Source: Planctomycetota bacterium (GTDB lineage Bacteria > Planctomycetota > Phycisphaerae > UBA1845 > UTPLA1). Taken from it: DNA of 64,000 bases. The position numbers and the translations under genes are program-made. Of this stretch, positions 1 through 64,000 are shown in pieces (position 1 is the stretch's first letter; the number at the start of each line of letters is the position of its first letter). Under the pieces are notes generated by a model. That model was not told where the DNA came from, made no database searches, and saw only the letters and a program-made list of their open reading frames with translations. The DNA lies in the NCBI GenBank assembly GCA_003576905.1, contig QEVG01000010.1, forward strand, positions 62,001-126,000. The letters run 5' to 3'.

Positions 1-1133
1 CCCGCCGCGCTCAGGGCGAAATAATCGACGTCCGCCGGGCCGACGAGCTGGCCGCCGTTCAGGTCGGCCGGCGACAGTGTCGAGGCCGTGCCCGGCGAGT
101 CATTCGGTTCGATTTCCGTGATCGCGTGTCCCTCGGCGCGATCAACGAAAAGCGCGTACCGCGCGTTTGACGTCGACGTCGTCGCGGCATCGACCACAAT
201 GTAGTACTTCTTGTCGTAATCGAGCGAAACGACGACGGCCTCCGACTGGTTTGACGTGGAAGACGTGTGGCTCGCCGCGCCGAAACAGCCCAGCGGGAAG
301 AACGGCGGGCATGAATCCACGATATACACGTACCCGTTCCATGCCGTACCGGCCGGAACGAGATTGATCATGTATTCGCCTGCGTCGGACGGATCGGGAC
401 CGGTCTGAAACTCCCAGACGTGATCGCGGCCGGCCGTCGCCAGGCCTATCGTGCTGGCGACGTCACATCGACCGGTGCCCTCGACAAACGTCACGTCGTT
501 GGTCGCGGTCGATACCGTGCCCACCACCACGTGCGGGAAAGTCACTCCGGCGATTGTGCCGTAATTGGTGCAATCTTCCGTGGGCGTTGCGGATGACTGG
601 GCCACGACGACCGTGAACTCAAACTGGTTGAGCCGCGCGTCGGCGAATACGCTGTCCACGACAATTTCGTATTCCACGCCTCCGGTCAGGCTCTGCACGA
701 CCGTTTCAGGCAGGCCGCGCGGATTCGCATTCGATCCGTTCAGAAACACTCCATCCGATTTGCGCCGGATATAAACACATAGATCCGGAGCCGGAAGCGT
801 CGGCCCGCTTGCCCCATACACCGGAATCTGGTGCCAAGGAATCATCATCACCCAGTAACTGCCGGAAACGGCCGGTGTGAAGCTGTAAAAAACGTCGGGA
901 CCGGGGACGGCCGTCAAGCCGCTGATGGTCGTCGCATTGATGTCGTTCGTCCCATTGACGTTCGAGCCGTATGCAATCGCCGGAAGCGGCCCAAGCACCT
1001 CGGCGTTCGCCGCGGTATCGTTTGTCGGGCCCGGATAGGCGCCCCGGACAGACTGCGTTCCGGCCAGCATGAAAAAACAGGCCGCGATCACGCCTGTTCG
1101 AGTGAATGACGGAATGTGGGTCTTTGGGGTCAC
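1..1133 (-). CDS. Secreted PPC-domain-like protein, 3' end outside the window
   Basis: An open frame reads from a GTG at 1133 to the window edge without a stop, about 377 residues. The GTG is preceded by AAAAGGAG seven bases upstream, which decides the start. Residues 1-33 form a signal peptide: VTPKTH, a hydrophobic stretch (GVIAACFFMLAG), then a likely cut after SVRGA. The mature part has two or more beta-rich repeats with the sequence flavour of bacterial pre-peptidase C-terminal (PPC) domains: PNDSPGTAS followed by a PADVDYFALS motif, and earlier PGPDVFYSFTP. PPC-type domains occur in secreted proteins and are thought to help secretion or substrate contact. No catalytic domain is visible in this part; one could lie beyond the edge. 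It is divergent from the protease gene at 1384, with a 250-base gap. Confidence 0.75.
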   Translation of the reverse strand, partial: MTPKTHIPSFTRTGVIAACFFMLAGTQSVRGAYPGPTNDTAANAEVLGPLPAIAYGSNVNGTNDINATTISGLTAVPGPDVFYSFTPAVSGSYWVMMIPWHQIPVYGASGPTLPAPDLCVYIRRKSDGVFLNGSNANPRGLPETVVQSLTGGVEYEIVVDSVFADARLNQFEFTVVVAQSSATPTEDCTNYGTIAGVTFPHVVVGTVSTATNDVTFVEGTGRCDVASTIGLATAGRDHVWEFQTGPDPSDAGEYMINLVPAGTAWNGYVYIVDSCPPFFPLGCFGAASHTSSTSNQSEAVVVSLDYDKKYYIVVDAATTSTSNARYALFVDRAEGHAITEIEPNDSPGTASTLSPADLNGGQLVGPADVDYFALSAA

Positions 1134-1383
1134 GGAATGGCTCCTTTTGACGCTTGGCGCACCTTCCCCCGGTGAAATCAAGGCTCGCCGTCTAAAAGGC
1201 GGAATCCCCGCCATTGTTAACGTTATATTGAACTTACCACGAAGCCCCGGTACACTCAAGCCTGATAGGCGAGCAGATTCGGAGAATGACGTATATCACG
1301 GGGGTTTCGCCGGCCGGATGTCCTGACATCCGCCGGGTTTATACCCACTCAGCTATCCAGCGACCTCATCTCGGAGGTATTCC

Positions 1384-4300
1384 GTGTTCAAGCGATCCAT
1401 TAGCTGTCTTTCTGTCGTCGTTGCGTCCGGTATCGGGGCGATAGCCGCGGAGCCGCGGTCAGTAGCCGGTACCGCTCCAGTGGTTCCCTTGATATACCAG
1501 GGCCCGACGCAAATCAGGTTTCGCGTCGATCCTGCCGCCTCCATTGTCAAGCCGAAGGACGCTCCCGGGCGCACGAGAGGGCTGAGACCCGCCGCGCTGC
1601 CCGTTTACGTCGCCGCGCCGGGAAACCCCGACATCCTGGCTCGGGCGGAGGAGCGGCTGGCGCGCCGCGATCTTCACGTGGTTCGTGGAATGGCGCTCGG
1701 GGATGTGCGAAGTCTCGACACAGTTGAATACGCGCTTCCGCTGGTTTACCGCGAAGGCAGCGATGTTCCCGTTTACCTGACCGATCGCATCGTCACCATG
1801 TTGAAGCCTGGCGCCGACGAAGCCGAACTGCGCGCCTTCGCCGATCAGAGCGATCTGGTCCTTGAGCGGGCCCCGCGCGGGCACGGCCGCTATTACCTTC
1901 GTGTCCGTACCGTGACACTTGACAAGCTCCTCGCGGCTGCGAATACGCTTCACGAAAAGAACCAGCTTGTTGAATACGCGCACCCGGACTTTTTCCTGCC
2001 GATGGTGGCGCTAAGCCCCCCCGTCATCGACGACCCGCTTTATCATTCGCTGCAATGGCATCTCGACGGCGATACATCGAAGGGCGCCCAGCCCAACGCA
2101 GATATCAACGTCGAGGCCGCGTGGGACTCTGACAACGGGCCTTTTGCCCAAGGCCAGTCCATCGTCCGCGTGTCGATCCTCGACGAATGCGTCGAGAAGC
2201 TGCATCCGGACCTCTTTCCGAACTGGGCGGCCGGTATCGACCTGGACAATGTGCCTCCCGACGATGATCCGAGCCCGGATGCAGGCCAGCGCCATGGCAC
2301 CGCCTGCGCCGGCGTCGCCGTCGCGAAGGGTAATTCCATCGGCGTGCGCGGCGCGTGCCCCGATTGCGGGCTGATCGGCGTGAAGTTCTTTGGCGCCACC
2401 GTCGCCGAGATCGCCGAAGGCTATTACTTCAGCGTGGATCCCGATGACAACGGCGACCACAGCGACGGGGCGGCGGTCCTGAGCAACAGCTGGGGCTTCG
2501 CCGACGGCGTGTTCGCACCTTCCGACACGGTTGCGGCCATCAACTTCGCGGCGAACAGCGGTCGCAACGGAAAGGGATGCCTCGTTCTTTTTGCGTCGGC
2601 CAACAGCGACCATACGGTCAACGGCATCTCCGCGCTCGCGCAGCTCCCGACCACCATGGCGGTCGGCGGCACCAACAGCAACACCATGCACACCGAGTTC
2701 GCCGACGTCGGACCCGAAGTCGGGATCACCGCGCCCACCAACGATCGCGGCGACGACGGCGTTCGATTCAGCTGGATCGATATCACCACCGTCGATAACA
2801 CCGGCTCCAGCGGTTACAACGGAATTCCAAACGAACCCGACTACACCAATGCCTTCGGCGGCACAAGCTCGGCGACCCCGCTCGCCGCCGGCGTGCTCGC
2901 GTTGATCATTTCGCAGGATCCCAACATGACCGCCGCGCAGGCGCGGGCAATCTTGCAGCACACCGCCGTGCGGATCGAAGAACCCTATGGTCGATTCGAC
3001 CCTATAACCGGTCACAGTCATCGGTTTGGGTTTGGACGAACGGACGCTGGCCTGGCGATTGCCGCGGCCGCGTCGGGCGTCCGCTGGCCCGATCGCATCA
3101 AGACGCTCAGCGCGACAGGGACCGGCAGCGATGTCATTCTCGTCTGGAACCCCCCGCCCAACGACTACAGCGACAGCTTGGTCGTCAAGTCCCTGACGCC
3201 TTTCGGATGGATGCCGATCGACGGCGTTTCGTATTCGGTGGGCCAGGAAGTGGCCCCGGGCGTCAACGTCGCCTATTCCGGCGCGACCACGACCTACACC
3301 GATGTCGGGGCGGCGTCGGGTGGGTTCTTTTATGCCGTTTATCCTAGAAGCGCCGCGGGCCGATACGGCTTCGGCGCCCGGGCGCACATCATCCGCAACG
3401 GCACGCTGCTCTTCAGCGATAACAGCGAAGGACCCGATCCCGGCTGGACCCACGGCGGCACGAATGACGAGTGGCAGCGTGGAACTCCGACTTCGTCAAA
3501 TGCGTCCTTCGGACAGGCCGTGACTGGCAGCGGCCCGCTCGCGGGAACGCGCGGTGTCCGTGCCATCGGCGGCAACAAGTGCTGGGGTACGGACCTCACC
3601 TACACCTACGACGCCGACACCGATGCATGGCTCCAGACCGCGCCGATCAACCTGACGGGCGTCAACGTGCCGGTGTTCCTTGAATACTACGACTGGTGCC
3701 TGCTGGAAACCTTTTATGACCAGTGCACGCTCGAGGTTGTTGACATCAACGACAACATCATCGGATACCTCGATTCGGATACCGGTGGAGATTACGACTG
3801 GACCCAGCGCGTATACGACCTGACGCCCTTCGCGGGACAAGTCATAAAAGTGCGCTGGCACCTTGTGAGTGACGGCATTTTCCAGCGCGACGGGTGGTTC
3901 ATCGATGAAGTCCGTATCACAGCGGCTACCCAGGGAAACCTTCCGCCGGTCGCGAAGAGCCGGACTGCTTCGACGCCGACGGGGATAACCACGGCCATCG
4001 CGCTCTCGGCCGCCGATCCCAATCCCGGAACGACGCTGAGTTTCGTGATTACGACGTTGCCCGCGAATGGAACGCTCAGCGATCCGAATGCCGGGAGCAT
4101 AAATTCGGTCCCCTACACGCTCGCTCTAAGTCAGAACTTTGTCCACTACACACCGGACGTCGGCTTCGAAGGGGCGGACAGCTTTGCCTGGAAGGCCACC
4201 GACGGCTCGCTCGACTCGAACCCTGCCGATGTCAAGGTGACAATCGGCTCTCCGACGCTTGTCCACAACTTTCCGTTCGACGAGGACCCCGGCTGGGCGC

Positions 4301-6714
4301 GCGAAGGCGCTTGGCAGTTCGGCCAGCCCGGCGGACAGGGCGGCGATCCAACGATCGGATTCACCGGTTTCTTCGTGTTTGGCTACAACCTCGCCGGGGC
4401 ATATCCCGACAATCTGGCGCCGCAGTACCTGACAATGCCGCCGCTGAACTGCACCGGCTTGCACGGCGTCACGCTTAAGTTTGCGCGGTGGCTTGGGGTC
4501 GAAAATGCCGCCTTCGACAAGGCGACGATCCAGGTATCAACCGACGGGACTGACTGGACCACTATCTTCACGAATCCGACGAGCGATCTTCAGGAAACGT
4601 CGTGGAGCCAGCAGTCGTACATGATCGGTGACATCGCCGACAATCAGCCCTTTGTGCTCGTACGCTGGGGTATGGGACCGACTGACACGAATACGAACTA
4701 CAGTGGTTGGAACATCGACGATGTCTCGATCTGGGCGATCGGAACGCCCTCCGGCAACATGCCCCCGTTTGCAAATGACGTTGACACGACAACGGCCATC
4801 GAGACGCCCATCCAGATCGAACTGGTGGCAAGTGACGGCAACGACGATCCGCTGAGCTACGTGATTGTCTCTCTCCCGAGCGGCGGGACGCTCACAGACC
4901 CGAATGCCGGTCCGATCCTGGCCGTACCCTATACGCTCACGGCGGGCGGCAGCGCGGTCGGTTATCTGCCCAATGCGGGATTCGACCAGATCGACTCCTT
5001 CATGTATCGCGCGGACGATGGCCAGATTCAGTCCAACGCGGCGACGGTTCAAATCACGGTCCTCAGCCCCGCGCCTTTCCCTTTTACCGAGAACTTCGAG
5101 GCCGGCGCGCCCTTTGTCGTCCATTGGCAGACGTGGTCCACTCCCACCGGGCGGCTGCGGATCACCAGCACGGACGGGCCGCAGGGAGCCTATCACGTCA
5201 CGATGGATTCGTCCTCCGACGACGCTTCCAATGAATTGACGCTCGTGGTCAACCTCGCGAGCGCGTCGAACGTCCTGCTTCAATATGACTGGAAGGAATT
5301 CAATGATGAATCGACGCCTCTGCCGTCAACCTGGACGGGCTCCGTCAACGGCGACGGCGTATCCATCAGCGCAGACGGCGTCACATGGCATCGCATTGTC
5401 CCTCTTACGGAGGGTTCTTCGACCTACCAGACAGTGCTCATCGACCTGGACGAGGCGGCGGCGAATGCCGGGCTCTCTTATACGTCCACGTTCCGAATCC
5501 GCTTCCAGCAGTACGATGACAACAGCATCCCGACGGACGGCATCGCCCTCGACAACATCCTGTTGATCCAGGGTACATCCGACCCGCTCATCTCCACATC
5601 GGCGCTGCCCGAAGGCGACCTCAACGAAACGTACGGGCCTGTGCAGCTTGAGGCGATTGGCGGAGACCTCCCGCTGACCTGGAGCCTGATCGACAACTTC
5701 GACGAGGATTCGATCGGGGCCAACGAGTTTGCGGCCGTCGGAACCGCGCGCGGGTGGCAGGCGGACGACGCCGCGTTTGACTACACGCTTCCGTTTGCCT
5801 TCCCCTTCTATGGCGAAATGCACACACAGGTGAAGATCGCCACCGACGGTTGGATCAACTTCGGGCCGTACGTGGGAAGCACATGGAACAACAGTACTTC
5901 GCTACTAATCGCCAACAAGCGCATCGCGGTCCTGTGGGACGACCTGAAGACCAACGTACCCGGCGGCGACATATTCATTGACGAGTCCGTCGCCGGCCAG
6001 GTGACGATCCGCTGGCAGGGAGTCGTGCGCGCCGGTTCGATCCCGGCGAATTTCAGCGCGACGCTCTTCGCCGACGGACGCATCCGTCTCAACTACGGTG
6101 TTCAGAACACGGGTCTGACCTGCACGGTCGGCGTATCCAACGGCGGCACGAAACATTTCCTCGCGTCGTACAATGCCGCCCCCGCGCTGAACAATGTCGA
6201 CTCCATAGAGCTCCAACTCTCGGCGCTTCCGCCGGGAATAAGTCTCTCGTCGGGCGGCGTTCTATCGGGCACTCCGACGGTTGCCGGTCTGTACAAGCCG
6301 ATCTTCCGCATCGTGGACCAGTCAAGCCGCGAAGACACACGAAAGATTCAGCTCTCCATCGAAGACCGGCTCTTCGGGGACTTCGACGGCGACGACGACG
6401 TGGATGGCGACGACTACGAACAGTTCCGGCTCTGCTACACCGGCGCGGACAATGGTCCCGTCACGGAGGTCTGTGAGCCCGGCGATGAGAACGGTGACGG
6501 CGACATTGATTGTCTCGACTGGCGGGCGTTCCGCGCCGCCGTGCTTGCGGACAGCGGCTTCACGCCGGCCATGCCGATAGACGATTTCGTCGCCGTGCTG
6601 CTGGAGGACATGGACGTGACGCCGCTTGATACGTGCCTGGCCGACACAAACGACGACGACGTCAACGACGCGGCGGATGTCCAGCCCTATGTCGACGCCC
6701 TGCTTGCCAACTGA
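1384..6714 (+). CDS. Large secreted subtilisin-like (S8) serine protease with Ig-like, lectin-like and dockerin-like modules
   Basis: The start is GTG at 1384, with GGAGGT five bases upstream, followed by a signal peptide (about residues 1-22). The S8 catalytic domain spans about residues 245-560. Visible triad positions are Asp267 (VSILDEC), His304 (HGTACAG) and Ser495 (GGTSSATP), with SNSWG carrying the oxyanion Asn. After it come three lectin- or MAM-like beta domains (about 672-860, 960-1118, 1232-1395) separated by two cadherin/Ig-like repeats sharing the phrase TLSDPNAG or TLTDPNAG. Then comes a nidogen-like stretch (about 1440-1600) and dockerin-like EF-hand repeats from about 1659 (DFDGDDDVDGDDY, DENGDGDIDCLDW) plus a half-repeat at the C-terminus. 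It is an extracellular endopeptidase that the C-terminal modules probably anchor or assemble. The residue after the catalytic Asp is Glu rather than the usual Thr/Ser. A terminator follows at 6789. Confidence 0.9.
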   Translation: MFKRSISCLSVVVASGIGAIAAEPRSVAGTAPVVPLIYQGPTQIRFRVDPAASIVKPKDAPGRTRGLRPAALPVYVAAPGNPDILARAEERLARRDLHVVRGMALGDVRSLDTVEYALPLVYREGSDVPVYLTDRIVTMLKPGADEAELRAFADQSDLVLERAPRGHGRYYLRVRTVTLDKLLAAANTLHEKNQLVEYAHPDFFLPMVALSPPVIDDPLYHSLQWHLDGDTSKGAQPNADINVEAAWDSDNGPFAQGQSIVRVSILDECVEKLHPDLFPNWAAGIDLDNVPPDDDPSPDAGQRHGTACAGVAVAKGNSIGVRGACPDCGLIGVKFFGATVAEIAEGYYFSVDPDDNGDHSDGAAVLSNSWGFADGVFAPSDTVAAINFAANSGRNGKGCLVLFASANSDHTVNGISALAQLPTTMAVGGTNSNTMHTEFADVGPEVGITAPTNDRGDDGVRFSWIDITTVDNTGSSGYNGIPNEPDYTNAFGGTSSATPLAAGVLALIISQDPNMTAAQARAILQHTAVRIEEPYGRFDPITGHSHRFGFGRTDAGLAIAAAASGVRWPDRIKTLSATGTGSDVILVWNPPPNDYSDSLVVKSLTPFGWMPIDGVSYSVGQEVAPGVNVAYSGATTTYTDVGAASGGFFYAVYPRSAAGRYGFGARAHIIRNGTLLFSDNSEGPDPGWTHGGTNDEWQRGTPTSSNASFGQAVTGSGPLAGTRGVRAIGGNKCWGTDLTYTYDADTDAWLQTAPINLTGVNVPVFLEYYDWCLLETFYDQCTLEVVDINDNIIGYLDSDTGGDYDWTQRVYDLTPFAGQVIKVRWHLVSDGIFQRDGWFIDEVRITAATQGNLPPVAKSRTASTPTGITTAIALSAADPNPGTTLSFVITTLPANGTLSDPNAGSINSVPYTLALSQNFVHYTPDVGFEGADSFAWKATDGSLDSNPADVKVTIGSPTLVHNFPFDEDPGWAREGAWQFGQPGGQGGDPTIGFTGFFVFGYNLAGAYPDNLAPQYLTMPPLNCTGLHGVTLKFARWLGVENAAFDKATIQVSTDGTDWTTIFTNPTSDLQETSWSQQSYMIGDIADNQPFVLVRWGMGPTDTNTNYSGWNIDDVSIWAIGTPSGNMPPFANDVDTTTAIETPIQIELVASDGNDDPLSYVIVSLPSGGTLTDPNAGPILAVPYTLTAGGSAVGYLPNAGFDQIDSFMYRADDGQIQSNAATVQITVLSPAPFPFTENFEAGAPFVVHWQTWSTPTGRLRITSTDGPQGAYHVTMDSSSDDASNELTLVVNLASASNVLLQYDWKEFNDESTPLPSTWTGSVNGDGVSISADGVTWHRIVPLTEGSSTYQTVLIDLDEAAANAGLSYTSTFRIRFQQYDDNSIPTDGIALDNILLIQGTSDPLISTSALPEGDLNETYGPVQLEAIGGDLPLTWSLIDNFDEDSIGANEFAAVGTARGWQADDAAFDYTLPFAFPFYGEMHTQVKIATDGWINFGPYVGSTWNNSTSLLIANKRIAVLWDDLKTNVPGGDIFIDESVAGQVTIRWQGVVRAGSIPANFSATLFADGRIRLNYGVQNTGLTCTVGVSNGGTKHFLASYNAAPALNNVDSIELQLSALPPGISLSSGGVLSGTPTVAGLYKPIFRIVDQSSREDTRKIQLSIEDRLFGDFDGDDDVDGDDYEQFRLCYTGADNGPVTEVCEPGDENGDGDIDCLDWRAFRAAVLADSGFTPAMPIDDFVAVLLEDMDVTPLDTCLADTNDDDVNDAADVQPYVDALLAN

Positions 6715-6788
6715 CCGAACTCGGAAGCAGGAAGCCGTCAAAGCCTGGCGGCAGTGAACCGCTGCAGCATCCCTGGTGAAGCATTTCA

Positions 6789-6835
6789 CGCCGCCGCATT
6801 CCACAATCCGATCAGTGGATGCGGCGGCGTTTTTC
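6789..6835 (+). terminator. Rho-independent terminator after the S8 protease gene
   Basis: A near-perfect 15-base stem (CGCCGCCGCATTCCAC pairing with GTGGATGCGGCGGCG, one bulged base) encloses a 10-base loop and is followed directly by TTTTTCTT. It lies 75 bases after the protease stop codon. The T-run is on the plus strand only. Confidence 0.85.
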
Positions 6836-6911
6836 TTCTCAATACCCGGGGAGCGAGGGCACGGATGGAGTGCGAGCCCGGCAGATAGACGCTCGCCGGG
6901 GCTTTCAATGC

Positions 6912-7736
6912 TCAAGGCCTGTGTCGCTCCGGCCGGCGGAGCAGCAGCCAGGAAACTCCGACAAAAGCGGCGAATACCCCAACGGATGGTTCCGGAATAG
7001 TCAGGGCAAACACGCTCGTCCCGCCGGCAACGTCGTTGGCGCTCAAAGTGAATTCAAACGCCGACTGCATCGAATCGGCGGAATGCAGGGGAAGCCCCGC
7101 CTGCGACGTCGCGCTGAACACGCCGACGGGAGACGGAAAGATGCCATGACTGGTGATGCTTCCGCCCGGCCCAAGGACGACGTTTTCAACCAGTTCGGCA
7201 AATGTCATCTCTCCAGGGCCCGGGTTAATCCGTGACTGGTATGCACGGGTTGAATCGCCGAACGCGCCCTGAAGGTGAACGCCGTCACCGTCCAGATCGG
7301 TCACGGTGATTCCCGCGCTGGCCCGGCCAGTGGCCGAAGCAATGGTCGTAAAGCTCAGCAACTCCGACTCGATCAGGAACTGCGTATCGCTGGCGCCCGC
7401 CTTGACAAGGAAATTCAAACTGACCTGCGGCGATCCGGAAACCACGAGAACAAGGCGCTCGAGGCGCCCGAGGACAAGACCCTCGCTGCTTTGTATAGAA
7501 AGCGGCCTCGAAAGGGAATAGAACCAATCCTCGCCGATCCACACTCCCGATGACTCCGGAATGAGGACCTCGGCCTGTCCCGAATCGCTCGAAGCAACAA
7601 TTCGCAATGCCTGGCCGCCGTCCCACCGAGGATTCATGTCGATGGCCGACGCGGCCGCGCGCGTGCTCGAAGCACTCACCGCGGACAAGCTGACAAGACA
7701 AACGATGACTGACTTTTCTAGCCGCCCCTTGGTCAT
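6912..7736 (-). CDS. PEP-CTERM sorting-domain protein
   Basis: A secreted protein of about 274 residues. It has an N-terminal signal peptide (MTKGRLEKSVIVCLVSL, then alanine-rich up to TRAAASA) and a C-terminal PEP-CTERM signal: IPEPSVGVF, a hydrophobic helix (VGVSWLLL), then a basic tail RRPERHRP. PEP-CTERM proteins are exported and processed by an exosortase; none is encoded in this window. The middle has no recognised domain but repeats glycine-bounded beta-strand patterns. I use ATG 7736, which puts the signal peptide at the N-terminus; a TTG at 7787 would add 17 polar residues and has no clear ribosome site. The two LuxR-type genes upstream on the same strand could regulate it. Function unknown. 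Confidence 0.8.
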   Translation of the reverse strand: MTKGRLEKSVIVCLVSLSAVSASSTRAAASAIDMNPRWDGGQALRIVASSDSGQAEVLIPESSGVWIGEDWFYSLSRPLSIQSSEGLVLGRLERLVLVVSGSPQVSLNFLVKAGASDTQFLIESELLSFTTIASATGRASAGITVTDLDGDGVHLQGAFGDSTRAYQSRINPGPGEMTFAELVENVVLGPGGSITSHGIFPSPVGVFSATSQAGLPLHSADSMQSAFEFTLSANDVAGGTSVFALTIPEPSVGVFAAFVGVSWLLLRRPERHRP

Positions 7737-7880
7737 GATGATCGCCCCGTTCCCTCGCTGTCCGTACTCGTTGATTCCGCGCTCCAAGACAACGCCTGTT
7801 TACCGAAATCACTGCCATCGACACAAGCTGGCGATTGAGCCAGCCTGTCGGTGTGGACAGGTAAAGAGGCCGTTTTCAGC

Positions 7881-8216
7881 TCAATTCTCCATCAAGCGCC
7901 AGACATTCAGCACCAGATCGAGCTTGTCGATCGTGCGTGTCTTGGAATGCACGTTTCGAAGGTGGAAACGGACAGTCGAAGTGGTGAGATCAAGGCGCCT
8001 TCCGATCTCGTCGTTTTTGAGGCCGCAACAGATGAGGCAGACAATCTGAGCTTCACGGGGGGTCAGCCCATTCGAAATTGTAAACCGGCGAATCGCGCTT
8101 TCGGCACCGGGAGGAAGTGAATCGGGACTGATGCGTGCCAACGCCGCGCGACAGGACTCGATATGGCCTTTGCCGTCCCCACCCGTCAATCCAGATTGGC
8201 CTGCTGATTCTTTCAC
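7881..8216 (-). CDS. Small LuxR-type DNA-binding protein
   Basis: A 111-residue protein whose C-terminal 65 residues are a LuxR/FixJ-type helix-turn-helix. LTPREAQIVCLICCG leads into KNDEIGRRLDLTTSTV and then the recognition segment RFHLRNVHSKT. The N-terminal 45 residues show no receiver or ligand-binding domain, so this is a single-domain regulator. The start is GTG at 8216, because an in-frame TGA lies six bases upstream; no good ribosome site is visible. It is a paralogue of the gene at 8521-8931: both keep the unusual phrase STVRFHLRN and a C-terminal DLVLxxWR. Both precede the PEP-CTERM gene on the same strand. Its target is not known; regulation of the neighbour is an inference. Confidence 0.8.
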   Translation of the reverse strand: MKESAGQSGLTGGDGKGHIESCRAALARISPDSLPPGAESAIRRFTISNGLTPREAQIVCLICCGLKNDEIGRRLDLTTSTVRFHLRNVHSKTRTIDKLDLVLNVWRLMEN

Positions 8217-8520
8217 GTGTCATGCTTCAGTTGAGTGCTGCGCTTACCGGGCGGGAGGCACCTGCGGAGTCGCCGAAGCCCAAACCGGGCTTCGACGACC
8301 TCTCCACAGGAGGAGAAAGGAGAAACAGGATTCTGAGTTCAGCGTTGAAAAACGCCGAGGCCGCGGTGACGGACCCGCCGCATACATATGGCCCAAGGGC
8401 ATTCCACTTTTCGGGTGGAAACCCTGATAGTCGTCGGATCCTTTTAGCTTAATTTCGAACGCCCACAGGACAAGCTATCTAAAGCGATAGTGTCTCAAAG
8501 CCGAAACGATCGGTATCATT
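8217..8520. other. Intergenic stretch between the two LuxR-type genes
   Basis: About 300 bases with no convincing gene on either strand. The side next to 8521 is relatively AT-rich (TTTTAGCTTAATTTCG near 8442), which would suit a promoter for the gene ending at 7881, but no clear -35/-10 pair stands out. Confidence 0.4.
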
Positions 8521-8931
8521 TCAGACCGACCGGCTGCTGTTAATCACCTGAATGCTGACGGACTTCGCCCCAAGTGTGACCAGTTCAGCCGGATCGATAC
8601 TCGAACGTTTTGGCCTATCCTGGTTGCGCCAGATCAAAAGAACTAGATCGACTTTGTCCGCGGTCCCCGTCTTCCTGTGAATATTTCGAAGGTGGAACCG
8701 CACCGTCGACGGGGAGAGCCCGAGTGCGCCGGCGATCTTGTCGTTCTTCATGCCCTGACAGACGAGTTGCGCGATCGCGTGTTCGCGCGGCGTGATCGAA
8801 AAAGCACTGGAAAAGTCCTCGATGGCACGGCGTACCGCCGGCCCGAAAGCGGATTCCCCTTGCTCCCCCGGCGATTCGTACGTCGCGCGCGGACGCGACG
8901 GAGTCGATGACTCCACGGAATTTGAGATCAT
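8521..8931 (-). CDS. Small LuxR-type DNA-binding protein, paralogue of the 7881 gene
   Basis: A 136-residue protein with a LuxR-type helix-turn-helix at about residues 48-112 (ITPREHAIAQLVCQG, then KNDKIAGALGLSPSTV, then RFHLRNIHRKT). The 45-residue N-terminus is polar with no sensor domain. A 25-residue tail extends beyond the HTH. ATG at 8931 has a strong ribosome site, AGGAGG six bases upstream. It matches the protein at 7881-8216 in the HTH much more than in the flanks, which points to an old tandem duplication. Like single-domain LuxR proteins elsewhere it may act without phosphorylation, but no partner kinase is visible here. Role unknown. Confidence 0.85.
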   Translation of the reverse strand: MISNSVESSTPSRPRATYESPGEQGESAFGPAVRRAIEDFSSAFSITPREHAIAQLVCQGMKNDKIAGALGLSPSTVRFHLRNIHRKTGTADKVDLVLLIWRNQDRPKRSSIDPAELVTLGAKSVSIQVINSSRSV

Positions 8932-9500
8932 TACAGGCCTCCTTACTCAAACGCTCCAGCCCATCAGACAACGGGAACAATAATAACCGCATGTATCGAT
9001 TTCGGACACTGTTTTTTTGAGGATTTGCGGCATGCGGGGGTGAAACGGGCATGATCCCCCTGACCGCCTGAAAGTCCGGCCCACGGGAATAGCGCCAATG
9101 CACTTTATGACCCAGGACCTATCGGTATCGACAGGGTGCGCGCGGGGTGCCTGCCAGGGTTGTTGCCCCCCTCCGCAACACACATGGGCCTCGACCCCGA
9201 CCCACATGTCCCTGGCCAGGCACCGCCTGGCCCCGAAGAGCCTCCGTCGCAGCGATCAGAGTGACAGCTCTCGCGTCCAATTCTTGCGTCTGGAACTGTG
9301 ACGAACTAAACTCGAAATCGACTGGAGTCGCGTCGCTGAAAGGGTACGACCAGCGGGTGACAGTTTGTGTCGGTCCTTGCAAGGATGGGCCGACAGACGA
9401 TGTCGGGCGTCCGCGAAAAGCCGTCGCAAGACGTGATTACACTGGTACTGAACGGCTAAGCCAGGGCGGGAAAAAATTCGATTCCTGATGGTGATTGCTT
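8932..9500. other. Long non-coding stretch
   Basis: About 570 bases between the second LuxR-type gene and the stop of the WYL regulator. No frame on either strand shows a convincing domain or ribosome site. The only structure I see is the nested inverted repeat at 9148-9232. Confidence 0.45.
9148..9232. repeat. Nested inverted repeat
   Basis: GGTGCCTGCCAGGG (from 9148) is mirrored by CCCTGGCCAGGCACC (ending 9224) with one bulge. The right side also forms its own perfect hairpin, GGCCAGGC-ACC-GCCTGGCC (9214-9232). The two folds exclude each other. No T-run follows, so this is not a standard terminator. It could be a structured RNA or a decayed mobile-element end. Confidence 0.4.
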
Positions 9501-10544
9501 TTACGCCGACGCGCCGGGTGGAGCATAACGACGGGCAGCGGCGGCGAGTTCGGTGGCCATTTCGCTTCTCAGCCAGTCGGGCCGCAATATCTCCGCGGCG
9601 CAGCCGAAGCCGAGAATCCACCTCTTGAACTCGGTGACGTCGGACAATCGAAAGGTCGCGATCAAGGTGTCCGTTTCGGGCGACTGTATCTCGAAAAGAG
9701 TCGCTGAGACCTCGTCTGGCTCGTACAGGCGCTGACTCTCGTGCCACTTCCGCTCTCCGACCAGGGCCGCGCCGGTCCCGGTGAATCGAACGGCGATTTC
9801 GATCGCATCGCCCTGCGACCGGACAATTCCGAAGCTCGTTCGAAAATGCGCTTCCAGGTCAAATTCGTCGGGCCGGTCGAATCTGTCGTTTGTGTGATTG
9901 GCCTCGTGAATCCGGGCCACTTTGAAAACGCGCAATGCGTCGGCGCGGTGCGATCGACCGACAAGGAAGAGATCGCCTTCGTAAAAGACAAGCCCGTACG
10001 GATCGACGCGCGTGGCATACTGTTCCCCCCGCCACAAGGCGTGATAGCTGATTTCAACAGTTAGCCGCTCGCGCGCGCACAACTCGAGCACCCGAACGAT
10101 GTGCGCCTTGGCGGCGTAGTTGGTCTTTCCCGTTCTCCGAACGATGAGGATCTCGTCGAGACGCGCGAAATGGCGCATGGCGGGGTCGGGCAAGATTTTG
10201 CGAATCTTCGCAAGCAGCGTATCAAGGCCTTCCGCCAGGTGCGTGCCGGCCAGCGGACAGAGAAATTCCTCGGCCAGGTGCAGAGAGATGGCCTCGGTCA
10301 AGCTGATGACAAACGGCCCCTGCCTAAAGAAGTCGTGCGGCATGCGCCAGAAGCGCTTTCCCTGTTCATCGGCCTCGTGTTCAATCGGGAACCCCAGTTC
10401 CTGAAGCGTTTCGAAGTCGCGCTGAATCGTCCGCTCGCTCACATCGAATCGATCTGCCAGTTCGCGCAGGGGAATCCCATCCCCCCGCGTCTGAAGGGCC
10501 AGGAGCAGGTTCCACTGCCGGACAAGTTGCGAGCCTCGAGCCAT
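9501..10544 (-). CDS. YafY-type transcriptional regulator with HTH and WYL domains
   Basis: About 347 residues. The N-terminus (about 5-65) is a DeoR/HTH_11-type winged helix (LLLALQTRGDGIPLRELA, then FDVSERTIQRDFETL). It is followed by a WYL domain around residues 145-220 (VEISYHALWRG, VDPYGLVFYEGDLFLVGR, ALRVFKVARI) and a C-terminal WCX-like extension. WYL domains bind nucleic acids or small ligands, and such proteins usually act as repressors, sometimes of DNA-damage or phage-defence genes. ATG 10544 has GGGAGG just upstream. An in-frame GTG at 10562 would add six residues but its ribosome site touches the codon. No obvious target operon adjoins it; the nearest neighbour upstream is tRNA-Cys. 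Confidence 0.85.
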   Translation of the reverse strand: MARGSQLVRQWNLLLALQTRGDGIPLRELADRFDVSERTIQRDFETLQELGFPIEHEADEQGKRFWRMPHDFFRQGPFVISLTEAISLHLAEEFLCPLAGTHLAEGLDTLLAKIRKILPDPAMRHFARLDEILIVRRTGKTNYAAKAHIVRVLELCARERLTVEISYHALWRGEQYATRVDPYGLVFYEGDLFLVGRSHRADALRVFKVARIHEANHTNDRFDRPDEFDLEAHFRTSFGIVRSQGDAIEIAVRFTGTGAALVGERKWHESQRLYEPDEVSATLFEIQSPETDTLIATFRLSDVTEFKRWILGFGCAAEILRPDWLRSEMATELAAAARRYAPPGASA

Positions 10545-10706
10545 GGGGCCTCCCGACGCCACTCCCCACGTAAAGGCTCTATTCTAATTGGGATGTCACT
10601 CGGATGACAGCATCCTGTACCGGTCCCGCACACAAGACGGAGGAGACGGATCGCCCCGGGAACGAGACCCAAAAAAGAATCTTCTTGCGGTATGAGACAG
10701 GTGAAA

Positions 10707-10780
10707 AGGCCGCGGTCGGATTCGAACCGACGAATCACGGATTTGCAATCCGCTCCCTTAGTCCACTCGGGCACGCGGCC
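10707..10780 (-). tRNA. tRNA-Cys (GCA)
   Basis: On the minus strand the acceptor arms GGCCGCG and CGCGGCC pair perfectly. The anticodon stem GCGGA/TCCGT holds the loop TTGCAAA with anticodon GCA. The T-arm contains GGTTCGAATCC, and the discriminator is U, as expected for tRNA-Cys. CCA is not encoded. Length is 74 bases. Confidence 0.95.
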
Positions 10781-10946
10781 GGTCTTTCCACCCCGGCGTT
10801 TGACTCGGCAAGACCATCGCCGGACGCCGACGGCAGACCCCTGATTATCGTCGGGTTCTCAAGGGTGCGTCAAGTTTGCCACTCCACCCGGTCCGTTTTG
10901 CCTCGCGGATTGACGAATCGTCTGATATTCTAAAGGCTTGGTAACC

Positions 10947-11867
10947 ATGTTGACCGCCCTTTCACAATTGGGTTCGCCGTCGAACGGGCCTGGGTATCTG
11001 CCCTTGTCGCGTCAGATGGCGGACGGCGACGTGGTCAAGTTCTGCCAGCGGACTGACGACGCCTGGGAAATCGAGTCCGTCATCATTCCGATGGGTGCCC
11101 GGGACAAGACGTGGCGAACCCTCTGCGTGTCGTCGCAGATTGGCTGCAAGCGAGGTTGCACATTCTGCCAGACAGCGCAGATGGGGCTCGTTCGAAATCT
11201 CACCGTCGATGAGATTCTCGGCCAGGTCCGCGCGGCCCGAGTCGTCTTCGGGGCCAACGTGCGAAACGTCGTGTTCATGGGTATGGGCGAGCCGATGGAT
11301 AATCTCGAGAACGTCGTCGCCGCCATCACGGCCATGCACGAGGATTGCATAAATCAGATCCCGCGCCGGCGCATCACCGTTTCAACCGTGGGAAGGTGCG
11401 ACGGTATCCGCCGTCTCGCTGCGCTCCGCTGGCGCCGGCTGAACCTCGCGGTATCGCTGAACGCGCCGAACGACGAGGTTCGATCGCAGATCATGCCGAT
11501 TAATCGCATCGAGCCCATGGCCCTACTGCGCGATGCGATTGCCGAATACCCCGTCCGTGCCGGGGGCCATGTTCTGATTGAATACGTCCTTATCCGCGGG
11601 CTCAATGACAAACTCGACCATGCACGGCAACTGGCCGAATACCTCCGCGGCCTGCACACGTGCGTCAACCTGATTCCCTACAACCCGAGGGAGGAATCTC
11701 CTTACGAGACGCCTGATGAGGATACCGTCGTCCGTTTTCAGGTCGAACTCATGAGCGCTGGCCAGCTTTGCTTTCGGCGGGGCACCAAGGGAACGGCCGC
11801 AATGGCGGCGTGCGGGCAATTGGGAAACTTGGAACTTCGCCGCGCGCGAAAATCGGAAGTCGCCTGA
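10947..11867 (+). CDS. rlmN: RlmN/Cfr-family radical SAM RNA methyltransferase
   Basis: A radical SAM enzyme of about 306 residues. It has the CxxxCxxC cluster motif (CKRGCTFC, Cys67/71/74), the MGMGEPMDN SAM-binding motif, RRITVSTVG, and a conserved C-terminal cysteine in AACGQLG (about 289) matching the second methyl-carrying Cys of RlmN. The family methylates C2 of A2503 in 23S rRNA and A37 in some tRNAs; Cfr members target C8. It is shorter than typical RlmN (about 340-380) because the N-terminal accessory helical domain is mostly missing; a shortened N-terminus is visible here with no frameshift. ATG 10947 is preferred; a TTG at 10938 adds three residues. Which base it modifies cannot be told from sequence. 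Confidence 0.85.
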   Translation: MLTALSQLGSPSNGPGYLPLSRQMADGDVVKFCQRTDDAWEIESVIIPMGARDKTWRTLCVSSQIGCKRGCTFCQTAQMGLVRNLTVDEILGQVRAARVVFGANVRNVVFMGMGEPMDNLENVVAAITAMHEDCINQIPRRRITVSTVGRCDGIRRLAALRWRRLNLAVSLNAPNDEVRSQIMPINRIEPMALLRDAIAEYPVRAGGHVLIEYVLIRGLNDKLDHARQLAEYLRGLHTCVNLIPYNPREESPYETPDEDTVVRFQVELMSAGQLCFRRGTKGTAAMAACGQLGNLELRRARKSEVA

Positions 11868-12177
11868 CCGCGGTCGACGCCAGGGCTGCCTCAACAGGCA
11901 CCTGGAGAATCCTTACGGGGCCCGTGAACGATCTCGCCAGGGCACCGATTCCGATCGGCGCTGCTTTCTCGCGTCAGGGCCCCTGTGATCGGCATGTGAT
12001 GGGCCTGAACGATCACCCAAACTGTCAGGCATGGAAAATGCTGTCGCTCGTCCCATGGAGGAAAATTCATCGACCGAACTGTATGAAGCCCCTCGGTGTA
12101 AAAGTGAGAGAGATGCCATCGGAGTTGCGTTTGGAAGCGACGGGCAAGTGCCTGGAGGCTCGTGGGGAGAAAATGAA
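11868..12177. other. Intergenic stretch before the S41 protease
   Basis: About 310 bases. The downstream reading frame is open back to 12031, but the product has no start signal there and the residues before 12178 look non-coding. I see no other gene, repeat or terminator. Confidence 0.4.
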
Positions 12178-13593
12178 ATGAAAAAGCTCTCGTCTCCTCC
12201 CACCTTGGACCGCTCAATCGCGACAGGACAGGACAAGTGTTCCTCCTTCCGGTGGCCGGCCCTCGCCCTTATCGTGGGACTTCTGGTCGCTAAGACGGCG
12301 TTCGGCGTCCCCACCGTTGTCAGAGCGGTTCCCGACAACGGCGACATCGATGTGGATCCCAAGCTTACCGAGATTCGTATCGAGTTCGATCAGGACATGA
12401 ATCCCGGCGGGTATTCCATCTGCGGCAGCGGCCCCGGCATGCCGCAGGCCACCGGTGAGCCGCGCTGGAAAAACAGGCGCGTGTTCGTGATACCGGTCCG
12501 CCTTGAGCCGGGCCGCGAGTACACCTTCGCCGTGAACTGCCCTGCGGCGTCGAACTTCAAGAATCTCGCGGGCCAGTCCGCGGTAATGTACCCCATCACG
12601 TTTCGCACCTCCGGATCGGCCGTCGCCCCGCAGGGCCGGGCACTGACCGCGAAGGAAAACTCCCGGGCAATCGAGGAGTTGCGCAAGCTGGTGGACAAGT
12701 CCTACTCCTACCGCGACCTTCGCGAGGTGCCGTGGGGGCGCGTCTTTCGCCAGTATGAAGCTCGATTGAAGAAGGCCAAGACGCAGTCGGCGTTCGCCCG
12801 CTTGGCTGCACGGCTCCTGGCCCACGCAAAGGACGTGCACATCTGGCTGACGGTAGACGGGTTTCCCTTTGCCTCGCACCAGCGTAGATTCACGCCGAAC
12901 TACAATCTGGACCTCCTGCCTCGGCTCGTGCCCGCGTTCACGCGGCACAACGCCATTGTCGCCACCGGCCGATTCGAGGACGACATCGGCTACATCCTGA
13001 TATCGAGCTGGCCGGCCGCCGGCGACTCGTCTCTTGAGCCCGCGTTCGCATACCTCGCCGAAGCGAAACGATTGAGGGGGCTGATCATCGACGTGCGCAC
13101 CAATGCCGGTGGCGACGAACGGACGGCCATGTCATTCGCTGGATGCTTCGTTCAAAAACCGGCCGTCTACGCAAAGCACGAGGCGCGGTCCGACTGGTCG
13201 ATGCCGTCGAGCATCAAGCCGGTCAGCCGGATCGTGGAGCCGGCAACGGATCGACCGCGCTTTCGAGGCAAGGCGGTCGTCCTGATCGGGCCGGGCGTAA
13301 TGAGCAGTTGCGAATCATTCGTCCTGATGATGAAGCACGGGGCCGGGGCCCTGCTTGTCGGCGACACGACATACGGAAGTTCCGGAAACCCTCAGCCGCA
13401 CGAACTGTCGAACGGCGTAACTGTCGGTCTACCTTCCTGGCGGGACATGCAGCCCGACGGCGCTCTCATCGAGGGCAAGGGCATAAAGCCGGACCTCCGT
13501 CTGCGGACGAAGAAGGGAGACTTCGCGGAAAAGGACCCCGTCCTCGAGGCGGCTCTCAAGCAGCTCCGCAAGGAATCGGCGAAGCGCAGATAG
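12178..13593 (+). CDS. Secreted S41-family peptidase-like protein with N-terminal Ig-like (Big_5) domain
   Basis: 471 residues from ATG 12178, chosen because GGGGAGA sits seven bases upstream and a signal-anchor helix (WPALALIVGLLVAKTAFG) follows near residue 20. Residues about 42-140 resemble the Big_5/SbsA Ig-like fold (VRAVPDNGDIDVDP, RIEFDQDMNP). The C-terminal half is an S41 (tail-specific protease) domain: GLIIDVRTNAGGD, then VLIGPGVMSSCESF with the likely nucleophile Ser, then LVGDTTYGSSG. S41 enzymes cleave C-terminal tails or misfolded exported proteins. No PDZ domain is evident between them. The upstream gene is about 310 bases away, so it is probably transcribed alone. Confidence 0.85.
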   Translation: MKKLSSPPTLDRSIATGQDKCSSFRWPALALIVGLLVAKTAFGVPTVVRAVPDNGDIDVDPKLTEIRIEFDQDMNPGGYSICGSGPGMPQATGEPRWKNRRVFVIPVRLEPGREYTFAVNCPAASNFKNLAGQSAVMYPITFRTSGSAVAPQGRALTAKENSRAIEELRKLVDKSYSYRDLREVPWGRVFRQYEARLKKAKTQSAFARLAARLLAHAKDVHIWLTVDGFPFASHQRRFTPNYNLDLLPRLVPAFTRHNAIVATGRFEDDIGYILISSWPAAGDSSLEPAFAYLAEAKRLRGLIIDVRTNAGGDERTAMSFAGCFVQKPAVYAKHEARSDWSMPSSIKPVSRIVEPATDRPRFRGKAVVLIGPGVMSSCESFVLMMKHGAGALLVGDTTYGSSGNPQPHELSNGVTVGLPSWRDMQPDGALIEGKGIKPDLRLRTKKGDFAEKDPVLEAALKQLRKESAKRR

Positions 13594-13708
13594 CTGCCGC
13601 CGGCGATCGGGGATTGTCTGTTCGAGGCACGGGCCTCGCGGATGGCGGGAGTGCCCGGACCAATCGAGAAGCCCGGTTCGTGAATTTAAACACATCAGGA
13701 GGCCTCCA

Positions 13709-14272
13709 ATGGCCAACTTACCACTTCAGCGCGGCATGTGGCTTCGCCATCAGAACCATGTATATCAGGTGATGGACTTCAATGAGCGCCATACCGGTAA
13801 GCAGCGGCCGACGGTGCACGTGGCGCTTCGCGACATCCGCGACGGCCGACCGGTGGACCGAACCCTTGACGATCTCCTGCCCATAGAAGAGGTCGAACAC
13901 GAAACGCGGCAGATGCAGTACCTGTACGCGCGCGGCGACCGTTTTGTCTTCATGGACTCCGAGACGTTTGAAGAACACGAAATCGAACTCGGCCAGCTCC
14001 TGGGCCGCCAGGCGTTTCTCAATGAGGGGGGCCAGTACCGCGTGGTCGTACTCGAGGGCAAGCCGCTATCCGTCGAAATCGACGACATCGTGACGCTTCG
14101 CGTGGACATCACCGCGCCGCCGGAGCACGGCGTGGGCGCGGCTTCAAACATCACCAAGGAGGCTGTACTCGAAAATAAACTTGAAATCCGCGTGCCGCTG
14201 TTCATCAAGTCCGGGGATGTCATTCGCGTCGACACGCGCACGAAGTCGTACGCCGGCAAAGACCATGGTTAG
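13709..14272 (+). CDS. efp: Elongation factor P
   Basis: 187 residues, normal EF-P length. It has the N-terminal KOW-like domain (residues 1-63), an OB domain, and a C-terminal OB domain ending in the signature VIRVDTRTKSY. EF-P binds the ribosome and relieves stalling at polyproline. The modification loop reads HTGKQR, with Lys31 in place of the Lys of the classic PGKG loop, so the flanking Pro and second Gly are lost. No EpmA/B, EarP or YmfI-type modifying enzyme is encoded nearby. The start has AGGAGG six bases upstream. It lies convergent with proS; prolyl-tRNA synthetase as neighbour fits the role in proline decoding, though they are not co-transcribed. Confidence 0.93.
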   Translation: MANLPLQRGMWLRHQNHVYQVMDFNERHTGKQRPTVHVALRDIRDGRPVDRTLDDLLPIEEVEHETRQMQYLYARGDRFVFMDSETFEEHEIELGQLLGRQAFLNEGGQYRVVVLEGKPLSVEIDDIVTLRVDITAPPEHGVGAASNITKEAVLENKLEIRVPLFIKSGDVIRVDTRTKSYAGKDHG

Positions 14273-14618
14273 TGGGCCTTGGATCTGCGAGTGCCGTCAA
14301 TCCCCGGTTCAAGGGCGGCAAGTTGTCGGAAAGCCCACGCCGCTTGTGAAACGATTACTCAGATGAGAGCAATTGCCCCTCGCACCGAGGGCATTTCAAT
14401 CCGTCGCAACCCAGATCGCGGAAGAGTCGGTTCTCGACGGCACGATCCGTACAGTGGTCTGACCATGGAATACCAGCCCGTGGCCTTCGTGTCCGAATCG
14501 AATACGCGGTCGTGCATCCTACGGGGAATTCGAGATTCCAGGTTTTCTATGCCACAAGCATGACATCGTCCCAGAAATCCGCAATTCCACACGCGATTTA
14601 GGCGACCCGCTTTACCTG
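14273..14618. other. Intergenic stretch between efp and proS
   Basis: About 350 bases between two convergent genes. No credible gene, tRNA or strong terminator hairpin was seen. Confidence 0.4.
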
Positions 14619-16409
14619 TCACGAGGTCGCCTGAACCAGCTCTTTCACTCGGCGTACCACAGCATCGGGCGCGAATTTCTCAACGTCCGGCCGGCTGCGA
14701 CCCTTCAGCTCGACGACGCCCTCCGCAAGTGCTTTGCGACCGACGGTGATACGTAGAGGGATACCGATCAAGTCCGCGTCCTTGAACTTGAAGCCGGCAC
14801 GCTCGTCGCGATCGTCGAAGAGCACGTCCAGCCCGGCGGCGTTCAGCTCCTTGTAGAGCTTATCCGCCGTTTCCATGACATCTTTCTCGCGCGGATCCAG
14901 GGCGATGATAAGCACCTGGAACGGAGCAATCGAAAGGGGCCAGATGATTCCTCCGTCGTCGTGGTGCGCTTCGATCGCCGCGGCCATAATGCGATTCAGC
15001 CCAATTCCGTAACATCCCATGATCAGCGGCTTGGGCTTGCCGTCGCTGTCGAGGAATGTCGCCCTCATGGCATCACTGTACTTGGTGCCCAGCTTGAAGA
15101 CATGCCCGACCTCAATGGCCTTGCGAAGCCGAATGGGCGATCCGCTCCCCGTCGGCGAGAGATCTCCGTTCACGACGGTGCGCACGTCGGCGACGGTGAC
15201 GTTGTCTCCCGTCAGCGGAAAGTCGCGTGTGGGATTGACGTTCAGCGCGTGGTAGTCTGTCTTGTTGTCGCCCGTCGCGGCATTGCGCATGACCGACACG
15301 GCCTGATCGACGATCAGCCGATATTTCATTCCCGACTTATCCAGCGTGTGCGGCCCGGCAAAGCCGACATCGGCGCCGGTGAGTTTCCGAATTATGTCGG
15401 GTGGGGCCAACTGAAGCCTCGCGCCGGAAACGCGATTGAGCTTGTTCTCGTTTACCTCGTGATCGCCTCGCACCAGCACCACGACCGGCGCAGGCTCTTC
15501 CGCCGTGGACTTTGCGCTCGGCGTACCGGCCGTGGCCGGCCTTGCGGTCTCGACGTACACCAGCGTCTTGATCATCTGCGACGGCCGCGTCTTCAAAAAT
15601 GCGCAGACCTCGTCAATCGTCCGCTGCCCCGGCGTATGCACTTCCTGTATCGGAAGCATCGCCGCGTTATCCTGCGCCAGCGGCGCACACACTGCCCGCT
15701 CCGTGTTCGCCGCGTAGTCGCTGTTCTCCGTAAGCGCGACGAAGTCCTCTCCCGCATCAGTCAGAACCATGAATTCGTGTGAAGCGTCGCCGCCGATCGG
15801 TCCGCTTTCGGCCTCGACCGCGATATAAGGCAGACCGCAGCGCGAAAAGATGCGGCAATAGGCCTCGTACATTCTCTTATAGCTTGCATCCAGCCCTTCT
15901 TTGTCGCGGTCAAAGCTGTAGGCGTCCTTCATCAGAAACTCGCGCGTCCGAAGCACGCCGCTCTTGGGCCGCGCCTCGCCGCGGAACTTGACCTGAATCT
16001 GATACAGGGTGACTGGGAGAATTCTGTAGCTGTTCAGATACGCCCGGGCGATCTCCGTCACCGGCTCCTCGTGTGTCGGCCCAAGTACCGTCTGAGTCCG
16101 CCAATCTCCATCAGGACCCGCCAGCCGAAGCAGTACATCCCCCATCGCCTGGGTGCGGCCGGTCTGTTCCCACAGCTCGATCGGGTGCATGACGGGCATG
16201 TGCAGCTCGATCGCACCCGCACGGTCCATCTCCTCGCGAACAATCCGCTCCACCTTGCGCAGGGCGCGATACCCGAGCGGCAGATACGAGTACACGCCGG
16301 CAGCAAGCTGGCGAATAAGGCCGGCGCGGAGCATCAGTTGATGCGAGGCGACGACGGCATCCTTGGGAACTTCCTTGGTCGTCGGAATCAGGTAACGTGA
16401 CCAGCGCAT
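14619..16409 (-). CDS. proS: Prolyl-tRNA synthetase
   Basis: 596 residues, class II synthetase of the bacterial type. Motif 1 region starts near the N-terminus (AGVYSYLPLGYRALRK). Motif 2 is in FRGEARPKSGVLRTREF. Motif 3 is near the end of the catalytic core (GCYGIGLNRIMAA). A YbaK-like editing insertion lies about residues 230-400 (IKTLVYVETAR, VLVRGDHEVNENKL), and the anticodon-binding domain is C-terminal (PFQVLIIALDPREKDV). It charges tRNA-Pro and edits misacylated Ala-tRNA-Pro. ATG 16409 has GAGG eight bases upstream; an in-frame GTG at 16418 adds three residues. It stands alone on the minus strand. Confidence 0.95.
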   Translation of the reverse strand: MRWSRYLIPTTKEVPKDAVVASHQLMLRAGLIRQLAAGVYSYLPLGYRALRKVERIVREEMDRAGAIELHMPVMHPIELWEQTGRTQAMGDVLLRLAGPDGDWRTQTVLGPTHEEPVTEIARAYLNSYRILPVTLYQIQVKFRGEARPKSGVLRTREFLMKDAYSFDRDKEGLDASYKRMYEAYCRIFSRCGLPYIAVEAESGPIGGDASHEFMVLTDAGEDFVALTENSDYAANTERAVCAPLAQDNAAMLPIQEVHTPGQRTIDEVCAFLKTRPSQMIKTLVYVETARPATAGTPSAKSTAEEPAPVVVLVRGDHEVNENKLNRVSGARLQLAPPDIIRKLTGADVGFAGPHTLDKSGMKYRLIVDQAVSVMRNAATGDNKTDYHALNVNPTRDFPLTGDNVTVADVRTVVNGDLSPTGSGSPIRLRKAIEVGHVFKLGTKYSDAMRATFLDSDGKPKPLIMGCYGIGLNRIMAAAIEAHHDDGGIIWPLSIAPFQVLIIALDPREKDVMETADKLYKELNAAGLDVLFDDRDERAGFKFKDADLIGIPLRITVGRKALAEGVVELKGRSRPDVEKFAPDAVVRRVKELVQATS

Positions 16410-16716
16410 GCAGGGCACCTCTGGAAGAGATTCTGTCCGTTGTCAGAATCCTCCATTAGTGCATGAGGGCCGGAAACTTGCAAGCGCCAAGGGCCAATGA
16501 AACGGGCACGCCCGTCGTACGACTCCAATTCGCCGAATCGTAACGGCCGGGCAGGGCTGGCTTCGCGCCAAATGCGCCGCACGAAGGATCCGGCGACGCT
16601 CCTGTCATTGGACGCCGGGCCGCAGGGGGATAAGTAGGAAAAAGTGTCTTCGGCACACGCATCCGCGGCGCTTTCGAGAAGCAAGCCGGTTCACCGCGTC
16701 CGCAATCAGCAGTCAA

Positions 16717-17655
16717 CTATTGAGGCAGCGCCTCGGCCACCGCTTTATTGATCTGGCCCTGGAGCGCATCCGCCTCTTCCGTGTCGAGGCCGTAGGTAGA
16801 AAACCATACCCACGCTTCCTCACCGGAGCCGATTCGCTCGATGTCGCATCGGAACATGGCATTGTTGATCCCTGGAACCGTTCCGGAGAATGAACGCGGG
16901 CGCAGATTCACCGAGACAACTCCCTCGATTATCCGATTCGTGCCGACGAGTTCCAGTCGGTATCGGTCACCCGGCTTGAGACCGTCGATCTGACCACGAA
17001 ATACCCGGCCTTCGGGTCCGATCAGTCGCGCGGCAGCGACGTCCGCAACCAGATTCGTGGGTCTGCGAATCCAGATCGGACGCCGGTCCCTTCCACGATG
17101 ATGTTCGAGATAATGTCGCAGACCGTTCAGTTCAAACGCCCAGCCGCGGGTCACGCCGTCGTATTCGGCGTCCCAGTCCCCTCCCACGCCGAATCCCGAA
17201 TGAACCAGGCGGAGGCGCGTCTTTCCGCCAGTGCTTTCGAGAAAATAGTCAACAAATAAAACGCCTTTTTCGCCGCCCGACGCGGTGAACGGCCACCCGG
17301 TACGCAGATGGCGATTGGGTTCCCATATCTGAATGGTCGACTCGCCTTCAAAGGGTGGTCCCCATGAAGCCCAGATAACGCCTCCCTTTCCAGGCTTAAC
17401 CTTCGCGTGAAGCGGAAACCATCGGACCAGCTCCTCGGCATCCGTTAGTGCCTTCCAGACGGCATCCAGCGGCGCGTTGATCTCCAGCTCGGTCTCCACG
17501 GAGCGAACCTGTTTCAGATTCATTTCGGATTCTCCCTCGGCTGTCCCTTGTCGTTGACGGTCCGTGCCCCCATCCCAGCCCGACCCGCCCGACACCGTCA
17601 GCGCGATCGCGCCCCCAATACAAACCCACGCCGCCGAACACCGCCATGTCGCCAT
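16717..17655 (-). CDS. SRPBCC (AHSA1-like) protein, second copy, with optional N-terminal hydrophobic segment
   Basis: The core is an AHSA1/START-like domain (ETELEINAPLDAVWKAL, then DAEELVRWFPL, ending near GWAFELNGLRHYLEHH), followed by a roughly 120-residue second domain without a known family. Two starts look usable. ATG 17655 has GGAGGAG six bases upstream and adds a 44-residue hydrophobic segment (AAWVCIGGAIALTVSGG). ATG 17523 has GGAG eight bases upstream and gives a cytoplasmic form aligning end to end with the paralogue at 17704-18576. SRPBCC proteins bind hydrophobic ligands; the substrate here is unknown. It is third in a likely operon with the ArsR-type regulator and the first copy, 48 bases after that copy's stop. 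Confidence 0.85.
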   Translation of the reverse strand: MATWRCSAAWVCIGGAIALTVSGGSGWDGGTDRQRQGTAEGESEMNLKQVRSVETELEINAPLDAVWKALTDAEELVRWFPLHAKVKPGKGGVIWASWGPPFEGESTIQIWEPNRHLRTGWPFTASGGEKGVLFVDYFLESTGGKTRLRLVHSGFGVGGDWDAEYDGVTRGWAFELNGLRHYLEHHRGRDRRPIWIRRPTNLVADVAAARLIGPEGRVFRGQIDGLKPGDRYRLELVGTNRIIEGVVSVNLRPRSFSGTVPGINNAMFRCDIERIGSGEEAWVWFSTYGLDTEEADALQGQINKAVAEALPQ

Positions 17656-17703
17656 GATCGACTCCTCCCGCCCCCCGTGCCAAACCGATCTCAAAGACCC
17701 CTG

Positions 17704-18576
17704 TCACCGGCCTCCTCCTGCGGACGGGCGAGACGCCGCGAACAGTTCCCCGAACATCCGATCCATGTGAGCCTGGATCGCGATCACGCGGTCCTCCGGC
17801 AGCCCATAGGTCGATATCCACAGGTTTACGTCGCGGCGACAGAACAGCGCCAGATCGTCGATATGCACCCGCGCCCATGCATCGTTCCAGTTGGTGACGG
17901 TCGCGCTGAAGCCGTGCGGCGGATACCAGGCGCTGACCACGCCCTCGAGCCGCTCGCCGAGCGCCGTTGTAATGGCATATCGCTCGTGCGCCGCGCGCGG
18001 CGCGGGATGTTCCACCGCGACCAGCCCCTGCCGTCCCATGACGCGGCTCCAGGCGTCCTCAACGGACACGGTGGGAATCGGAACGCGGCAGATGACGCAT
18101 CGCCGAGGCGTGCCCCGGTGGCGCTCCAGATAAAGCTTGAGGCCCCCAAGCTGAAAATCCCAGCCGCTTACGGTGCCGTCGTACTGTCCGTCCCACGACG
18201 CTTCCGAGGAGAATCCGGAATGAACCAGACGGAGCACCGTCTCTCCCCCGCGCCCCTCCAGGTAATAGTCCAGTGCCACCTGATAAGGCACCTCGAAGGG
18301 AATGCCCGGCTCACCCGGCTTTGCCGCGGGCGTCGGCTCCATGTAAATGAGCCGAAGGTGCCGGTTAGGCTTCCAGGCAGCCACCGGGGTGTGGAACTGG
18401 TGTTCGTTCTTCCATGACATCCAGATCGCTCCGCCTTCGCCGGGCGTCACTTTCGCCTCAAGCGGAAACCACCGGCTCAGCTCCTCGGAATCCGTCAGCG
18501 CCTTCCAGACCGCATCGACGGGCGCGAGGATGTGAATCTCTTTATCGATGGAACGCGGCGGTTTTTTCTCGCCCAT
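17704..18576 (-). CDS. SRPBCC (AHSA1-like) protein, first copy
   Basis: 290 residues. The N-terminal AHSA1-like domain (DKEIHILAPVDAVWKAL, then DSEELSRWFPLEAKV, to GWDFQLGGLKLYLERH near residue 150) is followed by a C-terminal domain of about 130 residues shared with the gene at 16717. Proteins of this family often sit beside an ArsR-type repressor, as here: the regulator's stop lies six bases before this start. The C-terminal part may be a second, degenerate SRPBCC fold (paired features FSATVTNWNDAWARVHI and WISTYGLPEDRV). Ligand and function are unknown. Tandem duplication of this architecture is the notable point. Confidence 0.87.
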   Translation of the reverse strand: MGEKKPPRSIDKEIHILAPVDAVWKALTDSEELSRWFPLEAKVTPGEGGAIWMSWKNEHQFHTPVAAWKPNRHLRLIYMEPTPAAKPGEPGIPFEVPYQVALDYYLEGRGGETVLRLVHSGFSSEASWDGQYDGTVSGWDFQLGGLKLYLERHRGTPRRCVICRVPIPTVSVEDAWSRVMGRQGLVAVEHPAPRAAHERYAITTALGERLEGVVSAWYPPHGFSATVTNWNDAWARVHIDDLALFCRRDVNLWISTYGLPEDRVIAIQAHMDRMFGELFAASRPSAGGGR

Positions 18577-18582
18577 GGTGGG

Positions 18583-19224
18583 TTACTCCATTCGCGTCGA
18601 GGACGTCTTCGCATCGTTGTCATCGTCCTCAATCTTGGTGATCGCCGGGTATGCCCCCAGAAAGAAGCGGAACAACCGCCCGTCCGCCGTTTTTTCATCG
18701 TGATACTTCGCGGCCAGATGGGCCATGAACTGCGATAGCTCTTCGGCGAACGCGTTTCGGTCGGCGGCGGTGGCGAACCGCACATCGGCCTGGAGATTTA
18801 GAGTTGCAAGCTTTTTTCCCGCCTTCGCCGCTCTTCGCTGAAGAACCGCCAGATCACGAATCGTCCGCGCGGCGACCGCCACCATATACGACGCCGAAAA
18901 CCGGTCGCCGATCTGGCTCGGGTCAGCCGCCATGTCCCCGAGCGCTTCCGGGCTAATGAGATACGACCGCGCGGTTGCGCGAATAAGCCGTTCGATGCAG
19001 TTGCCCTTCTTGCGCCGCCCGACACATGAGACGAGCCCCGCTTTCTCTAGCTCGCGAAGGTGATAATTGATCTTCTGCCGCGGAATCGACATATCCCGCG
19101 CGAGCGAACTGGCCGAGTTCGTCTCCTCCAGTCGCCGAAGCAGCTTCAGCCTCAACGGGTGGAGCAGGGCCGCCGCCGCGTCGGCTCCCTTTACAAGTTG
19201 GACGGCAGATGCGGAGTTTGCCAT
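18583..19224 (-). CDS. ArsR-type winged-helix regulator of the SRPBCC operon
   Basis: 213 residues from ATG 19224. The winged helix covers about residues 12-85 (LLHPLRLKLLRRLEE, ARDMSIPRQKINYHLREL, KAGLVSCVGRRKKGN), followed by a long helical C-terminal region (about 90-195) of unknown function. No ArsR metal-binding cysteine motif (CxC) is present, so metal sensing is unlikely; an organic ligand for the downstream SRPBCC proteins is a reasonable guess. ATG 19251 and TTG 19290 are in-frame alternatives, but the region upstream holds a promoter-like element and palindrome (19275-19303) that would overlap them. First gene of the three-gene minus-strand operon. Confidence 0.82.
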   Translation of the reverse strand: MANSASAVQLVKGADAAAALLHPLRLKLLRRLEETNSASSLARDMSIPRQKINYHLRELEKAGLVSCVGRRKKGNCIERLIRATARSYLISPEALGDMAADPSQIGDRFSASYMVAVAARTIRDLAVLQRRAAKAGKKLATLNLQADVRFATAADRNAFAEELSQFMAHLAAKYHDEKTADGRLFRFFLGAYPAITKIEDDDNDAKTSSTRME

Positions 19225-19274
19225 TGGCGTAGGGTCCAATCGTTCGCACATTCGCGAGAAACGTAATGCGGACC

Positions 19275-19303
19275 ACGATAATGCCGACAAATAATTTTGT
19301 CAA
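19275..19303 (-). promoter_or_regulatory. Candidate promoter and operator of the ArsR-SRPBCC operon
   Basis: On the minus strand TTGACA (19298-19303) and TATCGT (19275-19280) are separated by 17 bases. The perfect inverted repeat GACAAA-ATTA-TTTGTC (19286-19301) overlaps the -35 and the spacer. A second TTGACA lies at 19316-19321. The whole block is AT-rich against a GC-rich background. Autoregulation by the ArsR-type protein is inferred. Confidence 0.55.
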
Positions 19304-19578
19304 GTATGCAACAATTGTCAACATTCATGATTTCCATGATTTATATAAGCCATTTAATAGAATATATTTACGTAGCGCATTCCATCCTGAACATCGCGCT
19401 CCGGAACGTGAAAGCGCAGCCATCAATGCCTTGATTCAGGGCACGCCAAGGGGTATCCTTGTGACAGCGAACCGGGTGAAAGCAGCAATCTGTTCCCATC
19501 CTCGAGCCAAATGGGGAATATCACCCGCCACGACCGGGCTGCCGCGCGCAGGCCGAATCCGTGGGGAGTGTTTTTTAC

Positions 19579-20754
19579 ATGCGATTTGCTCTCATCAGCC
19601 TGACGTGCATCCTCTGCGCAAGCCCCCCGTCAAAGGCTCAGGTCATCTACCAGACCGGCTTTGAGAATCCGCCATTCGTCGATGGAAACCTCCTCGGCCA
19701 GGACTTCTGGGAATCTACCGACAGTCCTGCGACTCCGGGGCGAGGTGTCATTCAGAGCGGGTTTGCGCATTCAGGCCTCCGCGCACTCCGCGTGGATGCC
19801 TCGGTGTCATTCACCACCGACTGGTACTGGCGGAACATGAGTTTCCTCGTTTCGCCCGCGTCTACACCCATCATTCAGATCACGTGGGACATGTATCTCG
19901 ACGGTTCCAGCTCCCAAAAGAGCTTTGGCTGGGGGATTGACGTGTACGACAATTCGTCGCCCGTCCCGCGCCGCGTAACCGCGCTGATTGTCGATGCCAA
20001 TGGATTGCTCCAGGTGTGGAACGGCTCGTCTTTTTCTGCGACGGGCGCACCCGTTTCGCGCAATTCCTGGCACGCGTTTCGCATTAACATGGATTACGCG
20101 GTCGGAGAGCGAAGAGTCTCCGTTTTTCTCGACAACGTACGAGTCGCCCAGGGCCTGTCCTTTAGTCCGAGCACCACAGACGTTGTCGCGGACGTTGACA
20201 TTTACCACGTCGACGGCGGCGGAAACGACGCCGCTTACTTCGACAATTACAAAGTGGCGGCCCTGGCGGATTCCGATGGCGACGGAATACCAGACCCCGA
20301 CGACGCGTGCCCCGCAACAGCGCCTGGCGAACCGGTCGATGGAAACGGCTGCTCCGAACTGGATGTCGACGGGGACGGCGTTCTGAATGACCTCGATCAA
20401 TGCCCCGATACCCCGCTCTGCGCCGAGCCGGTGCTTGCCAGCGGTTGCCCGATCGATTCCGACTCGGACGGCGTCGTGAACGGATGCGACAACTGCCCTG
20501 CCGCCCCCAACGCCGGGCAGGACGACGCTGATTCCGACGGCATCGGCGATGCCTGCGACAACTGCCCGAACGCCGTCCTCGGCGACGCGGACGGAAACGG
20601 TGTCGTAAACGCGCGCGACATCCAGCGCTTCACGGAAATCGTGCTGGGTGCCCCCCCCGTCGGCGAGGAGCTATGCGCGTGCGACATGGATAACGATTCC
20701 GCAGTCACAGAGGCGGATGTGCCCCAATTTGTGGATGAAGTCTTGAACCCATAG
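19579..20754 (+). CDS. Secreted protein with TSP3-type calcium repeats and dockerin-like C-terminus
   Basis: 391 residues from ATG 19579, which begins a clear signal peptide (MRFALISLTCILCASPPSKA). Residues about 24-232 form a beta-rich, probably lectin-like domain with the phrases LLGQDFWESTDS and SWHAFRINMDYAVGE. Then thrombospondin type 3 repeats bind calcium (DSDGDGIPDPDDACP, DVDGDGVLNDLDQCP, DSDSDGVVNGCDNCP, DADSDGIGDACDNCP). They are followed by a dockerin-like pair (DADGNGVVNARDIQRF, DMDNDSAVTEADVPQF). No enzyme motif is present; it is probably a surface or matrix protein that binds carbohydrate or partner proteins. It precedes the DUF1800 gene by 136 bases. A GTG at 19561 is an alternative start. 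Confidence 0.82.
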   Translation: MRFALISLTCILCASPPSKAQVIYQTGFENPPFVDGNLLGQDFWESTDSPATPGRGVIQSGFAHSGLRALRVDASVSFTTDWYWRNMSFLVSPASTPIIQITWDMYLDGSSSQKSFGWGIDVYDNSSPVPRRVTALIVDANGLLQVWNGSSFSATGAPVSRNSWHAFRINMDYAVGERRVSVFLDNVRVAQGLSFSPSTTDVVADVDIYHVDGGGNDAAYFDNYKVAALADSDGDGIPDPDDACPATAPGEPVDGNGCSELDVDGDGVLNDLDQCPDTPLCAEPVLASGCPIDSDSDGVVNGCDNCPAAPNAGQDDADSDGIGDACDNCPNAVLGDADGNGVVNARDIQRFTEIVLGAPPVGEELCACDMDNDSAVTEADVPQFVDEVLNP

Positions 20755-20890
20755 GCGGACCGGTCAGTGCACTGGACCCTTGGGTTCGCCGAACGCGAAT
20801 GTTAAGATGCGCAGGGGCCCGATAAGTCGCCGACCCTGCCGGACGACTCGATTCGAGCCCCAGGGGCAAGGACCTGGAGCAGGAAGTGAC

Positions 20891-22390
20891 ATGAGCCTCC
20901 TCAAACGACTTGCACAACAGGTAGGATTGCGCGACGAAGCTCGGGCGGCGGAGGCCGTCCTTTCGCGCCGAAAGCTGCTGTTCGGCGGCCTGTCATCTCT
21001 CGCGGCCCTCTCGCCGTCGGTTGCACGGGCCGCCCCGCGCCCAAGCGCCAATCGCTTTCTGGTCGACCGCCTGACGTTCGGCTGGACGGAAGCAGAACAG
21101 CTTCTCGCGGATACCCTGGGCTATCACGGATATCTCGAGTACCACTTGAATCCCGCGGCAATCAACGACGCCGACTGCGACGCGCGCGTCGCCGTCTACA
21201 ACCGCCTGAACTGGTCGTCCAACGGCCTCTACGACTCCCTGCCGCAGATCACCATGAACCAGGTGATCGAATCGACGATTGTCCGGGCCGTTTACAGCAA
21301 GCGGCAGCTCTTTGAGCGCGTCGTCGAATTCTGGACCGATCACTTCAATATCGAGATGATGAAGAGCTTCAACCAGTGGCTCTTTCCCGTCTGGATGCGC
21401 GATGTCATCCGCATGCACGCAATGGGTACATTCCCGCAGTTGCTCGCGGCCTCGGCGCAAAGCGCCACCATGATGTTCTATCTCGACAACGACACGAGCG
21501 TGGTCGGCCACCCCAACGAGAACTACGCCCGGGAGCTGATGGAACTTCACAGCATGGGCGTCGGCAGCGGCTACTCGCAGCAGGACGTCGAGGAAGTTGC
21601 CCGCTGCCTGACGGGCTGGGGCGCGCACCACGGTTTCGGCGAAGCGAGCACTTTCGAGTTTGAATACGAGCCGAACAAGCACGACAACGGCCCGAAGGTC
21701 GTGCTGGGAACGAACATTCCGGCCGGCGGCGGATTCAACGACGGGCTCACGGTTCTGAGCATCCTCGGAGCGCACCCGGCTACGGCGGCGTTCATCTCGC
21801 GGAAGATGTGCCAGAGATTCTGGAGTTACGACCCGCCGCAGGCCCTGGTTGATGCCGTGACGAATACCTACCTGGCGACCAACGGCGACATCAAGGCGAT
21901 GCTTCGCACGCTCTTTACCACGCTCGATCCGGACACCGCCGGAAATAAGCTCAAACGCCCCTTCCACTTTTTTGTCAGTGCGATGCGCGCGACCAAGACC
22001 GAAATCGCCGCCAATCCGACCGGCACGGGCAGTCCGTTGCGGGACCAGTTCAAGGCGGCCGGGCACGAGCCGTTCCAGTGGGGCCCGCCGGACGGCTACC
22101 CCGACCGAGTCGACGCCTGGGCGGACGCGGTCCTCGCCCGCTGGAATTTCGCGGCCAGTCTGACCAATCACAATATCTCCAACGCGCTGATCAACATTCC
22201 CGCGTTTCTCCAGGGCGCGACGACCCAGCAGCAGATCGCCGACCGCATGGACCAGGCGATCTTCGGGGGGACCATGCCCACGGAGGAAAAGGCGGTGATT
22301 CTGAACACGCTCGGCGCATCCCCGAACAACCGCACGATTCAGGATGCCCTTGGTTTGGCGCTCTCCGCGCCGAGCTATCAATGGTACTGA
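20891..22390 (+). CDS. DUF1800 family exported protein
   Basis: 499 residues from ATG 20891 (AGGA upstream at suitable spacing). The N-terminus carries a Tat-like signal SRRKLLFGGLSS (residues 25-36), followed by the DUF1800 domain over nearly the whole length: FLVDRLTFGWTEAE near the start, then FWTDHFNIEM, NENYARELMELHSMG and EEVARCLTGWG in the middle. These motifs are hallmarks of the family, whose biochemical role is still unsettled. In many bacteria DUF1800 genes are directly followed by DUF1501 genes, as here with a 56-base gap, so the two products probably work together outside the cytoplasm. Unlike its partner, it has no dockerin-like tail. Confidence 0.9.
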   Translation: MSLLKRLAQQVGLRDEARAAEAVLSRRKLLFGGLSSLAALSPSVARAAPRPSANRFLVDRLTFGWTEAEQLLADTLGYHGYLEYHLNPAAINDADCDARVAVYNRLNWSSNGLYDSLPQITMNQVIESTIVRAVYSKRQLFERVVEFWTDHFNIEMMKSFNQWLFPVWMRDVIRMHAMGTFPQLLAASAQSATMMFYLDNDTSVVGHPNENYARELMELHSMGVGSGYSQQDVEEVARCLTGWGAHHGFGEASTFEFEYEPNKHDNGPKVVLGTNIPAGGGFNDGLTVLSILGAHPATAAFISRKMCQRFWSYDPPQALVDAVTNTYLATNGDIKAMLRTLFTTLDPDTAGNKLKRPFHFFVSAMRATKTEIAANPTGTGSPLRDQFKAAGHEPFQWGPPDGYPDRVDAWADAVLARWNFAASLTNHNISNALINIPAFLQGATTQQQIADRMDQAIFGGTMPTEEKAVILNTLGASPNNRTIQDALGLALSAPSYQWY

Positions 22391-22446
22391 TCCCCGCCGA
22401 CGAAGTCTTTTCTTGCTGTCGGCGCCGCCCTGATTGAGGATGGATC

Positions 22447-23928
22447 ATGAGCAAGTCAGAATGTCACGGTTGCAGCGAATACCTGGAGCTCTCGCGCCGG
22501 CAGTTTCTCGGCGTTTCCGGGGCCGGCGTCGTCGCCGCGAGCCTGCCGGCCTGGCTGCCTCGCGTGGCCCTCGCGGGCGAATTCTGCTCTTCGCGCGACG
22601 TGATCGTTTCGATCTTTCTGCGCGGCGCGGCCGATGCGATGACTTTCTGCGCCCCGTTCGGAGATGACGCCTACTACGATGCCCGGCCGACACTCTCCAT
22701 TCCCCGTCCGGACAGCGGGCATCCCATGGCGGCCCTGGACCTGGACGGCTTTTTCGGCATGCCGCCCTACATGTCGCCGCTGATGCCTGCCTACGCCAAC
22801 GGCGATCTTCTCTTTGTGCACGCCTGCGGCTCCACGGACACTTCGCGCTCGCATTTCGACGCGATGAAGCTGATGGAGTTCGCCGACCCCACGAATCCGG
22901 GCGCTGTGACCGGCTGGCTCGGACGGCACCTCGCCTCCACGATGGCCGTCGTCCCCGGAAACCCGCTGCGCGCCGTGGCCACGGAGTTCGGCCTGATGCG
23001 AACGCTCGTCGGCGCGCCGGACGCTCTGCCGATTCCACGGTTCGAGACGTTCAATCTTCTCGGCTATCCCGGCACCGTCGCCGCGCGGCGACAGGCGTTG
23101 ACGTCAATGTACAACGCAACCCCGGATCCGCTGCGCACAGCGGCACAAACCACTCAGGCGGTCATCGACCTGCTTGCGACGATCGACTTCATCGGCTACC
23201 AGCCCGCGGGCAGCGCCGTGTACCCGGTCTCGCCGTTCGGCACGTCGCTCAAGGCCTCGGCCGCGCTGATCAAGTCGGACATCGGGGTTGAGGCGATCGG
23301 CATCGACATTGAAGGCTGGGATCACCATATCGACATGGGGCCGTTCGACGGAATCCTGGCCCAGAAGCTGACCGACCTTGCCGCCGGCCTCGCCGCGTTT
23401 CATGCCGATCTCTCCGCCGGAAACGGCCGGAACTTCGTCGTCGTCGTCATGTCCGAGTTCGGTCGCCGGGTGGCGGAAAACGGGAGCGACGGCACCGATC
23501 ACGGCCACGGAAACGCGATGATCGTGCTCGGCAATCGCATCGCCGGAGGCCGCGTCCTGACCCAGTGGCCCGGCCTGCAACCCGAACAGCGCTTCGAGGG
23601 TCGCGACCTGGCCATCACGATTGACTATCGCGACGTACTGGCCGAGATCGTCCAGAACCGCCTCGCCAATGGAAACCTCGGGCTCATCTTCCCGAACTTC
23701 ACGCCGACGTTCCGCGGCGTCACCGAGAGTTGCTCCAAGGGAGACCTGAACTGTGACGGTGGCGTGACACCCGACGACGTCCCGGGCTTCGCAACGGCTC
23801 TGATGGATGAAGCGGCCTATCGCGGTGCCAATCCCGGTTGCGACCCCCTGAACGCGGACATCAACGGCGACGGGGCCATCGACGGACGCGACATTCAGGG
23901 ATTCACACAGCAGATCCTTGGCGAATAG
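22447..23928 (+). CDS. DUF1501 family exported protein with dockerin-like tail
   Basis: 493 residues. A Tat signal (LSRRQFLGVSGAGVV, Arg17-Arg18) leads into a DUF1501 domain (VIVSIFLRGAADAMTF, HACGSTDTSRSHFDA, EGWDHHIDMG, FVVVVMSEFGRRVAENGS, DHGHGNAMIVLG). That fold is related to the alkaline phosphatase/sulfatase superfamily, but its activity is undefined. The C-terminal 65 residues are a dockerin-like pair (DLNCDGGVTPDDVPGF, DINGDGAIDGRDIQGF), a fusion that would attach it to a surface partner. ATG 22447 has a GAGG element upstream. It is the second gene of the DUF1800/DUF1501 pair. Confidence 0.9.
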   Translation: MSKSECHGCSEYLELSRRQFLGVSGAGVVAASLPAWLPRVALAGEFCSSRDVIVSIFLRGAADAMTFCAPFGDDAYYDARPTLSIPRPDSGHPMAALDLDGFFGMPPYMSPLMPAYANGDLLFVHACGSTDTSRSHFDAMKLMEFADPTNPGAVTGWLGRHLASTMAVVPGNPLRAVATEFGLMRTLVGAPDALPIPRFETFNLLGYPGTVAARRQALTSMYNATPDPLRTAAQTTQAVIDLLATIDFIGYQPAGSAVYPVSPFGTSLKASAALIKSDIGVEAIGIDIEGWDHHIDMGPFDGILAQKLTDLAAGLAAFHADLSAGNGRNFVVVVMSEFGRRVAENGSDGTDHGHGNAMIVLGNRIAGGRVLTQWPGLQPEQRFEGRDLAITIDYRDVLAEIVQNRLANGNLGLIFPNFTPTFRGVTESCSKGDLNCDGGVTPDDVPGFATALMDEAAYRGANPGCDPLNADINGDGAIDGRDIQGFTQQILGE

Positions 23929-23995
23929 AATCCCCGCCGTTTGCCGTTTTCGACGTGAAGCGTACCCGCGCCACGCGGAGAGGCCTCGTGTTCCG

Positions 23996-24511
23996 TCATT
24001 CCTGATTCCCTCGAATTCCAGGGCCCTTGCCTGGCCGCGTAATCTGCGGGCCGATCGCGCGGCCCGACAGTGATTGACCCAGTCCGACGCCCGATTCGCA
24101 AAGCGGCGTCGGACGCGTCGGATCCGAGATCAGTTCTTCGATTGTCGACCCGGCGAATGCATCCTCAACGCTTGCCATAGCCTCGTCCAGACGTCGGTGA
24201 AGCGGGCACAGCTTCGCACCGTGTGACTTGAGATCCAAAGGGCACTTGTGAATCCGCTGGATCGGATCGACTGAGTTAATCACCTCAAGCACCGAAATCT
24301 TGGATGGCGGTCGCGTAAGCTGGAATCCGCCCCGCCGTCCCGGCTGGGACACCACAAGCCCCGACCGTGCGAGGGCTTGCAGCACCTTTGACATGTATCC
24401 GGCGGGCACATGCGTCGCCGCTGCGATATGCGGCGTACCCAGTGAGGTTTCGGGATGTCCCGCGAGCCAGACGATGGCTCGCAGTGCATACTCGGCCGTT
24501 TGCGAGATCAT
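23996..24511 (-). CDS. Rrf2-family iron-sulfur-type regulator next to nitric oxide reductase
   Basis: 171 residues from ATG 24511 (GGGAG eight bases upstream). The Rrf2 winged helix occupies residues 1-85: ISQTAEYALRAIVWLA, YMSKVLQALARSGLV, then the wing RGGFQL. The cluster-binding loop reads Cys90-x5-Ser96-x5-Cys102-PL-His105. IscR and NsrR use three cysteines with exactly this 6-6 spacing, and IscR adds a His three residues after the last one, so the middle ligand is Ser here. It is divergent from the nitric oxide reductase gene, with a perfect palindrome in that promoter. An NsrR-like repressor of NO detoxification is the best guess. Whether it holds a cluster is open. Confidence 0.87.
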   Translation of the reverse strand: MISQTAEYALRAIVWLAGHPETSLGTPHIAAATHVPAGYMSKVLQALARSGLVVSQPGRRGGFQLTRPPSKISVLEVINSVDPIQRIHKCPLDLKSHGAKLCPLHRRLDEAMASVEDAFAGSTIEELISDPTRPTPLCESGVGLGQSLSGRAIGPQITRPGKGPGIRGNQE

Positions 24512-24691
24512 GGCATCACTCCCGAACCACAAGGACGCTCGTCCGCAGACGCGCAAATGAATGCATTGGCTCCGGAGCAGACACATCCGGCAACCGGCTG
24601 GCCCTGACCTTCGACTGAGCTCCCTGATTAAACCTCCACAATCCCCAAAATCTATCCCTTGACATCCATATTTTATGTGCTAATCTACAAA

Positions 24692-24720
24692 TAGTCAACC
24701 TAGATATCTAGGTTTATAAT
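24692..24720 (+). promoter_or_regulatory. Nitric oxide reductase promoter with 18-bp operator palindrome
   Basis: A perfect -10 TATAAT (24715-24720) and a weak -35 TAGTCA (24692-24697), 17 bases apart. The spacer is filled by a perfect palindrome AACCTAGATATCTAGGTT (24697-24714), ideally placed for repression. A further TTGACA (24659-24664) with TAATCT 16 bases on could be a second promoter. The likely ligand protein is the divergent Rrf2 regulator (inferred). Confidence 0.7.
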
Positions 24721-24784
24721 ATAGAGTTCTCACATAGATGAACGTTACTAATTGCCAGGACTCAAGTTACATCGGAGGCTTCAA

Positions 24785-27079
24785 ATGACGAACAAGAGGC
24801 TTTGGTTCGGGCTTATCGCTGTGATTGTCGGGTCGTTCGCCGTGCTCGGGTACTTCGGACGTGAAATCTATCGGCATGCCCCCCCTATTCCCGAGCGCGT
24901 CGTAACAACCGACGGCACCATTCTCTTTGAGGCCCAGGACATCCGCGATGGACAGAACGTCTGGCAGTCCATGGGAGGCCAGGAGATCGGAAGCGTCTGG
25001 GGCCATGGCGCGTACCTGGCGCCCGACTGGTCAGCGGATTGGCTCCATCGCGAAGCCGTCGCCTTGCTCAACGTCTGGTCGGAGCGGCAGTATGGCGCGG
25101 AGTTTGAGAAGCTCGATGCGGACAAGCAGGCCTCACTTCAGGCCGCTTTGAAGCGCGAAATGCGCACCAACACACACGACCCGTCCACGGGGACACTTAC
25201 CGTTTCGGTCGATCGCGCCGAGGCCATGCGCCGAATCGCCGCCCACTATGCATCGTTGTTCGGCTCCGATCCGGCTCTCGCCGACCTCCGCGAGGCGTAT
25301 GCCATTCCGGCGAACACGATTACTGATGCAAGTCGCCAGGAGCAGATGAACGCGTTCTTCTTCTGGGCGGCATGGTCTTGCGTGACCAATCGTCCCGGCA
25401 GCGAAAACTCCTACACCAATAACTGGCCGCCGGATGAGCTTCTGGGCAATGAGCCGACCGGGTCGATCGTGCTCTGGTCCATCATCAGCTTTGTGCTGCT
25501 CCTCGCCGGCATCGCGGCACTTGCATGGCACTTTGCGGTACAGCGAGGCAAGGAAGAAGCCCCGCACAAGCTCCCGTCCTCGGATCCCCTCGTCTCGCTG
25601 AAGCCGACACCCTCAATGCGGGCAACGCTTAAGTACTTTTGGGTGGTCGTCGCGTTGATTCTCGTTCAGGTCGGTCTCGGCATCGTCACCGCACACTACG
25701 GCGTGGAAGGCGACGGCTTTTACGGAATACCGCTTGCAAAATGGCTTCCGTATTCCGTTACCCGCACGTGGCACGTGCAACTCGGCATTTTCTGGATCGC
25801 GACTGCCTGGCTGGCGACCGGTCTCTTTGTCGCGCCGGCGGTCTCGGGTCACGAGCCGAAGTATCAGAAGCTCGGCGTCAACGTGCTCTTCGGGTGCCTG
25901 CTCATCATCGTCGTGGGATCCATGGCCGGACAGTGGCTTAGCATTCAGCAGCGACTGGGCTTCACCGCCGGCTTCTGGTTCGGCCACCAAGGATACGAAT
26001 ACGTCGACCTGGGGCGATTCTGGCAGCTCTTCCTCTTCGCCGGCCTCTTCATCTGGCTCGCCCTCATGGGCCGTGCCATGTGGCCCGCGCTGCGGAAGCC
26101 GGGCGAACACCGCTCCATGCTGAGCCTTTTCTTTATCGCCTCCGCGGCGATCGCTCTCTTTTACGGCGCGGGACTGATGTGGGGCCGCCAGACGCACCTG
26201 GCGATCGCTGAATACTGGCGATGGTGGGTCGTTCACCTGTGGGTCGAGGGCTTCTTTGAGGTGTTTGCCACGGTCGTCATTGCCTTCCTGTTTACGCGGA
26301 TGGGGCTGCTTCGCACGTCCACCGCGACCAGCGCAGTACTATTCTCGACGACGATCTTCCTTTCCGGCGGCATCATCGGGACATTCCACCACCTCTACTT
26401 CACGGGCACCCCCACCGCGGTACTGGCGCTTGGGGCTTCGTTCAGCGCCCTTGAAGTCGTCCCCCTGACCCTGATCGGATTCGAGGTCCATGAAAGCCTG
26501 ACGCTCAGCCGGGCGAAACCCTGGATCGCCGCGTACAAATGGCCGATTTACTTTTTCGTCGGCGTCGCGTTCTGGAATCTCGTCGGCGCAGGTCTGTTCG
26601 GTTTTCTCATCAACCCCCCCATCGCCCTCTACTACATGCAGGGCCTCAACACGACCCCGGTCCATGGCCACGCGGCGCTCTTCGGCGTGTACGGCATGCT
26701 CGGCATCGGGCTCATGCTCTTCTGCCTCAAGGGCCTTGCCGTGCAAAAAACGTGGCGAACCGGGGCCCTGGCGTTCGCATTCTGGTGCATCAACATCGGG
26801 CTTCTCCTGATGGTCACCATCAGCCTCCTGCCCGTTGGCCTGCTTCAGACGCGGGCCAGCATTGAAAACGGCATGTGGTACGCACGGTCGGCCGAGTTCC
26901 TGCAAACGCCGCTGATGGAGAACCTCCGGTGGTTGCGCGTCGTCGGTGACACCATTTTCGTTTTCGGCGTCGCTGCGCTTGCCTGGTTTGTCATCGGGCT
27001 CAAGACCGGCTGGTCGCTCCTTCCCGAGAGTGCCACCACTGACGCACCCGATGGACTGGCGGCGCCCCGCCCCGTCTGA
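24785..27079 (+). CDS. norB: Quinol-dependent nitric oxide reductase (qNOR)
   Basis: 764 residues from ATG 24785 (GGAGG six bases upstream). The protein reduces two NO to N2O with electrons from quinol, in the cytoplasmic membrane. It has the qNOR layout: an N-terminal membrane helix (LWFGLIAVIVGSFAVLGYF), a roughly 200-residue extracytoplasmic NorC-like domain without a CxxCH haem motif, then the 12-helix NorB core. Expected ligands are present: His330 (TWHVQLG) and His629 for haem b, His627 for haem b3, and His484, His535 and His536 for the FeB site, with Glu488 in HLWVEGFFEVF. It stands alone, with no denitrification genes nearby, which suits detoxification of external NO. A terminator follows at 27105. 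Confidence 0.95.
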   Translation: MTNKRLWFGLIAVIVGSFAVLGYFGREIYRHAPPIPERVVTTDGTILFEAQDIRDGQNVWQSMGGQEIGSVWGHGAYLAPDWSADWLHREAVALLNVWSERQYGAEFEKLDADKQASLQAALKREMRTNTHDPSTGTLTVSVDRAEAMRRIAAHYASLFGSDPALADLREAYAIPANTITDASRQEQMNAFFFWAAWSCVTNRPGSENSYTNNWPPDELLGNEPTGSIVLWSIISFVLLLAGIAALAWHFAVQRGKEEAPHKLPSSDPLVSLKPTPSMRATLKYFWVVVALILVQVGLGIVTAHYGVEGDGFYGIPLAKWLPYSVTRTWHVQLGIFWIATAWLATGLFVAPAVSGHEPKYQKLGVNVLFGCLLIIVVGSMAGQWLSIQQRLGFTAGFWFGHQGYEYVDLGRFWQLFLFAGLFIWLALMGRAMWPALRKPGEHRSMLSLFFIASAAIALFYGAGLMWGRQTHLAIAEYWRWWVVHLWVEGFFEVFATVVIAFLFTRMGLLRTSTATSAVLFSTTIFLSGGIIGTFHHLYFTGTPTAVLALGASFSALEVVPLTLIGFEVHESLTLSRAKPWIAAYKWPIYFFVGVAFWNLVGAGLFGFLINPPIALYYMQGLNTTPVHGHAALFGVYGMLGIGLMLFCLKGLAVQKTWRTGALAFAFWCINIGLLLMVTISLLPVGLLQTRASIENGMWYARSAEFLQTPLMENLRWLRVVGDTIFVFGVAALAWFVIGLKTGWSLLPESATTDAPDGLAAPRPV

Positions 27080-27104
27080 CATGGATCAAGCGACCTGTTT
27101 CAAG

Positions 27105-27138
27105 GCCCGCCGAGCGCCCGAGCGTTCGGCGGGTCTTT
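27105..27138 (+). terminator. Rho-independent terminator after the nitric oxide reductase gene
   Basis: CCCGCCGA (27105-27112) pairs with TCGGCGGG (27125-27132) around a 12-base loop and is followed by TCTTTT. It lies 26 bases after the stop codon. Confidence 0.8.
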
Positions 27139-27424
27139 TCCATGGGGCGCCTTGATAATCCCTATGAGCCCCGCCGCCGCAGCACGCCGCGCGTCTTTTT
27201 TCGCATTGCACAACAAGAAAACCTGTCGGTACCGCTGGGTGTCGCAGCCCCAGTATCCATCGAAATGCCCGATTCCCGCACTTGCCCCTTTGTATTTGGC
27301 GAATCCCCGGTGCCAGGCCTTCGTACTATTCGCCCAGCTGCGCCCCCTGCCCGCCCCATGTCCCAGCGGATTCTTGCCCGACGGCCTTGCTTATTGAGCG
27401 ATTCTCCACGGCCTTATCAGTCTT
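27139..27424. other. Non-coding stretch upstream of the operator pair
   Basis: About 285 bases with several short open frames but none with a domain, signal peptide or ribosome site. No repeat or RNA structure stands out. The regulatory region proper starts at 27425. Confidence 0.35.
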
Positions 27425-27435
27425 GAAACTGTTTC
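27425..27435. promoter_or_regulatory. LacI-type operator copy 1 (PEP-CTERM gene, distal)
   Basis: Perfect palindrome GAAACTGTTTC. It is one of seven copies of TGAAACWGTTTCA-like sequence between 27.4 and 37.3 kb, all between genes. Its centre is 20 bases from copy 2, two helical turns. Binding by the LacI-family protein at 37366 is inferred. Confidence 0.65.
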
Positions 27436-27444
27436 CTGAGCGAT

Positions 27445-27455
27445 GAAACTGTTTT
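27445..27455. promoter_or_regulatory. LacI-type operator copy 2 (PEP-CTERM gene, proximal)
   Basis: GAAACTGTTTT, one mismatch from the palindrome, on the same face of the helix as copy 1. Both lie upstream of the predicted promoter, with centres near -94 and -74. That position suits activation or looping rather than simple blocking. Confidence 0.6.
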
Positions 27456-27487
27456 TGCAAAAACGCGCGCAAACCGGCCCAAACTCA

Positions 27488-27517
27488 TTGAAAACGGCGG
27501 CTCGCGTCAGGTATCAT
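27488..27517 (+). promoter_or_regulatory. Candidate promoter of the 27587 PEP-CTERM gene
   Basis: TTGAAA (27488-27493) and TATCAT (27512-27517) with an 18-base spacer give a predicted start near 27524, 63 bases before the ATG. Confidence 0.5.
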
Positions 27518-27586
27518 GATGACACTGGCACGACGTATTTGCTACACGTGGTTTGAGCCAGCGGAAATTTTGGAGGAGATAAGACA

Positions 27587-28258
27587 ATGCGAAAAATTCT
27601 GATGACGCTGTCGATCGGCCTGCTGCTCAGCTCGACAGCCGGCGCCGCCATTGTTGATGTGGGTAACTCGACCGCCCCGTGGCTCGGCTTCATGAACGTC
27701 TTTGAGCTGCCTTCCAACGGAGGTGGCTACGTGTTCGGCAGCCCGTGGGCCGTTGGAGATCTTGTCGCCACTTTTGACGACGGCAACGACAAGCTGACAC
27801 TTTCGCCAAACTCGATTGGCGATTCCAATCCGTTCTGGTACATCGGCGGCGGCGGACCGGGCGCAGCCGGCAACAAGATCATGGAAGCCAACCTGTACCA
27901 GGAATACACCGACGTCTACAACGGCCAGACACTGACCTTCCAGGGCAGCGTGCTTTCGAACACTTTCACGTCGGCCCACTCGGCGTCCATCTTCATCCGC
28001 GATTTTGCGTCGGACTACTCTTCGTTCAACCAGACAATTGTGCCGCTGACCGCCGGCCCCTTCAGCATTAGCCTTGCGACCGATCCCGGCGCGGGCCGCC
28101 ACGTGCAGTTCGGGTTTCAGGTTGTCGGCGTCAACGTGTGGATTACGGACGTCGAGCCGTACGGCAACGCGATGATCACGACAATCCCTGAGCCGGCAAC
28201 CCTGGCTCTTCTCGGCTTCGGCGCACTGGCCATGATTCGCCGCCGGCGCCACGCCTGA
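27587..28258 (+). CDS. PEP-CTERM sorting-domain protein in the beta-glucan locus
   Basis: 223 residues with a signal peptide (KILMTLSIGLLLSSTAGA) and a C-terminal PEP-CTERM signal (IPEPATLALLGFGALAM, then RRRRHA). The mature part (about 20-195) is beta-rich with no catalytic motif. It has the general look of carbohydrate-binding or lectin-like PEP-CTERM proteins (phrases GQTLTFQGSVLSN, HVQFGFQVVGVNVWITD). The ribosome site GGAGGAG lies about ten bases before the ATG. The upstream operator pair shared with the glycoside hydrolases suggests it is made together with them, perhaps to bind glucan at the surface (inferred). A terminator follows 40 bases after the stop. The exosortase needed for its processing is not in this window. 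Confidence 0.85.
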   Translation: MRKILMTLSIGLLLSSTAGAAIVDVGNSTAPWLGFMNVFELPSNGGGYVFGSPWAVGDLVATFDDGNDKLTLSPNSIGDSNPFWYIGGGGPGAAGNKIMEANLYQEYTDVYNGQTLTFQGSVLSNTFTSAHSASIFIRDFASDYSSFNQTIVPLTAGPFSISLATDPGAGRHVQFGFQVVGVNVWITDVEPYGNAMITTIPEPATLALLGFGALAMIRRRRHA

Positions 28259-28297
28259 TTGTTGCGAGTGACTACGTCAGAGTACGTGAACTAGGAG

Positions 28298-28335
28298 GCC
28301 GCCGAGTGTAGAACGCTTGGCGGCTTCTCTTTTTT
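28298..28335 (+). terminator. Rho-independent terminator after the PEP-CTERM gene
   Basis: GCCGCCGAG (28298-28306) pairs with CTTGGCGGC (28316-28324) with one G-T pair and a 9-base loop, followed by TTCTCTTTTTT. Confidence 0.85.
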
Positions 28336-28450
28336 GGGGGGCGAATCCGCTTCAGCGAATCCGCGGGCGCGGGCCCAGACACGACGCCTTCGCCCCATTC
28401 CACCGCGCTCGATGCTCCCAGGCAGCACGGAAAGGCCATCGGATCAGTGC

Positions 28451-30559
28451 CTATTGGCCGGTCAATGTGTCGACGAATCCGGCCACATCCAGGCCGTTCA
28501 GGCTTCCGGACTGGTTGACATCCGCCCCGCTGCTCGAGCAGCCTGGGTGCAGCGCGTCGAACAGCGCCGCATCCAGCAGGGCTTCGACAAAGAGCGGCAC
28601 ATCCGACTCGTTCACAACGGCGTCACAGTTCATGTCGCCGGGCACTGGTCCGCCCGGGGGGATCGCCGCACCGCCGTACATGAACGCCACATCGTCAATC
28701 TGAATGTTTGTTATCGGCCCGTTCGTGCCCAGCAATTCAAAAAGCTGGCTCACTTCCGACAAATCGACGGCATCCGAGAAATGCGACATCGGGATCTCGA
28801 CCACATGCCACTGCCCGTCCCGGACAAAACCGTACGGGTCGCTTCCGTTTGCAAAGGTGATCCACTTCTGTCCGATCTCGTTTACGTTGCCGCTCTTCAT
28901 TCCGATGCGAAACGTCACTGTCGATGTCGTCTTCATGGCGAATCGCAGCAGGCTCTCAGGATACCGGAACGCGGTCAGATTGTGCTTGACGTTCGGCGTG
29001 AAGGCCGCCCCGAACCACGTCGGGCCGGGCGTCGATGTCAATCCGATCGACGCGGAACCCTCGTACGGCAGCGGCGAACCGGGCATGGGCATAAGCGTGT
29101 TCTCCCAAACATAGAACTGCCCGTCGGCGCCGAGGGTCAGTTGACCCGCCGTCGCGTGGGCCGGCGTTTCGGTGAAGACGCCGTAGTTCCCGTGTTGAGG
29201 TGCCGGGCGTGCGACGCTGGGTGTCCAATAGACATTATCAATTGAGAAGTTGATCGGGGCGGCCGGCGCCTGGCCGCGCACCATGAAGATCTGCTTGATC
29301 GTGTGGAAGTCGATGTTGCCGAAACGGTTCAGCGGAATGACCACCTCGTGCCAGTTGCCGTCGCGGACCAGGCCGAATTCCTCTCCCCCGCTTACAAGAT
29401 CCAGCCAGCCCTCGCCGGCCGCGGAGCTGGCGATCCCAAAGCCAATCGTATGGTGCGTCGTCGTCTTCATGTGGAAATGAAGGAGACCGTCGGAATAGTT
29501 GCTCATGTTTCGGTCGGCCAGACAAAAGGCCCCCATGCCGAACCAGTTGCCGGGACCGGCATTGAACGACCACGCCTCGCTGCCTTCGAACGGCGTGACC
29601 GGAACGGAGGCGAGGTTGTTCCATACATATAGCTCGGTATCCGTGCCGTACGTCACCGAATTGCCCACAGGCGTGGTCTCGGTGAAAACGCCGAACGCCC
29701 CGCTCTCGGCCGAATCGTCACCAAAATAAAGCTCTGTGTGCGCATTGTCGTACAGTCGGATCCAGTCCACCTCGAGCCTGGCCGGAAACGGCGCGGTGAT
29801 AAGCGCGGGATCCGTAATCTGAACGAAGTTCACCCCGCCCACCGCCAGGTTTACGAGAATGAAAAACGGGCGATGGAACTCTTCCAGCGAGTTCGCCTCG
29901 ATCGTGCTGATGTCGATCGCCCAATACGGAGTCCCGTCCAGAGAAGCCGTGATCAATGTCGGCGTCCATGACACGGAATAGATGTGAAACGCTCCATTCA
30001 AGTTCACGGGCGACGTCGTGCTTCCGCTGTAGCCCGCGTAGGAGCCCATGAAATCCCAGTGCGCTGCGGCGGAAACCTTGCGGTTGACCGTGCCGGCGGC
30101 AATAGAAGCGCTGTCCCCCATCTCGAGAACGTCAATCTCTCCGCATCGGGGCCACGTGATCTGCCCGATATTGCGTCCGAGCAGCCAGAAGGCAGGCCAG
30201 AGACCGTTCTGCAGATCGGGCACCTTGATCCGTGCTTCGAGCGTACCATACTTGAATGCAAACCGACCATGGGTTTTCAATCGTGCCGATGTGAACTGTT
30301 TGCCCTCGTAGTTCTCGCGTAATGCCCGGATAACAAGGACTCCGTTTTCAATGAATACATTCTCCGGTCGTGCGGTGTAGAACTGGAGTTCCGCGTTTCC
30401 AAACCCGCTCCCCCCGACATCGAAGGTCCACGAACCGCTGTCGATAGGGGGGCCATCGAACTCCTCGCTCCAGACAAGGGACTGCGAACGTGCCGGTGCG
30501 GCAAGAACCAGAACGACGGGCAACGTGGCAACAACGAAGCGGATCGATTGCCGGCTCAT
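28451..30559 (-). CDS. Secreted GH16 beta-glucanase (laminarinase-like) with duplicated C-terminal module and dockerin-like tail
   Basis: 702 residues. After a signal peptide (to about residue 25), the GH16 domain spans about 28-275 with the catalytic motif EIDVLE: Glu141 nucleophile, Asp143, Glu146 acid/base. GH16 enzymes of this type hydrolyse beta-1,3 or mixed beta-1,3/1,4 glucans such as laminarin. Two copies of a roughly 160-residue beta-sandwich module follow. Each begins GVFTETxP and contains YVWxN and an FEGS or YEGS phrase; they are likely carbohydrate-binding. The tail is dockerin-like (DMNCDAVVNESDVPLF, DVNQSGSLNGLDVAGF). The ribosome site GGGGAG precedes the ATG. A LacI-type operator lies about 105 bases upstream of the start. 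The GH16 at 30738 is a separate, non-identical enzyme. Confidence 0.93.
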   Translation of the reverse strand: MSRQSIRFVVATLPVVLVLAAPARSQSLVWSEEFDGPPIDSGSWTFDVGGSGFGNAELQFYTARPENVFIENGVLVIRALRENYEGKQFTSARLKTHGRFAFKYGTLEARIKVPDLQNGLWPAFWLLGRNIGQITWPRCGEIDVLEMGDSASIAAGTVNRKVSAAAHWDFMGSYAGYSGSTTSPVNLNGAFHIYSVSWTPTLITASLDGTPYWAIDISTIEANSLEEFHRPFFILVNLAVGGVNFVQITDPALITAPFPARLEVDWIRLYDNAHTELYFGDDSAESGAFGVFTETTPVGNSVTYGTDTELYVWNNLASVPVTPFEGSEAWSFNAGPGNWFGMGAFCLADRNMSNYSDGLLHFHMKTTTHHTIGFGIASSAAGEGWLDLVSGGEEFGLVRDGNWHEVVIPLNRFGNIDFHTIKQIFMVRGQAPAAPINFSIDNVYWTPSVARPAPQHGNYGVFTETPAHATAGQLTLGADGQFYVWENTLMPMPGSPLPYEGSASIGLTSTPGPTWFGAAFTPNVKHNLTAFRYPESLLRFAMKTTSTVTFRIGMKSGNVNEIGQKWITFANGSDPYGFVRDGQWHVVEIPMSHFSDAVDLSEVSQLFELLGTNGPITNIQIDDVAFMYGGAAIPPGGPVPGDMNCDAVVNESDVPLFVEALLDAALFDALHPGCSSSGADVNQSGSLNGLDVAGFVDTLTGQ

Positions 30560-30662
30560 AGTGGCTTTCTCCCCGTAAGAGCCGCGGCCCGATGGCTCAA
30601 CCGAGACATTACATCGTGACTCTGTTCAAGTTTAGCAGGCCCGCGCCGAAGTCGACACCGGA

Positions 30663-30675
30663 TGCAACTGTTTCA
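30663..30675. promoter_or_regulatory. LacI-type operator copy 3 (GH16 gene at 28451)
   Basis: TGCAACTGTTTCA, one mismatch from the TGAAACWGTTTCA palindrome. On the minus strand it lies just upstream of a weak promoter (TCGACT at 30650-30655, TAAACT at 30629-30634), so its centre would be near -47. Confidence 0.6.
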
Positions 30676-30737
30676 TGTGAGACGCAGAATGAAGGCGCGC
30701 GACAGGAGGCTCGGAAGACCTCGATAGAGCTGCCGGC

Positions 30738-32222
30738 TCAAGGCGTTTCGCCGGCAAGGAGAATGTCGACGAACACCGGCAGGTCGCTCATGTCCGCCCC
30801 CGGCACTGTGTCCACGTCGGCGGCACACTGGCTTCGGGCGCCCACCGACGCCGGAGAAAGCAGCGTCTCCGTGAATCCCGCGATATCGGCCCCGTCCAGA
30901 AGCCCGTCGTCATTCATGTCGCCCTTTACGCACTGGAGGGTAAAGCGGAACCATGACACGTTGTATTCCTGCGCGGTCCCTGAGTTGGACAGGCGCATGA
31001 CCTGAACGCCTTCGTCGAGCGACGCGGTGGCATTGACCGTTGTCCAGTTCTGCCAACCCCCCGTCACTGGCACGGTTACCATGCCGGTCTTGTTGATGCC
31101 GTCAAATGCCAGATGAAATGACCCGCCGGTGGATTGTGACGCGACGCGCGCCTCCACGAGATAAACTCCGGCCGCCTCGACATTGACGGTGTACTCGGTC
31201 CACTCATTCGCGCACATCCAGCCGATGTTGAAGCCGCCCTCGCCGGCCGCCTGAACATCGACTTCTTCCGACGGACGATACGCGCCGCCGTTGTTGCTCG
31301 GGTCGCAATCGAAGTACGCCAGTGCCGGGCCGCCGTCGTCGTAGTCCTCCGCCTCGATCTGGCCGGGTATCGGCCACGGCGTTCCTCCGTAAGGCTCCTG
31401 GGACGCGACATCCTGATACACCCGGACCCAATCCACTTCCATGACCTGCGGAAAAACACTGGAGCCGTTCGGACTGCCTGGGAAGTTTCCTCCGACGGCG
31501 ACATTCAACAGGAAGTGAAACGGGTGATCGAACGGTGCGTTGTCGTCGCCGGGTGCCGCGTCGCTGTACCACTGGTTGCTGCCGCGCGTGCAGTAGGCAA
31601 CGTCATCGACGTACCAACGGAGATAGGTCGGCGTCCATTCCAATGAGAATGTGTGGAAGTCGAGGGAGTAATTGGTGCCGTTGGATCGCGTGCAGGTCAG
31701 GTGGGTGTTATTGGGCCACTGCCCTCCGAAGTGAATCGACCCGTAAATCGTCGTGGCGATGTTGACCGACTCCATGATGTCGATCTCGCCACTGGCCGCC
31801 CACCCGCCATAGGGCGAATTGGTCGGAAGCATCCAAAATGCAGGCCAGATTCCCTGTGTCGATGGCAGCTTGATCCGCGCCTCCATCCGCCCGTACTGGA
31901 ACTCAGCACGGTTCATGGTGCGCAGCCGCGCGGATGTGTAGTTGCGCCCGCCGTAGTTCTCCTGCCGCGCGATGATCTTCAGCGTTCCGTTCGACACCAC
32001 CGCGTTTTCCGGACGCGCCGTGTAGTATTGCAGTTCGTTGTTTCCCCAGCCGGGAATGCCATAGTCCGAGCCGTCGCCGATCATGAACTCCCAGTTCGCG
32101 GGGTTCACGGAGGTGCCGTCGAATTCGTCAGACCAGACGAGCGTATCCGCGTCTGCCGGCGCGACCCCGCAAAGGGCCGCCCAAAGCCCGGCGACCAACA
32201 TTCCGCCACGCCAACTCTCCAT
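30738..32222 (-). CDS. Secreted GH16 beta-glucanase with CBM6-like module and dockerin-like tail
   Basis: 494 residues. A signal peptide (to about 26) precedes the GH16 domain (about 28-275) with motif EIDIME: Glu146 nucleophile, Asp148, Glu151. A CBM6-like domain follows at about 285-430 (PGQIEAEDYDDGG, EWTEYTVNVEAAGVYLVEARVAS, GVQVMRLSNSG); CBM6 modules commonly bind beta-1,3-glucan or xylan ends. The C-terminal 60 residues are dockerin-like (DMNDDGLLDGADIAGF and a degenerate second half). The combination GH16-CBM6 is typical of laminarinases. GGGAG sits six bases before the ATG. It is on the same strand as the other GH16 gene but has its own upstream operator at 32418, about 200 bases before the start, and a TATAAT at 32280-32285. 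Confidence 0.93.
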   Translation of the reverse strand: MESWRGGMLVAGLWAALCGVAPADADTLVWSDEFDGTSVNPANWEFMIGDGSDYGIPGWGNNELQYYTARPENAVVSNGTLKIIARQENYGGRNYTSARLRTMNRAEFQYGRMEARIKLPSTQGIWPAFWMLPTNSPYGGWAASGEIDIMESVNIATTIYGSIHFGGQWPNNTHLTCTRSNGTNYSLDFHTFSLEWTPTYLRWYVDDVAYCTRGSNQWYSDAAPGDDNAPFDHPFHFLLNVAVGGNFPGSPNGSSVFPQVMEVDWVRVYQDVASQEPYGGTPWPIPGQIEAEDYDDGGPALAYFDCDPSNNGGAYRPSEEVDVQAAGEGGFNIGWMCANEWTEYTVNVEAAGVYLVEARVASQSTGGSFHLAFDGINKTGMVTVPVTGGWQNWTTVNATASLDEGVQVMRLSNSGTAQEYNVSWFRFTLQCVKGDMNDDGLLDGADIAGFTETLLSPASVGARSQCAADVDTVPGADMSDLPVFVDILLAGETP

Positions 32223-32417
32223 GCTCGCTCCCGATATCTCGGCTCGAGACGTCCCAAGAACTTACCCCCACCGACCTGAATTATATCGGAAACAGGGCTG
32301 GATTCCGACCCCGATCAGCTGGGTTCCGTAAAGCCCCCGCGCCCGTTCGTTGCAGATGACTACACAGCTATGCTGCCGTAACCCTAAATTGGCATCCTGA
32401 CCTTGCGCCTCATTCCG

Positions 32418-32430
32418 CGAAACAGTTTCA
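32418..32430. promoter_or_regulatory. LacI-type operator copy 4 (GH16 gene at 30738)
   Basis: CGAAACAGTTTCA contains the perfect core GAAACAGTTTC. It lies about 200 bases upstream of the GH16 start. A half-site GAAACAG (32290-32296) occurs in front of the TATAAT at 32280-32285, which could allow looping. Confidence 0.6.
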
Positions 32431-32496
32431 TCCGCATTCCGCGTGCGAAACACGCTGAACATCAATGACTTCTGTCCGTCACCCCAATCTTTTCCG

Positions 32497-33834
32497 TTAA
32501 CTCCCGCCCGTGTCAGACCTCTTGGGGTCGGCAATCAGAATCGGCACGTTTGCCGTGGACGCGTTTCCTTGGCCGTCACGCACATAGACGAAAACCCGAT
32601 AGGCTCCGGGCTGCTCCGGCGCGCTGATAACCGCCTGGCTCCCCGTCGCCGCGATCTGGACCCGCACGACCGGCGGGGCCGCTTCGGGGTCTCCCCCTGA
32701 CCGCTTGTCCGTCGATGCGGAACGGACCTCCCATGCGTAATCCAGTTTATCGCCGTCGGGATCATCCGCGCGAATCGCGCACGTCAGTTTCGTCCTGGGT
32801 GAATAGACGTGTTCACCCGCCTTCGAAGGCGTGGCAGAAGACACCGCGCTCAGTTCAAGATCGCCGATCGTCGGGCACCGGTTCCGAGGCGAGCGCCCGG
32901 TCCAGCAATAAGTCATGACATCAACGGCGGGCGTGCGCTCGCCGCTTGGCAGAAACATTCCAAACCATGTGTGGGTATGCTCCTGCTTGTTGCCCCAGAG
33001 AAATGCGTATGAGCCGAGGCATTGTGCCTTGTTCTTCATGACAACATCCCGGTAGGCGCGGCGGTATGTCTCGGCCTTGGCGGTGCTGTTCGGCTCGAAC
33101 TCCTCGCCCCATGATGTCTTGCCCACCTGCCACCAGCCGGTTGGGCCGAACTCAGTCAGCACATATGGCCGGTCAAGCCCTTGTCGCTTCATTTCATCGA
33201 CAAGCCCGCCCAGGTCGCCGTATGCGTTAACACCGAGTACGTCCACGTTTATGCAGTGTGCAACGAACTGCCTGACTTTTTCGTCTCCCGCGCCGGCAAC
33301 GACGGTCATCGTTGGATGTACTGGATCGATCTCCTTGATCATCGCCGCAATGTCATCCACTGCTTTCCAGACCGCAGGGTTCCGGCCGTCTCCTTCCATC
33401 TCGTTTCCGATTCCCCACATCAGCACGGCAGGGTGATTTTTATTAGCCATCACGGCCTGCCGCGCGCGTTCTTTCTGCGCCGCGACCTGCGCGGAGTCTG
33501 CGTAGCTGAAGCCATGTCGCTCGTGCCCGAGCCAGATGCCGACGCAGACAGTCAGTCCCAGGCGATGGGCCTCATCCAGTATCCGTTCAGCCTGGTCTGC
33601 ATCCCACGTTCGAATCGAGTTCCCGCCCGACTGAATCAGCGCGTCGAGGTGCTTTCCCCCGCCGGCTCCCCGAATGAAGTAAGGCTTTCCAGAACGATGC
33701 ACTTGGAAGCCCTCGGCCGACTTCTCGATGCGCACGGGAATGGGGTCCGCGGACGACTCCGCAGGCGCGGCTGCGAGGAGAAGCGTGCCGACCCCTGATA
33801 ACAGACGTCGAAGGATTCGTCGCGCCGATGTCAT
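32497..33834 (-). CDS. Secreted clan GH-A glycoside hydrolase (GH2/GH5-like TIM barrel)
   Basis: 445 residues with an N-terminal signal peptide (RRLLSGVGTLLLAAAPAESSA). The TIM-barrel domain (about 45-330) has the two clan GH-A glutamates: acid/base Glu145 in WGIGNEMEG and nucleophile Glu228 in YVLTEFGPTG. It resembles the barrel of GH2 enzymes without their beta-sandwich domains, and the family (GH2, GH5 or GH158-like) cannot be settled by eye. The C-terminal 100 residues are an Ig-like domain (KLTCAIRADDPDGDKLDYAWEV). The start lies 27 bases after the GH3 stop on the same strand, so the two genes form an operon. Context points to an activity on beta-1,3-glucan or its side chains; that is an inference. 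Confidence 0.85.
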   Translation of the reverse strand: MTSARRILRRLLSGVGTLLLAAAPAESSADPIPVRIEKSAEGFQVHRSGKPYFIRGAGGGKHLDALIQSGGNSIRTWDADQAERILDEAHRLGLTVCVGIWLGHERHGFSYADSAQVAAQKERARQAVMANKNHPAVLMWGIGNEMEGDGRNPAVWKAVDDIAAMIKEIDPVHPTMTVVAGAGDEKVRQFVAHCINVDVLGVNAYGDLGGLVDEMKRQGLDRPYVLTEFGPTGWWQVGKTSWGEEFEPNSTAKAETYRRAYRDVVMKNKAQCLGSYAFLWGNKQEHTHTWFGMFLPSGERTPAVDVMTYCWTGRSPRNRCPTIGDLELSAVSSATPSKAGEHVYSPRTKLTCAIRADDPDGDKLDYAWEVRSASTDKRSGGDPEAAPPVVRVQIAATGSQAVISAPEQPGAYRVFVYVRDGQGNASTANVPILIADPKRSDTGGS

Positions 33835-33861
33835 ATCGCCTGCACCTCCCGACCCGACCGA

Positions 33862-36192
33862 TCATCCGCCAGCGACCTCAAAGCTGCCTTCGAGACCTTC
33901 CGTCGATGACGGGCCGATCCAGACCCTGAACGTTCCAGGCTCAATCCTGTACCGCAGCGCCGAATCGTAGAATCCCAGCTCGGCTACCGGCAGGGAAAAC
34001 GTCACAGTGCGCGACGCGCCCGCGGCCAGATCCACCCGTTGAAAGCCCTTCAGTTGACGCACCGGGCGCGTCATGGTCGCCACGACATCGCGCACGTAGA
34101 GCTGGGCCACTTCTATGCCCGATCGGCTGCCGGTATTCGTGATTTGAGCGCTGATCTCAATCGACTCGCCGGGACGCGCGACCGAGCGACTGATCCGAAG
34201 GTTGGAATACTCAAGCGTCGTGTAGGACAGGCCGAACCCGAATGGATAGAGTGGTGTCCAGGGCACGTCAATGTACTTCGACGTGTACTTCTGGTCGGTC
34301 GGAGGACGGCCCGTGTTCTTTTGCGCGTAATAGATCGGCGCCTGCCCGACATTACGGGGAATCGTGACCGCCAGCCTCCCGGAGGGGCTCGCGTCGCCGA
34401 AAAGCAGGTCGGCAACCGCGTGACCGGCCTCCGTGCCGAGGTGCCACGCGTTTAACACACCCGCCGCGTTCTCGGAGATCCAGGTGATCGACAGGGGTCG
34501 CCCCGCCATCACGACGGCGACGACCGGCTTGCCCGCGGCGCAGAGCGCCTCGGCGAGCGCCTGCTGCACGCCGGGGAGTTCGAGGCTCGATCGCGACGCC
34601 GCCTCGCCGCTCATGTCGCGGCCCTCCCCGACCGCAAGAATGACCAGGTCGCTTTCAGCCGCGATGCGCTGAGCCTCCGCGAAGCCCGATCGGTCGCCCC
34701 CGTTTAGTTCGCACCCCCGGGCGTACCGCACCGTCACACCGCTGCCGGCGCGCTGGCGGATGCCCTCCACGATCGTTACGACGCTCTTCTCAATCCTGGG
34801 AATCACGTCGCCCGGCTTGCCGATGACCGCCCAGGTACCAAGCATCTCGCGCCGGTCGTCCGCCAGTGGACCGATTACCGCGATCGAGCGCACCCGCGCG
34901 CCGATCGGCAAGACGCCATTGGAGTTCTTCAGGAGCACAACGGAATTTCGAGCGACCTCCCTCGCCGCGCTTCGATGCGCCTCGCAAAGGTGCAGCCGCC
35001 TTTCCCGGTCGGCATCGGCATACGGGTTGTCGAAGAGACCCAGTTGATACTTCATCCGCAGGACGCGGCGCACGGCCTGGTCCACGACCCGCTCGGGCAC
35101 GCTCCCCCGGCGAACCCGGTCGCCAAGGGTATCGCGGTACGAGGCGGATGACATGTCCATGTCGACGCCCGCCAGGATTGCCCGTGCCGCCGCATCGGAG
35201 TTATCCGCGGCGAACCCGTGATTGACCATTTCCGTGACCGACGTCCAGTCGCTCACCACGAAACCCTGAAAGCCCCACTCCCCGCGCAAGATATCCGTCA
35301 ACGTGCCGCGGTGTCCGCTGGCCGGGATGCCGTTGATCTCGTTAAAAGCGCTCATGATCGTTCCGACACCCGCATCGACAGCGGCCCGGAAGGGCGGCAG
35401 GTGCACCTCGCGCAGCGTCTGTTCGGAAATGTCCACCGTGTTGTAGTCCCGCCCGCTTTCAGCGGCGCCATACGCCACGAAATGCTTCGCGCACGCCAGC
35501 ACGCTGTCCGCGGAGTTGAGCTTCGCGCCCTGAAATCCCCGAACCCGAGCCGCCGCAATGACACTCCCCAGCCACGGGTCCTCGCCCGCCCCTTCCGCGA
35601 TTCGTCCCCAGCGCGCGTCCCGCGCGATGTCCACCATCGGCGCGAACGTCCAATGAGTCCCCGCTGCCCTGGCCTCCGTCGCGGCGATCCGCGCCGACTT
35701 TTCAGCCAGCTCCGGGCTCCACGTGCACGCCTCGGCGAGCGGGATCGGAAAGATGGTGTGATATCCGTGAATGACATCGTTGCCGAACAGCAGCGGTATC
35801 CGATGCGGCGACTGTTCGACCGCGACGCGCTGAAGTCCGTCCGTGTACGCGGCGCCATGCGCGCCAAGGAACGCGCCGCACCGGCCGGTCCGAATCAACT
35901 CGTGCAGTTCTGACGCGGTCTTTTTTCGAACATCGGGGTTTCCGTCCTCCGACTGCCCGCCCCAGAGAAGCGTGAGTTGCCCGAGCTTTTCCTCCAGCGT
36001 CATCCGCGCAAGAAGCCGCGTGATGTCCGACTCGTGTTCGAGCCATTGCGTCGAAACGCCGGACGCAGCACATCCCGCAATGCAGAAAAGGACCAGGCCC
36101 GCAAGAATACGGTTGGCTCCGACGACCGTCCGGCGGCGAAGCCGAACCCGGCTTTCGATGATGCACCGACGCAGGCAATCAACGGACAACAT
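33862..36192 (-). CDS. Lipoprotein GH3 beta-glucosidase
   Basis: About 776 residues. A lipobox (VLFCIAGC) follows a long basic N-region, so it is probably an outer-membrane or periplasmic lipoprotein. The GH3 TIM barrel contains the nucleophile Asp in GFQGFVVSDW (Asp315 from this start) and the motif KHFVAYGAAESGRDYN. The C-terminal alpha/beta sandwich (SDLVILAVGEGRDMSGEA) and fibronectin-III-like domain (LYPFGFGLSYTTLEYSN) complete the BglX-type layout. It would cut beta-linked glucose oligomers released by the GH16 enzymes. ATG 36192 is chosen for its distance to the lipobox; ATG 36237 is in frame and adds 15 residues, with no better ribosome site. First gene of an operon with the clan GH-A enzyme; the operator lies at 36318. 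Confidence 0.92.
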   Translation of the reverse strand: MLSVDCLRRCIIESRVRLRRRTVVGANRILAGLVLFCIAGCAASGVSTQWLEHESDITRLLARMTLEEKLGQLTLLWGGQSEDGNPDVRKKTASELHELIRTGRCGAFLGAHGAAYTDGLQRVAVEQSPHRIPLLFGNDVIHGYHTIFPIPLAEACTWSPELAEKSARIAATEARAAGTHWTFAPMVDIARDARWGRIAEGAGEDPWLGSVIAAARVRGFQGAKLNSADSVLACAKHFVAYGAAESGRDYNTVDISEQTLREVHLPPFRAAVDAGVGTIMSAFNEINGIPASGHRGTLTDILRGEWGFQGFVVSDWTSVTEMVNHGFAADNSDAAARAILAGVDMDMSSASYRDTLGDRVRRGSVPERVVDQAVRRVLRMKYQLGLFDNPYADADRERRLHLCEAHRSAAREVARNSVVLLKNSNGVLPIGARVRSIAVIGPLADDRREMLGTWAVIGKPGDVIPRIEKSVVTIVEGIRQRAGSGVTVRYARGCELNGGDRSGFAEAQRIAAESDLVILAVGEGRDMSGEAASRSSLELPGVQQALAEALCAAGKPVVAVVMAGRPLSITWISENAAGVLNAWHLGTEAGHAVADLLFGDASPSGRLAVTIPRNVGQAPIYYAQKNTGRPPTDQKYTSKYIDVPWTPLYPFGFGLSYTTLEYSNLRISRSVARPGESIEISAQITNTGSRSGIEVAQLYVRDVVATMTRPVRQLKGFQRVDLAAGASRTVTFSLPVAELGFYDSALRYRIEPGTFRVWIGPSSTEGLEGSFEVAGG

Positions 36193-36317
36193 GACACATG
36201 TCCCCAAAGCCGAACGGCGACGCGGCCACGGGCGCATCGCGCAATGCCACGCGGATTTCCCTGCATGTTACGTGCGCAGACCAGGTTCTTAAAGGAGATT
36301 TCGCGCGTGCATGGGGA

Positions 36318-36330
36318 TGAAACTGTTTCA
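36318..36330. promoter_or_regulatory. LacI-type operator copy 5 (GH3 operon), perfect
   Basis: TGAAACTGTTTCA, a perfect 13-base palindrome and the best copy in the window, with an extra half-site GTTTC at 36332-36336. It sits between the GH3 operon and the divergent membrane-protein gene and could serve both. Confidence 0.7.
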
Positions 36331-36475
36331 AGTTTCGGCGGTCGTACGGCACAGCTGCCGAATCATTCGAGGTTCCTGATTTTCGCGATCGGAATTGGAA
36401 CTCCATTCGCGGCGTGATACACTCCACCAGTGCCGCGGCATATCATCCGCATTCGACGCGCGGCGGAGGCGAGCC

Positions 36476-37045
36476 ATGGATTCCCGGGATTTCCTCAAAG
36501 AGCAGTTTCACGTACTGCGAAGAGAGATTGAGGCGCGCCAGTCGCGACTCTTCTGGACCGTCATGATCGGACTGCTTGGCATGCCCACGATCACGTACCT
36601 TGCCAAGGATGCCGACACACTGGCCTGGCTGGCCATTCCATTCCTCATGATCGTCATTATCGTTCTGTTTCTGGCCGAGCAGAACGCGATGATGCGAGCC
36701 GGCCGGTTCATCCGCGAGAAGATCGAAGGCCATGAGAACCTCGGCCCCGGATGGGAATGCTGGCTTGAGTCACGCTCGGAATTCCGGCTGATGGAACGCA
36801 ACTTCATCGGCTGTTTCATCACGATATTCTTTCTCTACTATTTCCTTGCCGTCGGAATGGCCATATATCGCTTGTGGGGCGAGGTAGCACTGGATCCCTC
36901 GGGCCACTACCGATACTGGTTCTACGGCGCGTGCGTGGCATACGCGATCGGCGCGCTCTGGGCTGTGCTCAATCTCATTCACCACTGGCGATTTACCGTC
37001 AGCACCTCGGCCGATCTGCCCGTTTCCGGCCGAAGGGACGACTGA
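36476..37045 (+). CDS. Hypothetical membrane protein with four predicted helices
   Basis: 189 residues from ATG 36476 (GGAGG seven bases upstream). Hydrophobic segments lie at about residues 23-40 (LFWTVMIGLLGMPTITYL), 46-65 (LAWLAIPFLMIVIIVLFLAE), 111-132 (FIGCFITIFFLYYFLAVGMA) and 150-170 (FYGACVAYAIGALWAVLNLI), with a charged loop of about 45 residues in the middle. I recognise no family. It is divergent from the GH3 operon across a 238-base gap holding operator copy 5, and upstream of the LacI-family gene on the same strand. Co-regulation with the glucanases is possible. No transporter signature is visible. Confidence 0.75.
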   Translation: MDSRDFLKEQFHVLRREIEARQSRLFWTVMIGLLGMPTITYLAKDADTLAWLAIPFLMIVIIVLFLAEQNAMMRAGRFIREKIEGHENLGPGWECWLESRSEFRLMERNFIGCFITIFFLYYFLAVGMAIYRLWGEVALDPSGHYRYWFYGACVAYAIGALWAVLNLIHHWRFTVSTSADLPVSGRRDD

Positions 37046-37160
37046 CGCCGGCGCGCGGCCTGCGGCAGGTGTCTGCATAATGGCATCTCCCCGCGCCGAA
37101 AACCGACGCCCTCTTTGCGGCGGTCGTCACAAAAAAATCTGAACGAAGCCTCCGCACGGG

Positions 37161-37173
37161 TGCAACTGTTTCG
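37161..37173. promoter_or_regulatory. LacI-type operator copy 6 (lacI-type gene, distal)
   Basis: TGCAACTGTTTCG, two mismatches from the 13-base palindrome. Half-sites GTTTCA (37180-37185) and GAAAC (37195-37199) follow. It lies 132 bases upstream of copy 7, which could permit looping across the lacI-type promoter. Confidence 0.5.
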
Positions 37174-37255
37174 TAAATCGTTTCACGACTGGACGAAACG
37201 CCAATCCAGCTTTCATGCCGGAGTCGCCTCATACGCTATTCGAGAGGGCAGTTCA

Positions 37256-37284
37256 TTGACCCGAAGTTAGATTTGTGCTAACTT
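37256..37284 (+). promoter_or_regulatory. Promoter of the LacI-family gene
   Basis: TTGACC (37256-37261) and TAACTT (37279-37284) with a 17-base spacer. The predicted start, near 37291, falls at the edge of operator copy 7. Confidence 0.6.
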
Positions 37285-37292
37285 GTTGGTGA

Positions 37293-37305
37293 TGAAACAG
37301 TTTCT
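37293..37305. promoter_or_regulatory. LacI-type operator copy 7 (autoregulatory)
   Basis: TGAAACAGTTTCT, one mismatch from the palindrome, covering about +2 to +14 of the predicted lacI-type transcript. This is a classic blocking position. A half-site GTTTCA lies at 37325-37330. Confidence 0.65.
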
Positions 37306-37365
37306 GATACGTTCTTCAGACAGCGTTTCATCCGCAACCTGAATCGCCCTCCGCGGGAAGCTTTT

Positions 37366-38442
37366 ATGGGCTCCGTCAGGCAGATCGCGAAAGTCACCGG
37401 CGTCTCCATCACGACGGTCTCGAGGGCTCTTAACAACGACCCGTCCGTTCATCCCAGAACGCGCGAGCAGATACTCGCCGTCGCCAATCGAACCGGATAC
37501 GCACCCAACATCGGCCGCCGCGTTACCACGCAGATCGGTTTCGCCTACACGCAGGAAATGACCATCTCGCATCCCTATGACGCCGCCGTTCTGGAAGGCG
37601 TTGTGCGCGGGCTGGATGAATGCCACTACGACCTCGTCGTTCTCAACATGCAGCGCGACAAGCGACCGGGCGAATCGTTTACCCAGTTCTTCATGCGACG
37701 CGGGGTGCGCGGCGTCGTCATCCGCACCATGGCGGCGACCCGCCATGTCTGCGAGGCCATCGCCGAGGAGGGCTTTCCTCACGTCGTGGTCAGCGAACGG
37801 TTTGATTCGCCGAACGTCAACTGCATTGACTGCGATTCACGCCCGGACAGCCAGCGCGCCGTCGAATACCTCCTCGCCCTGGGACATCGACGAATCGCCT
37901 TCGCCATGCACAACATTCCCGACCGAGACCATCTCGATCGGTTTGACGGTTATCAGCAGGCGCTTGCCAATCACGGACTGCCTATCGAGCAGGAACTGAT
38001 CTTCCGCCAGCCCTTCACGCTCTCGGGCGGCGCCACGGTCATCGAAATGCTCTTCAGCCTGCCGAACAGGCCGACTGCCGTCTTCTTCGCGGATCCCCTT
38101 CTGGGGGTCGGCGCCGTCAAGAAGGCCCACGCACTCGGCATCAATATCCCGGAAGACCTTTCCATCATCGGCTTCGACGACACTGACATGCGCTTCGCCG
38201 TGCATCCGACGTTGACGGCCGTCTGCCAGGACGCCCGGTGCCTCGGCTATGAAGCCGCGATGTGGCTGACGCGCGTCGTTGCAGAGCCGACCCAGCGCGG
38301 AATCCATCGCACGATTCCCACGTTTTTTGAAATCAACGACTCGACCGGGGCGTCCCGAGGTCGACAGGACGATGGCCACGCCGCGACGGATTCCCCGCCG
38401 CGGCGAAATGGCTCGGGACGCGTTCGCAGCGGACTAAAATGA
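37366..38442 (+). CDS. LacI-family transcriptional regulator
   Basis: 358 residues, normal length for the family. The N-terminal HTH (about 1-50: VRQIAKVTGVSITTVSRAL) with hinge region is followed by a periplasmic-binding-protein-like sensor domain (IGFAYTQEM, GVVIRTMAA, VVSERFDSPNVNCIDCD, SIIGFDDTDMRFAVHPTLT). It would bind a palindromic operator as a dimer and respond to a sugar. The window contains seven copies of a matching palindrome upstream of glucanase genes and of this gene, so it is the likely local regulator with autoregulation. The inducer may be a laminarin oligosaccharide or glucose (inferred). The C-terminal tail from about 330 is polar and may be disordered. Its stop overlaps the next gene's ATG. 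Confidence 0.93.
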   Translation: MGSVRQIAKVTGVSITTVSRALNNDPSVHPRTREQILAVANRTGYAPNIGRRVTTQIGFAYTQEMTISHPYDAAVLEGVVRGLDECHYDLVVLNMQRDKRPGESFTQFFMRRGVRGVVIRTMAATRHVCEAIAEEGFPHVVVSERFDSPNVNCIDCDSRPDSQRAVEYLLALGHRRIAFAMHNIPDRDHLDRFDGYQQALANHGLPIEQELIFRQPFTLSGGATVIEMLFSLPNRPTAVFFADPLLGVGAVKKAHALGINIPEDLSIIGFDDTDMRFAVHPTLTAVCQDARCLGYEAAMWLTRVVAEPTQRGIHRTIPTFFEINDSTGASRGRQDDGHAATDSPPRRNGSGRVRSGLK

Positions 38443-39572
38443 GACACAGGCCCGGGGGGGCGCGAGTACAGCCAGTGATGCAATGCGGCCCAAACATAAG
38501 ACGTTGTAAATCCGGCTGGGTCCGGCGGGGCCCAGCATCGAGGTCCGCAGGGACGCACACAAGCGCCTTTTCCCTCGTCGAGCTTCTGGTGGTCATCTCG
38601 ATCATCTCGCTCCTGCTCGCCATTCTTCTTCCCGCTCTTTCGTCCGCCCGGGAGAAAGGCAAGATGGTCAAGTGCCTTGGCAACATGCGCAGCATCGCCC
38701 AGTCTTCGACGAATTTCCTGGCGGCGAACGGGCGATTCCAACTCGTCTCCGACGAAGTCGGCGTAAACGCCGCGGATCCCGATCGCACGACCTACGGTTA
38801 CCTTGGCGAGGAACTGCTCGCCTGGCCCGTAGCCCTGGGGCGCATGGACGGGTCGGTAAACGCCAACTGGGACTGGGGCGTTCGTGCCTCGACCTATGGC
38901 GAAGCGAAGGGAAAGCAGGGCCGTCTCGCACTCAAGTCGGCACTGGAATGGGCCGTGTGTCCTTCCGACCAGATCCGAATCGCATCGGCTTACTATCCGC
39001 GCAACAAGGGCGGAGACAACAACGGACTCAAGGGCGAAGGCGACCCGGCCGACCCGCGAAACTCTCCCGGAGATTCATACTGGGGACTTCTGAGCTACGG
39101 ACTTAATGAGGACATCGTCGGCGCTGAAGTCTCCGAGAGCAGAAACTCCCCGGCGTGCTGGCGGCGCGTCAACAGCGGAAGTTCAACGATCGGCTGCCGC
39201 GGCGAATTCGTCTACCCGCCGGCGAGCCCGTGCGGTGGCGATGAAGGTCGAAGGCTTCGCGGCATCATGGAGCGAATCTTTCAACCGAGCAACGTAGGTC
39301 TCGTCTTCGAGGCCGGTCGTGATTTTGAGGATTCCAGCGACGCGGGTTTCGCGAACCTGGTGACCACGGCTCTCGCCAACGGTCCGTACCTTTCCGACTT
39401 CCAGCAGTTTCACCAGGCCCGCATGCCAAGCGCTCGACATCCGCGCGGGGCCCTTAATGTGCTTTATGCCGACTTTCACGGTGGTACGACTTATCCGGCC
39501 AAGTTCCACCCGACCAACCGATTACCGACGCAGTATGCCCCCCAGGTGCGCGTTTCGCCTTATCGGCCGTGA
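38439..39572 (+). CDS. Type II/IV pseudopilin-like protein translationally coupled to the LacI gene
   Basis: 377 residues. The prepilin cleavage and methylation motif is AFSLVELLVVISIIS (about 43-57), followed by a hydrophobic helix and the phrase LPALSSAREKGKMVKCLGN typical of planctomycete DUF1559-like pilins. The C-terminus ends in a RHPRGALNVLYADFHGG element resembling the family's H-x-ADGH motif. The long basic N-terminus before the motif (about 42 residues) suggests the true start might be later, for example ATG 38478. The annotated ATG overlaps the LacI stop by four bases (ATGA), implying translational coupling. Such proteins are thought to be secretion or surface pseudopilins. The link to the glucan locus is by position only. 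Confidence 0.82.
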   Translation: MRHRPGGARVQPVMQCGPNIRRCKSGWVRRGPASRSAGTHTSAFSLVELLVVISIISLLLAILLPALSSAREKGKMVKCLGNMRSIAQSSTNFLAANGRFQLVSDEVGVNAADPDRTTYGYLGEELLAWPVALGRMDGSVNANWDWGVRASTYGEAKGKQGRLALKSALEWAVCPSDQIRIASAYYPRNKGGDNNGLKGEGDPADPRNSPGDSYWGLLSYGLNEDIVGAEVSESRNSPACWRRVNSGSSTIGCRGEFVYPPASPCGGDEGRRLRGIMERIFQPSNVGLVFEAGRDFEDSSDAGFANLVTTALANGPYLSDFQQFHQARMPSARHPRGALNVLYADFHGGTTYPAKFHPTNRLPTQYAPQVRVSPYRP

Positions 39573-39767
39573 CCTTACCGGGACTACCATTGGGAGGGCG
39601 TTTTCAGGGACAATCGTGATCGAAAACCCGAAGGTCGCCGCACTCAAACCAACGAACGCCGGCGCCGCCGGCGGATGCGCGACCCATCGAAAAGACCCGC
39701 AATGCCGATTGCCGGCACGCGAACTAGCCGCGACCGCAGCATCCACACTTGATGAGGAGAGAAAGAA

Positions 39768-42700
39768 ATGGCCGCTTTACGACAGCCCGTTATCACACTC
39801 GCTCTTGCATGCCTGATTGCCATGCTACCGACCAGCCCGCTTGTCGCGCAGGCGCTCGACGAAGACTTCAACACCGTTACCGGCAGCGGCGGCGGCCCGA
39901 TTCATTCCGGACCGGGCTTCATGCTGATCGACGACTGGGATTCCGGCATCCTCGGTGAAAACGCTTTCGCGGGCACCGAAGGCAACAGCCGTTTCGGCTC
40001 GGTCTCGGCCTCGGGCGTCGTCTTGGGCGGCGTAAGCGGAACCGGCGCGGGCCGCATCGAGGTTTCGGGAGTGTCATTCGAATTGCTCTCCGAGGATTTC
40101 ACGAACGCCACCGGGATCGGCGGCGGACCCTTCCTCGTCGGCAACGGATCGCCCGACACATTCAACTTCACGACCGACTGGGATGACGGAATCACTGGCG
40201 AAGCCGCGTTCGGCGGTACCTTCGGCGGTGCGGTCCTTGTCGGGGACATGTCGGCCCAGGCCCTTACCAGCGGCGGCGTTAGCGGAGGCGCGGGACAAAT
40301 CGCCGTCACAAACGTCAATCTGCTCGGCGGAAATTGGTACGCCGGCCTTCAGTGGGACGTCGGCCAGTTTCCTGGCGCGACGCCCCTGGTCAATGCCGGT
40401 TTCGAGGCGGGCGGCGTCGGCATCGGTATTCCAAACTGGACGACCGCCGGAAACGTGTACACCGAAGACGACTTCCCGCGTACCGGAATCCGCGTGGCCA
40501 AGATGTTCGGCACATTCCCTGGCAATTCGAGTTTCTATCAGGACCTCCCGGCCCAGCCCGGCCAGACCTGGGAACTCGACGTGTTCAGCCGCCACAACGC
40601 GGGCGACAGCATTTCCGCAAACGCCAACACCGTGACGATGACCATTCAGTTCCGCGACTCCGGCGGAATCGTGATCGGCAGCACGACGGCCACCATTCTT
40701 TCGAACGCCTCTCCGCTCAATACCTGGATCGACAACACGCCGATCTCGCTGACGGCTCCGGCGGGAACCACTTCCGCGCGGGCACTCTTTACTTTCGTAC
40801 AGGTCGGTTTTGCCGGCGGCGCGGGATTCCTCGATGACGCTACCTTCAAGGTTATCGCCGGTCCAAATCCCGTTGACCTGGCCAACTTTTCGCTGACCGC
40901 CGCGATCAAGGGAACGGCGAACGCCGGAGCGGGCGAGGTCCTGGGCAATTATCAGCTTCGCATTGAGGACGCCGACGGCGATCGGCTCATTTTCCACGGA
41001 CTCGCCACCAGCGGCTATCAGACCATCGGCGGACTGCTTTCCACGGCCGTCGAAGCTGACTCGACCGGCACACCCGCATCCAACGTGTTTGACGCCAGTT
41101 CTTCAAGCTTTCGCGTGGTCGTCGCCTTTGACAACGACGCCGCCACGCCCTGGGGCACGGGCGGAAAGATCAACGTCGACAATCTGCTCCTCAGCAATTC
41201 GATCTCCAGCGGCAGCGCCTGGTATGCCGGGCTCTTCTGGGATGAACTGAGCGCCGAAATCACGGATCCCAGCCAATGGATTCTCTCGGCCGACATCCTG
41301 GGAGGCACGGTCGGCGGCGCATACGAGTTGCGACTCGAAGCGTTCAAGCTCATCGAAGCCGGACTCAACCAGGACTTTGAAACCGCTACCGGCGTCGGCG
41401 GTGACATCCTGCTCGACGGTCCTGGAATCGACGGGGGCCAGACGTTCGGCTTTACGACCAACTACGACGAAGGCATCACCGGCGCCGGCGCCTTCGGTGG
41501 CGTATTCGGGCTGATCGACACGCAATTCGGACCGGTCATCGCCGCTGAGGCAACGACCACCGACGGCAATCCCGGCAAGGCCGGTCAAATCCGGGTCGAG
41601 AACATGGTGGTCGGCCCCGGCGCGGGCTGGTTCGCCGGACTTGACTTCGGTGGCCAGGCCCTTGCCTCGCAGGACCTCAGCCAGGTCATTCTCACTGCGG
41701 ATATCCGCGGCACGATCCCCATGTCGGGCGGATTCTACGGCGATTACGAGCTGCGCATCGAAGACGCGCAGGGCGATCGCCTGTATTTCCCGATGGTGGC
41801 CGACGGCACATGGCAATCGGTCGGCGGCCCGCTCAGCACCGCGCTGGAGGGCCCCGCCCTGAGCGGATCGGGAGACGGCAACTTCGACCTCGACTCCCCC
41901 AGCTACACCGTCGTGGTGTCGTTCATTAATCCCGAGCTGACGTGGTTTTTCGGCGGCATCCTGACCGTCGACAATCTCTATCTCACTCCAATTACCGTGG
42001 GCACCGAAATCGGACGCGTGTCGTTCTTCGGCACGTCGAACGGCTCCTTCCAGAGCGTAGGTGGCGCACTGTCAGACGGTGTCACCAACCTGGGTGACTA
42101 CAATCAGGATTTCTCGACGGCCAGCCTGACCGGGGGAGGCAACTACGGCGGCGGAACGGCAAACTGGGACGACGGTCTGGTCGGCGAAAACGCCTTCTTC
42201 GGAACTTTCGGAAATGCCGTCAACGGCGGTGGCGGCTCCGCACAGGCCTGCCCGTCGTGCGGCGTCGGTGGCACGAAGGCCGGACAGCTCTCGGTCACGA
42301 GCGTCACTCCCAATACGGGCGGATGGTTCGCCGGCGTATTCTTCGAGAATGTCCGCGCAGACCTCACCGGCGACCTCAGCCAGGTCATCCTCTCGGCGGA
42401 TATCAGGGGGACGGCGAACGCCGGGGCGGGCGAAATGCTCGGCACGTATTTCCTCCGCATCGAGGATGACAGTTTAACGGCACTCACGTTCACCGTCACC
42501 GCGAACGGCTCCTTCCAAAGCGTCGGCGGACCGCTGTCCACTGCGACACTCGAAGTGATACCCGGCGGCGACGCGATATTTGAGTTCGACCAGGCGGATT
42601 ACAACATCACCATCGGCTTCGTCGGGACGTCCACCAATTGGGGCACCGGCGGCACGCTCACCTTCGACAATGTCTTCCTCACCGGAGTCTCGCTTGACGA

Positions 42701-42995
42701 CGCGGACGCCTACACGGTTACCGTGACTTTTGACGACGAAATTGCCACGTGGGGAACCAACGGTACGCTTACGGTCGACAATCTCTTCCTCGGCGTGGTC
42801 GCCCTGGGCGATATGAACTGCGACGCCGCGCTGGACTATGACGACGTAAGCGCCTTCGTCCTGGCCTTGGTCGATCCTGCGGGATACGCCGCGACCTACC
42901 CGGGCTGCGACATCAACAACGGCGACGTAAACGAGGACGGGTTCGTAAACGGACTGGACATCGAGCCCTTTGTTGAACTCCTCACCGGGCAGTAA
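39768..42995 (+). CDS. Giant secreted repeat protein with dockerin-like tail
   Basis: 1075 residues. A signal peptide (ITLALACLIAMLPTSPLVAQA) is followed by alternating repeats. Repeat A occurs about four times (near residues 29, 107, 535, 780) and carries DFxxATGxGGG followed by a WDxGIxGExAFGG-type phrase. Repeat B occurs three times in full (near 370, 640, 870) and carries ADIRGTANAGAG-like, LRIEDxxGDRL and a closing TVDNLFL phrase. A CBM4/9-like domain (VNAGFEAGGVGIGIPNW) lies about 208-365. The dockerin-like pair (DMNCDAALDYDDVSAF, DVNEDGFVNGLDIEPF) ends the protein. No catalytic motif is seen. The ribosome site GGAGAG lies eight bases before the ATG. Probably a surface or matrix glycan-binding protein. 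Confidence 0.85.
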   Translation: MAALRQPVITLALACLIAMLPTSPLVAQALDEDFNTVTGSGGGPIHSGPGFMLIDDWDSGILGENAFAGTEGNSRFGSVSASGVVLGGVSGTGAGRIEVSGVSFELLSEDFTNATGIGGGPFLVGNGSPDTFNFTTDWDDGITGEAAFGGTFGGAVLVGDMSAQALTSGGVSGGAGQIAVTNVNLLGGNWYAGLQWDVGQFPGATPLVNAGFEAGGVGIGIPNWTTAGNVYTEDDFPRTGIRVAKMFGTFPGNSSFYQDLPAQPGQTWELDVFSRHNAGDSISANANTVTMTIQFRDSGGIVIGSTTATILSNASPLNTWIDNTPISLTAPAGTTSARALFTFVQVGFAGGAGFLDDATFKVIAGPNPVDLANFSLTAAIKGTANAGAGEVLGNYQLRIEDADGDRLIFHGLATSGYQTIGGLLSTAVEADSTGTPASNVFDASSSSFRVVVAFDNDAATPWGTGGKINVDNLLLSNSISSGSAWYAGLFWDELSAEITDPSQWILSADILGGTVGGAYELRLEAFKLIEAGLNQDFETATGVGGDILLDGPGIDGGQTFGFTTNYDEGITGAGAFGGVFGLIDTQFGPVIAAEATTTDGNPGKAGQIRVENMVVGPGAGWFAGLDFGGQALASQDLSQVILTADIRGTIPMSGGFYGDYELRIEDAQGDRLYFPMVADGTWQSVGGPLSTALEGPALSGSGDGNFDLDSPSYTVVVSFINPELTWFFGGILTVDNLYLTPITVGTEIGRVSFFGTSNGSFQSVGGALSDGVTNLGDYNQDFSTASLTGGGNYGGGTANWDDGLVGENAFFGTFGNAVNGGGGSAQACPSCGVGGTKAGQLSVTSVTPNTGGWFAGVFFENVRADLTGDLSQVILSADIRGTANAGAGEMLGTYFLRIEDDSLTALTFTVTANGSFQSVGGPLSTATLEVIPGGDAIFEFDQADYNITIGFVGTSTNWGTGGTLTFDNVFLTGVSLDDADAYTVTVTFDDEIATWGTNGTLTVDNLFLGVVALGDMNCDAALDYDDVSAFVLALVDPAGYAATYPGCDINNGDVNEDGFVNGLDIEPFVELLTGQ

Positions 42996-43025
42996 CGCCT
43001 CGCTCGGATATTGCTAGCCATCCAG

Positions 43026-43071
43026 ACGCGGGACCGGTTCGCCTTCACGGGCGGCCGGTCCCGTGTTCTTT
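43026..43071 (+). terminator. Rho-independent terminator after the repeat protein gene
   Basis: CGGGACCGG (43029-43037) pairs perfectly with CCGGTCCCG (43055-43063) around a 17-base loop, extended by three more pairs, and is followed by GTTCTTTC. The T-run is short. Confidence 0.75.
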
Positions 43072-43297
43072 CACAGTCAAAGGCCAAAACAGGTGCAGCC
43101 CGTTTTCCAGGGGGCGAACCGATTTCAAAACCTGTCGTTCCGCAATCCGTTGGCAACGGTCGTTCTAAACCCAAGTGCGCAATGCGTCCTGCCCGACGCG
43201 GCACTGCGATTACCTGACGATAGTGACGGGTTGAATGTGGTACGGCGCTCCGATTTGATGGTCAAATCCCTGCGTCCGAAAACGACAGCGAAAGCGA

Positions 43298-43327
43298 TTG
43301 CCTGCGGCGCGGCATTTCGGATATCAT
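43298..43327 (+). promoter_or_regulatory. Weak candidate promoter of the CotH/lamin-tail gene
   Basis: TTGCCT (43298-43303) and TATCAT (43322-43327), 18 bases apart, in an otherwise featureless stretch from 43072. Same -10 and spacing as the PEP-CTERM gene promoter at 27488. Confidence 0.35.
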
Positions 43328-43406
43328 GTGTGGCTTAGCTGAAGGACGGTTCTTTAAAGGGCCAATTGGAAGCAATTCCACAATGAATATTCGGGGGAGA
43401 AGGCGT

Positions 43407-46400
43407 GTGAACATGTCGCGCTGCCGGTTCGCGGTTGCATTCTGCGCCTTCCTGATACTTTGTCCGCTCTCGACGCTGGCAGGCACACCCTGCCCGGAGT
43501 TGGTTATCTCCGAGTTCATGGCGAAGAATGTCCGCGGGCTCAAGGACGCCGACGGAACCTTTCAGGACTGGATTGAGATTCACAACCCTTGCACGAGTTC
43601 CGTGGATCTCGACGGCTGGTATCTGACCGACGACGCGGGAAACCCGACGAAATGGCGATTTCCCTCGGTGCAGATTGTGCGAGGCGATTTCCTCGTCGTC
43701 TTCGCATCGGGAAAGAACCTCGCCACGGCGGGTCAGGAGCTGCACACCAACTTCGAGCTGAACACGGACGGCGAGTATCTCGCGCTCATCAGGCCCGATG
43801 GTGTGACTGTCGCCCATGAATTCTCCCCGCGATACCCGGAACAGTTTCTGGACGTCTCGTTCGGCTCGCCGCAATCAGTCGAGAACCTGGTCGATATCGG
43901 TGACTCGGGCACATTCCATGTCCCGACGCTGGACGATGCCGCCCTTGGGACCGACTGGACCGCGGGCACCTTCGATGACGCCGCGTGGACCGTCGGTGAG
44001 TCCGGCTTCGGGTTTCTCGCTTCCACGAACACCCAGTTTGACGTCACCTATTTCAAGGCGAACATCGCCGTCAGCTCGCTGGCCATCGCCGAGTCCGTTA
44101 TCTCCAATCCTTCGAATCAGACCAGCGTTGTCACTGCCTCGGCACCTGTCATCAACTACCTCAACACCGGCGGAACGGCCAGATTCGGCTCCGACTCCCC
44201 GTTTCCCGGCACGACCATTGGAACCAATGTAGATGACTTTGTGCTGCTTGTAACCGGATCGGTCGTGATACCATCGCCGGGCGACTGGACCTTCGGCGTC
44301 AACAGCGACGACGGCTTCAGCCTCGAGCTTACGAATGGCCCCACGAACTTTTTCATGTCGTTTCCCAACCCTCGTGGACCGGCCGACACGCTTTCCGTGT
44401 TCAATGTGACCGAACCCGGCTCGTACAATGTCAGGCTCGTCTTTTACGAGCGCGGCGGAGGGGCGGAAGTGGAGTTGTTCGCCGCCGCCGGAAGTCACGG
44501 CGCTTTTAACTCCAATTTCAAGCTCGTCGGCGACACCGCAAACGGCGGACTCAGCGTCGTCGGCTTCGGTGGAGACGTCCGAACCGACGTCCAGCCGGAA
44601 ATGCACAACGTCAATTCGTCTTTCTGGACCCGCCTGCCTTTCACCATGGGCGACCCGTCGGGCGTCACGTCGCTTCTCCTCCGCGCACGATACGAAGATG
44701 GATTCGTCGCATACCTCAACGGACAGGAAGTCGCCCGCCGGAATGCGCCCCCGTCCATTACCTGGAGCTCCGCCGCCGATTCCGATCGCCCGCTGAACCT
44801 TGCATTTTTCAACGAGACGATTGACCTGGGGGCTTCGATTCCGCTGCTTGCCAATGGCTCCAACGTGCTCTCGGTCCACGGGCTCAATGACAGCGCGGCG
44901 GACAACGAGTTCCTGATGGTCCCACGACTCCTGTCAATCGAGGGCGAAATCGATCCCGATGTGCGCCAGTATTTCACGACGCCGACACCCGCCACATTCA
45001 ACAACCAGGGATATCCAGCCTTTGCGGGAAGTGTGCAATACTCCACGCCCAACGGGCTCTTCGTCGACCCCTTCAGCGTTTCGATATCGACCGGCTCCCC
45101 TACCGCCATCATCCGATACACCCTTGATGGAACCGTTCCCACCGAAACGAATGGACTCTTGTATTCCGCGCCGCTTGCCGTATCTGCTACGACGCGAATC
45201 CGCGCTCGCGCCTTTGAGACGGGACTCGCCCCCGGTCCGGTCTCCTCGAGGGTCTATACGCGGATGGATTCCGCCCTGACGAGCTTCAGTTCCGATTTAC
45301 CAGTGGTCGTGGTCGAGAACTTTGGCGGCGGCATCCCGCCGCAGGACGACAAGCAGACCGCGCATGTATCCATCTTCACCCCCGATACAAGCGGGCGCAC
45401 CTGGCTGACGCAGCCGGCGGTCGTCAGCGTCCGCGCCGGAATAAACGTGCGCGGATCCAGCACCGCCGGGCAGCCCAAACCCAACCTCGCCGTCGAGGCG
45501 CGTGATGAAGACGACGAGGATCGAGACGTGGCCGTGCTGGGAATGCCCGCCGACTCGGACTGGATACTCTACGCCCCGTATCACTTCGACCGGGCGCTCA
45601 TCCGCAATGCGTTCGTATTCGCGCTCAGTAACGAGATCGGACGGTACGCGGTCCGCACGCGCTTTGTCGAAGTGTATCTCAACGCCAACGGCGGCGACCT
45701 CTCCAATTCCGACTACTACGGCGTGTACGTGCTCATGGAGAAGATCAAGCGGGGAGCCGACCGCGTCAACATCGAGGAACTTGAGCCGCATCACCACGCC
45801 GAGCCTGAGATCTCAGGGGGGTGGATGCTCAAGATCGACCGGGCGGACCCCGGAGACGTGGGATTCAGTGCCGCCGGCCAGACCCTACGGTACGTCGAGC
45901 CGAAGGAATACGAGGTCGTCGATCAGCAGGCCACGTGGATCAAGGCCTATTTGGACGCCTTCGGAGCCGCGCTCAACGGGCCGGACTTCGCGAATCCTGT
46001 CACCGGGTACGCGCTGTACATCAACCCCGATTCGTGGATTGACCACCACATCATCAACACGATGACGAAGAACGTCGATGCCCTGCGCCTTTCGACGTAC
46101 ATGTTCAAAGACCGCGGGCTGCGCCTCGAAATGGGTCCCGTTTGGGATTTCGACCGCTCCATGGACTCGTACGACGGACGCGACGACGCCACCAACACCT
46201 GGAGCGGCACGGGCGACGCGACCCAGGTATTCAGCTACACATGGTGGAACCGGCTCTTCCTCGATCCCGATTTCATGCAAAAGTGGATCGATCGATGGCA
46301 CGAGCTCCGGCAGGACGCCCTCAGTGTCGCCGGTATGCACGCCATCATCGACGGCATGGCCGCCGAACTGGCCGAGGCGCAGGCCCGAAACTTCGCCGCC

Positions 46401-49400
46401 TGGCCTTCCGTGGCGCCTTCCGGCGGAGTCTATCAGAACGAAATCGATCACCTCAAGCAGTGGGTGGCCGACCGCGTCGCGTGGATTGATACGCAGTTCA
46501 CGACAGCCCCGGTGTTCAACCATTCGCCCGGCTTGATTTCGTACGGCTTCGAGTTGACGCTTGCCGCGCCCGCGGGAACCATTTATTACACGCTCGACCA
46601 CAGCGATCCGCGCATGCCCGGCGGCGGCATTGCGCCCAGCGCACTCGTTTATTCCGGCCCCATCGAGGTCACCGCCGACACCCATGTCCGCGCGCGTGCC
46701 CTCGTCGCCACAAACTGGAGCGCCCCCGCCGATGCCCAGTTTATTCTCGGTTTCGCGGAGAATCCAAACGTCGTCATTAACGAACTCATGTACAATCCCG
46801 CCGGGGGCAGTGCGGCCGAGTTTCTCGAGCTTCGCAATCTTTCCTCGACCGAAGCCGTCGATCTGGCCGGCTGGCAGATCACAGGAATCTCATACACGTT
46901 TCCGGGCGCGGCCATCCTTCCACCCGGGGCCCATGCCGTCGTTGTCGAAGACCTCGCCGTGTTTCAGGCGACATACGGCAACGGTATCCATGTCCTTGGC
47001 GACTACGCCGGCGCCCTCGACAACGGCGGCGAGACGATCCGCCTCCTCGATGCCGATAACCTTGAGATTGACCGCGTCTCCTACGACGACGCGCTCCCCT
47101 GGCCGACAACGCCGGACGGCCTCGGCCCATCGCTCGAACTCATCGATGCAGCGCAGGACAACAATCGCGTAGCGAACTGGGCGGCCAGTGCCTCGGCCGG
47201 CGGCACGCCGGGCCAGCCCAACAGCCAGGCGGGCCTCCTTCCACCGCTTCCGAATCTCGTCATCAATGAGCTGCTCTCGCGGAACCAGTCGATCATAGCC
47301 GACGAATCCAGCGAGTTCGAACCATGGATCGAAATCTACAACGCCGGCGACTCGACCGCCTCGCTGGACGGCATGTACCTGACCAGCAATTACGCGCTGC
47401 CTTTCATGTGGCAGTTCCCGGCCGGAACCGACCTTTGCGCCGGAGAATGGCTGCTCGTCTGGGCCGACGGCGAACCGGCCGATGGTCCGCTGCACGCGAA
47501 CTTCACTCTATCCCTCTCCGCGGGTTCACTCGGCCTGTACACATCGGCTGGGCTTGTCCTGGACTATGCGAACTACCCGGCCCTGGCACCCAACATCGCC
47601 TATGGCCGGTACGCCGACGGCGCGGCGACCAGGTACCAGTTGCCGGTTCCTACGCCCGGCGCGGCCAATGCCCCGGGAACCACGCGCATCATCCTGAACG
47701 AATACAACGGGGTCTCTTCCTCGCGCATCCTCAAGGACAACGGGTCCGACACCTACTGGGGCCAGGTCGTGGGCAATGGAGGCGACTGGTTCGAGATCGT
47801 CGTGATTGAGGACCATCTCGATGTGCGCGGCTGGGACCTTGTCGTCAGCGACAAGACGGGACTCTCCACGCAGGAAATAGACATCCTCACATTCACGTCG
47901 GAACCGATCTGGTCCGACCTCCGCAGCGGAACGATCATCACCGTTTCCGAAGACCTCGCCGACGACGTCAGCTACGACCCCGCGGCCGGCGACTGGTGGA
48001 TCAACGTGTGGGCCAACAACAGCGGAACCGGTACATACATCACGGCCGACAACTTCGCCGTGAGCAACGACAACTGGCAACTCACCATTCGTGACCAGAA
48101 CGACGCCGTCGTGTTCGGCCCGGCCGGCGAAGGGGTTCAGCCCGCGAGCGGAATCGGCAACGACGAGGTCTGCAAACTCGAAGAAGACCCGAATGCCTTC
48201 GTAACGCGCTTTTCAAACTACCAGGATGGCGTGTCAAGCAGCTTTGGCTCGCCCAACATTTACTCCGGCGGAACGATGGTTCAGGACTTCTCCTCGCTGC
48301 GCAGCGCCCTTCAGCCGTGCGAGGCGGCGGAGACCTGCGAAGACGGCAACCCCTGCACTTTCGACGATTGCGTCGGCGGCGAATGCACCCATGAACCCAT
48401 TGGTCCGTGTTACGAGCTTCGAATCAATGGGCCGTCGGCAACCGGCCCCCAGATCGACGCGTGCGTGCAGGGAACACTCGTACTGACGCTCGACGCCTCG
48501 GGTCTCCAGCAGCCCGTTAACGGCGTACAGGCACTCCTCCAATACGACCCGTCGCGCCTGCTCCTGGTCAGCGCTATTCCCGGTGACGGCGCCGGCTCGC
48601 CCTGGGATGCCGCAACGCCTCTGATCCTCACGGACGATAACGGTGCTGTCACGTACGCCCTCGCCATCCTTGGAAACAGCACCACCCAGGCGGCCACCGT
48701 CGCAACGCTGACATTCTCCGTTCTGCCGGCGCCGTTCGGCGCGCCGCCCAGCGTGGTCGATCTCGTGCCCGGCTGCGCGCCCATCCGCACCAAGCTGACC
48801 ACGGCGTCGAACGAAACGATCCTTCCAAGCCTTGTCAGCTCCAGCCCCATCGTTACCGCCGGCTGCGTCGCGGCGACGATCATTGTGCCCGGCCTCGTCG
48901 GCACGGCCGGCGAGGGCGGCCTCGTCGCCCAGCGCACGGTCGAATTTCTGTGGACCACGTGCCCTGAGACGACCGACGCACGATCCATTCCGGTTGCATT
49001 CCATCGCTCCGGCGGCGACGGCATCGGCCAGGTGCTGCTAACCGGTGTGAACCCGGCGACCACGTGGCTCAGCGTCCGCGAAGGTCATACGCTGCATTCG
49101 CGCGTGCCTGTCGACGTTTCGTCGGGTGCGGACGCGGTTTCCGTAACGCTGCGATCCGGAGACTTCCAGACGACAGGAACGCCGCAGGATGGCCTGGTGG
49201 ACATCCTCGACTTTGCGATCCTCGCCGTACGGTGGAACACGCCGGTGACTGATTGCACCGAGCTGCCCCCGCAGGACTGTTCATTCGGGGCCGACGCCAC
49301 GGGTGACGGGCATCAGTCCACCGCGGACTTCACGGCCCTTCAGATGAACTACTTCCAGATGGGGGATTCGGCGCACGACTGTCTGCCGCCCCTGCCGCTG

Positions 49401-49700
49401 GGCCCGCCCCCCGGATCCGCCCGGCCCGCAATCGAGACAGGACATCATCAGGCGGCCGCGGTCGATCTGGAGCCGCTCATGGGCAATTCGCCGCGACGAA
49501 GCGTCCGCGTTTCCGAACGGCCGGCCTTGCAACACTCCATCGGACAGGCGGACCTCAACGCGGACGGACTCATCGACGCCGCCGACGTGCGCACGTTCGC
49601 CCGCAGCAGAAACCTGGTCATCTCGCCTGAGTTTGATCGAAAGCTCCGCGACACCGCTGCGACGGCGACAATCTCGAACACGCCCCCGACCCGGCGCTGA
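43407..49700 (+). CDS. Giant secreted protein: lamin-tail domains, CotH-like kinase domain, cohesin-like and dockerin-like modules
   Basis: About 2097 residues. In approximate order: signal peptide; lamin-tail domain 1 (LVISEFMAKNVRG, WIEIHNP, LDGWYLTDD); PA14-like region (GDWTFGVNSDDGFSLEL); chitobiase C-terminal-like Ig domain (IIRYTLDGTVPTETNG); CotH-like domain (about 630-1000: INVRGSSTAGQPKPN, YGVYVLMEKIKRGADRVN, LEMGPVWDFDRSM); a second chitobiase-like domain; lamin-tail domains 2-4 (VVINELMYNPAGG, LVINELLSRNQ, RIILNEYNG); a cohesin-like domain (about 1665-1815: VNGVQALLQYDPSRLLLV); and two dockerin-like parts (LVDILDFAILAV, DLNADGLIDAADVRTF). CotH kinases phosphorylate spore-coat proteins in Bacillus; here the GPVWDFDRS motif is kept. 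Start GTG 43407 is favoured by GGGGGAG at good spacing; ATG 43383 and 43413 are alternatives. Confidence 0.88.
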   Translation: MNMSRCRFAVAFCAFLILCPLSTLAGTPCPELVISEFMAKNVRGLKDADGTFQDWIEIHNPCTSSVDLDGWYLTDDAGNPTKWRFPSVQIVRGDFLVVFASGKNLATAGQELHTNFELNTDGEYLALIRPDGVTVAHEFSPRYPEQFLDVSFGSPQSVENLVDIGDSGTFHVPTLDDAALGTDWTAGTFDDAAWTVGESGFGFLASTNTQFDVTYFKANIAVSSLAIAESVISNPSNQTSVVTASAPVINYLNTGGTARFGSDSPFPGTTIGTNVDDFVLLVTGSVVIPSPGDWTFGVNSDDGFSLELTNGPTNFFMSFPNPRGPADTLSVFNVTEPGSYNVRLVFYERGGGAEVELFAAAGSHGAFNSNFKLVGDTANGGLSVVGFGGDVRTDVQPEMHNVNSSFWTRLPFTMGDPSGVTSLLLRARYEDGFVAYLNGQEVARRNAPPSITWSSAADSDRPLNLAFFNETIDLGASIPLLANGSNVLSVHGLNDSAADNEFLMVPRLLSIEGEIDPDVRQYFTTPTPATFNNQGYPAFAGSVQYSTPNGLFVDPFSVSISTGSPTAIIRYTLDGTVPTETNGLLYSAPLAVSATTRIRARAFETGLAPGPVSSRVYTRMDSALTSFSSDLPVVVVENFGGGIPPQDDKQTAHVSIFTPDTSGRTWLTQPAVVSVRAGINVRGSSTAGQPKPNLAVEARDEDDEDRDVAVLGMPADSDWILYAPYHFDRALIRNAFVFALSNEIGRYAVRTRFVEVYLNANGGDLSNSDYYGVYVLMEKIKRGADRVNIEELEPHHHAEPEISGGWMLKIDRADPGDVGFSAAGQTLRYVEPKEYEVVDQQATWIKAYLDAFGAALNGPDFANPVTGYALYINPDSWIDHHIINTMTKNVDALRLSTYMFKDRGLRLEMGPVWDFDRSMDSYDGRDDATNTWSGTGDATQVFSYTWWNRLFLDPDFMQKWIDRWHELRQDALSVAGMHAIIDGMAAELAEAQARNFAAWPSVAPSGGVYQNEIDHLKQWVADRVAWIDTQFTTAPVFNHSPGLISYGFELTLAAPAGTIYYTLDHSDPRMPGGGIAPSALVYSGPIEVTADTHVRARALVATNWSAPADAQFILGFAENPNVVINELMYNPAGGSAAEFLELRNLSSTEAVDLAGWQITGISYTFPGAAILPPGAHAVVVEDLAVFQATYGNGIHVLGDYAGALDNGGETIRLLDADNLEIDRVSYDDALPWPTTPDGLGPSLELIDAAQDNNRVANWAASASAGGTPGQPNSQAGLLPPLPNLVINELLSRNQSIIADESSEFEPWIEIYNAGDSTASLDGMYLTSNYALPFMWQFPAGTDLCAGEWLLVWADGEPADGPLHANFTLSLSAGSLGLYTSAGLVLDYANYPALAPNIAYGRYADGAATRYQLPVPTPGAANAPGTTRIILNEYNGVSSSRILKDNGSDTYWGQVVGNGGDWFEIVVIEDHLDVRGWDLVVSDKTGLSTQEIDILTFTSEPIWSDLRSGTIITVSEDLADDVSYDPAAGDWWINVWANNSGTGTYITADNFAVSNDNWQLTIRDQNDAVVFGPAGEGVQPASGIGNDEVCKLEEDPNAFVTRFSNYQDGVSSSFGSPNIYSGGTMVQDFSSLRSALQPCEAAETCEDGNPCTFDDCVGGECTHEPIGPCYELRINGPSATGPQIDACVQGTLVLTLDASGLQQPVNGVQALLQYDPSRLLLVSAIPGDGAGSPWDAATPLILTDDNGAVTYALAILGNSTTQAATVATLTFSVLPAPFGAPPSVVDLVPGCAPIRTKLTTASNETILPSLVSSSPIVTAGCVAATIIVPGLVGTAGEGGLVAQRTVEFLWTTCPETTDARSIPVAFHRSGGDGIGQVLLTGVNPATTWLSVREGHTLHSRVPVDVSSGADAVSVTLRSGDFQTTGTPQDGLVDILDFAILAVRWNTPVTDCTELPPQDCSFGADATGDGHQSTADFTALQMNYFQMGDSAHDCLPPLPLGPPPGSARPAIETGHHQAAAVDLEPLMGNSPRRSVRVSERPALQHSIGQADLNADGLIDAADVRTFARSRNLVISPEFDRKLRDTAATATISNTPPTRR

Positions 49701-49749
49701 TCCGGGGGAGTTGAAAGCTCGCAAGTGTACTTGCGTAAAAGCCCCTCCC

Positions 49750-50163
49750 GGTCATCAATCCTTGCGCCTTTGGCACGATCAACATAACCAGTTCGGGCAT
49801 GCCGCCGTATTGAAAGCCCTGCGCAAAGGACCATCGCGCGTCGCGGGCGGCTCCCTGTCGGCCAAAGACGACGAGGGCGGCGCACATATAGAACGACGGA
49901 ATCAAGATTGGATCGTCGCGACTCACTTTGCTGCCCTGCGATTGGCATCCATTCGCGCCTCGAGCTTCTCGGCCTCCGCATTCCGTTTTATCGAACGCAA
50001 GGCGGACGGCATCGCCCGCACGGGGCCGGGTGACATTGCCCGCCGGATCGGGGCGGACCCGCGCACCGTTCGGCGGGCCTTGCGGCAGCTCGAAGGGCGC
50101 GGGCTGGTGGACATCGTGCGGCGCGGGCGGCTCGGCGGCGGGCCGTCCGCCTACCGGGTCTGA
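49750..50163 (+). CDS. HTH protein or remnant
   Basis: The last 45 residues before the stop at 50163 form a convincing winged-helix segment (GPGDIARRIGADPRTVRRAL, RGLVDIVRRGRLGGGPSAYRV). Codon use there is typical of real genes. The open frame extends back to 49633, overlapping the previous gene, but no ribosome site or natural start is visible, and residues before about 49870 look non-coding. It may be a fragment of a replication or phage-type regulator. I mark the left limit only approximately. It opens a small accessory patch with palindromic repeats and a toxin-antitoxin pair. Confidence 0.4.
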   Translation, partial: GHQSLRLWHDQHNQFGHAAVLKALRKGPSRVAGGSLSAKDDEGGAHIERRNQDWIVATHFAALRLASIRASSFSASAFRFIERKADGIARTGPGDIARRIGADPRTVRRALRQLEGRGLVDIVRRGRLGGGPSAYRV

Positions 50164-50184
50164 GGGGTGCCGAGGGCTATTGCA

Positions 50185-50252
50185 TGAGGACACAGCTTTG
50201 TCCGGTTGCATGAGGACATTTGAGTGCATTTGCTAAGGACACAGCTTTGTCC
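50185..50252. repeat. Pair of palindromic direct repeats
   Basis: GGACACAGCTTTGTCC occurs twice, at 50188-50203 and 50236-50251. Each copy is itself an inverted repeat (GGACA/TGTCC) and each is followed by G. A partial third element, GCATGAGGACATTTG, lies between them and repeats the GCATGAGGACA that leads into the first copy. This spacing of short repeats resembles the ends of some insertion sequences, but no transposase is nearby. Confidence 0.5.
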
Positions 50253-50317
50253 GCTATCCCAGAAGGGACCAGAAGCGTCGCCGCGCCGTTTGTTGGCGGG
50301 CGGCTGCGGGAAACCAC

Positions 50318-50346
50318 TTGACATAGCGCCTATAATGAAGTATATT
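50318..50346 (+). promoter_or_regulatory. Strong promoter of the toxin-antitoxin pair
   Basis: Consensus TTGACA (50318-50323) and TATATT (50341-50346) exactly 17 bases apart. The predicted start, near 50353, coincides with the GTG at 50355, so the first mRNA could be leaderless. A TATAAT at 50331-50336 lies in the spacer. Confidence 0.7.
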
Positions 50347-50354
50347 TTTTGAGC

Positions 50355-50648
50355 GTGGACGCTAAAGCACGATCCGCTCTGGCGACGATTCGACGATGCT
50401 GCCAAGCGGGGCGCTACCGTATCCTGCCGCACTTCACAAAGAGGATGGATGATCGCGGGCTGTTTTGGTCGGACGTACTGACCATCCTGGATGACCCAAG
50501 CGCCGTCAAGGCGAGCGGCCGTGACCGATTCAATCGGCCGAAATGGATCATCGGCGGGACGGCGGTGGACGGGTTGCGGTTTGACTTGGTATGCGCACTG
50601 GATGTCGATAAAAGCGGGGACGTGACGGTATTCATTACGGCGTATTGA
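50355..50648 (+). CDS. DUF4258-family putative toxin
   Basis: 97 residues from GTG 50355 (TTG 50349 is the in-frame alternative). The protein has the DUF4258 pattern: an N-terminal helix, YRILPHFTKRMDDRGL with its conserved His and Arg, then VLTILDDP and beta strands closing with RFDLVCALDVDKSGDVTVFITAY. DUF4258 proteins are small RelE-like fold members often paired with an HTH antitoxin and thought to be mRNA-cutting toxins. The partner starts 12 bases after the stop. No ribosome site precedes the start, matching the leaderless promoter geometry. Function as a toxin is inferred from family and pairing. Confidence 0.78.
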   Translation: MDAKARSALATIRRCCQAGRYRILPHFTKRMDDRGLFWSDVLTILDDPSAVKASGRDRFNRPKWIIGGTAVDGLRFDLVCALDVDKSGDVTVFITAY

Positions 50649-50660
50649 GCGGGGTGAATC

Positions 50661-51089
50661 ATGGCAACGAAAATTGAAAAAACAAAAGGACGGCGCGGGC
50701 GTCCAAGGGCGGCGCATCTATCCCGCCCGGATTTTCCTTACACGATGAAACTTCCGGACGGCCGGACCCTTTTTGTGGAGGTGCCGGGCCGCTGGACCGT
50801 GGAGGATCGCGGGGGAGAGATCGCGTTTTTGCCCGAGGGCGTGCGCTTTCTGGATCGTATCCGCGCCCTGGCGATGAAACTGGACCGCGCCCCAAGCCCC
50901 GGTTATGTGACGGCGCTTCGTGAAGCGCTGGGGCTGACCCAAGCTGAAATCGGCGAGCGGATCGGCGTGGACAAGATGACCGTTTCCCGCTGGGAACGTG
51001 GTACGCTTCGGCCGAGCGATGAATCGCTGGCAGCGCTGGAGCGGCTTCGTAAAGCGTCCATTCAAAAGGGCATCGTGATACCCGGCTGA
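50661..51089 (+). CDS. XRE-family HTH putative antitoxin
   Basis: 142 residues. The N-terminus is basic (KIEKTKGRRGRPR). A middle part of about 50 residues (PYTMKLPDGRTLFVEVPGRW) may contact the toxin. The C-terminal half is an XRE-type helix-turn-helix of the MqsA-like kind: ALREALGLTQAEIGERIGVD followed by KMTVSRWERGTLRPSD. The HTH probably binds the shared promoter and represses it. The ribosome site GGGGTGA lies five bases before ATG 50661, so unlike the toxin it has a normal leader; this would favour antitoxin synthesis. Toxin first, antitoxin second is the less common order, as in HigBA and MqsRA. Confidence 0.85.
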   Translation: MATKIEKTKGRRGRPRAAHLSRPDFPYTMKLPDGRTLFVEVPGRWTVEDRGGEIAFLPEGVRFLDRIRALAMKLDRAPSPGYVTALREALGLTQAEIGERIGVDKMTVSRWERGTLRPSDESLAALERLRKASIQKGIVIPG

Positions 51090-51365
51090 TCGGACCAATT
51101 ATCAATGGCAACCGTCTATCGAAAAACATTCACCAGGCCGCTGCCGGAGGGTGCCGAGCTTCCTTCCCGCGAAAGGCAGCCATTCGCACGCTGAGAGGAT
51201 GGAAGCGGGCCGATATGCACCGAGACCGTTACGGCCGGTCGCGACGGCCCCCAGATCAGCTTCGCAATGCGCGCGACCACCGCGGGCGGCAAGAGACCGC
51301 GCGAATGAATCCTTCCCCTTGCAGCATGAATCGGCCCGTTGACCCCGCGCGTTTCGAGCTTTCAC

Positions 51366-51437
51366 AGCGGGCGACGAGACTCGAACTCGCAACGTCCAGC
51401 TTGGAAGGCTGGTGCTCTACCATTGAGCTACACCCGC
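51366..51437 (-). tRNA. tRNA-Gly (TCC)
   Basis: On the minus strand the acceptor arms GCGGGTG and CGCCCGC pair with one G-T. The D-arm is AGCTCAATGGTAGAGC, the anticodon loop CTTCCAA carries TCC, and the T-arm contains GTTCGAGTC. The discriminator is U and CCA is not encoded. Length is 72 bases. The toxin-antitoxin patch lies on its 3' side. Confidence 0.95.
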
Positions 51438-51739
51438 TTCGAGCGGCCGGCATTTTAGCACGCGCCCCCGCCGCGCTGCAAACGGCTCTCGAAGCCGCCG
51501 AATCCATCGCCGAGCACCCGGTCTCTCCATCGACCGTGCCTTTCCGGCGGTTCCCAAGGCTCCCGCGACTCTCGATACCGGTGACTTCGCTGCCTTTCGC
51601 CGCCTCCGCCATTCCAACCCGTCGAGTTTCCAAATGACCCGGACCATTTTATGATGGCCGCGATGAGAAGGCCCACAGGCTCGCGATGAATCTAGCCGAT
51701 CATCGCCCCCTTGCCAGGCACACGAGGCGGACACCCGAA
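51438..51739. other. Intergenic stretch before purD
   Basis: About 300 bases. A possible purD promoter is TTTCCA (51627-51632) with TATGAT (51650-51655) 17 bases on. The purD frame is open back to 51686, but the residues before 51740 lack family similarity. Confidence 0.35.
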
Positions 51740-53089
51740 ATGAAGATTCTGATCGTCGGCGGCGGTGGAAGAGAGCACGCAATCTGCTGGAAACTTGCAA
51801 AGTCCCCGCGGAAGCCCCGCCTCTTCTGCGCGCCCGGCAACGCCGGAACGGGCCAGTTGGCCACGAACGTCAATATCCCCGCCCACGACATCGGCGCCCT
51901 GCTGGACTTCGCGCGAGCGGAGCGCATCGATCTTACAATCGTCGGGCCTGAGGAGCCCCTCTGCGCGGGCATCGTGGACCGCTTCGCCGCTGCGGGGCTG
52001 CGGATCTTCGGACCGACTGCCGCCGCCGCCCGGCTCGAAGGCGACAAGGCCTTCGCGAAACAGCTCATGCGCGAGGCCGGCGTCCCGACCGCGGAGGCGA
52101 GGATCTTCGGGCCCACCGCGCAAGAGATCGCCCAGACCCGCCAGGCGGGAAAAGGCCGCGACGAGGCCGCGAGCGCTTCGTTCCAGACCGGCTACGACAT
52201 GGCCCGCCACTACGTCGCCACGCGGGATGAGGGCATCGTCGTGAAGGCCAGCGGACTAGCCAAGGGTAAGGGCGTCTTTGTCCATCCGGAACCCTATGCC
52301 GCCCTTGAGACGCTTGAACGACTCATGGTGAAGCGAGAACTGGGCGATGCCGGGATGCGCGTCGTCATCGAAGAAATGCTCATCGGGCAGGAGGTCAGCG
52401 TCCTGGCGCTCGTTGACGGCAATAACATCTATGTTCTCGAGGCGGCGTGCGACCACAAGCGCCTCGGCGAGCAGGATACTGGCCCGAACACCGGCGGCAT
52501 GGGCGCGTTCAGCCCGACGACCGCGCTCACGGAAAACGACCTTGAGATCATCGAAAAAGACGTCTTCGTCCCCGTGATCGATGCGCTTCGACGCGACGAG
52601 ATTATCTACCAGGGCGTGCTCTACGCAGGCCTTATCATGACCGCCGCCGGCCCCAAGGTTCTCGAATTCAACTGCCGCTTCGGCGACCCCGAAACGCAGC
52701 CGATCCTGATGCGCCTTCAGGGCGACCTGCTCGAAGCCGTCGAAGCGACGATCGACGGCCGACTCGACCAGATCGAGCTTCAATGGGACCGCCGCGCGGC
52801 CGTCTGCGTGGTCATGGCGTCCGGCGGCTACCCCGGCGAATACAAAAAAGGCTACGAAATCACCGGCCTCGCCGAAGCGTCGGCACTGCCCGACGTACAG
52901 GCATTTCACAGCGGTACATCGCTGGCCGACGAAAAGGTTGTGACCGCCGGCGGTCGCGTCCTCGGTGTGACCGGCATCGCGGACACGATCCAGCACGCCC
53001 GTGAACGAGCCTATGCGGCGACACGGCTGATCTCGTTCAAGGGGGCGTACTTTCGCGGCGATATCGCCATGCAGGCGTCTAACCGATAA
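51740..53089 (+). CDS. purD: Phosphoribosylamine-glycine ligase (GARS)
   Basis: 449 residues from ATG 51740, chosen because the family begins at MKILIVGGGGREHA. It is an ATP-grasp enzyme that joins glycine to 5-phosphoribosylamine in purine synthesis. Visible parts are the N-domain (VGPEEPLCAGIVDRF), the ATP-grasp core (GIVVKASGLAKGKGVFV, VIEEMLIGQEVSVLAL, DTGPNTGGMGAFSP), the metal site (KVLEFNCRFGDPETQP) and the C-domain (VVMASGGYPGEYKKG). About 20 residues are inserted near 145-165 (QAGKGRDEAASASFQ). Length is slightly above the usual 425. No other pur genes adjoin it; murD follows after 115 bases on the same strand. Confidence 0.95.
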   Translation: MKILIVGGGGREHAICWKLAKSPRKPRLFCAPGNAGTGQLATNVNIPAHDIGALLDFARAERIDLTIVGPEEPLCAGIVDRFAAAGLRIFGPTAAAARLEGDKAFAKQLMREAGVPTAEARIFGPTAQEIAQTRQAGKGRDEAASASFQTGYDMARHYVATRDEGIVVKASGLAKGKGVFVHPEPYAALETLERLMVKRELGDAGMRVVIEEMLIGQEVSVLALVDGNNIYVLEAACDHKRLGEQDTGPNTGGMGAFSPTTALTENDLEIIEKDVFVPVIDALRRDEIIYQGVLYAGLIMTAAGPKVLEFNCRFGDPETQPILMRLQGDLLEAVEATIDGRLDQIELQWDRRAAVCVVMASGGYPGEYKKGYEITGLAEASALPDVQAFHSGTSLADEKVVTAGGRVLGVTGIADTIQHARERAYAATRLISFKGAYFRGDIAMQASNR

Positions 53090-53204
53090 CTAAGGAAAGG
53101 CGCGGCTGTGCCGGCGACCGCCGGGCCGGCCGAGCCATGCCGGAATTTGAATCCCCGCAGCCCCTGTCGGGTGTGCGGTATCCGGGTCTCGAACGGAGTC
53201 GAGC

Positions 53205-54593
53205 ATGTCGGGCGAGTTTCAAGGCAAACGGGTGATCGTGATGGGCCTTGGCCGTTTCGGCGGGGGCATCGGCGTGACCCGCTGGCTCTGCGCGCAGGGC
53301 GCGAAGGTCCTTGTGACCGATCTGGCCGGCGAGGAAAAACTGGCCGAGAGCCTTCGCGAACTCGAAAGCCTGGAACTCACGCGCCGCCTCGGGGGCCATG
53401 TCGAATCAGACCTCGACCGCTGCGAACTGCTCGTGGTAAGTCCCGCTGTAGACAAGAATACGTCCGCGTTTTTTCAGGCCGCCGTCCGCCGAGGCATTCC
53501 GTGGACGAGCGAAATGAACCTCTTTCTCGAGCGATGCCGCGGCCGCGTCATCGGCATCACCGGAACGGTCGGCAAGAGCACGACGACCGCGATGATCGGA
53601 GCGATCCTCGAAAGGGCCGCCACCGATCCATGCTGGCCGCATGGAAAAGTATGGCTCGGGGGCAACATCGGCAAATCGCTGCTCGACGACCTTCCGCGCA
53701 TCGGCCCTGAAGATCTGGTCGTGCTGGAACTTTCGAGTTTTCAGCTTGAAGATGCCGCCGCCGTCCGCCGCAGCCCGGCCGTCTCGCTCATCACTAATCT
53801 CCGCGACAACCACCTCGACCGGCACGGAACCATGGAGGCCTACGCATCTGCGAAGGCGAACATTTTTCGCTTTCAGTCCGAACAGGACCACCTGATCCTG
53901 CCGCTCGACGAAGATTTGAGCCATTTTCGCGACGAGTGGCGGGGCGCGCGGCGCATCTGGCGATACGGAGTTGACCGCGCTACGCGCCGAATCCGGATTA
54001 TCTCACCCGGCGGCGAAGAGGCGGGCACGCCGGCGCTTTCGCTCAGACTCCCCGGGGTCCACAACCTTCGCAATGCCGCCGGCGCTTTGGTGATCGCAGG
54101 AATCGTCGGCGCCGATTCGAAAATCGCGGCGGCGGCGCTCGCTGCGTTTTCCGGACTGCCCCACCGGCTCGAATTTGTCGGCGAGGTTTGCGGCGTTCGC
54201 TGTTTCAATGACTCGAAGGCCACTACGCCGGAGGCCGCGATGACCTCGCTCGCCGCGTTCGAGGACGCCCGCGTCGTCCTTCTCGTCGGCGGCTCGGATA
54301 AGAAATGCTCCTTCGAACAACTTGGACGCGCTGTCGCCCGGCGCGCCAAGGCCGCGGTCTGCATGGGCGAGACGCGATTCACGATCGCCGACGAGATCAA
54401 GAAGGCACGCGGCAACGACCCGACCCCTGCCGTCGAAATCGCCGAGAGTTTCGCGGCGGCCGTAGCGACCGCCCGAAGTCTCGCCGCACCCGGCGACGTG
54501 CTCCTGCTGTCGCCCGGCTGCGCGAGTTATGACTGGTTCAGGAACTATGAGGATCGCGGCGAGACATTCGCCCGGCTTGTAAGGTCGACGTAA
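53205..54593 (+). CDS. murD: UDP-N-acetylmuramoyl-L-alanine:D-glutamate ligase
   Basis: 462 residues. It adds D-Glu to UDP-MurNAc-L-Ala in peptidoglycan synthesis in the cytoplasm. The N-terminal Rossmann domain starts at RVIVMGLGRFGGG. The ATP loop GITGTVGKSTTT lies near residue 125, the Mur ligase central motifs include LELSSFQLED and NLRDNHLDRHGTMEAYASAK, and the C-terminal domain holds HRLEFVGEVCGVRCFNDSKATTPEA and LLLSPGCASYDWFRNYEDRG. It lies outside any division and cell-wall cluster, so it is a lone copy here. It is evidence that this lineage makes peptidoglycan. GGAG precedes the ATG at 53205. Confidence 0.94.
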   Translation: MSGEFQGKRVIVMGLGRFGGGIGVTRWLCAQGAKVLVTDLAGEEKLAESLRELESLELTRRLGGHVESDLDRCELLVVSPAVDKNTSAFFQAAVRRGIPWTSEMNLFLERCRGRVIGITGTVGKSTTTAMIGAILERAATDPCWPHGKVWLGGNIGKSLLDDLPRIGPEDLVVLELSSFQLEDAAAVRRSPAVSLITNLRDNHLDRHGTMEAYASAKANIFRFQSEQDHLILPLDEDLSHFRDEWRGARRIWRYGVDRATRRIRIISPGGEEAGTPALSLRLPGVHNLRNAAGALVIAGIVGADSKIAAAALAAFSGLPHRLEFVGEVCGVRCFNDSKATTPEAAMTSLAAFEDARVVLLVGGSDKKCSFEQLGRAVARRAKAAVCMGETRFTIADEIKKARGNDPTPAVEIAESFAAAVATARSLAAPGDVLLLSPGCASYDWFRNYEDRGETFARLVRST

Positions 54594-54617
54594 TCCCGGC
54601 GGCCCACCGCCCGGAAG

Positions 54618-55151
54618 TCACATCGAACCTGCGGTCGCGCGCGGAAGCACGCGAAACGAGCTATGGCAGGCGTTGCAGGTCGACACCATCTCGTCCATCT
54701 TGCCGCGCACGTCGTCCATTCGCCGCTGCCGCGCGAGTTCGGCAAGCTCCTTCGCCTCCTCGTGCAGCTTCTCGGCGTAGCTGTTGAACACCCGGCGATC
54801 TTCGGACGAGATTCGCACGTCCTCCAAAATGCCGGGTATTGCCCGGGCATCGACTGCCAGCGCCTCGGCCACGCTCACGAGTTCCTCGGAGCGCGACGCA
54901 TTCAATGCCTGCGAATCCATCTCCTGCGGCAGTGATTCAAACGCCAGACGCGACATGTCCTGCATGATGGTCCGCAGGCGTTCCTTGTGTACTGCGTGCA
55001 GCGCCGGCTTGCCCGTGTTAACCAGCGCCCGTTCGTACCTGTCCGATGGCGACTCAACGCAGCTTCCCGAAAGGGCCGCCACCACGACACTCGCAAGCCA
55101 GACCGCGACGCGCAGACGCGAAAACAAGAACCTGCCGCGCTTTATTGACAT
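54618..55151 (-). CDS. Exported cytochrome c'-like protein
   Basis: 177 residues with a signal segment (RVAVWLASVVVAALSGSC); the Cys may be a weak lipobox. The rest is helical, and a single haem-binding motif CNACHSSFR lies close to the C-terminus (about 158-166), as in cytochrome c' and related four-helix proteins. These carry one covalently bound haem, can bind NO, and may protect against nitrosative stress. The sixth-ligand side near the N-terminus cannot be assigned from sequence. It is convergent with murD and has no redox operon around it. A role in electron transfer or NO binding is an inference from the fold. Confidence 0.75.
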   Translation of the reverse strand: MSIKRGRFLFSRLRVAVWLASVVVAALSGSCVESPSDRYERALVNTGKPALHAVHKERLRTIMQDMSRLAFESLPQEMDSQALNASRSEELVSVAEALAVDARAIPGILEDVRISSEDRRVFNSYAEKLHEEAKELAELARQRRMDDVRGKMDEMVSTCNACHSSFRVLPRATAGSM

Positions 55152-55435
55152 GGTGTCAGTCCCTCAACATCCGCCGGGCGGTGCCCGGTTTTTTCGCCGT
55201 TCGACCACAATTCTCCACACTGGCAAGTTCACTGCCAGCCGGATACATTTCGGCACCGGCGCGCGGAGCGATCTGCTCACACGACACGCATTTAACTCCC
55301 TTATTCTTAATGATTTAGAGTTCCTGATCACTTCCGCAGCTAAACCGCAATTGCCCACGCATGGCATGAAAAATGCCCCAGTCACCTGCATGGGAATGCT
55401 CGCGCGATTATCGTACCCCGCGCAGGCAAACAATA

Positions 55436-56857
55436 ATGCGATTTCTGAACGACCGAAACTGCCGACCGCGAAACCGGGGGGCGCGTCAAGTGACCGGCGC
55501 AACGGTCCTGCTGGTCGCAATCGTACCTATCGCAATCGCCGCGAGGGCTACACCGAGCCGCGCGCAACAGACTGCTCCCGTTACTTCGTCGCCGGCGGCT
55601 TCGATGGCCGAAACCAGCGATGCTGCTCCGCCATCGGACCCGGTTGCGGCTCAGCCGTCGCAGCCCACGCTAAGATCGCAATACGCGCCGCTGGCCCTGG
55701 ATTCACCCTATGCGACCGGCGACTGGCTCGGCCTCCGCACTGCACTCGAGGATGCCGGCATTGCGACGCAGTTCTTTTACAACGATACATATCAGTGGGT
55801 CACCAAGGGCGGGCTCAACACCGGCGGGCACAACGGCGCGACCATAGACTGGTTAGTCACCGTTGACTTTGACCGGCTCAAGCTCATTCCGGGCGGCAAG
55901 TTGCTGGGGCATTTTCGACGCCAGTGGGGAGAAGGCGTCAATCCGTGGACCGGCGCCCTGTGGCAGGTCGCGGACGACCTCGACGGCGACGAGTCGCTCC
56001 ATGTTGACCAGTTGTGGTATGAGCAGGCCCTCATCAAAAACGTCCTCTCCCTGACAGTGGGATTCCTCGACTATCAGACGATCGTCGATCGCAATGCATT
56101 CGCCAACAGCGAAGACAAGCAGTTTCTGAACCAGGCCCTCGACAACAACCCCCTGCTGCCGCTCAACATCGGCCTCGGCGCCACGCTGACATTCAAACCG
56201 GTGAGCTGGTTCAGTGTCGTGACCGGCGTCGGCGACGCGGATTCGGTTCTCTTCAAGCCCGGCTTCTCAACGGCCTTCCACGGCCCCGCGCGCTTCGTCT
56301 GGTTCACCGAACCTTCATTTCAGGCATCGCTGCCCAATCTCTTCGGGCCCGGCGCCCTCAGCGGCACCTATCGTTTCGGAATGGTCTACGATCCGCGCTC
56401 GCGAGTCCTCTTCACGCCGCCCGGCACCCGGCCGGAACTGATCGGACGGCGCGGCGATGACGTGGGCTTCTACGCAAGCTTTGACCAGAAACTCTTCCGC
56501 GAAAACGATCGCGGTGAGCAGGGCCTCGGCTGGTTCGGCCGCTACGGCTTCCGCCACGGCGACATCAATCGCATTCAGAACTTCTGGTCCACCGGCCTCG
56601 AGTACCGCGGACTGATTCCCACGCGGAACGACGACGCGCTCGGCGCCGCGGTATTTCAATCGATTCCCTCGCGAACCTTTAACGACAAGGTGAATCGCCT
56701 CGCGGAGGCGGAAACCGGTCTTGAAGTCTATTACTCGTTCCAGGTGACCCGATGGCTGGTGATCACGCCGGATTTTCAATATATCTCCAGCCCCGGAATT
56801 GGTTCATCCGTGCAGGATGCAATCGTGCTTGGCGTTCGAACGCGAATCAGTTTTTAG
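55436..56857 (+). CDS. OprB-type carbohydrate-selective porin
   Basis: About 473 residues from ATG 55436. A signal peptide (VTGATVLLVAIVPIAIAA) ends near residue 40. A proline/alanine-rich linker of about 50 residues precedes the porin domain, which starts at ATGDWLGLRTALEDAGIA, the OprB hallmark, and runs to a C-terminal Phe (VLGVRTRISF) typical of outer-membrane beta barrels. Middle phrases NPLLPLNIGLGATLTFKP and GRRGDDVGFYASFDQKLF fit alternating strands. OprB porins let sugars cross the outer membrane. It could feed glucose or oligosaccharides from the glucan locus 16 kb upstream, but it shows no copy of that operator. The start is uncertain because the ribosome site is weak. Confidence 0.88.
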   Translation: MRFLNDRNCRPRNRGARQVTGATVLLVAIVPIAIAARATPSRAQQTAPVTSSPAASMAETSDAAPPSDPVAAQPSQPTLRSQYAPLALDSPYATGDWLGLRTALEDAGIATQFFYNDTYQWVTKGGLNTGGHNGATIDWLVTVDFDRLKLIPGGKLLGHFRRQWGEGVNPWTGALWQVADDLDGDESLHVDQLWYEQALIKNVLSLTVGFLDYQTIVDRNAFANSEDKQFLNQALDNNPLLPLNIGLGATLTFKPVSWFSVVTGVGDADSVLFKPGFSTAFHGPARFVWFTEPSFQASLPNLFGPGALSGTYRFGMVYDPRSRVLFTPPGTRPELIGRRGDDVGFYASFDQKLFRENDRGEQGLGWFGRYGFRHGDINRIQNFWSTGLEYRGLIPTRNDDALGAAVFQSIPSRTFNDKVNRLAEAETGLEVYYSFQVTRWLVITPDFQYISSPGIGSSVQDAIVLGVRTRISF

Positions 56858-56912
56858 CGGGACCGACGATGCATGCGAATTCAAATTGAACGCCGGCGAA
56901 AGGTAGAAGAAA

Positions 56913-58886
56913 ATGCCCCAGCTAACACTCGAATCTGAACAAAGGCCCATGGATTCGACTCGATCAAAACCCGCCCCCTGGCAGCAGCGCTACGCTGACA
57001 AGATCACCACCGCGAAAAAGGCCGTGTCGGGCATTCGCCACGGATGCCGCGTCTTCATTGGCTCGGGGGCCGCGGAGCCCCTGTCCCTCGTCGAGGCGCT
57101 TTCGGCCCGTGAGGACATCACCGATACGGAAATCGTCCACATCATGACGCTCGGCACGGCGCCCTATACCGAGGCGCGGCTCGGCGAACGGTTCCGGCAC
57201 AACGCTTTTTTCATCGGGCCCAACGTGCGCCAAGCCATTGCTGAGGGCCGCGCCGATTACACGCCCATCTTCCTATCCGAGATCGCCGCGCAGTTTCGCA
57301 GCGGCCGCGCCGTCATTGACGTCGCCCTGATCGAGGTCAGCCCGCCGGACGAGCACGGCTATTGCAGCTACGGCGTGTCGACCGACGTCGTCAAGCCCGC
57401 GGCGGAAACTGCGGAAATGGTCATTGCCGAGGTCAACGAACAGATGCCGCGTACGCTCGGCGACTGCTTCATCCACGTCAACGACCTTGACCTGCTCGTC
57501 CCCAGCGACCGGCCGATCCTTGAGGCCCGGCAGGGCGAGCCCGACGAAATCTCCCGCCGCATCGCCCGATACATCGCCAATCTCGTCGAAGACGGCGCCA
57601 CGCTTCAACTCGGCATCGGCACCATTCCAGACGCCGTGCTCCATTACCTGACCGAATTCAAGAATCTCGGCATCCACACCGAGATGTTCAGCGACGGGAT
57701 CATCCCTCTCGTTGAGCGGGGCATCGTCAATAACAGCGAAAAAACGATCCATCGCGGAAAGATCATTGCCAGCTTCGTTCTCGGTTCCCGGCGGCTGTAC
57801 GACTTCATCGACAACAATCCGATGATCGAGTTCCGCCCCACCGAATATGTCAACGACCCCTTCATCATCGCCCAGAACGACAAAATGATCTCGATCAACT
57901 CCGCGATTGAGGTCGACCTGACGGGCCAGGTCTGCGCTGATTCCCTCGGCACGATGTTCTACAGCGGCATCGGCGGCCAGGTTGACTTCGTTCGCGGGGC
58001 GGCCCGTTCCCGCGGCGGAAAGCCTATCATCGCCCTGCCTTCCACGGCCGCCGACGGCACGATCTCGCGCATCGTCCCCTACCTCAAGCAGGGTGCCGGT
58101 GTCGTCACCAGCCGCGGCGACGTTCACTACATCGTCACTGAATACGGCTCGGCCTACCTGCACGGCAAGACGATCCGCGAGCGCGCCATGGCCCTGATTC
58201 AGATCGCCGACCCGAAGTTCCGCCCCTGGCTGCTTGCCGAGGCGAAGGCGAGGCACATGGTCTATGCCGACCAGATCGAGATGCGCTTCAAGACCCCCGA
58301 ATACCCCGAAGTCCTTGAACGCTGGATCGAACTGAAGGACGATGCCAAAGTTTTCCTGAGGCCGCTCAAGCTGACCGACGAGGCCATGTTGCGCGACATG
58401 TTCTACAAGTTGTCGCCCGACTCCATCCGTTATCGCTTCTTCCGCATGATCAAGGCCATGCCGCACGAAAAGCTACAGGCCTTCCTGAAGGTCGACTACG
58501 ACGCCGACATGGCCATCGTCGTCCTCACCGACTCGGCCGAAGACACGTCCGAGATGATCGGCATCGCCCACTATTCAAAGGACGCCCGGACCAATTTCGC
58601 CGACGCCGCCTTTCTTGTCCGGGACGACTACCAGGGCAAGGGGATCGGCACTTATCTCATGAACGCCCTTGTCGAGGCGGCGCGCGAACGCGGCATCGCA
58701 GGATTCACCGCCGATGTCCTGGTCGACAACGCGGGTATGCTCCGAATCTTTCACAAGTGCGGCTACTCGGTGCAGAGTCGCATGGAGGACGGGGAGTATC
58801 ACCTCACGATCGCTTTCGACAAGAAGGGCAAACGCCGAAAGCCGGCCCCCACTGCCAAAAGGGACGAAGCTGCACCAGACTCCTGA
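56913..58886 (+). CDS. Acetyl-CoA hydrolase/transferase fused to a GNAT acetyltransferase
   Basis: 657 residues. The N-terminal 430 residues are a family I CoA-transferase of the acetyl-CoA hydrolase / 4-hydroxybutyrate CoA-transferase type: GCRVFIGSGAAEPLSLVEAL, ALIEVSPPDEHGYCSYG, LQLGIGTIPDAVLHYL, GGQVDFVRGAARSRGGKPI. The C-terminal 190 residues are a GNAT domain (KVFLRPLKLTDEAML, acetyl-CoA loop VRDDYQGKGIGTYLM, then VDNAGMLRIFHKCGYSV). The first part moves CoA between acyl groups. The second may acetylate lysines, as in other fused CoA enzymes with GNAT domains, coupling metabolism to protein acetylation (inferred). The ribosome site AAAGG lies nine bases before ATG 56913. The porin ends 55 bases upstream, so they may share a transcript. 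Confidence 0.93.
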   Translation: MPQLTLESEQRPMDSTRSKPAPWQQRYADKITTAKKAVSGIRHGCRVFIGSGAAEPLSLVEALSAREDITDTEIVHIMTLGTAPYTEARLGERFRHNAFFIGPNVRQAIAEGRADYTPIFLSEIAAQFRSGRAVIDVALIEVSPPDEHGYCSYGVSTDVVKPAAETAEMVIAEVNEQMPRTLGDCFIHVNDLDLLVPSDRPILEARQGEPDEISRRIARYIANLVEDGATLQLGIGTIPDAVLHYLTEFKNLGIHTEMFSDGIIPLVERGIVNNSEKTIHRGKIIASFVLGSRRLYDFIDNNPMIEFRPTEYVNDPFIIAQNDKMISINSAIEVDLTGQVCADSLGTMFYSGIGGQVDFVRGAARSRGGKPIIALPSTAADGTISRIVPYLKQGAGVVTSRGDVHYIVTEYGSAYLHGKTIRERAMALIQIADPKFRPWLLAEAKARHMVYADQIEMRFKTPEYPEVLERWIELKDDAKVFLRPLKLTDEAMLRDMFYKLSPDSIRYRFFRMIKAMPHEKLQAFLKVDYDADMAIVVLTDSAEDTSEMIGIAHYSKDARTNFADAAFLVRDDYQGKGIGTYLMNALVEAARERGIAGFTADVLVDNAGMLRIFHKCGYSVQSRMEDGEYHLTIAFDKKGKRRKPAPTAKRDEAAPDS

Positions 58887-59039
58887 TCCCCCCTGAGGAT
58901 GTCCAGCGGCGTCCGCTGGCCCCTGCCGGGCACGGTAGCGCTCCAAATCGCACGTCGGCGGAAACGTCCGCAGTGCCGCCGCGCTTGCCCGCGTTTCGCC
59001 CCCTTACCGCAAACCCCGTCGCGCCGATGACTGGGCTGT

Positions 59040-60824
59040 TCAACGCGCCGGCTCTGTCTGCCCCTCTTCCCGAATGGCGTGCAGCGCCCATGCCCGCGCG
59101 ATGCCGTCTTCCAGCGATCCGCGAATCGTCATCCAGCCATGGTGGTCCTTCCACCCCGCCCTCGCCATGACCTTCAGCACTTCGGTCTGAACCCCCGCGA
59201 CGATCACGTAAACGCCTGCCTTCCGCAGTTTCTCAACCGCCGACTCCAGGTTCACGAGCCCGGTCGCGTCCATGATCGGAACATCGCTCAAGTCGAGAAT
59301 CACGGTGCGAATATGCGACTCCACCGTGTGCAGCGCGCTCATCGCCTTTTGCGCCGCGCCGAAAAACAGCGGGCCGGCAATGCCGTATATCAGTGTCCCC
59401 GGCGGCATGAAAACGTGCGCATGCTCCGGGCTCGTGCTGATGAGTCGCACCGTCGAAATCTCGGCCATCCGCCGCATGAAGAGCATCGCCGCCATCACCA
59501 CGCCCGCGCTCACCGATATCACCATGTCAAAGACCACCGTCAGCCCAAAACACGTCAGCAGAACGACCGTGTCGCTCCGCGGCGCGACGCGCACCACGTG
59601 GAAGAAGTGCTTCGCCTCGCTCATGTTCCAGGCCACGATCAGAAGCAACGCCGCCATCGACGCCATGGGAAGATACCCGAGCACGGGGGCGAGCAGCAGT
59701 ACCACGACCAGCATGAACACCGCATGCGTCACCGAGGCCAGCGGCGACCGCGCCCCATAGCGGATGTTCGTCGCCGTCCGCGCGATCGCCCCGGTCGCCG
59801 CGAATCCGCCGAAAAACGGCGCGACGACGTTGCCGATTCCCTGTCCGATCAGCTCCGCGTCCGGGTCGTGCTTCGTGCCCGTCATGCCGTCCGCCACCAC
59901 CGCCGACAGCAGCGACTCAATCGCCCCAAGCATGGCGATTGCGAACGCAGAACCGAGAAGAGCCTGCACAAGCGCGAGGCTCAGCCCGATCGGCTGTCCG
60001 TCCGCAGCCGGCGCATTCCACGGCATCATCAGCTGCGGCGGATATTGCGGAATCCCCTGCCGCGATACTCCGTCGATCACGTACGAAAATCGGCTGTTGA
60101 TCGTATCGACCTCGAATCCGGGTACGAATCTCGAGAGCAGCACCCCCGCCGCCGCCGCGAGTGGCAGCGCCACGAGCGGGGCAGGCACCGCGCGGGTGAT
60201 CTTCGGCAGCACGACCAGTATCACCAGGGTCCCCACGCCGATCAACAGGTCGTCCGCTTGAAGGCTCGGCAGCGACTGGAGAATGACCTGAACCTTCTGG
60301 ACATAATGCTCGGGCATCTTTTCAATCGGGAGCCCGAAAAAGTCCTTCACCTGAAGCGTCGCAATCACCACCGCGATCCCCGACGTAAAGCCGGTCGTCA
60401 CGGGATAGGGAATGAACTCGATCAATCGACCCAGACGCGCGGTGCCCGCGATCAGAAGGAGCGCGCCCGCCATCACCGACGCGATCATCAGCCCGCCCAG
60501 CCCGAACTGCGAGGAAATCGGCGCGAGGATAACCACAAACGCGGCGGTTGGCCCCGAGACCTGAACCGGAGATCCCCCGCACAGCGCGATCAGCCCGCCG
60601 CCCACGATCGCCGTGTAAATGCCGTGCTGCGGCGGAACTCCCGAGGCGATGGCCAGCGCCATCGACAGCGGCAGCGCAACAACTGCGACGACCATCCCGG
60701 CAAGGACGTCAGCCCGCAGGTCTCGAAGCCGGTATCCGGCCTTGAAACCCTTGCGAAGTGCGGTTGCAAACTTGATTGATAAATCCGGCAGGGCCGACAC
60801 GGCGGCACGGTATCGTTCGGGCAT
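59040..60824 (-). CDS. SulP-family anion transporter with STAS domain
   Basis: 594 residues. About 12-14 membrane helices cover residues 30-430, beginning with the family motif region DVLAGMVVAVVALPLSMALAIASGVPPQHGIYTA (positions about 39-72; Pro-Gln-His-Gly conserved) and SGPTAAFVVIL. The C-terminal STAS domain (about 455-580) has the anti-sigma-antagonist-like motif PIMDATGLVNLESAV. Bacterial SulP proteins carry bicarbonate, sulfate or C4-dicarboxylates, usually with sodium or protons. No carbonic anhydrase or sulfate gene adjoins it, so the substrate is open. Its 3' end faces the CoA-transferase/GNAT gene, 150 bases away. Confidence 0.93.
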   Translation of the reverse strand: MPERYRAAVSALPDLSIKFATALRKGFKAGYRLRDLRADVLAGMVVAVVALPLSMALAIASGVPPQHGIYTAIVGGGLIALCGGSPVQVSGPTAAFVVILAPISSQFGLGGLMIASVMAGALLLIAGTARLGRLIEFIPYPVTTGFTSGIAVVIATLQVKDFFGLPIEKMPEHYVQKVQVILQSLPSLQADDLLIGVGTLVILVVLPKITRAVPAPLVALPLAAAAGVLLSRFVPGFEVDTINSRFSYVIDGVSRQGIPQYPPQLMMPWNAPAADGQPIGLSLALVQALLGSAFAIAMLGAIESLLSAVVADGMTGTKHDPDAELIGQGIGNVVAPFFGGFAATGAIARTATNIRYGARSPLASVTHAVFMLVVVLLLAPVLGYLPMASMAALLLIVAWNMSEAKHFFHVVRVAPRSDTVVLLTCFGLTVVFDMVISVSAGVVMAAMLFMRRMAEISTVRLISTSPEHAHVFMPPGTLIYGIAGPLFFGAAQKAMSALHTVESHIRTVILDLSDVPIMDATGLVNLESAVEKLRKAGVYVIVAGVQTEVLKVMARAGWKDHHGWMTIRGSLEDGIARAWALHAIREEGQTEPAR

Positions 60825-61032
60825 GATTCGGGCTCATCCTCAAGCCCTTCTTGCCGCCGGGTCATATGGGGGGCTCGGCAGACAAAAAGTGTCTCGACCA
60901 TACCCTTCCGGACCGCGCACGTCCAGACCCGTGCCTCCCGAGCAATCGTGCGGATATACTGAGCGCCGAGCGATTACATGCCCTGGGGCGACGGCGCTGT
61001 TCTCGCGTGCCCGGGCCGGCCGGTGAGATTTC

Positions 61033-61503
61033 ATGACCTCTGCAAAGCGCCATCCGTTCTGCGTCAGTTTGTCCACGCCCGAACTGTCGGCCCTTCCGCC
61101 CGACGAGGATACCCTTCGGCGGCTCCGCCAGTCATTTGCGAATATTGGAGCCGAGGCGCTTGCGAGGGCCTTCCTGACGATTGCCCGCCACCGAAAATGC
61201 CGGTCCGGGCCCAATGCGTCCGATCACGCCTCCGTCGCACATGCACTTGCTGAAACGCTTGGCAACATGATCGCTTCGCTGGACTCCACGCATGCAGTGC
61301 GCGAGAGCCTCGCCGGACTCGCGTCGATCGCCCGCGAAGTCGGATTTGGTCGCGACCAGCAGGACGAGTTCATTGGCTGCATGGTGGCCGCGTTCGTGGA
61401 AGTGACGCCGCCCGGGTGGAAGCTCGAGACGTTTCAGTTCTGGAGCGACGCCGTGCAGCTCATGTCCGACGTAATCTTTGGAGAGGTCTGGCCGGCGCAA
61501 TGA
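61033..61503 (+). CDS. Globin-like protein without the proximal histidine
   Basis: 156 residues. The helical pattern fits a single-domain bacterial globin: an A-helix-like start (EDTLRRLRQSFANIGAEALAR), an E-helix region (ALAETLGNMIASLDS), then LAGLASIAREVGFGRDQQ and a G/H-helix region (FIGCMVAAFVEV, FWSDAVQLMSDVIFGE). In haem globins the segment before GFG or GYG reads RHxGYG; here it reads REVGFG, so the haem-binding His would be Glu102. Such non-haem globin folds are known, for example in the RsbR N-terminus. The assignment is by pattern, not certain. GGTGAG precedes ATG 61033. The neighbouring RND pump is convergent. Confidence 0.7.
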   Translation: MTSAKRHPFCVSLSTPELSALPPDEDTLRRLRQSFANIGAEALARAFLTIARHRKCRSGPNASDHASVAHALAETLGNMIASLDSTHAVRESLAGLASIAREVGFGRDQQDEFIGCMVAAFVEVTPPGWKLETFQFWSDAVQLMSDVIFGEVWPAQ

Positions 61504-61527
61504 CCTACCGGCCGGGCGGCGCGCGGC

Positions 61528-64000
61528 TCATGCACCCTGCGCGCCACCGTGTGAATTGTCTTCGCCCGATTCGTCCGGGGGCGACGCCGGGGCGGCGTGT
61601 GTGCCATGATGGTGCGCCGGCGCACCGACGAACTTTTCAACGAAGGACTGAAGCACAAGATAGAATACGGGCGTCAGGAAAAGTCCGAAGAGCGTAACGC
61701 CGAGCATTCCCGAAAACACCGTCGTGCCGAGCGTACGGCGCATTTCCGCGCCCGCCCCGGATGCAAAAACAAGCGGCACCACGCCGAGAATAAAGGCGAA
61801 TGAGGTCATGACGATCGGCCGAAGCCTGAGGCGACAGGCCTCGACCGCGGACTCGAACGCACTCATGCCCGTCTCATGCTGCTGCTTGGCAAACTCAATG
61901 ATCAGCACGGCATTCTTGCACGCCAGGCCCGCCAACACGATAAAGCCGATCTGCGTGAAAAGGTTGTTGTCCATCCCGCGGAGCCACACGCCGAAAAGCG
62001 CGCAGAGCAGGCTCATCGGCACGATCAGGATGATTCCCAGCGGCAGCGAAAAGCTCTCGTATTCCGCGGAGTGAGTCAGGAACACGAAAAGGATGCATAG
62101 CGGAAAGATGAACAGCGCTGTATTGCCCGCGAGCAGCTCCAGGTAGGTCAGCTCCGTCCATTCCACCGCCATCGAGGCCGGCAGCTCCCGTTTCGAGAGG
62201 TCCTCCATGACCGAAATCGCCTGGCCCGAGCTGAATCCCGGCAGCATCGACCCGTTGACCGCGGCGGCCGGGTACATGTTGTAACGGTTGATCATGACCG
62301 GGCCGCTGATTTCATCGATGTTTGCGACGCTGCCAAGCGGTACCATATCGCCGCTGCTGTTTCGCACCTTGAGGATGCGCACATCTTCCGGCCGCGCGCG
62401 AAATCGCGAGTCTCCCTGCGTATTGACCTGCCATGTCCGGCCAAATCGGTTGAAGTCGTTGACGTAGTAGCCGCCAAGATAAACTTGAAGGGTGTTGAAC
62501 ACGTCGGTCAGCGCCACACCCATCGTTTTGCACTTCACGCGGTCAATGTCGGCGAAGAGTTGGGGCGTATTCGCGCGAAACTGGGAAAAAAGACCCACCA
62601 GGCCCGGCTGCTGGTTTCCCTTGTCGACGAGATTGTCGGCCTGCTCCTGAAGCACCTGGAGGCCGTTGTCCCCCCGATCCTCGACCATCAGCTTGAAGCC
62701 TCCGGCCGTCCCCAACCCGTCCACGGCGGGCGCGCCGAAGACCGCGACCATGGCATCCTGGATCTCCGCGTAGAACCGTCCGCGAAGCTGCTGGGCGATC
62801 ACATCAGAATAAAGTTCCGGCGCGTGCCGATGTTCAAACTCGTCGAGCACGGCGAACATCGAGCCGAAGTTAGACCCGTTTGCGTTGAGAAGGAACGACT
62901 GGCCCGCGATGCTCACCGTGTGGCGGACGCCCTTCGTCTCCTGGGCGATTTTCTCGATCCGCTGCATCACATCGACGGTGCGCTCCAGCGACGCCGAATC
63001 GGGCAGTTGCACATTGACGAGCAGATACCCCTTGTCCTGGCTCGGCACGAAGCCCGTGGGAACCGTCATGAAGCCCTTGTAAGTGAGAAAGAGCAGCCCC
63101 GCATAGACGAGAAGCGCGATCGCCGACGCCCGGATCACCCGGCGCACCACGCTCGTATACACCCTCGTTGTCGCGTCAAACACCTTGTTGAAGCCGCGGA
63201 AGAACCAGCCAAGCAGCCCGTCCAATATGCGCGTAAAAAGGTCCTTCTTGGCGGAATGCGGCTTGAGCATGATGGCCGCCAGGGCCGGACTCAGCGTCAG
63301 CGAAACCAGCGCCGAGATCAGTGTCGAAGTTGCAATCGTCAAAGCGAACGCGCGATAGAACTGCCCGGTGATTCCCGACACAAACGCCGTGGGGATAAAA
63401 ACCGCTGACAGTCCGAATGCGATGGCGATCACCGCGACCGTGACCTCTTCCATGGACTTATAGGCCGCCTCTTTCGGCGAAAGGCCGTGCTCGATCCATC
63501 GCTCGACGTTCTCCACCACGACGATGGCATCATCGACCACGATGCCCACCGCCAGCACAAGCCCGAACAGTGTCAGGTTGTTCAGGCTGAAACCGAACAC
63601 CGCCATGATGGCAAAGGTGCCGACGAGCGACACCGGCACCGCCACCAGCGGAATCAGCGTCGATCGCCAATTTTGCAGGAAGACGATCACCACGACCGCC
63701 ACCAGGATGATCGCGTCGCGCAGGGCGTGAAATACCTCGGCGATCGACTCGCTGATGAAGGGCGTCGTGTCGTACACGATGGCATAGTCGATCCCTTCCG
63801 GAAACCGCTGCTTCAACTCCTTCATCTTGTTCTGGATGCGATCGGCCGTATCCAGGGCATTGGAGCCCGGAAGCTGAAACATCGCCAGCCCGACTGACGG
63901 ACGCCCGTCGAGCTTGCAGACCTGGTCCTGGGACTTGGCCCCCAATTCAATTCGAGCGATATCCCGAAGTCGCGTGACCTGACCCGTCGCTCCGGTTTTG
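61528..64000 (-). CDS. RND multidrug efflux transporter, AcrB/HAE1 type, 5' end outside the window
   Basis: The frame is open from the right edge to the stop at 61528, about 824 residues, corresponding to roughly AcrB residue 225 to the C-terminus. Visible parts are the pore domain (RLRDIARIELGA, VGLAMFQLPGSNALDTA), helices TM2-TM6 (VVVIVFLQNWRSTLIPL, LVLAVGIVVDDAIVVVENV with the conserved Asp-Asp pair), the second porter domain, and TM8-TM12 (LAGLACKNAVLIIEFA). These pumps expel drugs, bile salts or solvents using protons, with a periplasmic adaptor and an outer-membrane channel. The C-terminal tail is His- and Pro-rich (HHHGTHAAPASPPDESG). The adaptor is probably upstream, beyond 64000. Confidence 0.95.
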   Translation of the reverse strand, partial: KTGATGQVTRLRDIARIELGAKSQDQVCKLDGRPSVGLAMFQLPGSNALDTADRIQNKMKELKQRFPEGIDYAIVYDTTPFISESIAEVFHALRDAIILVAVVVIVFLQNWRSTLIPLVAVPVSLVGTFAIMAVFGFSLNNLTLFGLVLAVGIVVDDAIVVVENVERWIEHGLSPKEAAYKSMEEVTVAVIAIAFGLSAVFIPTAFVSGITGQFYRAFALTIATSTLISALVSLTLSPALAAIMLKPHSAKKDLFTRILDGLLGWFFRGFNKVFDATTRVYTSVVRRVIRASAIALLVYAGLLFLTYKGFMTVPTGFVPSQDKGYLLVNVQLPDSASLERTVDVMQRIEKIAQETKGVRHTVSIAGQSFLLNANGSNFGSMFAVLDEFEHRHAPELYSDVIAQQLRGRFYAEIQDAMVAVFGAPAVDGLGTAGGFKLMVEDRGDNGLQVLQEQADNLVDKGNQQPGLVGLFSQFRANTPQLFADIDRVKCKTMGVALTDVFNTLQVYLGGYYVNDFNRFGRTWQVNTQGDSRFRARPEDVRILKVRNSSGDMVPLGSVANIDEISGPVMINRYNMYPAAAVNGSMLPGFSSGQAISVMEDLSKRELPASMAVEWTELTYLELLAGNTALFIFPLCILFVFLTHSAEYESFSLPLGIILIVPMSLLCALFGVWLRGMDNNLFTQIGFIVLAGLACKNAVLIIEFAKQQHETGMSAFESAVEACRLRLRPIVMTSFAFILGVVPLVFASGAGAEMRRTLGTTVFSGMLGVTLFGLFLTPVFYLVLQSFVEKFVGAPAHHHGTHAAPASPPDESGEDNSHGGAQGA

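Follow-up and report, generated by a model that had tools for sequence, protein, structure and literature searches.

A conserved palindrome between norZ and a divergent rrf2 gene: candidate operator of a putative nitric oxide-responsive switch in a planctomycete

What is the role of a perfect palindrome lying between a nitric oxide reductase gene (norZ) and a divergently oriented gene encoding an Rrf2-type regulator (rrf2), and which protein might recognize it? We addressed this question in a 64-kb stretch of planctomycete DNA (the window), for which a sequence-only reading had reported a perfect 18-bp palindrome in the rrf2-norZ intergenic region; the element, designated O2, is exactly that and occupies positions 24697-24714. 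We consider it probable that O2 is the downstream operator of an autoregulated, self-contained norZ/rrf2 switch, governed by an Rrf2 repressor that NO relieves. The features on which the argument depends are collected in the table.

Table. Features of the norZ-rrf2 region, numbered by position in the window
Feature	Position	Strand	Remark
rrf2 gene, 171-aa Rrf2 regulator	23996..24511	-	ATG at 24511-24509
Codons of the predicted metal-site loop C90-X6-H97-X4-C102-X2-H105	24197..24244	-	
Codons of wing residues P57-G58-R59-R60	24332..24343	-	part that goes with operator type
O1, putative degenerate second operator TCCCTTGACATCCATATT	24655..24672	.	overlaps norZ -35; 5 mismatches to O2 motif
Predicted norZ promoter, -35 TTGACA	24659..24664	+	conserved as TTGAYRTCC in 43/91 loci
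Predicted rrf2 promoter, -10 TAAAAT (ATTTTA on +), 17-bp spacer	24670..24675	-	
Predicted norZ promoter, -10 TAATCT, 16-bp spacer	24681..24686	+	TAnnnT at 16-18 bp in 38/43 loci
Promoter of the sequence-only reading, TAGTCA-17-TATAAT	24692..24720	+	possibly a weak secondary promoter
Predicted rrf2 promoter, -35 TTGACT (AGTCAA on +)	24693..24698	-	overlaps first two O2 bases
O2, perfect 18-bp palindrome AACCTAGATATCTAGGTT	24697..24714	.	candidate Rrf2 operator
norZ, single-subunit quinol-type nitric oxide reductase, 764 aa	24785..27079	+	divergent from rrf2

O2 is the sole perfect palindrome of at least 18 bp in the window. Since 0.39 such sequences are expected at the composition of the window, its perfection alone is weak evidence, and we take its significance to come from its position and from its conservation in relatives. 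The motif is unique in the window even when up to three mismatches are allowed, and its 14-bp core CCTAGATATCTAGG has a single exact occurrence in the 4.7-Mb genome (65 contigs, 97% complete), where four other places match with two mismatches. Searches of this genome with the core, and with the 18-mer at up to one mismatch (which returned only the place in the window), revealed no further regulon members.

The Rrf2 protein was used to search 120 related genomes, of which 68 gave a match at E <= 1e-15; some of these matches, at 31-41% identity, are probably sister Rrf2 proteins. A search of genome contigs with the window protein as a single-sequence query returned 59 pattern matches, none of them confirmed, and an alignment query returned 520 relatives. 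Upstream DNA was compared for 30 loci from the related genomes and 80 of the 520 relatives, and removal of 19 duplicates from these 110 loci left 91 distinct ones. Within 300 bp upstream of rrf2, the motif AACCTRGANNTCYAGGTT is present with 0-2 mismatches in 17 of the 91 loci, compared with a best match of at least four mismatches in all 455 dinucleotide shuffles of the same regions. Two of the 17 (L045 and L084) represent the O1 element described below, leaving O2 itself in 15/91 loci at up to two mismatches. Exact copies of AACCTRGANNTCYAGGTT occur at eight places in the 120 genomes, and all eight lie beside an rrf2 gene of the same Rrf2 branch. When one mismatch is tolerated there is no real overall excess, because the 24 places found compare with 20 for the reversed control; three of the 16 one-mismatch places adjoin an rrf2 gene of the clade, and the remaining 13 look like chance (the core NO gene set was found near none of the 11 of these 13 that were inspected). 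The sequence-only reading had named absence of conservation in relatives as the outcome that would speak against it, and the palindrome turned out to be conserved.

Among 294 genomes, 50 contained a norZ match, and 30 loci were used, the window included; a linked Rrf2 gene within 1.5 kb was present in five of the 30, again counting the window. Of the relatives among the 10 loci viewed in the correct orientation, none showed the palindrome. The four norZ-linked Rrf2 relatives (L007, L009, L026 and L029) contain no O2, their best matches having 4-6 mismatches. Two of them, L007 and L009, carry the most similar norZ genes outside the order (72-75% identical) together with a linked Rrf2 gene, yet lack O2.

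The product of norZ is assigned to the qNor type by its matches to PF22085 (248.5 bits) and PF00115 (203.8 bits) and by its layout as a single-chain NorB with a fused N-terminal domain, in which inspection by eye showed no CXXCH haem-c motif; NCBIfam models gave no match to it. Enzymes of this type convert NO into the greenhouse gas N2O. Core NO genes were detected by tblastn in the flanks of 58 of the 91 loci (flank length 1.5-3.5 kb, or shorter where a contig ended) and not in the other 33, some of the matches being only 23-46% identical, and in 43/91 loci such a gene is divergent from rrf2 within 450 bp. By locus count they comprise qNor (35), RIC/ScdA (RIC/YtfE; 29), NnrS (18), protoglobin (7) and a truncated haemoglobin-like fragment (1); for RIC, NnrS and protoglobin the Pfam assignment was checked with a single representative of each, and the last fragment, which has no Pfam match, bears a name of our own. 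At 1.5-kb flanks, NO genes accompany 24 of 30 clade loci versus none of 34 Rrf2 loci from the same lineage that fall outside the clade, the latter being high-scoring Pfam Rrf2 matches rather than a random draw, and one of them showing only cytochrome-c similarity. Taken with the eight exact motif copies, all beside clade rrf2 genes, this comparison upholds the proposed tie of the palindrome to a divergent Rrf2 gene and to NO genes.

Locus L073, which belongs to a complete-genome record, has norZ divergent from rrf2. At six loci (L096, L111, L131, L135, L137 and L143) the immediate divergent neighbour of the clade rrf2 is a protoglobin gene, which suggests that protoglobins may be NO-responsive targets. 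The 97%-complete genome of the window gave no match to RIC (PF04405) or NirK (TIGR02376), and the switch may therefore serve detoxification there rather than denitrification. Several other genes surround the pair. A DUF1800 and DUF1501 gene pair (20780-22390 and 22447-23928, plus strand) ends just beyond the 3' end of rrf2, the DUF1501 protein having a dockerin-like tail that scores below the Pfam cut-off. Genes for an AHSA1/SRPBCC protein and an HTH_20/ArsR-like regulator stand in tandem (17704-18576 and 18583-19290, minus strand) and form a second compact regulator-effector pair. Two large ORFs (28451-30559 and 30738-32222, minus strand) resemble, from a reading of their translations, secreted glucanase-type proteins with dockerin-like tails.

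Membership of the regulator in the Rrf2 superfamily is indicated by PF02082 (96.5 bits, cut-off 30) and TIGR00738 (103.6 bits, cut-off 73.3). Its AF2 model has a pLDDT of 81.9; block means exceed 90 over residues 1-130, apart from 91-100 (82), and the top structural matches are CymR, IscR, RsrR and NsrR. Residues E7, R11, C90, H97, C102 and H105 are invariant in all 91 branch proteins. In a loop alignment free of gaps with NsrR of Streptomyces coelicolor (ScNsrR; numbering by count), E7 is aligned with D8, C90 with C93 and C102 with C105, and the position of the middle cysteine, C99, is taken by the variable residue 96 (S96 here), next to the invariant H97; the middle cysteine is absent throughout the branch. 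Three sister Rrf2 proteins of the same genome have the pattern C-X6/7-C-X5-C-X2-H, and since their middle cysteine falls at H97 or one residue from it, a histidine seems to stand in for this cysteine in the branch. An Fe-S cluster is not assured, because only two of the three usual cysteines remain. We also observed that C138, in a C-terminal 'PLC' motif just beyond the Rrf2 domain, is conserved in 76/91 relatives, and it could be another ligand or a thiol switch.

IscR is an Rrf2 regulator with a Cys3His1 [2Fe-2S] cluster. Our protein is similar to it in fold (Z 16.8) and retains, as H105, the histidine that follows the last cysteine after two residues, which corresponds to the IscR ligand His107; unlike IscR it lacks the middle cysteine, scores 36.8 bits against the equivalog model where 207.55 are needed, and has NO genes as many of its neighbours. 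In RsrR, the [2Fe-2S] redox sensor of Streptomyces venezuelae, the ligand histidine is H12. The RsrR ligand set of two cysteines, Glu8 and His12 is found here in part: the cysteine pair and the N-terminal glutamate are kept (30% identity in the fold list), whereas the His12 position is R11 in 91/91 proteins, the conserved histidines are H97 and H105, and the target genes differ. RsrR demonstrates that a 2Fe-2S cluster can be ligated by two cysteines together with Glu and His (PMC11138216), and it likewise has a pair of operators located between divergently oriented genes (PMC5015018).

NsrR is a well-known regulator, as are its operators and three cysteines (PMC1274295, PMC4432287, PMC5748679, PMC5015018, PMC11138216 and PMC9338935). 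Our system resembles NsrR of E. coli and S. coelicolor in the Rrf2 fold, in a putative operator over target promoters, in NO-detoxification genes as neighbours, in cysteines at the C93 and C105 positions and in an acidic residue at the D8 position (E7 in 91/91, a probable ligand). It differs in having two loop cysteines rather than three, with S96 at the C99 position followed by invariant H97, and in scoring 53.3 bits against the NCBIfam NsrR equivalog (cut-off 182). The NO-detoxification targets characteristic of NsrR are matched by gene neighbourhood only (58/91 loci, 0/34 controls). The NsrR operator given in PMC1274295, gATGyAT-N5-ATrCATc, has a best match of 5/14 mismatches in region 24601-24784, as in shuffles; the operator of S. 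coelicolor NsrR is an 11-1-11 repeat (PMC4432287). Another architectural parallel, described in PMC5748679, is NsrR-Th of the Thermus thermophilus nic cluster, where an Rrf2 regulator lies opposite a nor operon with an ScdA-domain gene nearby and a short palindrome; NsrR-Th differs in its three cysteines, in its palindrome CTTGACCNNGGTCATGG (best 6/15 mismatches in the window region) and in being a reported activator of norC whose target is the norCBH operon, not norZ. The best reading of these comparisons is a switch that would work like NsrR but departs from it in cysteines, operator and model scores.

The likeness to RsrR gives rise to an alternative that retains the same operator and repressor: the direct signal might be redox state, Fe-S status or another reactive nitrogen species, with norZ induced indirectly. 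The ligand set (two cysteines, a glutamate at RsrR E8/NsrR D8 and an extra histidine) resembles RsrR as much as NsrR, RsrR is the best phmmer match (30% identity among the structures matched, a value that D. shibae IscR equals over a shorter alignment), and 33/91 loci have no core NO gene in the flank. We nevertheless regard this alternative as unlikely, because the neighbours found across several phyla are NO-specific enzymes or proteins repairing NO damage, and none of the 34 sister Rrf2 loci has them.

Where O2 lies relative to the promoters bears on how a repressor might act. Two sigma-70 promoters of opposite direction are predicted to interleave between norZ and rrf2, because both a TTGACA-TAnnnT promoter and a reverse promoter containing GTCAA are conserved in the aligned loci. 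The element TTGA[CT][AG]TCC is found upstream in 43 of the 91 loci, the other 48 being without TTGAYRTCC. It is followed at 16-18 bp by TAnnnT in 38/43 loci (shuffle mean 2.7), GTCAA is offset by 32-35 bp from the first base of TTGACA in 24/43 (shuffle mean 1.0), and a whole reverse promoter, with GTCAA as opposite-strand -35 and a -10 at 16-18 bp, is present in 21/43 (shuffle mean 0.06); these means come from mononucleotide shuffles, and the loci are not independent. Since the best-conserved norZ promoter is this upstream TTGACA/TAATCT pair, O2 would lie downstream of its -10 and span roughly +4 to +21, counted from the predicted norZ start near 24693; the rrf2 start is predicted near 24663.

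The sequence-only reading had instead let the palindrome fill the spacer between a -35 hexamer and an exact TATAAT. Both hexamers do exist: TAGTCA (24692-24697) and TATAAT (24715-24720), separated by 17 bp, match 10 of 12 consensus bases, the -35 matching 4/6. A TAnnnT directly after the palindrome also occurs in L038, L041, L044, L051 and L069, and as the resulting 6/15 O2 loci compare with 0.3 expected, it is not mere chance. On these grounds one could suppose that a repressor at O2 blocks this promoter, either by itself or along with the upstream one. The arrangement is, however, missing from 9/15 O2 loci; in the six that have it, the best -35 available reaches only 2-4 of 6 consensus bases; the proposed -35 overlaps the conserved GTCAA, which can be read as the -35 of the opposite promoter; and the upstream TTGACA promoter is conserved in 38/43 loci. 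We therefore judge this explanation quite unlikely, and the earlier claim stands as to the presence of the hexamers but not as to the main promoter; TAGTCA/TATAAT is possibly a weak second norZ promoter.

Placement of O2 downstream of the norZ -10, as we prefer, is accompanied by signs of a second site, O1. Columns around TTGACATCC in the 43 loci form a looser inverted repeat, AnnTGGACC-TTGACATCCA-nnTT, in which columns 0-8 are largely fixed by the search pattern itself, and conservation also extends, for example, to A at -9 (38/43) and T at +13 (40/43). The centres of O1 and O2 are 42 bp apart in the window, and the spacing is 42, 41, 40 or 38 bp in 11 of the 12 measurable loci among the 15 with O2, the twelfth value (22) being an artefact of a second TTGA. 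Taking into account that 38-42 bp is close to four helical turns, the repressor could occupy the same DNA face at O1 and O2.

A further connection between palindrome and regulator is found in the wing of the Rrf2 protein. Arginines R60 of ScNsrR and R59 of EcIscR contact minor-groove atoms near the operator ends (Table 2 of PMC9338935). The residue aligned with R60 is P57 in the window protein, and arginine stands at position 57 in 68/91 branch proteins. The palindrome tracks a change of the wing from R-G-L to [PS]-G-R: this form occurs in 21/91 proteins, and O2 is present in 15 of these 21 loci versus 0 of the other 70 (Fisher p 1e-12). Outside the set, the wings of the four norZ-linked Rrf2 proteins read RGI, RGL, SGP and PGP, and none of these loci has O2. 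All 21 [PS]GR proteins form one group on a quick tree, with all 15 O2 loci inside it (SH-aLRT 92, with 80 for the H-type group; neither value reaches 95); the pairing of operator and wing is therefore best regarded as a shared derived feature and not as 15 independent events. Other operator forms were noted near norZ upstream of rrf2 in sister groups: TGGATATCTGnnnnCAGATATCCA-like in L045, L050 and L052, and TATTTGGACCCAAATA-like in L055, L060, L061, L063 and L064, with a TGG...CCA spacing that differs between the two.

This covariation also bears on whether O2 might be bound by another regulator, for example HcpR or another member of the CRP/FNR family, or else a global factor, with Rrf2 acting elsewhere. 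HcpR-type TTGACnnnnGTCAA boxes are placed upstream of norB in Synechocystis in PMC1274295, and the cyanobacterial HcpR box has a borderline match of 2/10 mismatches in region 24601-24784, a quality reached by 12/200 shuffles. Boxes of DNR, FNR, delta-type HcpR and Thermus NsrR match the same region no better than shuffles, and known NO/FNR boxes (NsrR, DNR, FNR) were accordingly rejected as candidates; the proposed difference of the palindrome from the best-known NsrR, DNR and FNR boxes is confirmed. As the eight exact copies in 120 genomes all lie beside the Rrf2 branch and the operator tracks the Rrf2 wing, we find recognition by another regulator very improbable.

That O2 is a chance palindrome, of which about 0.4 would be expected per window, or an RNA hairpin or terminator element, as one terminator-like prediction on the minus strand (0.3 expected) might suggest, is hardly credible, since its sequence and position are conserved in relatives, which contradicts chance, and the T-rich tail behind the stem is only loose. 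A terminator or riboswitch was rejected as a candidate on account of that tail and of the lack of an Rfam match at 22000-29000.

The reading we prefer, an NO-relieved Rrf2 repressor acting at O2, rests on sequence, conservation, architecture, association with NO genes, invariant residues and the predicted Rrf2 fold; from these we infer binding, repression, transcription starts, the cluster and NO as the signal. An Rrf2 dimer would bind O2, which adjoins the rrf2 -35 and lies shortly after the predicted norZ start, and probably also O1, at a distance of about four helical turns from O2 and overlapping both the norZ -35 and the region where rrf2 transcription would start. In the absence of NO, it would repress both interleaved sigma-70 promoters. 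NO would attack the metal centre of Rrf2, which is probably an Fe-S cluster with C90, C102, H97 and/or H105, and E7 from the other subunit as its ligands; Rrf2 would then release the DNA, and norZ and rrf2 would be transcribed until NO is removed. The case for O2 as an operator appears strong and the repressor mechanism likely, and NO sensing by a histidine-containing cluster is plausible.

To our knowledge, NO-responsive control has been little described outside the well-studied phyla. The Rrf2 branch is widespread and apparently unstudied. By record title (titles of metagenome-assembled genomes can be wrong) it occurs in Planctomycetota, Melainabacteria, Acidobacteriota, Krumholzibacteriota, Sumerlaeota, Spirochaetota, Armatimonadota, Nitrospinota and Lentisphaerota, and one more title says Proteobacteria. 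A search of the open-access literature, with subscription journals mostly outside its coverage, found no published work on the branch; NsrR homologues detected by BLAST in magnetotactic Planctomycetota are mentioned in PMC11014258. More tentatively, and at less than an even chance, the branch may represent an uncharacterised family of NO sensors, found by record title in at least eight phyla, whose middle cluster cysteine has given way to histidine. The resulting cluster would be of a Cys2-His(1-2)-Glu, Rieske- or RsrR-like type, interleaved divergent promoters would be controlled from a pair of operators on the same face of the DNA, and the change of wing from R-G-L to [PS]-G-R would have rewired the operator.

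The locus combines a defined candidate operator with a compact two-gene switch, and its regulator represents a branch in which the pattern of putative ligands is altered and fully invariant. One purified protein and a short DNA fragment could test whether an Rrf2 regulator that lacks the middle cysteine reads NO.
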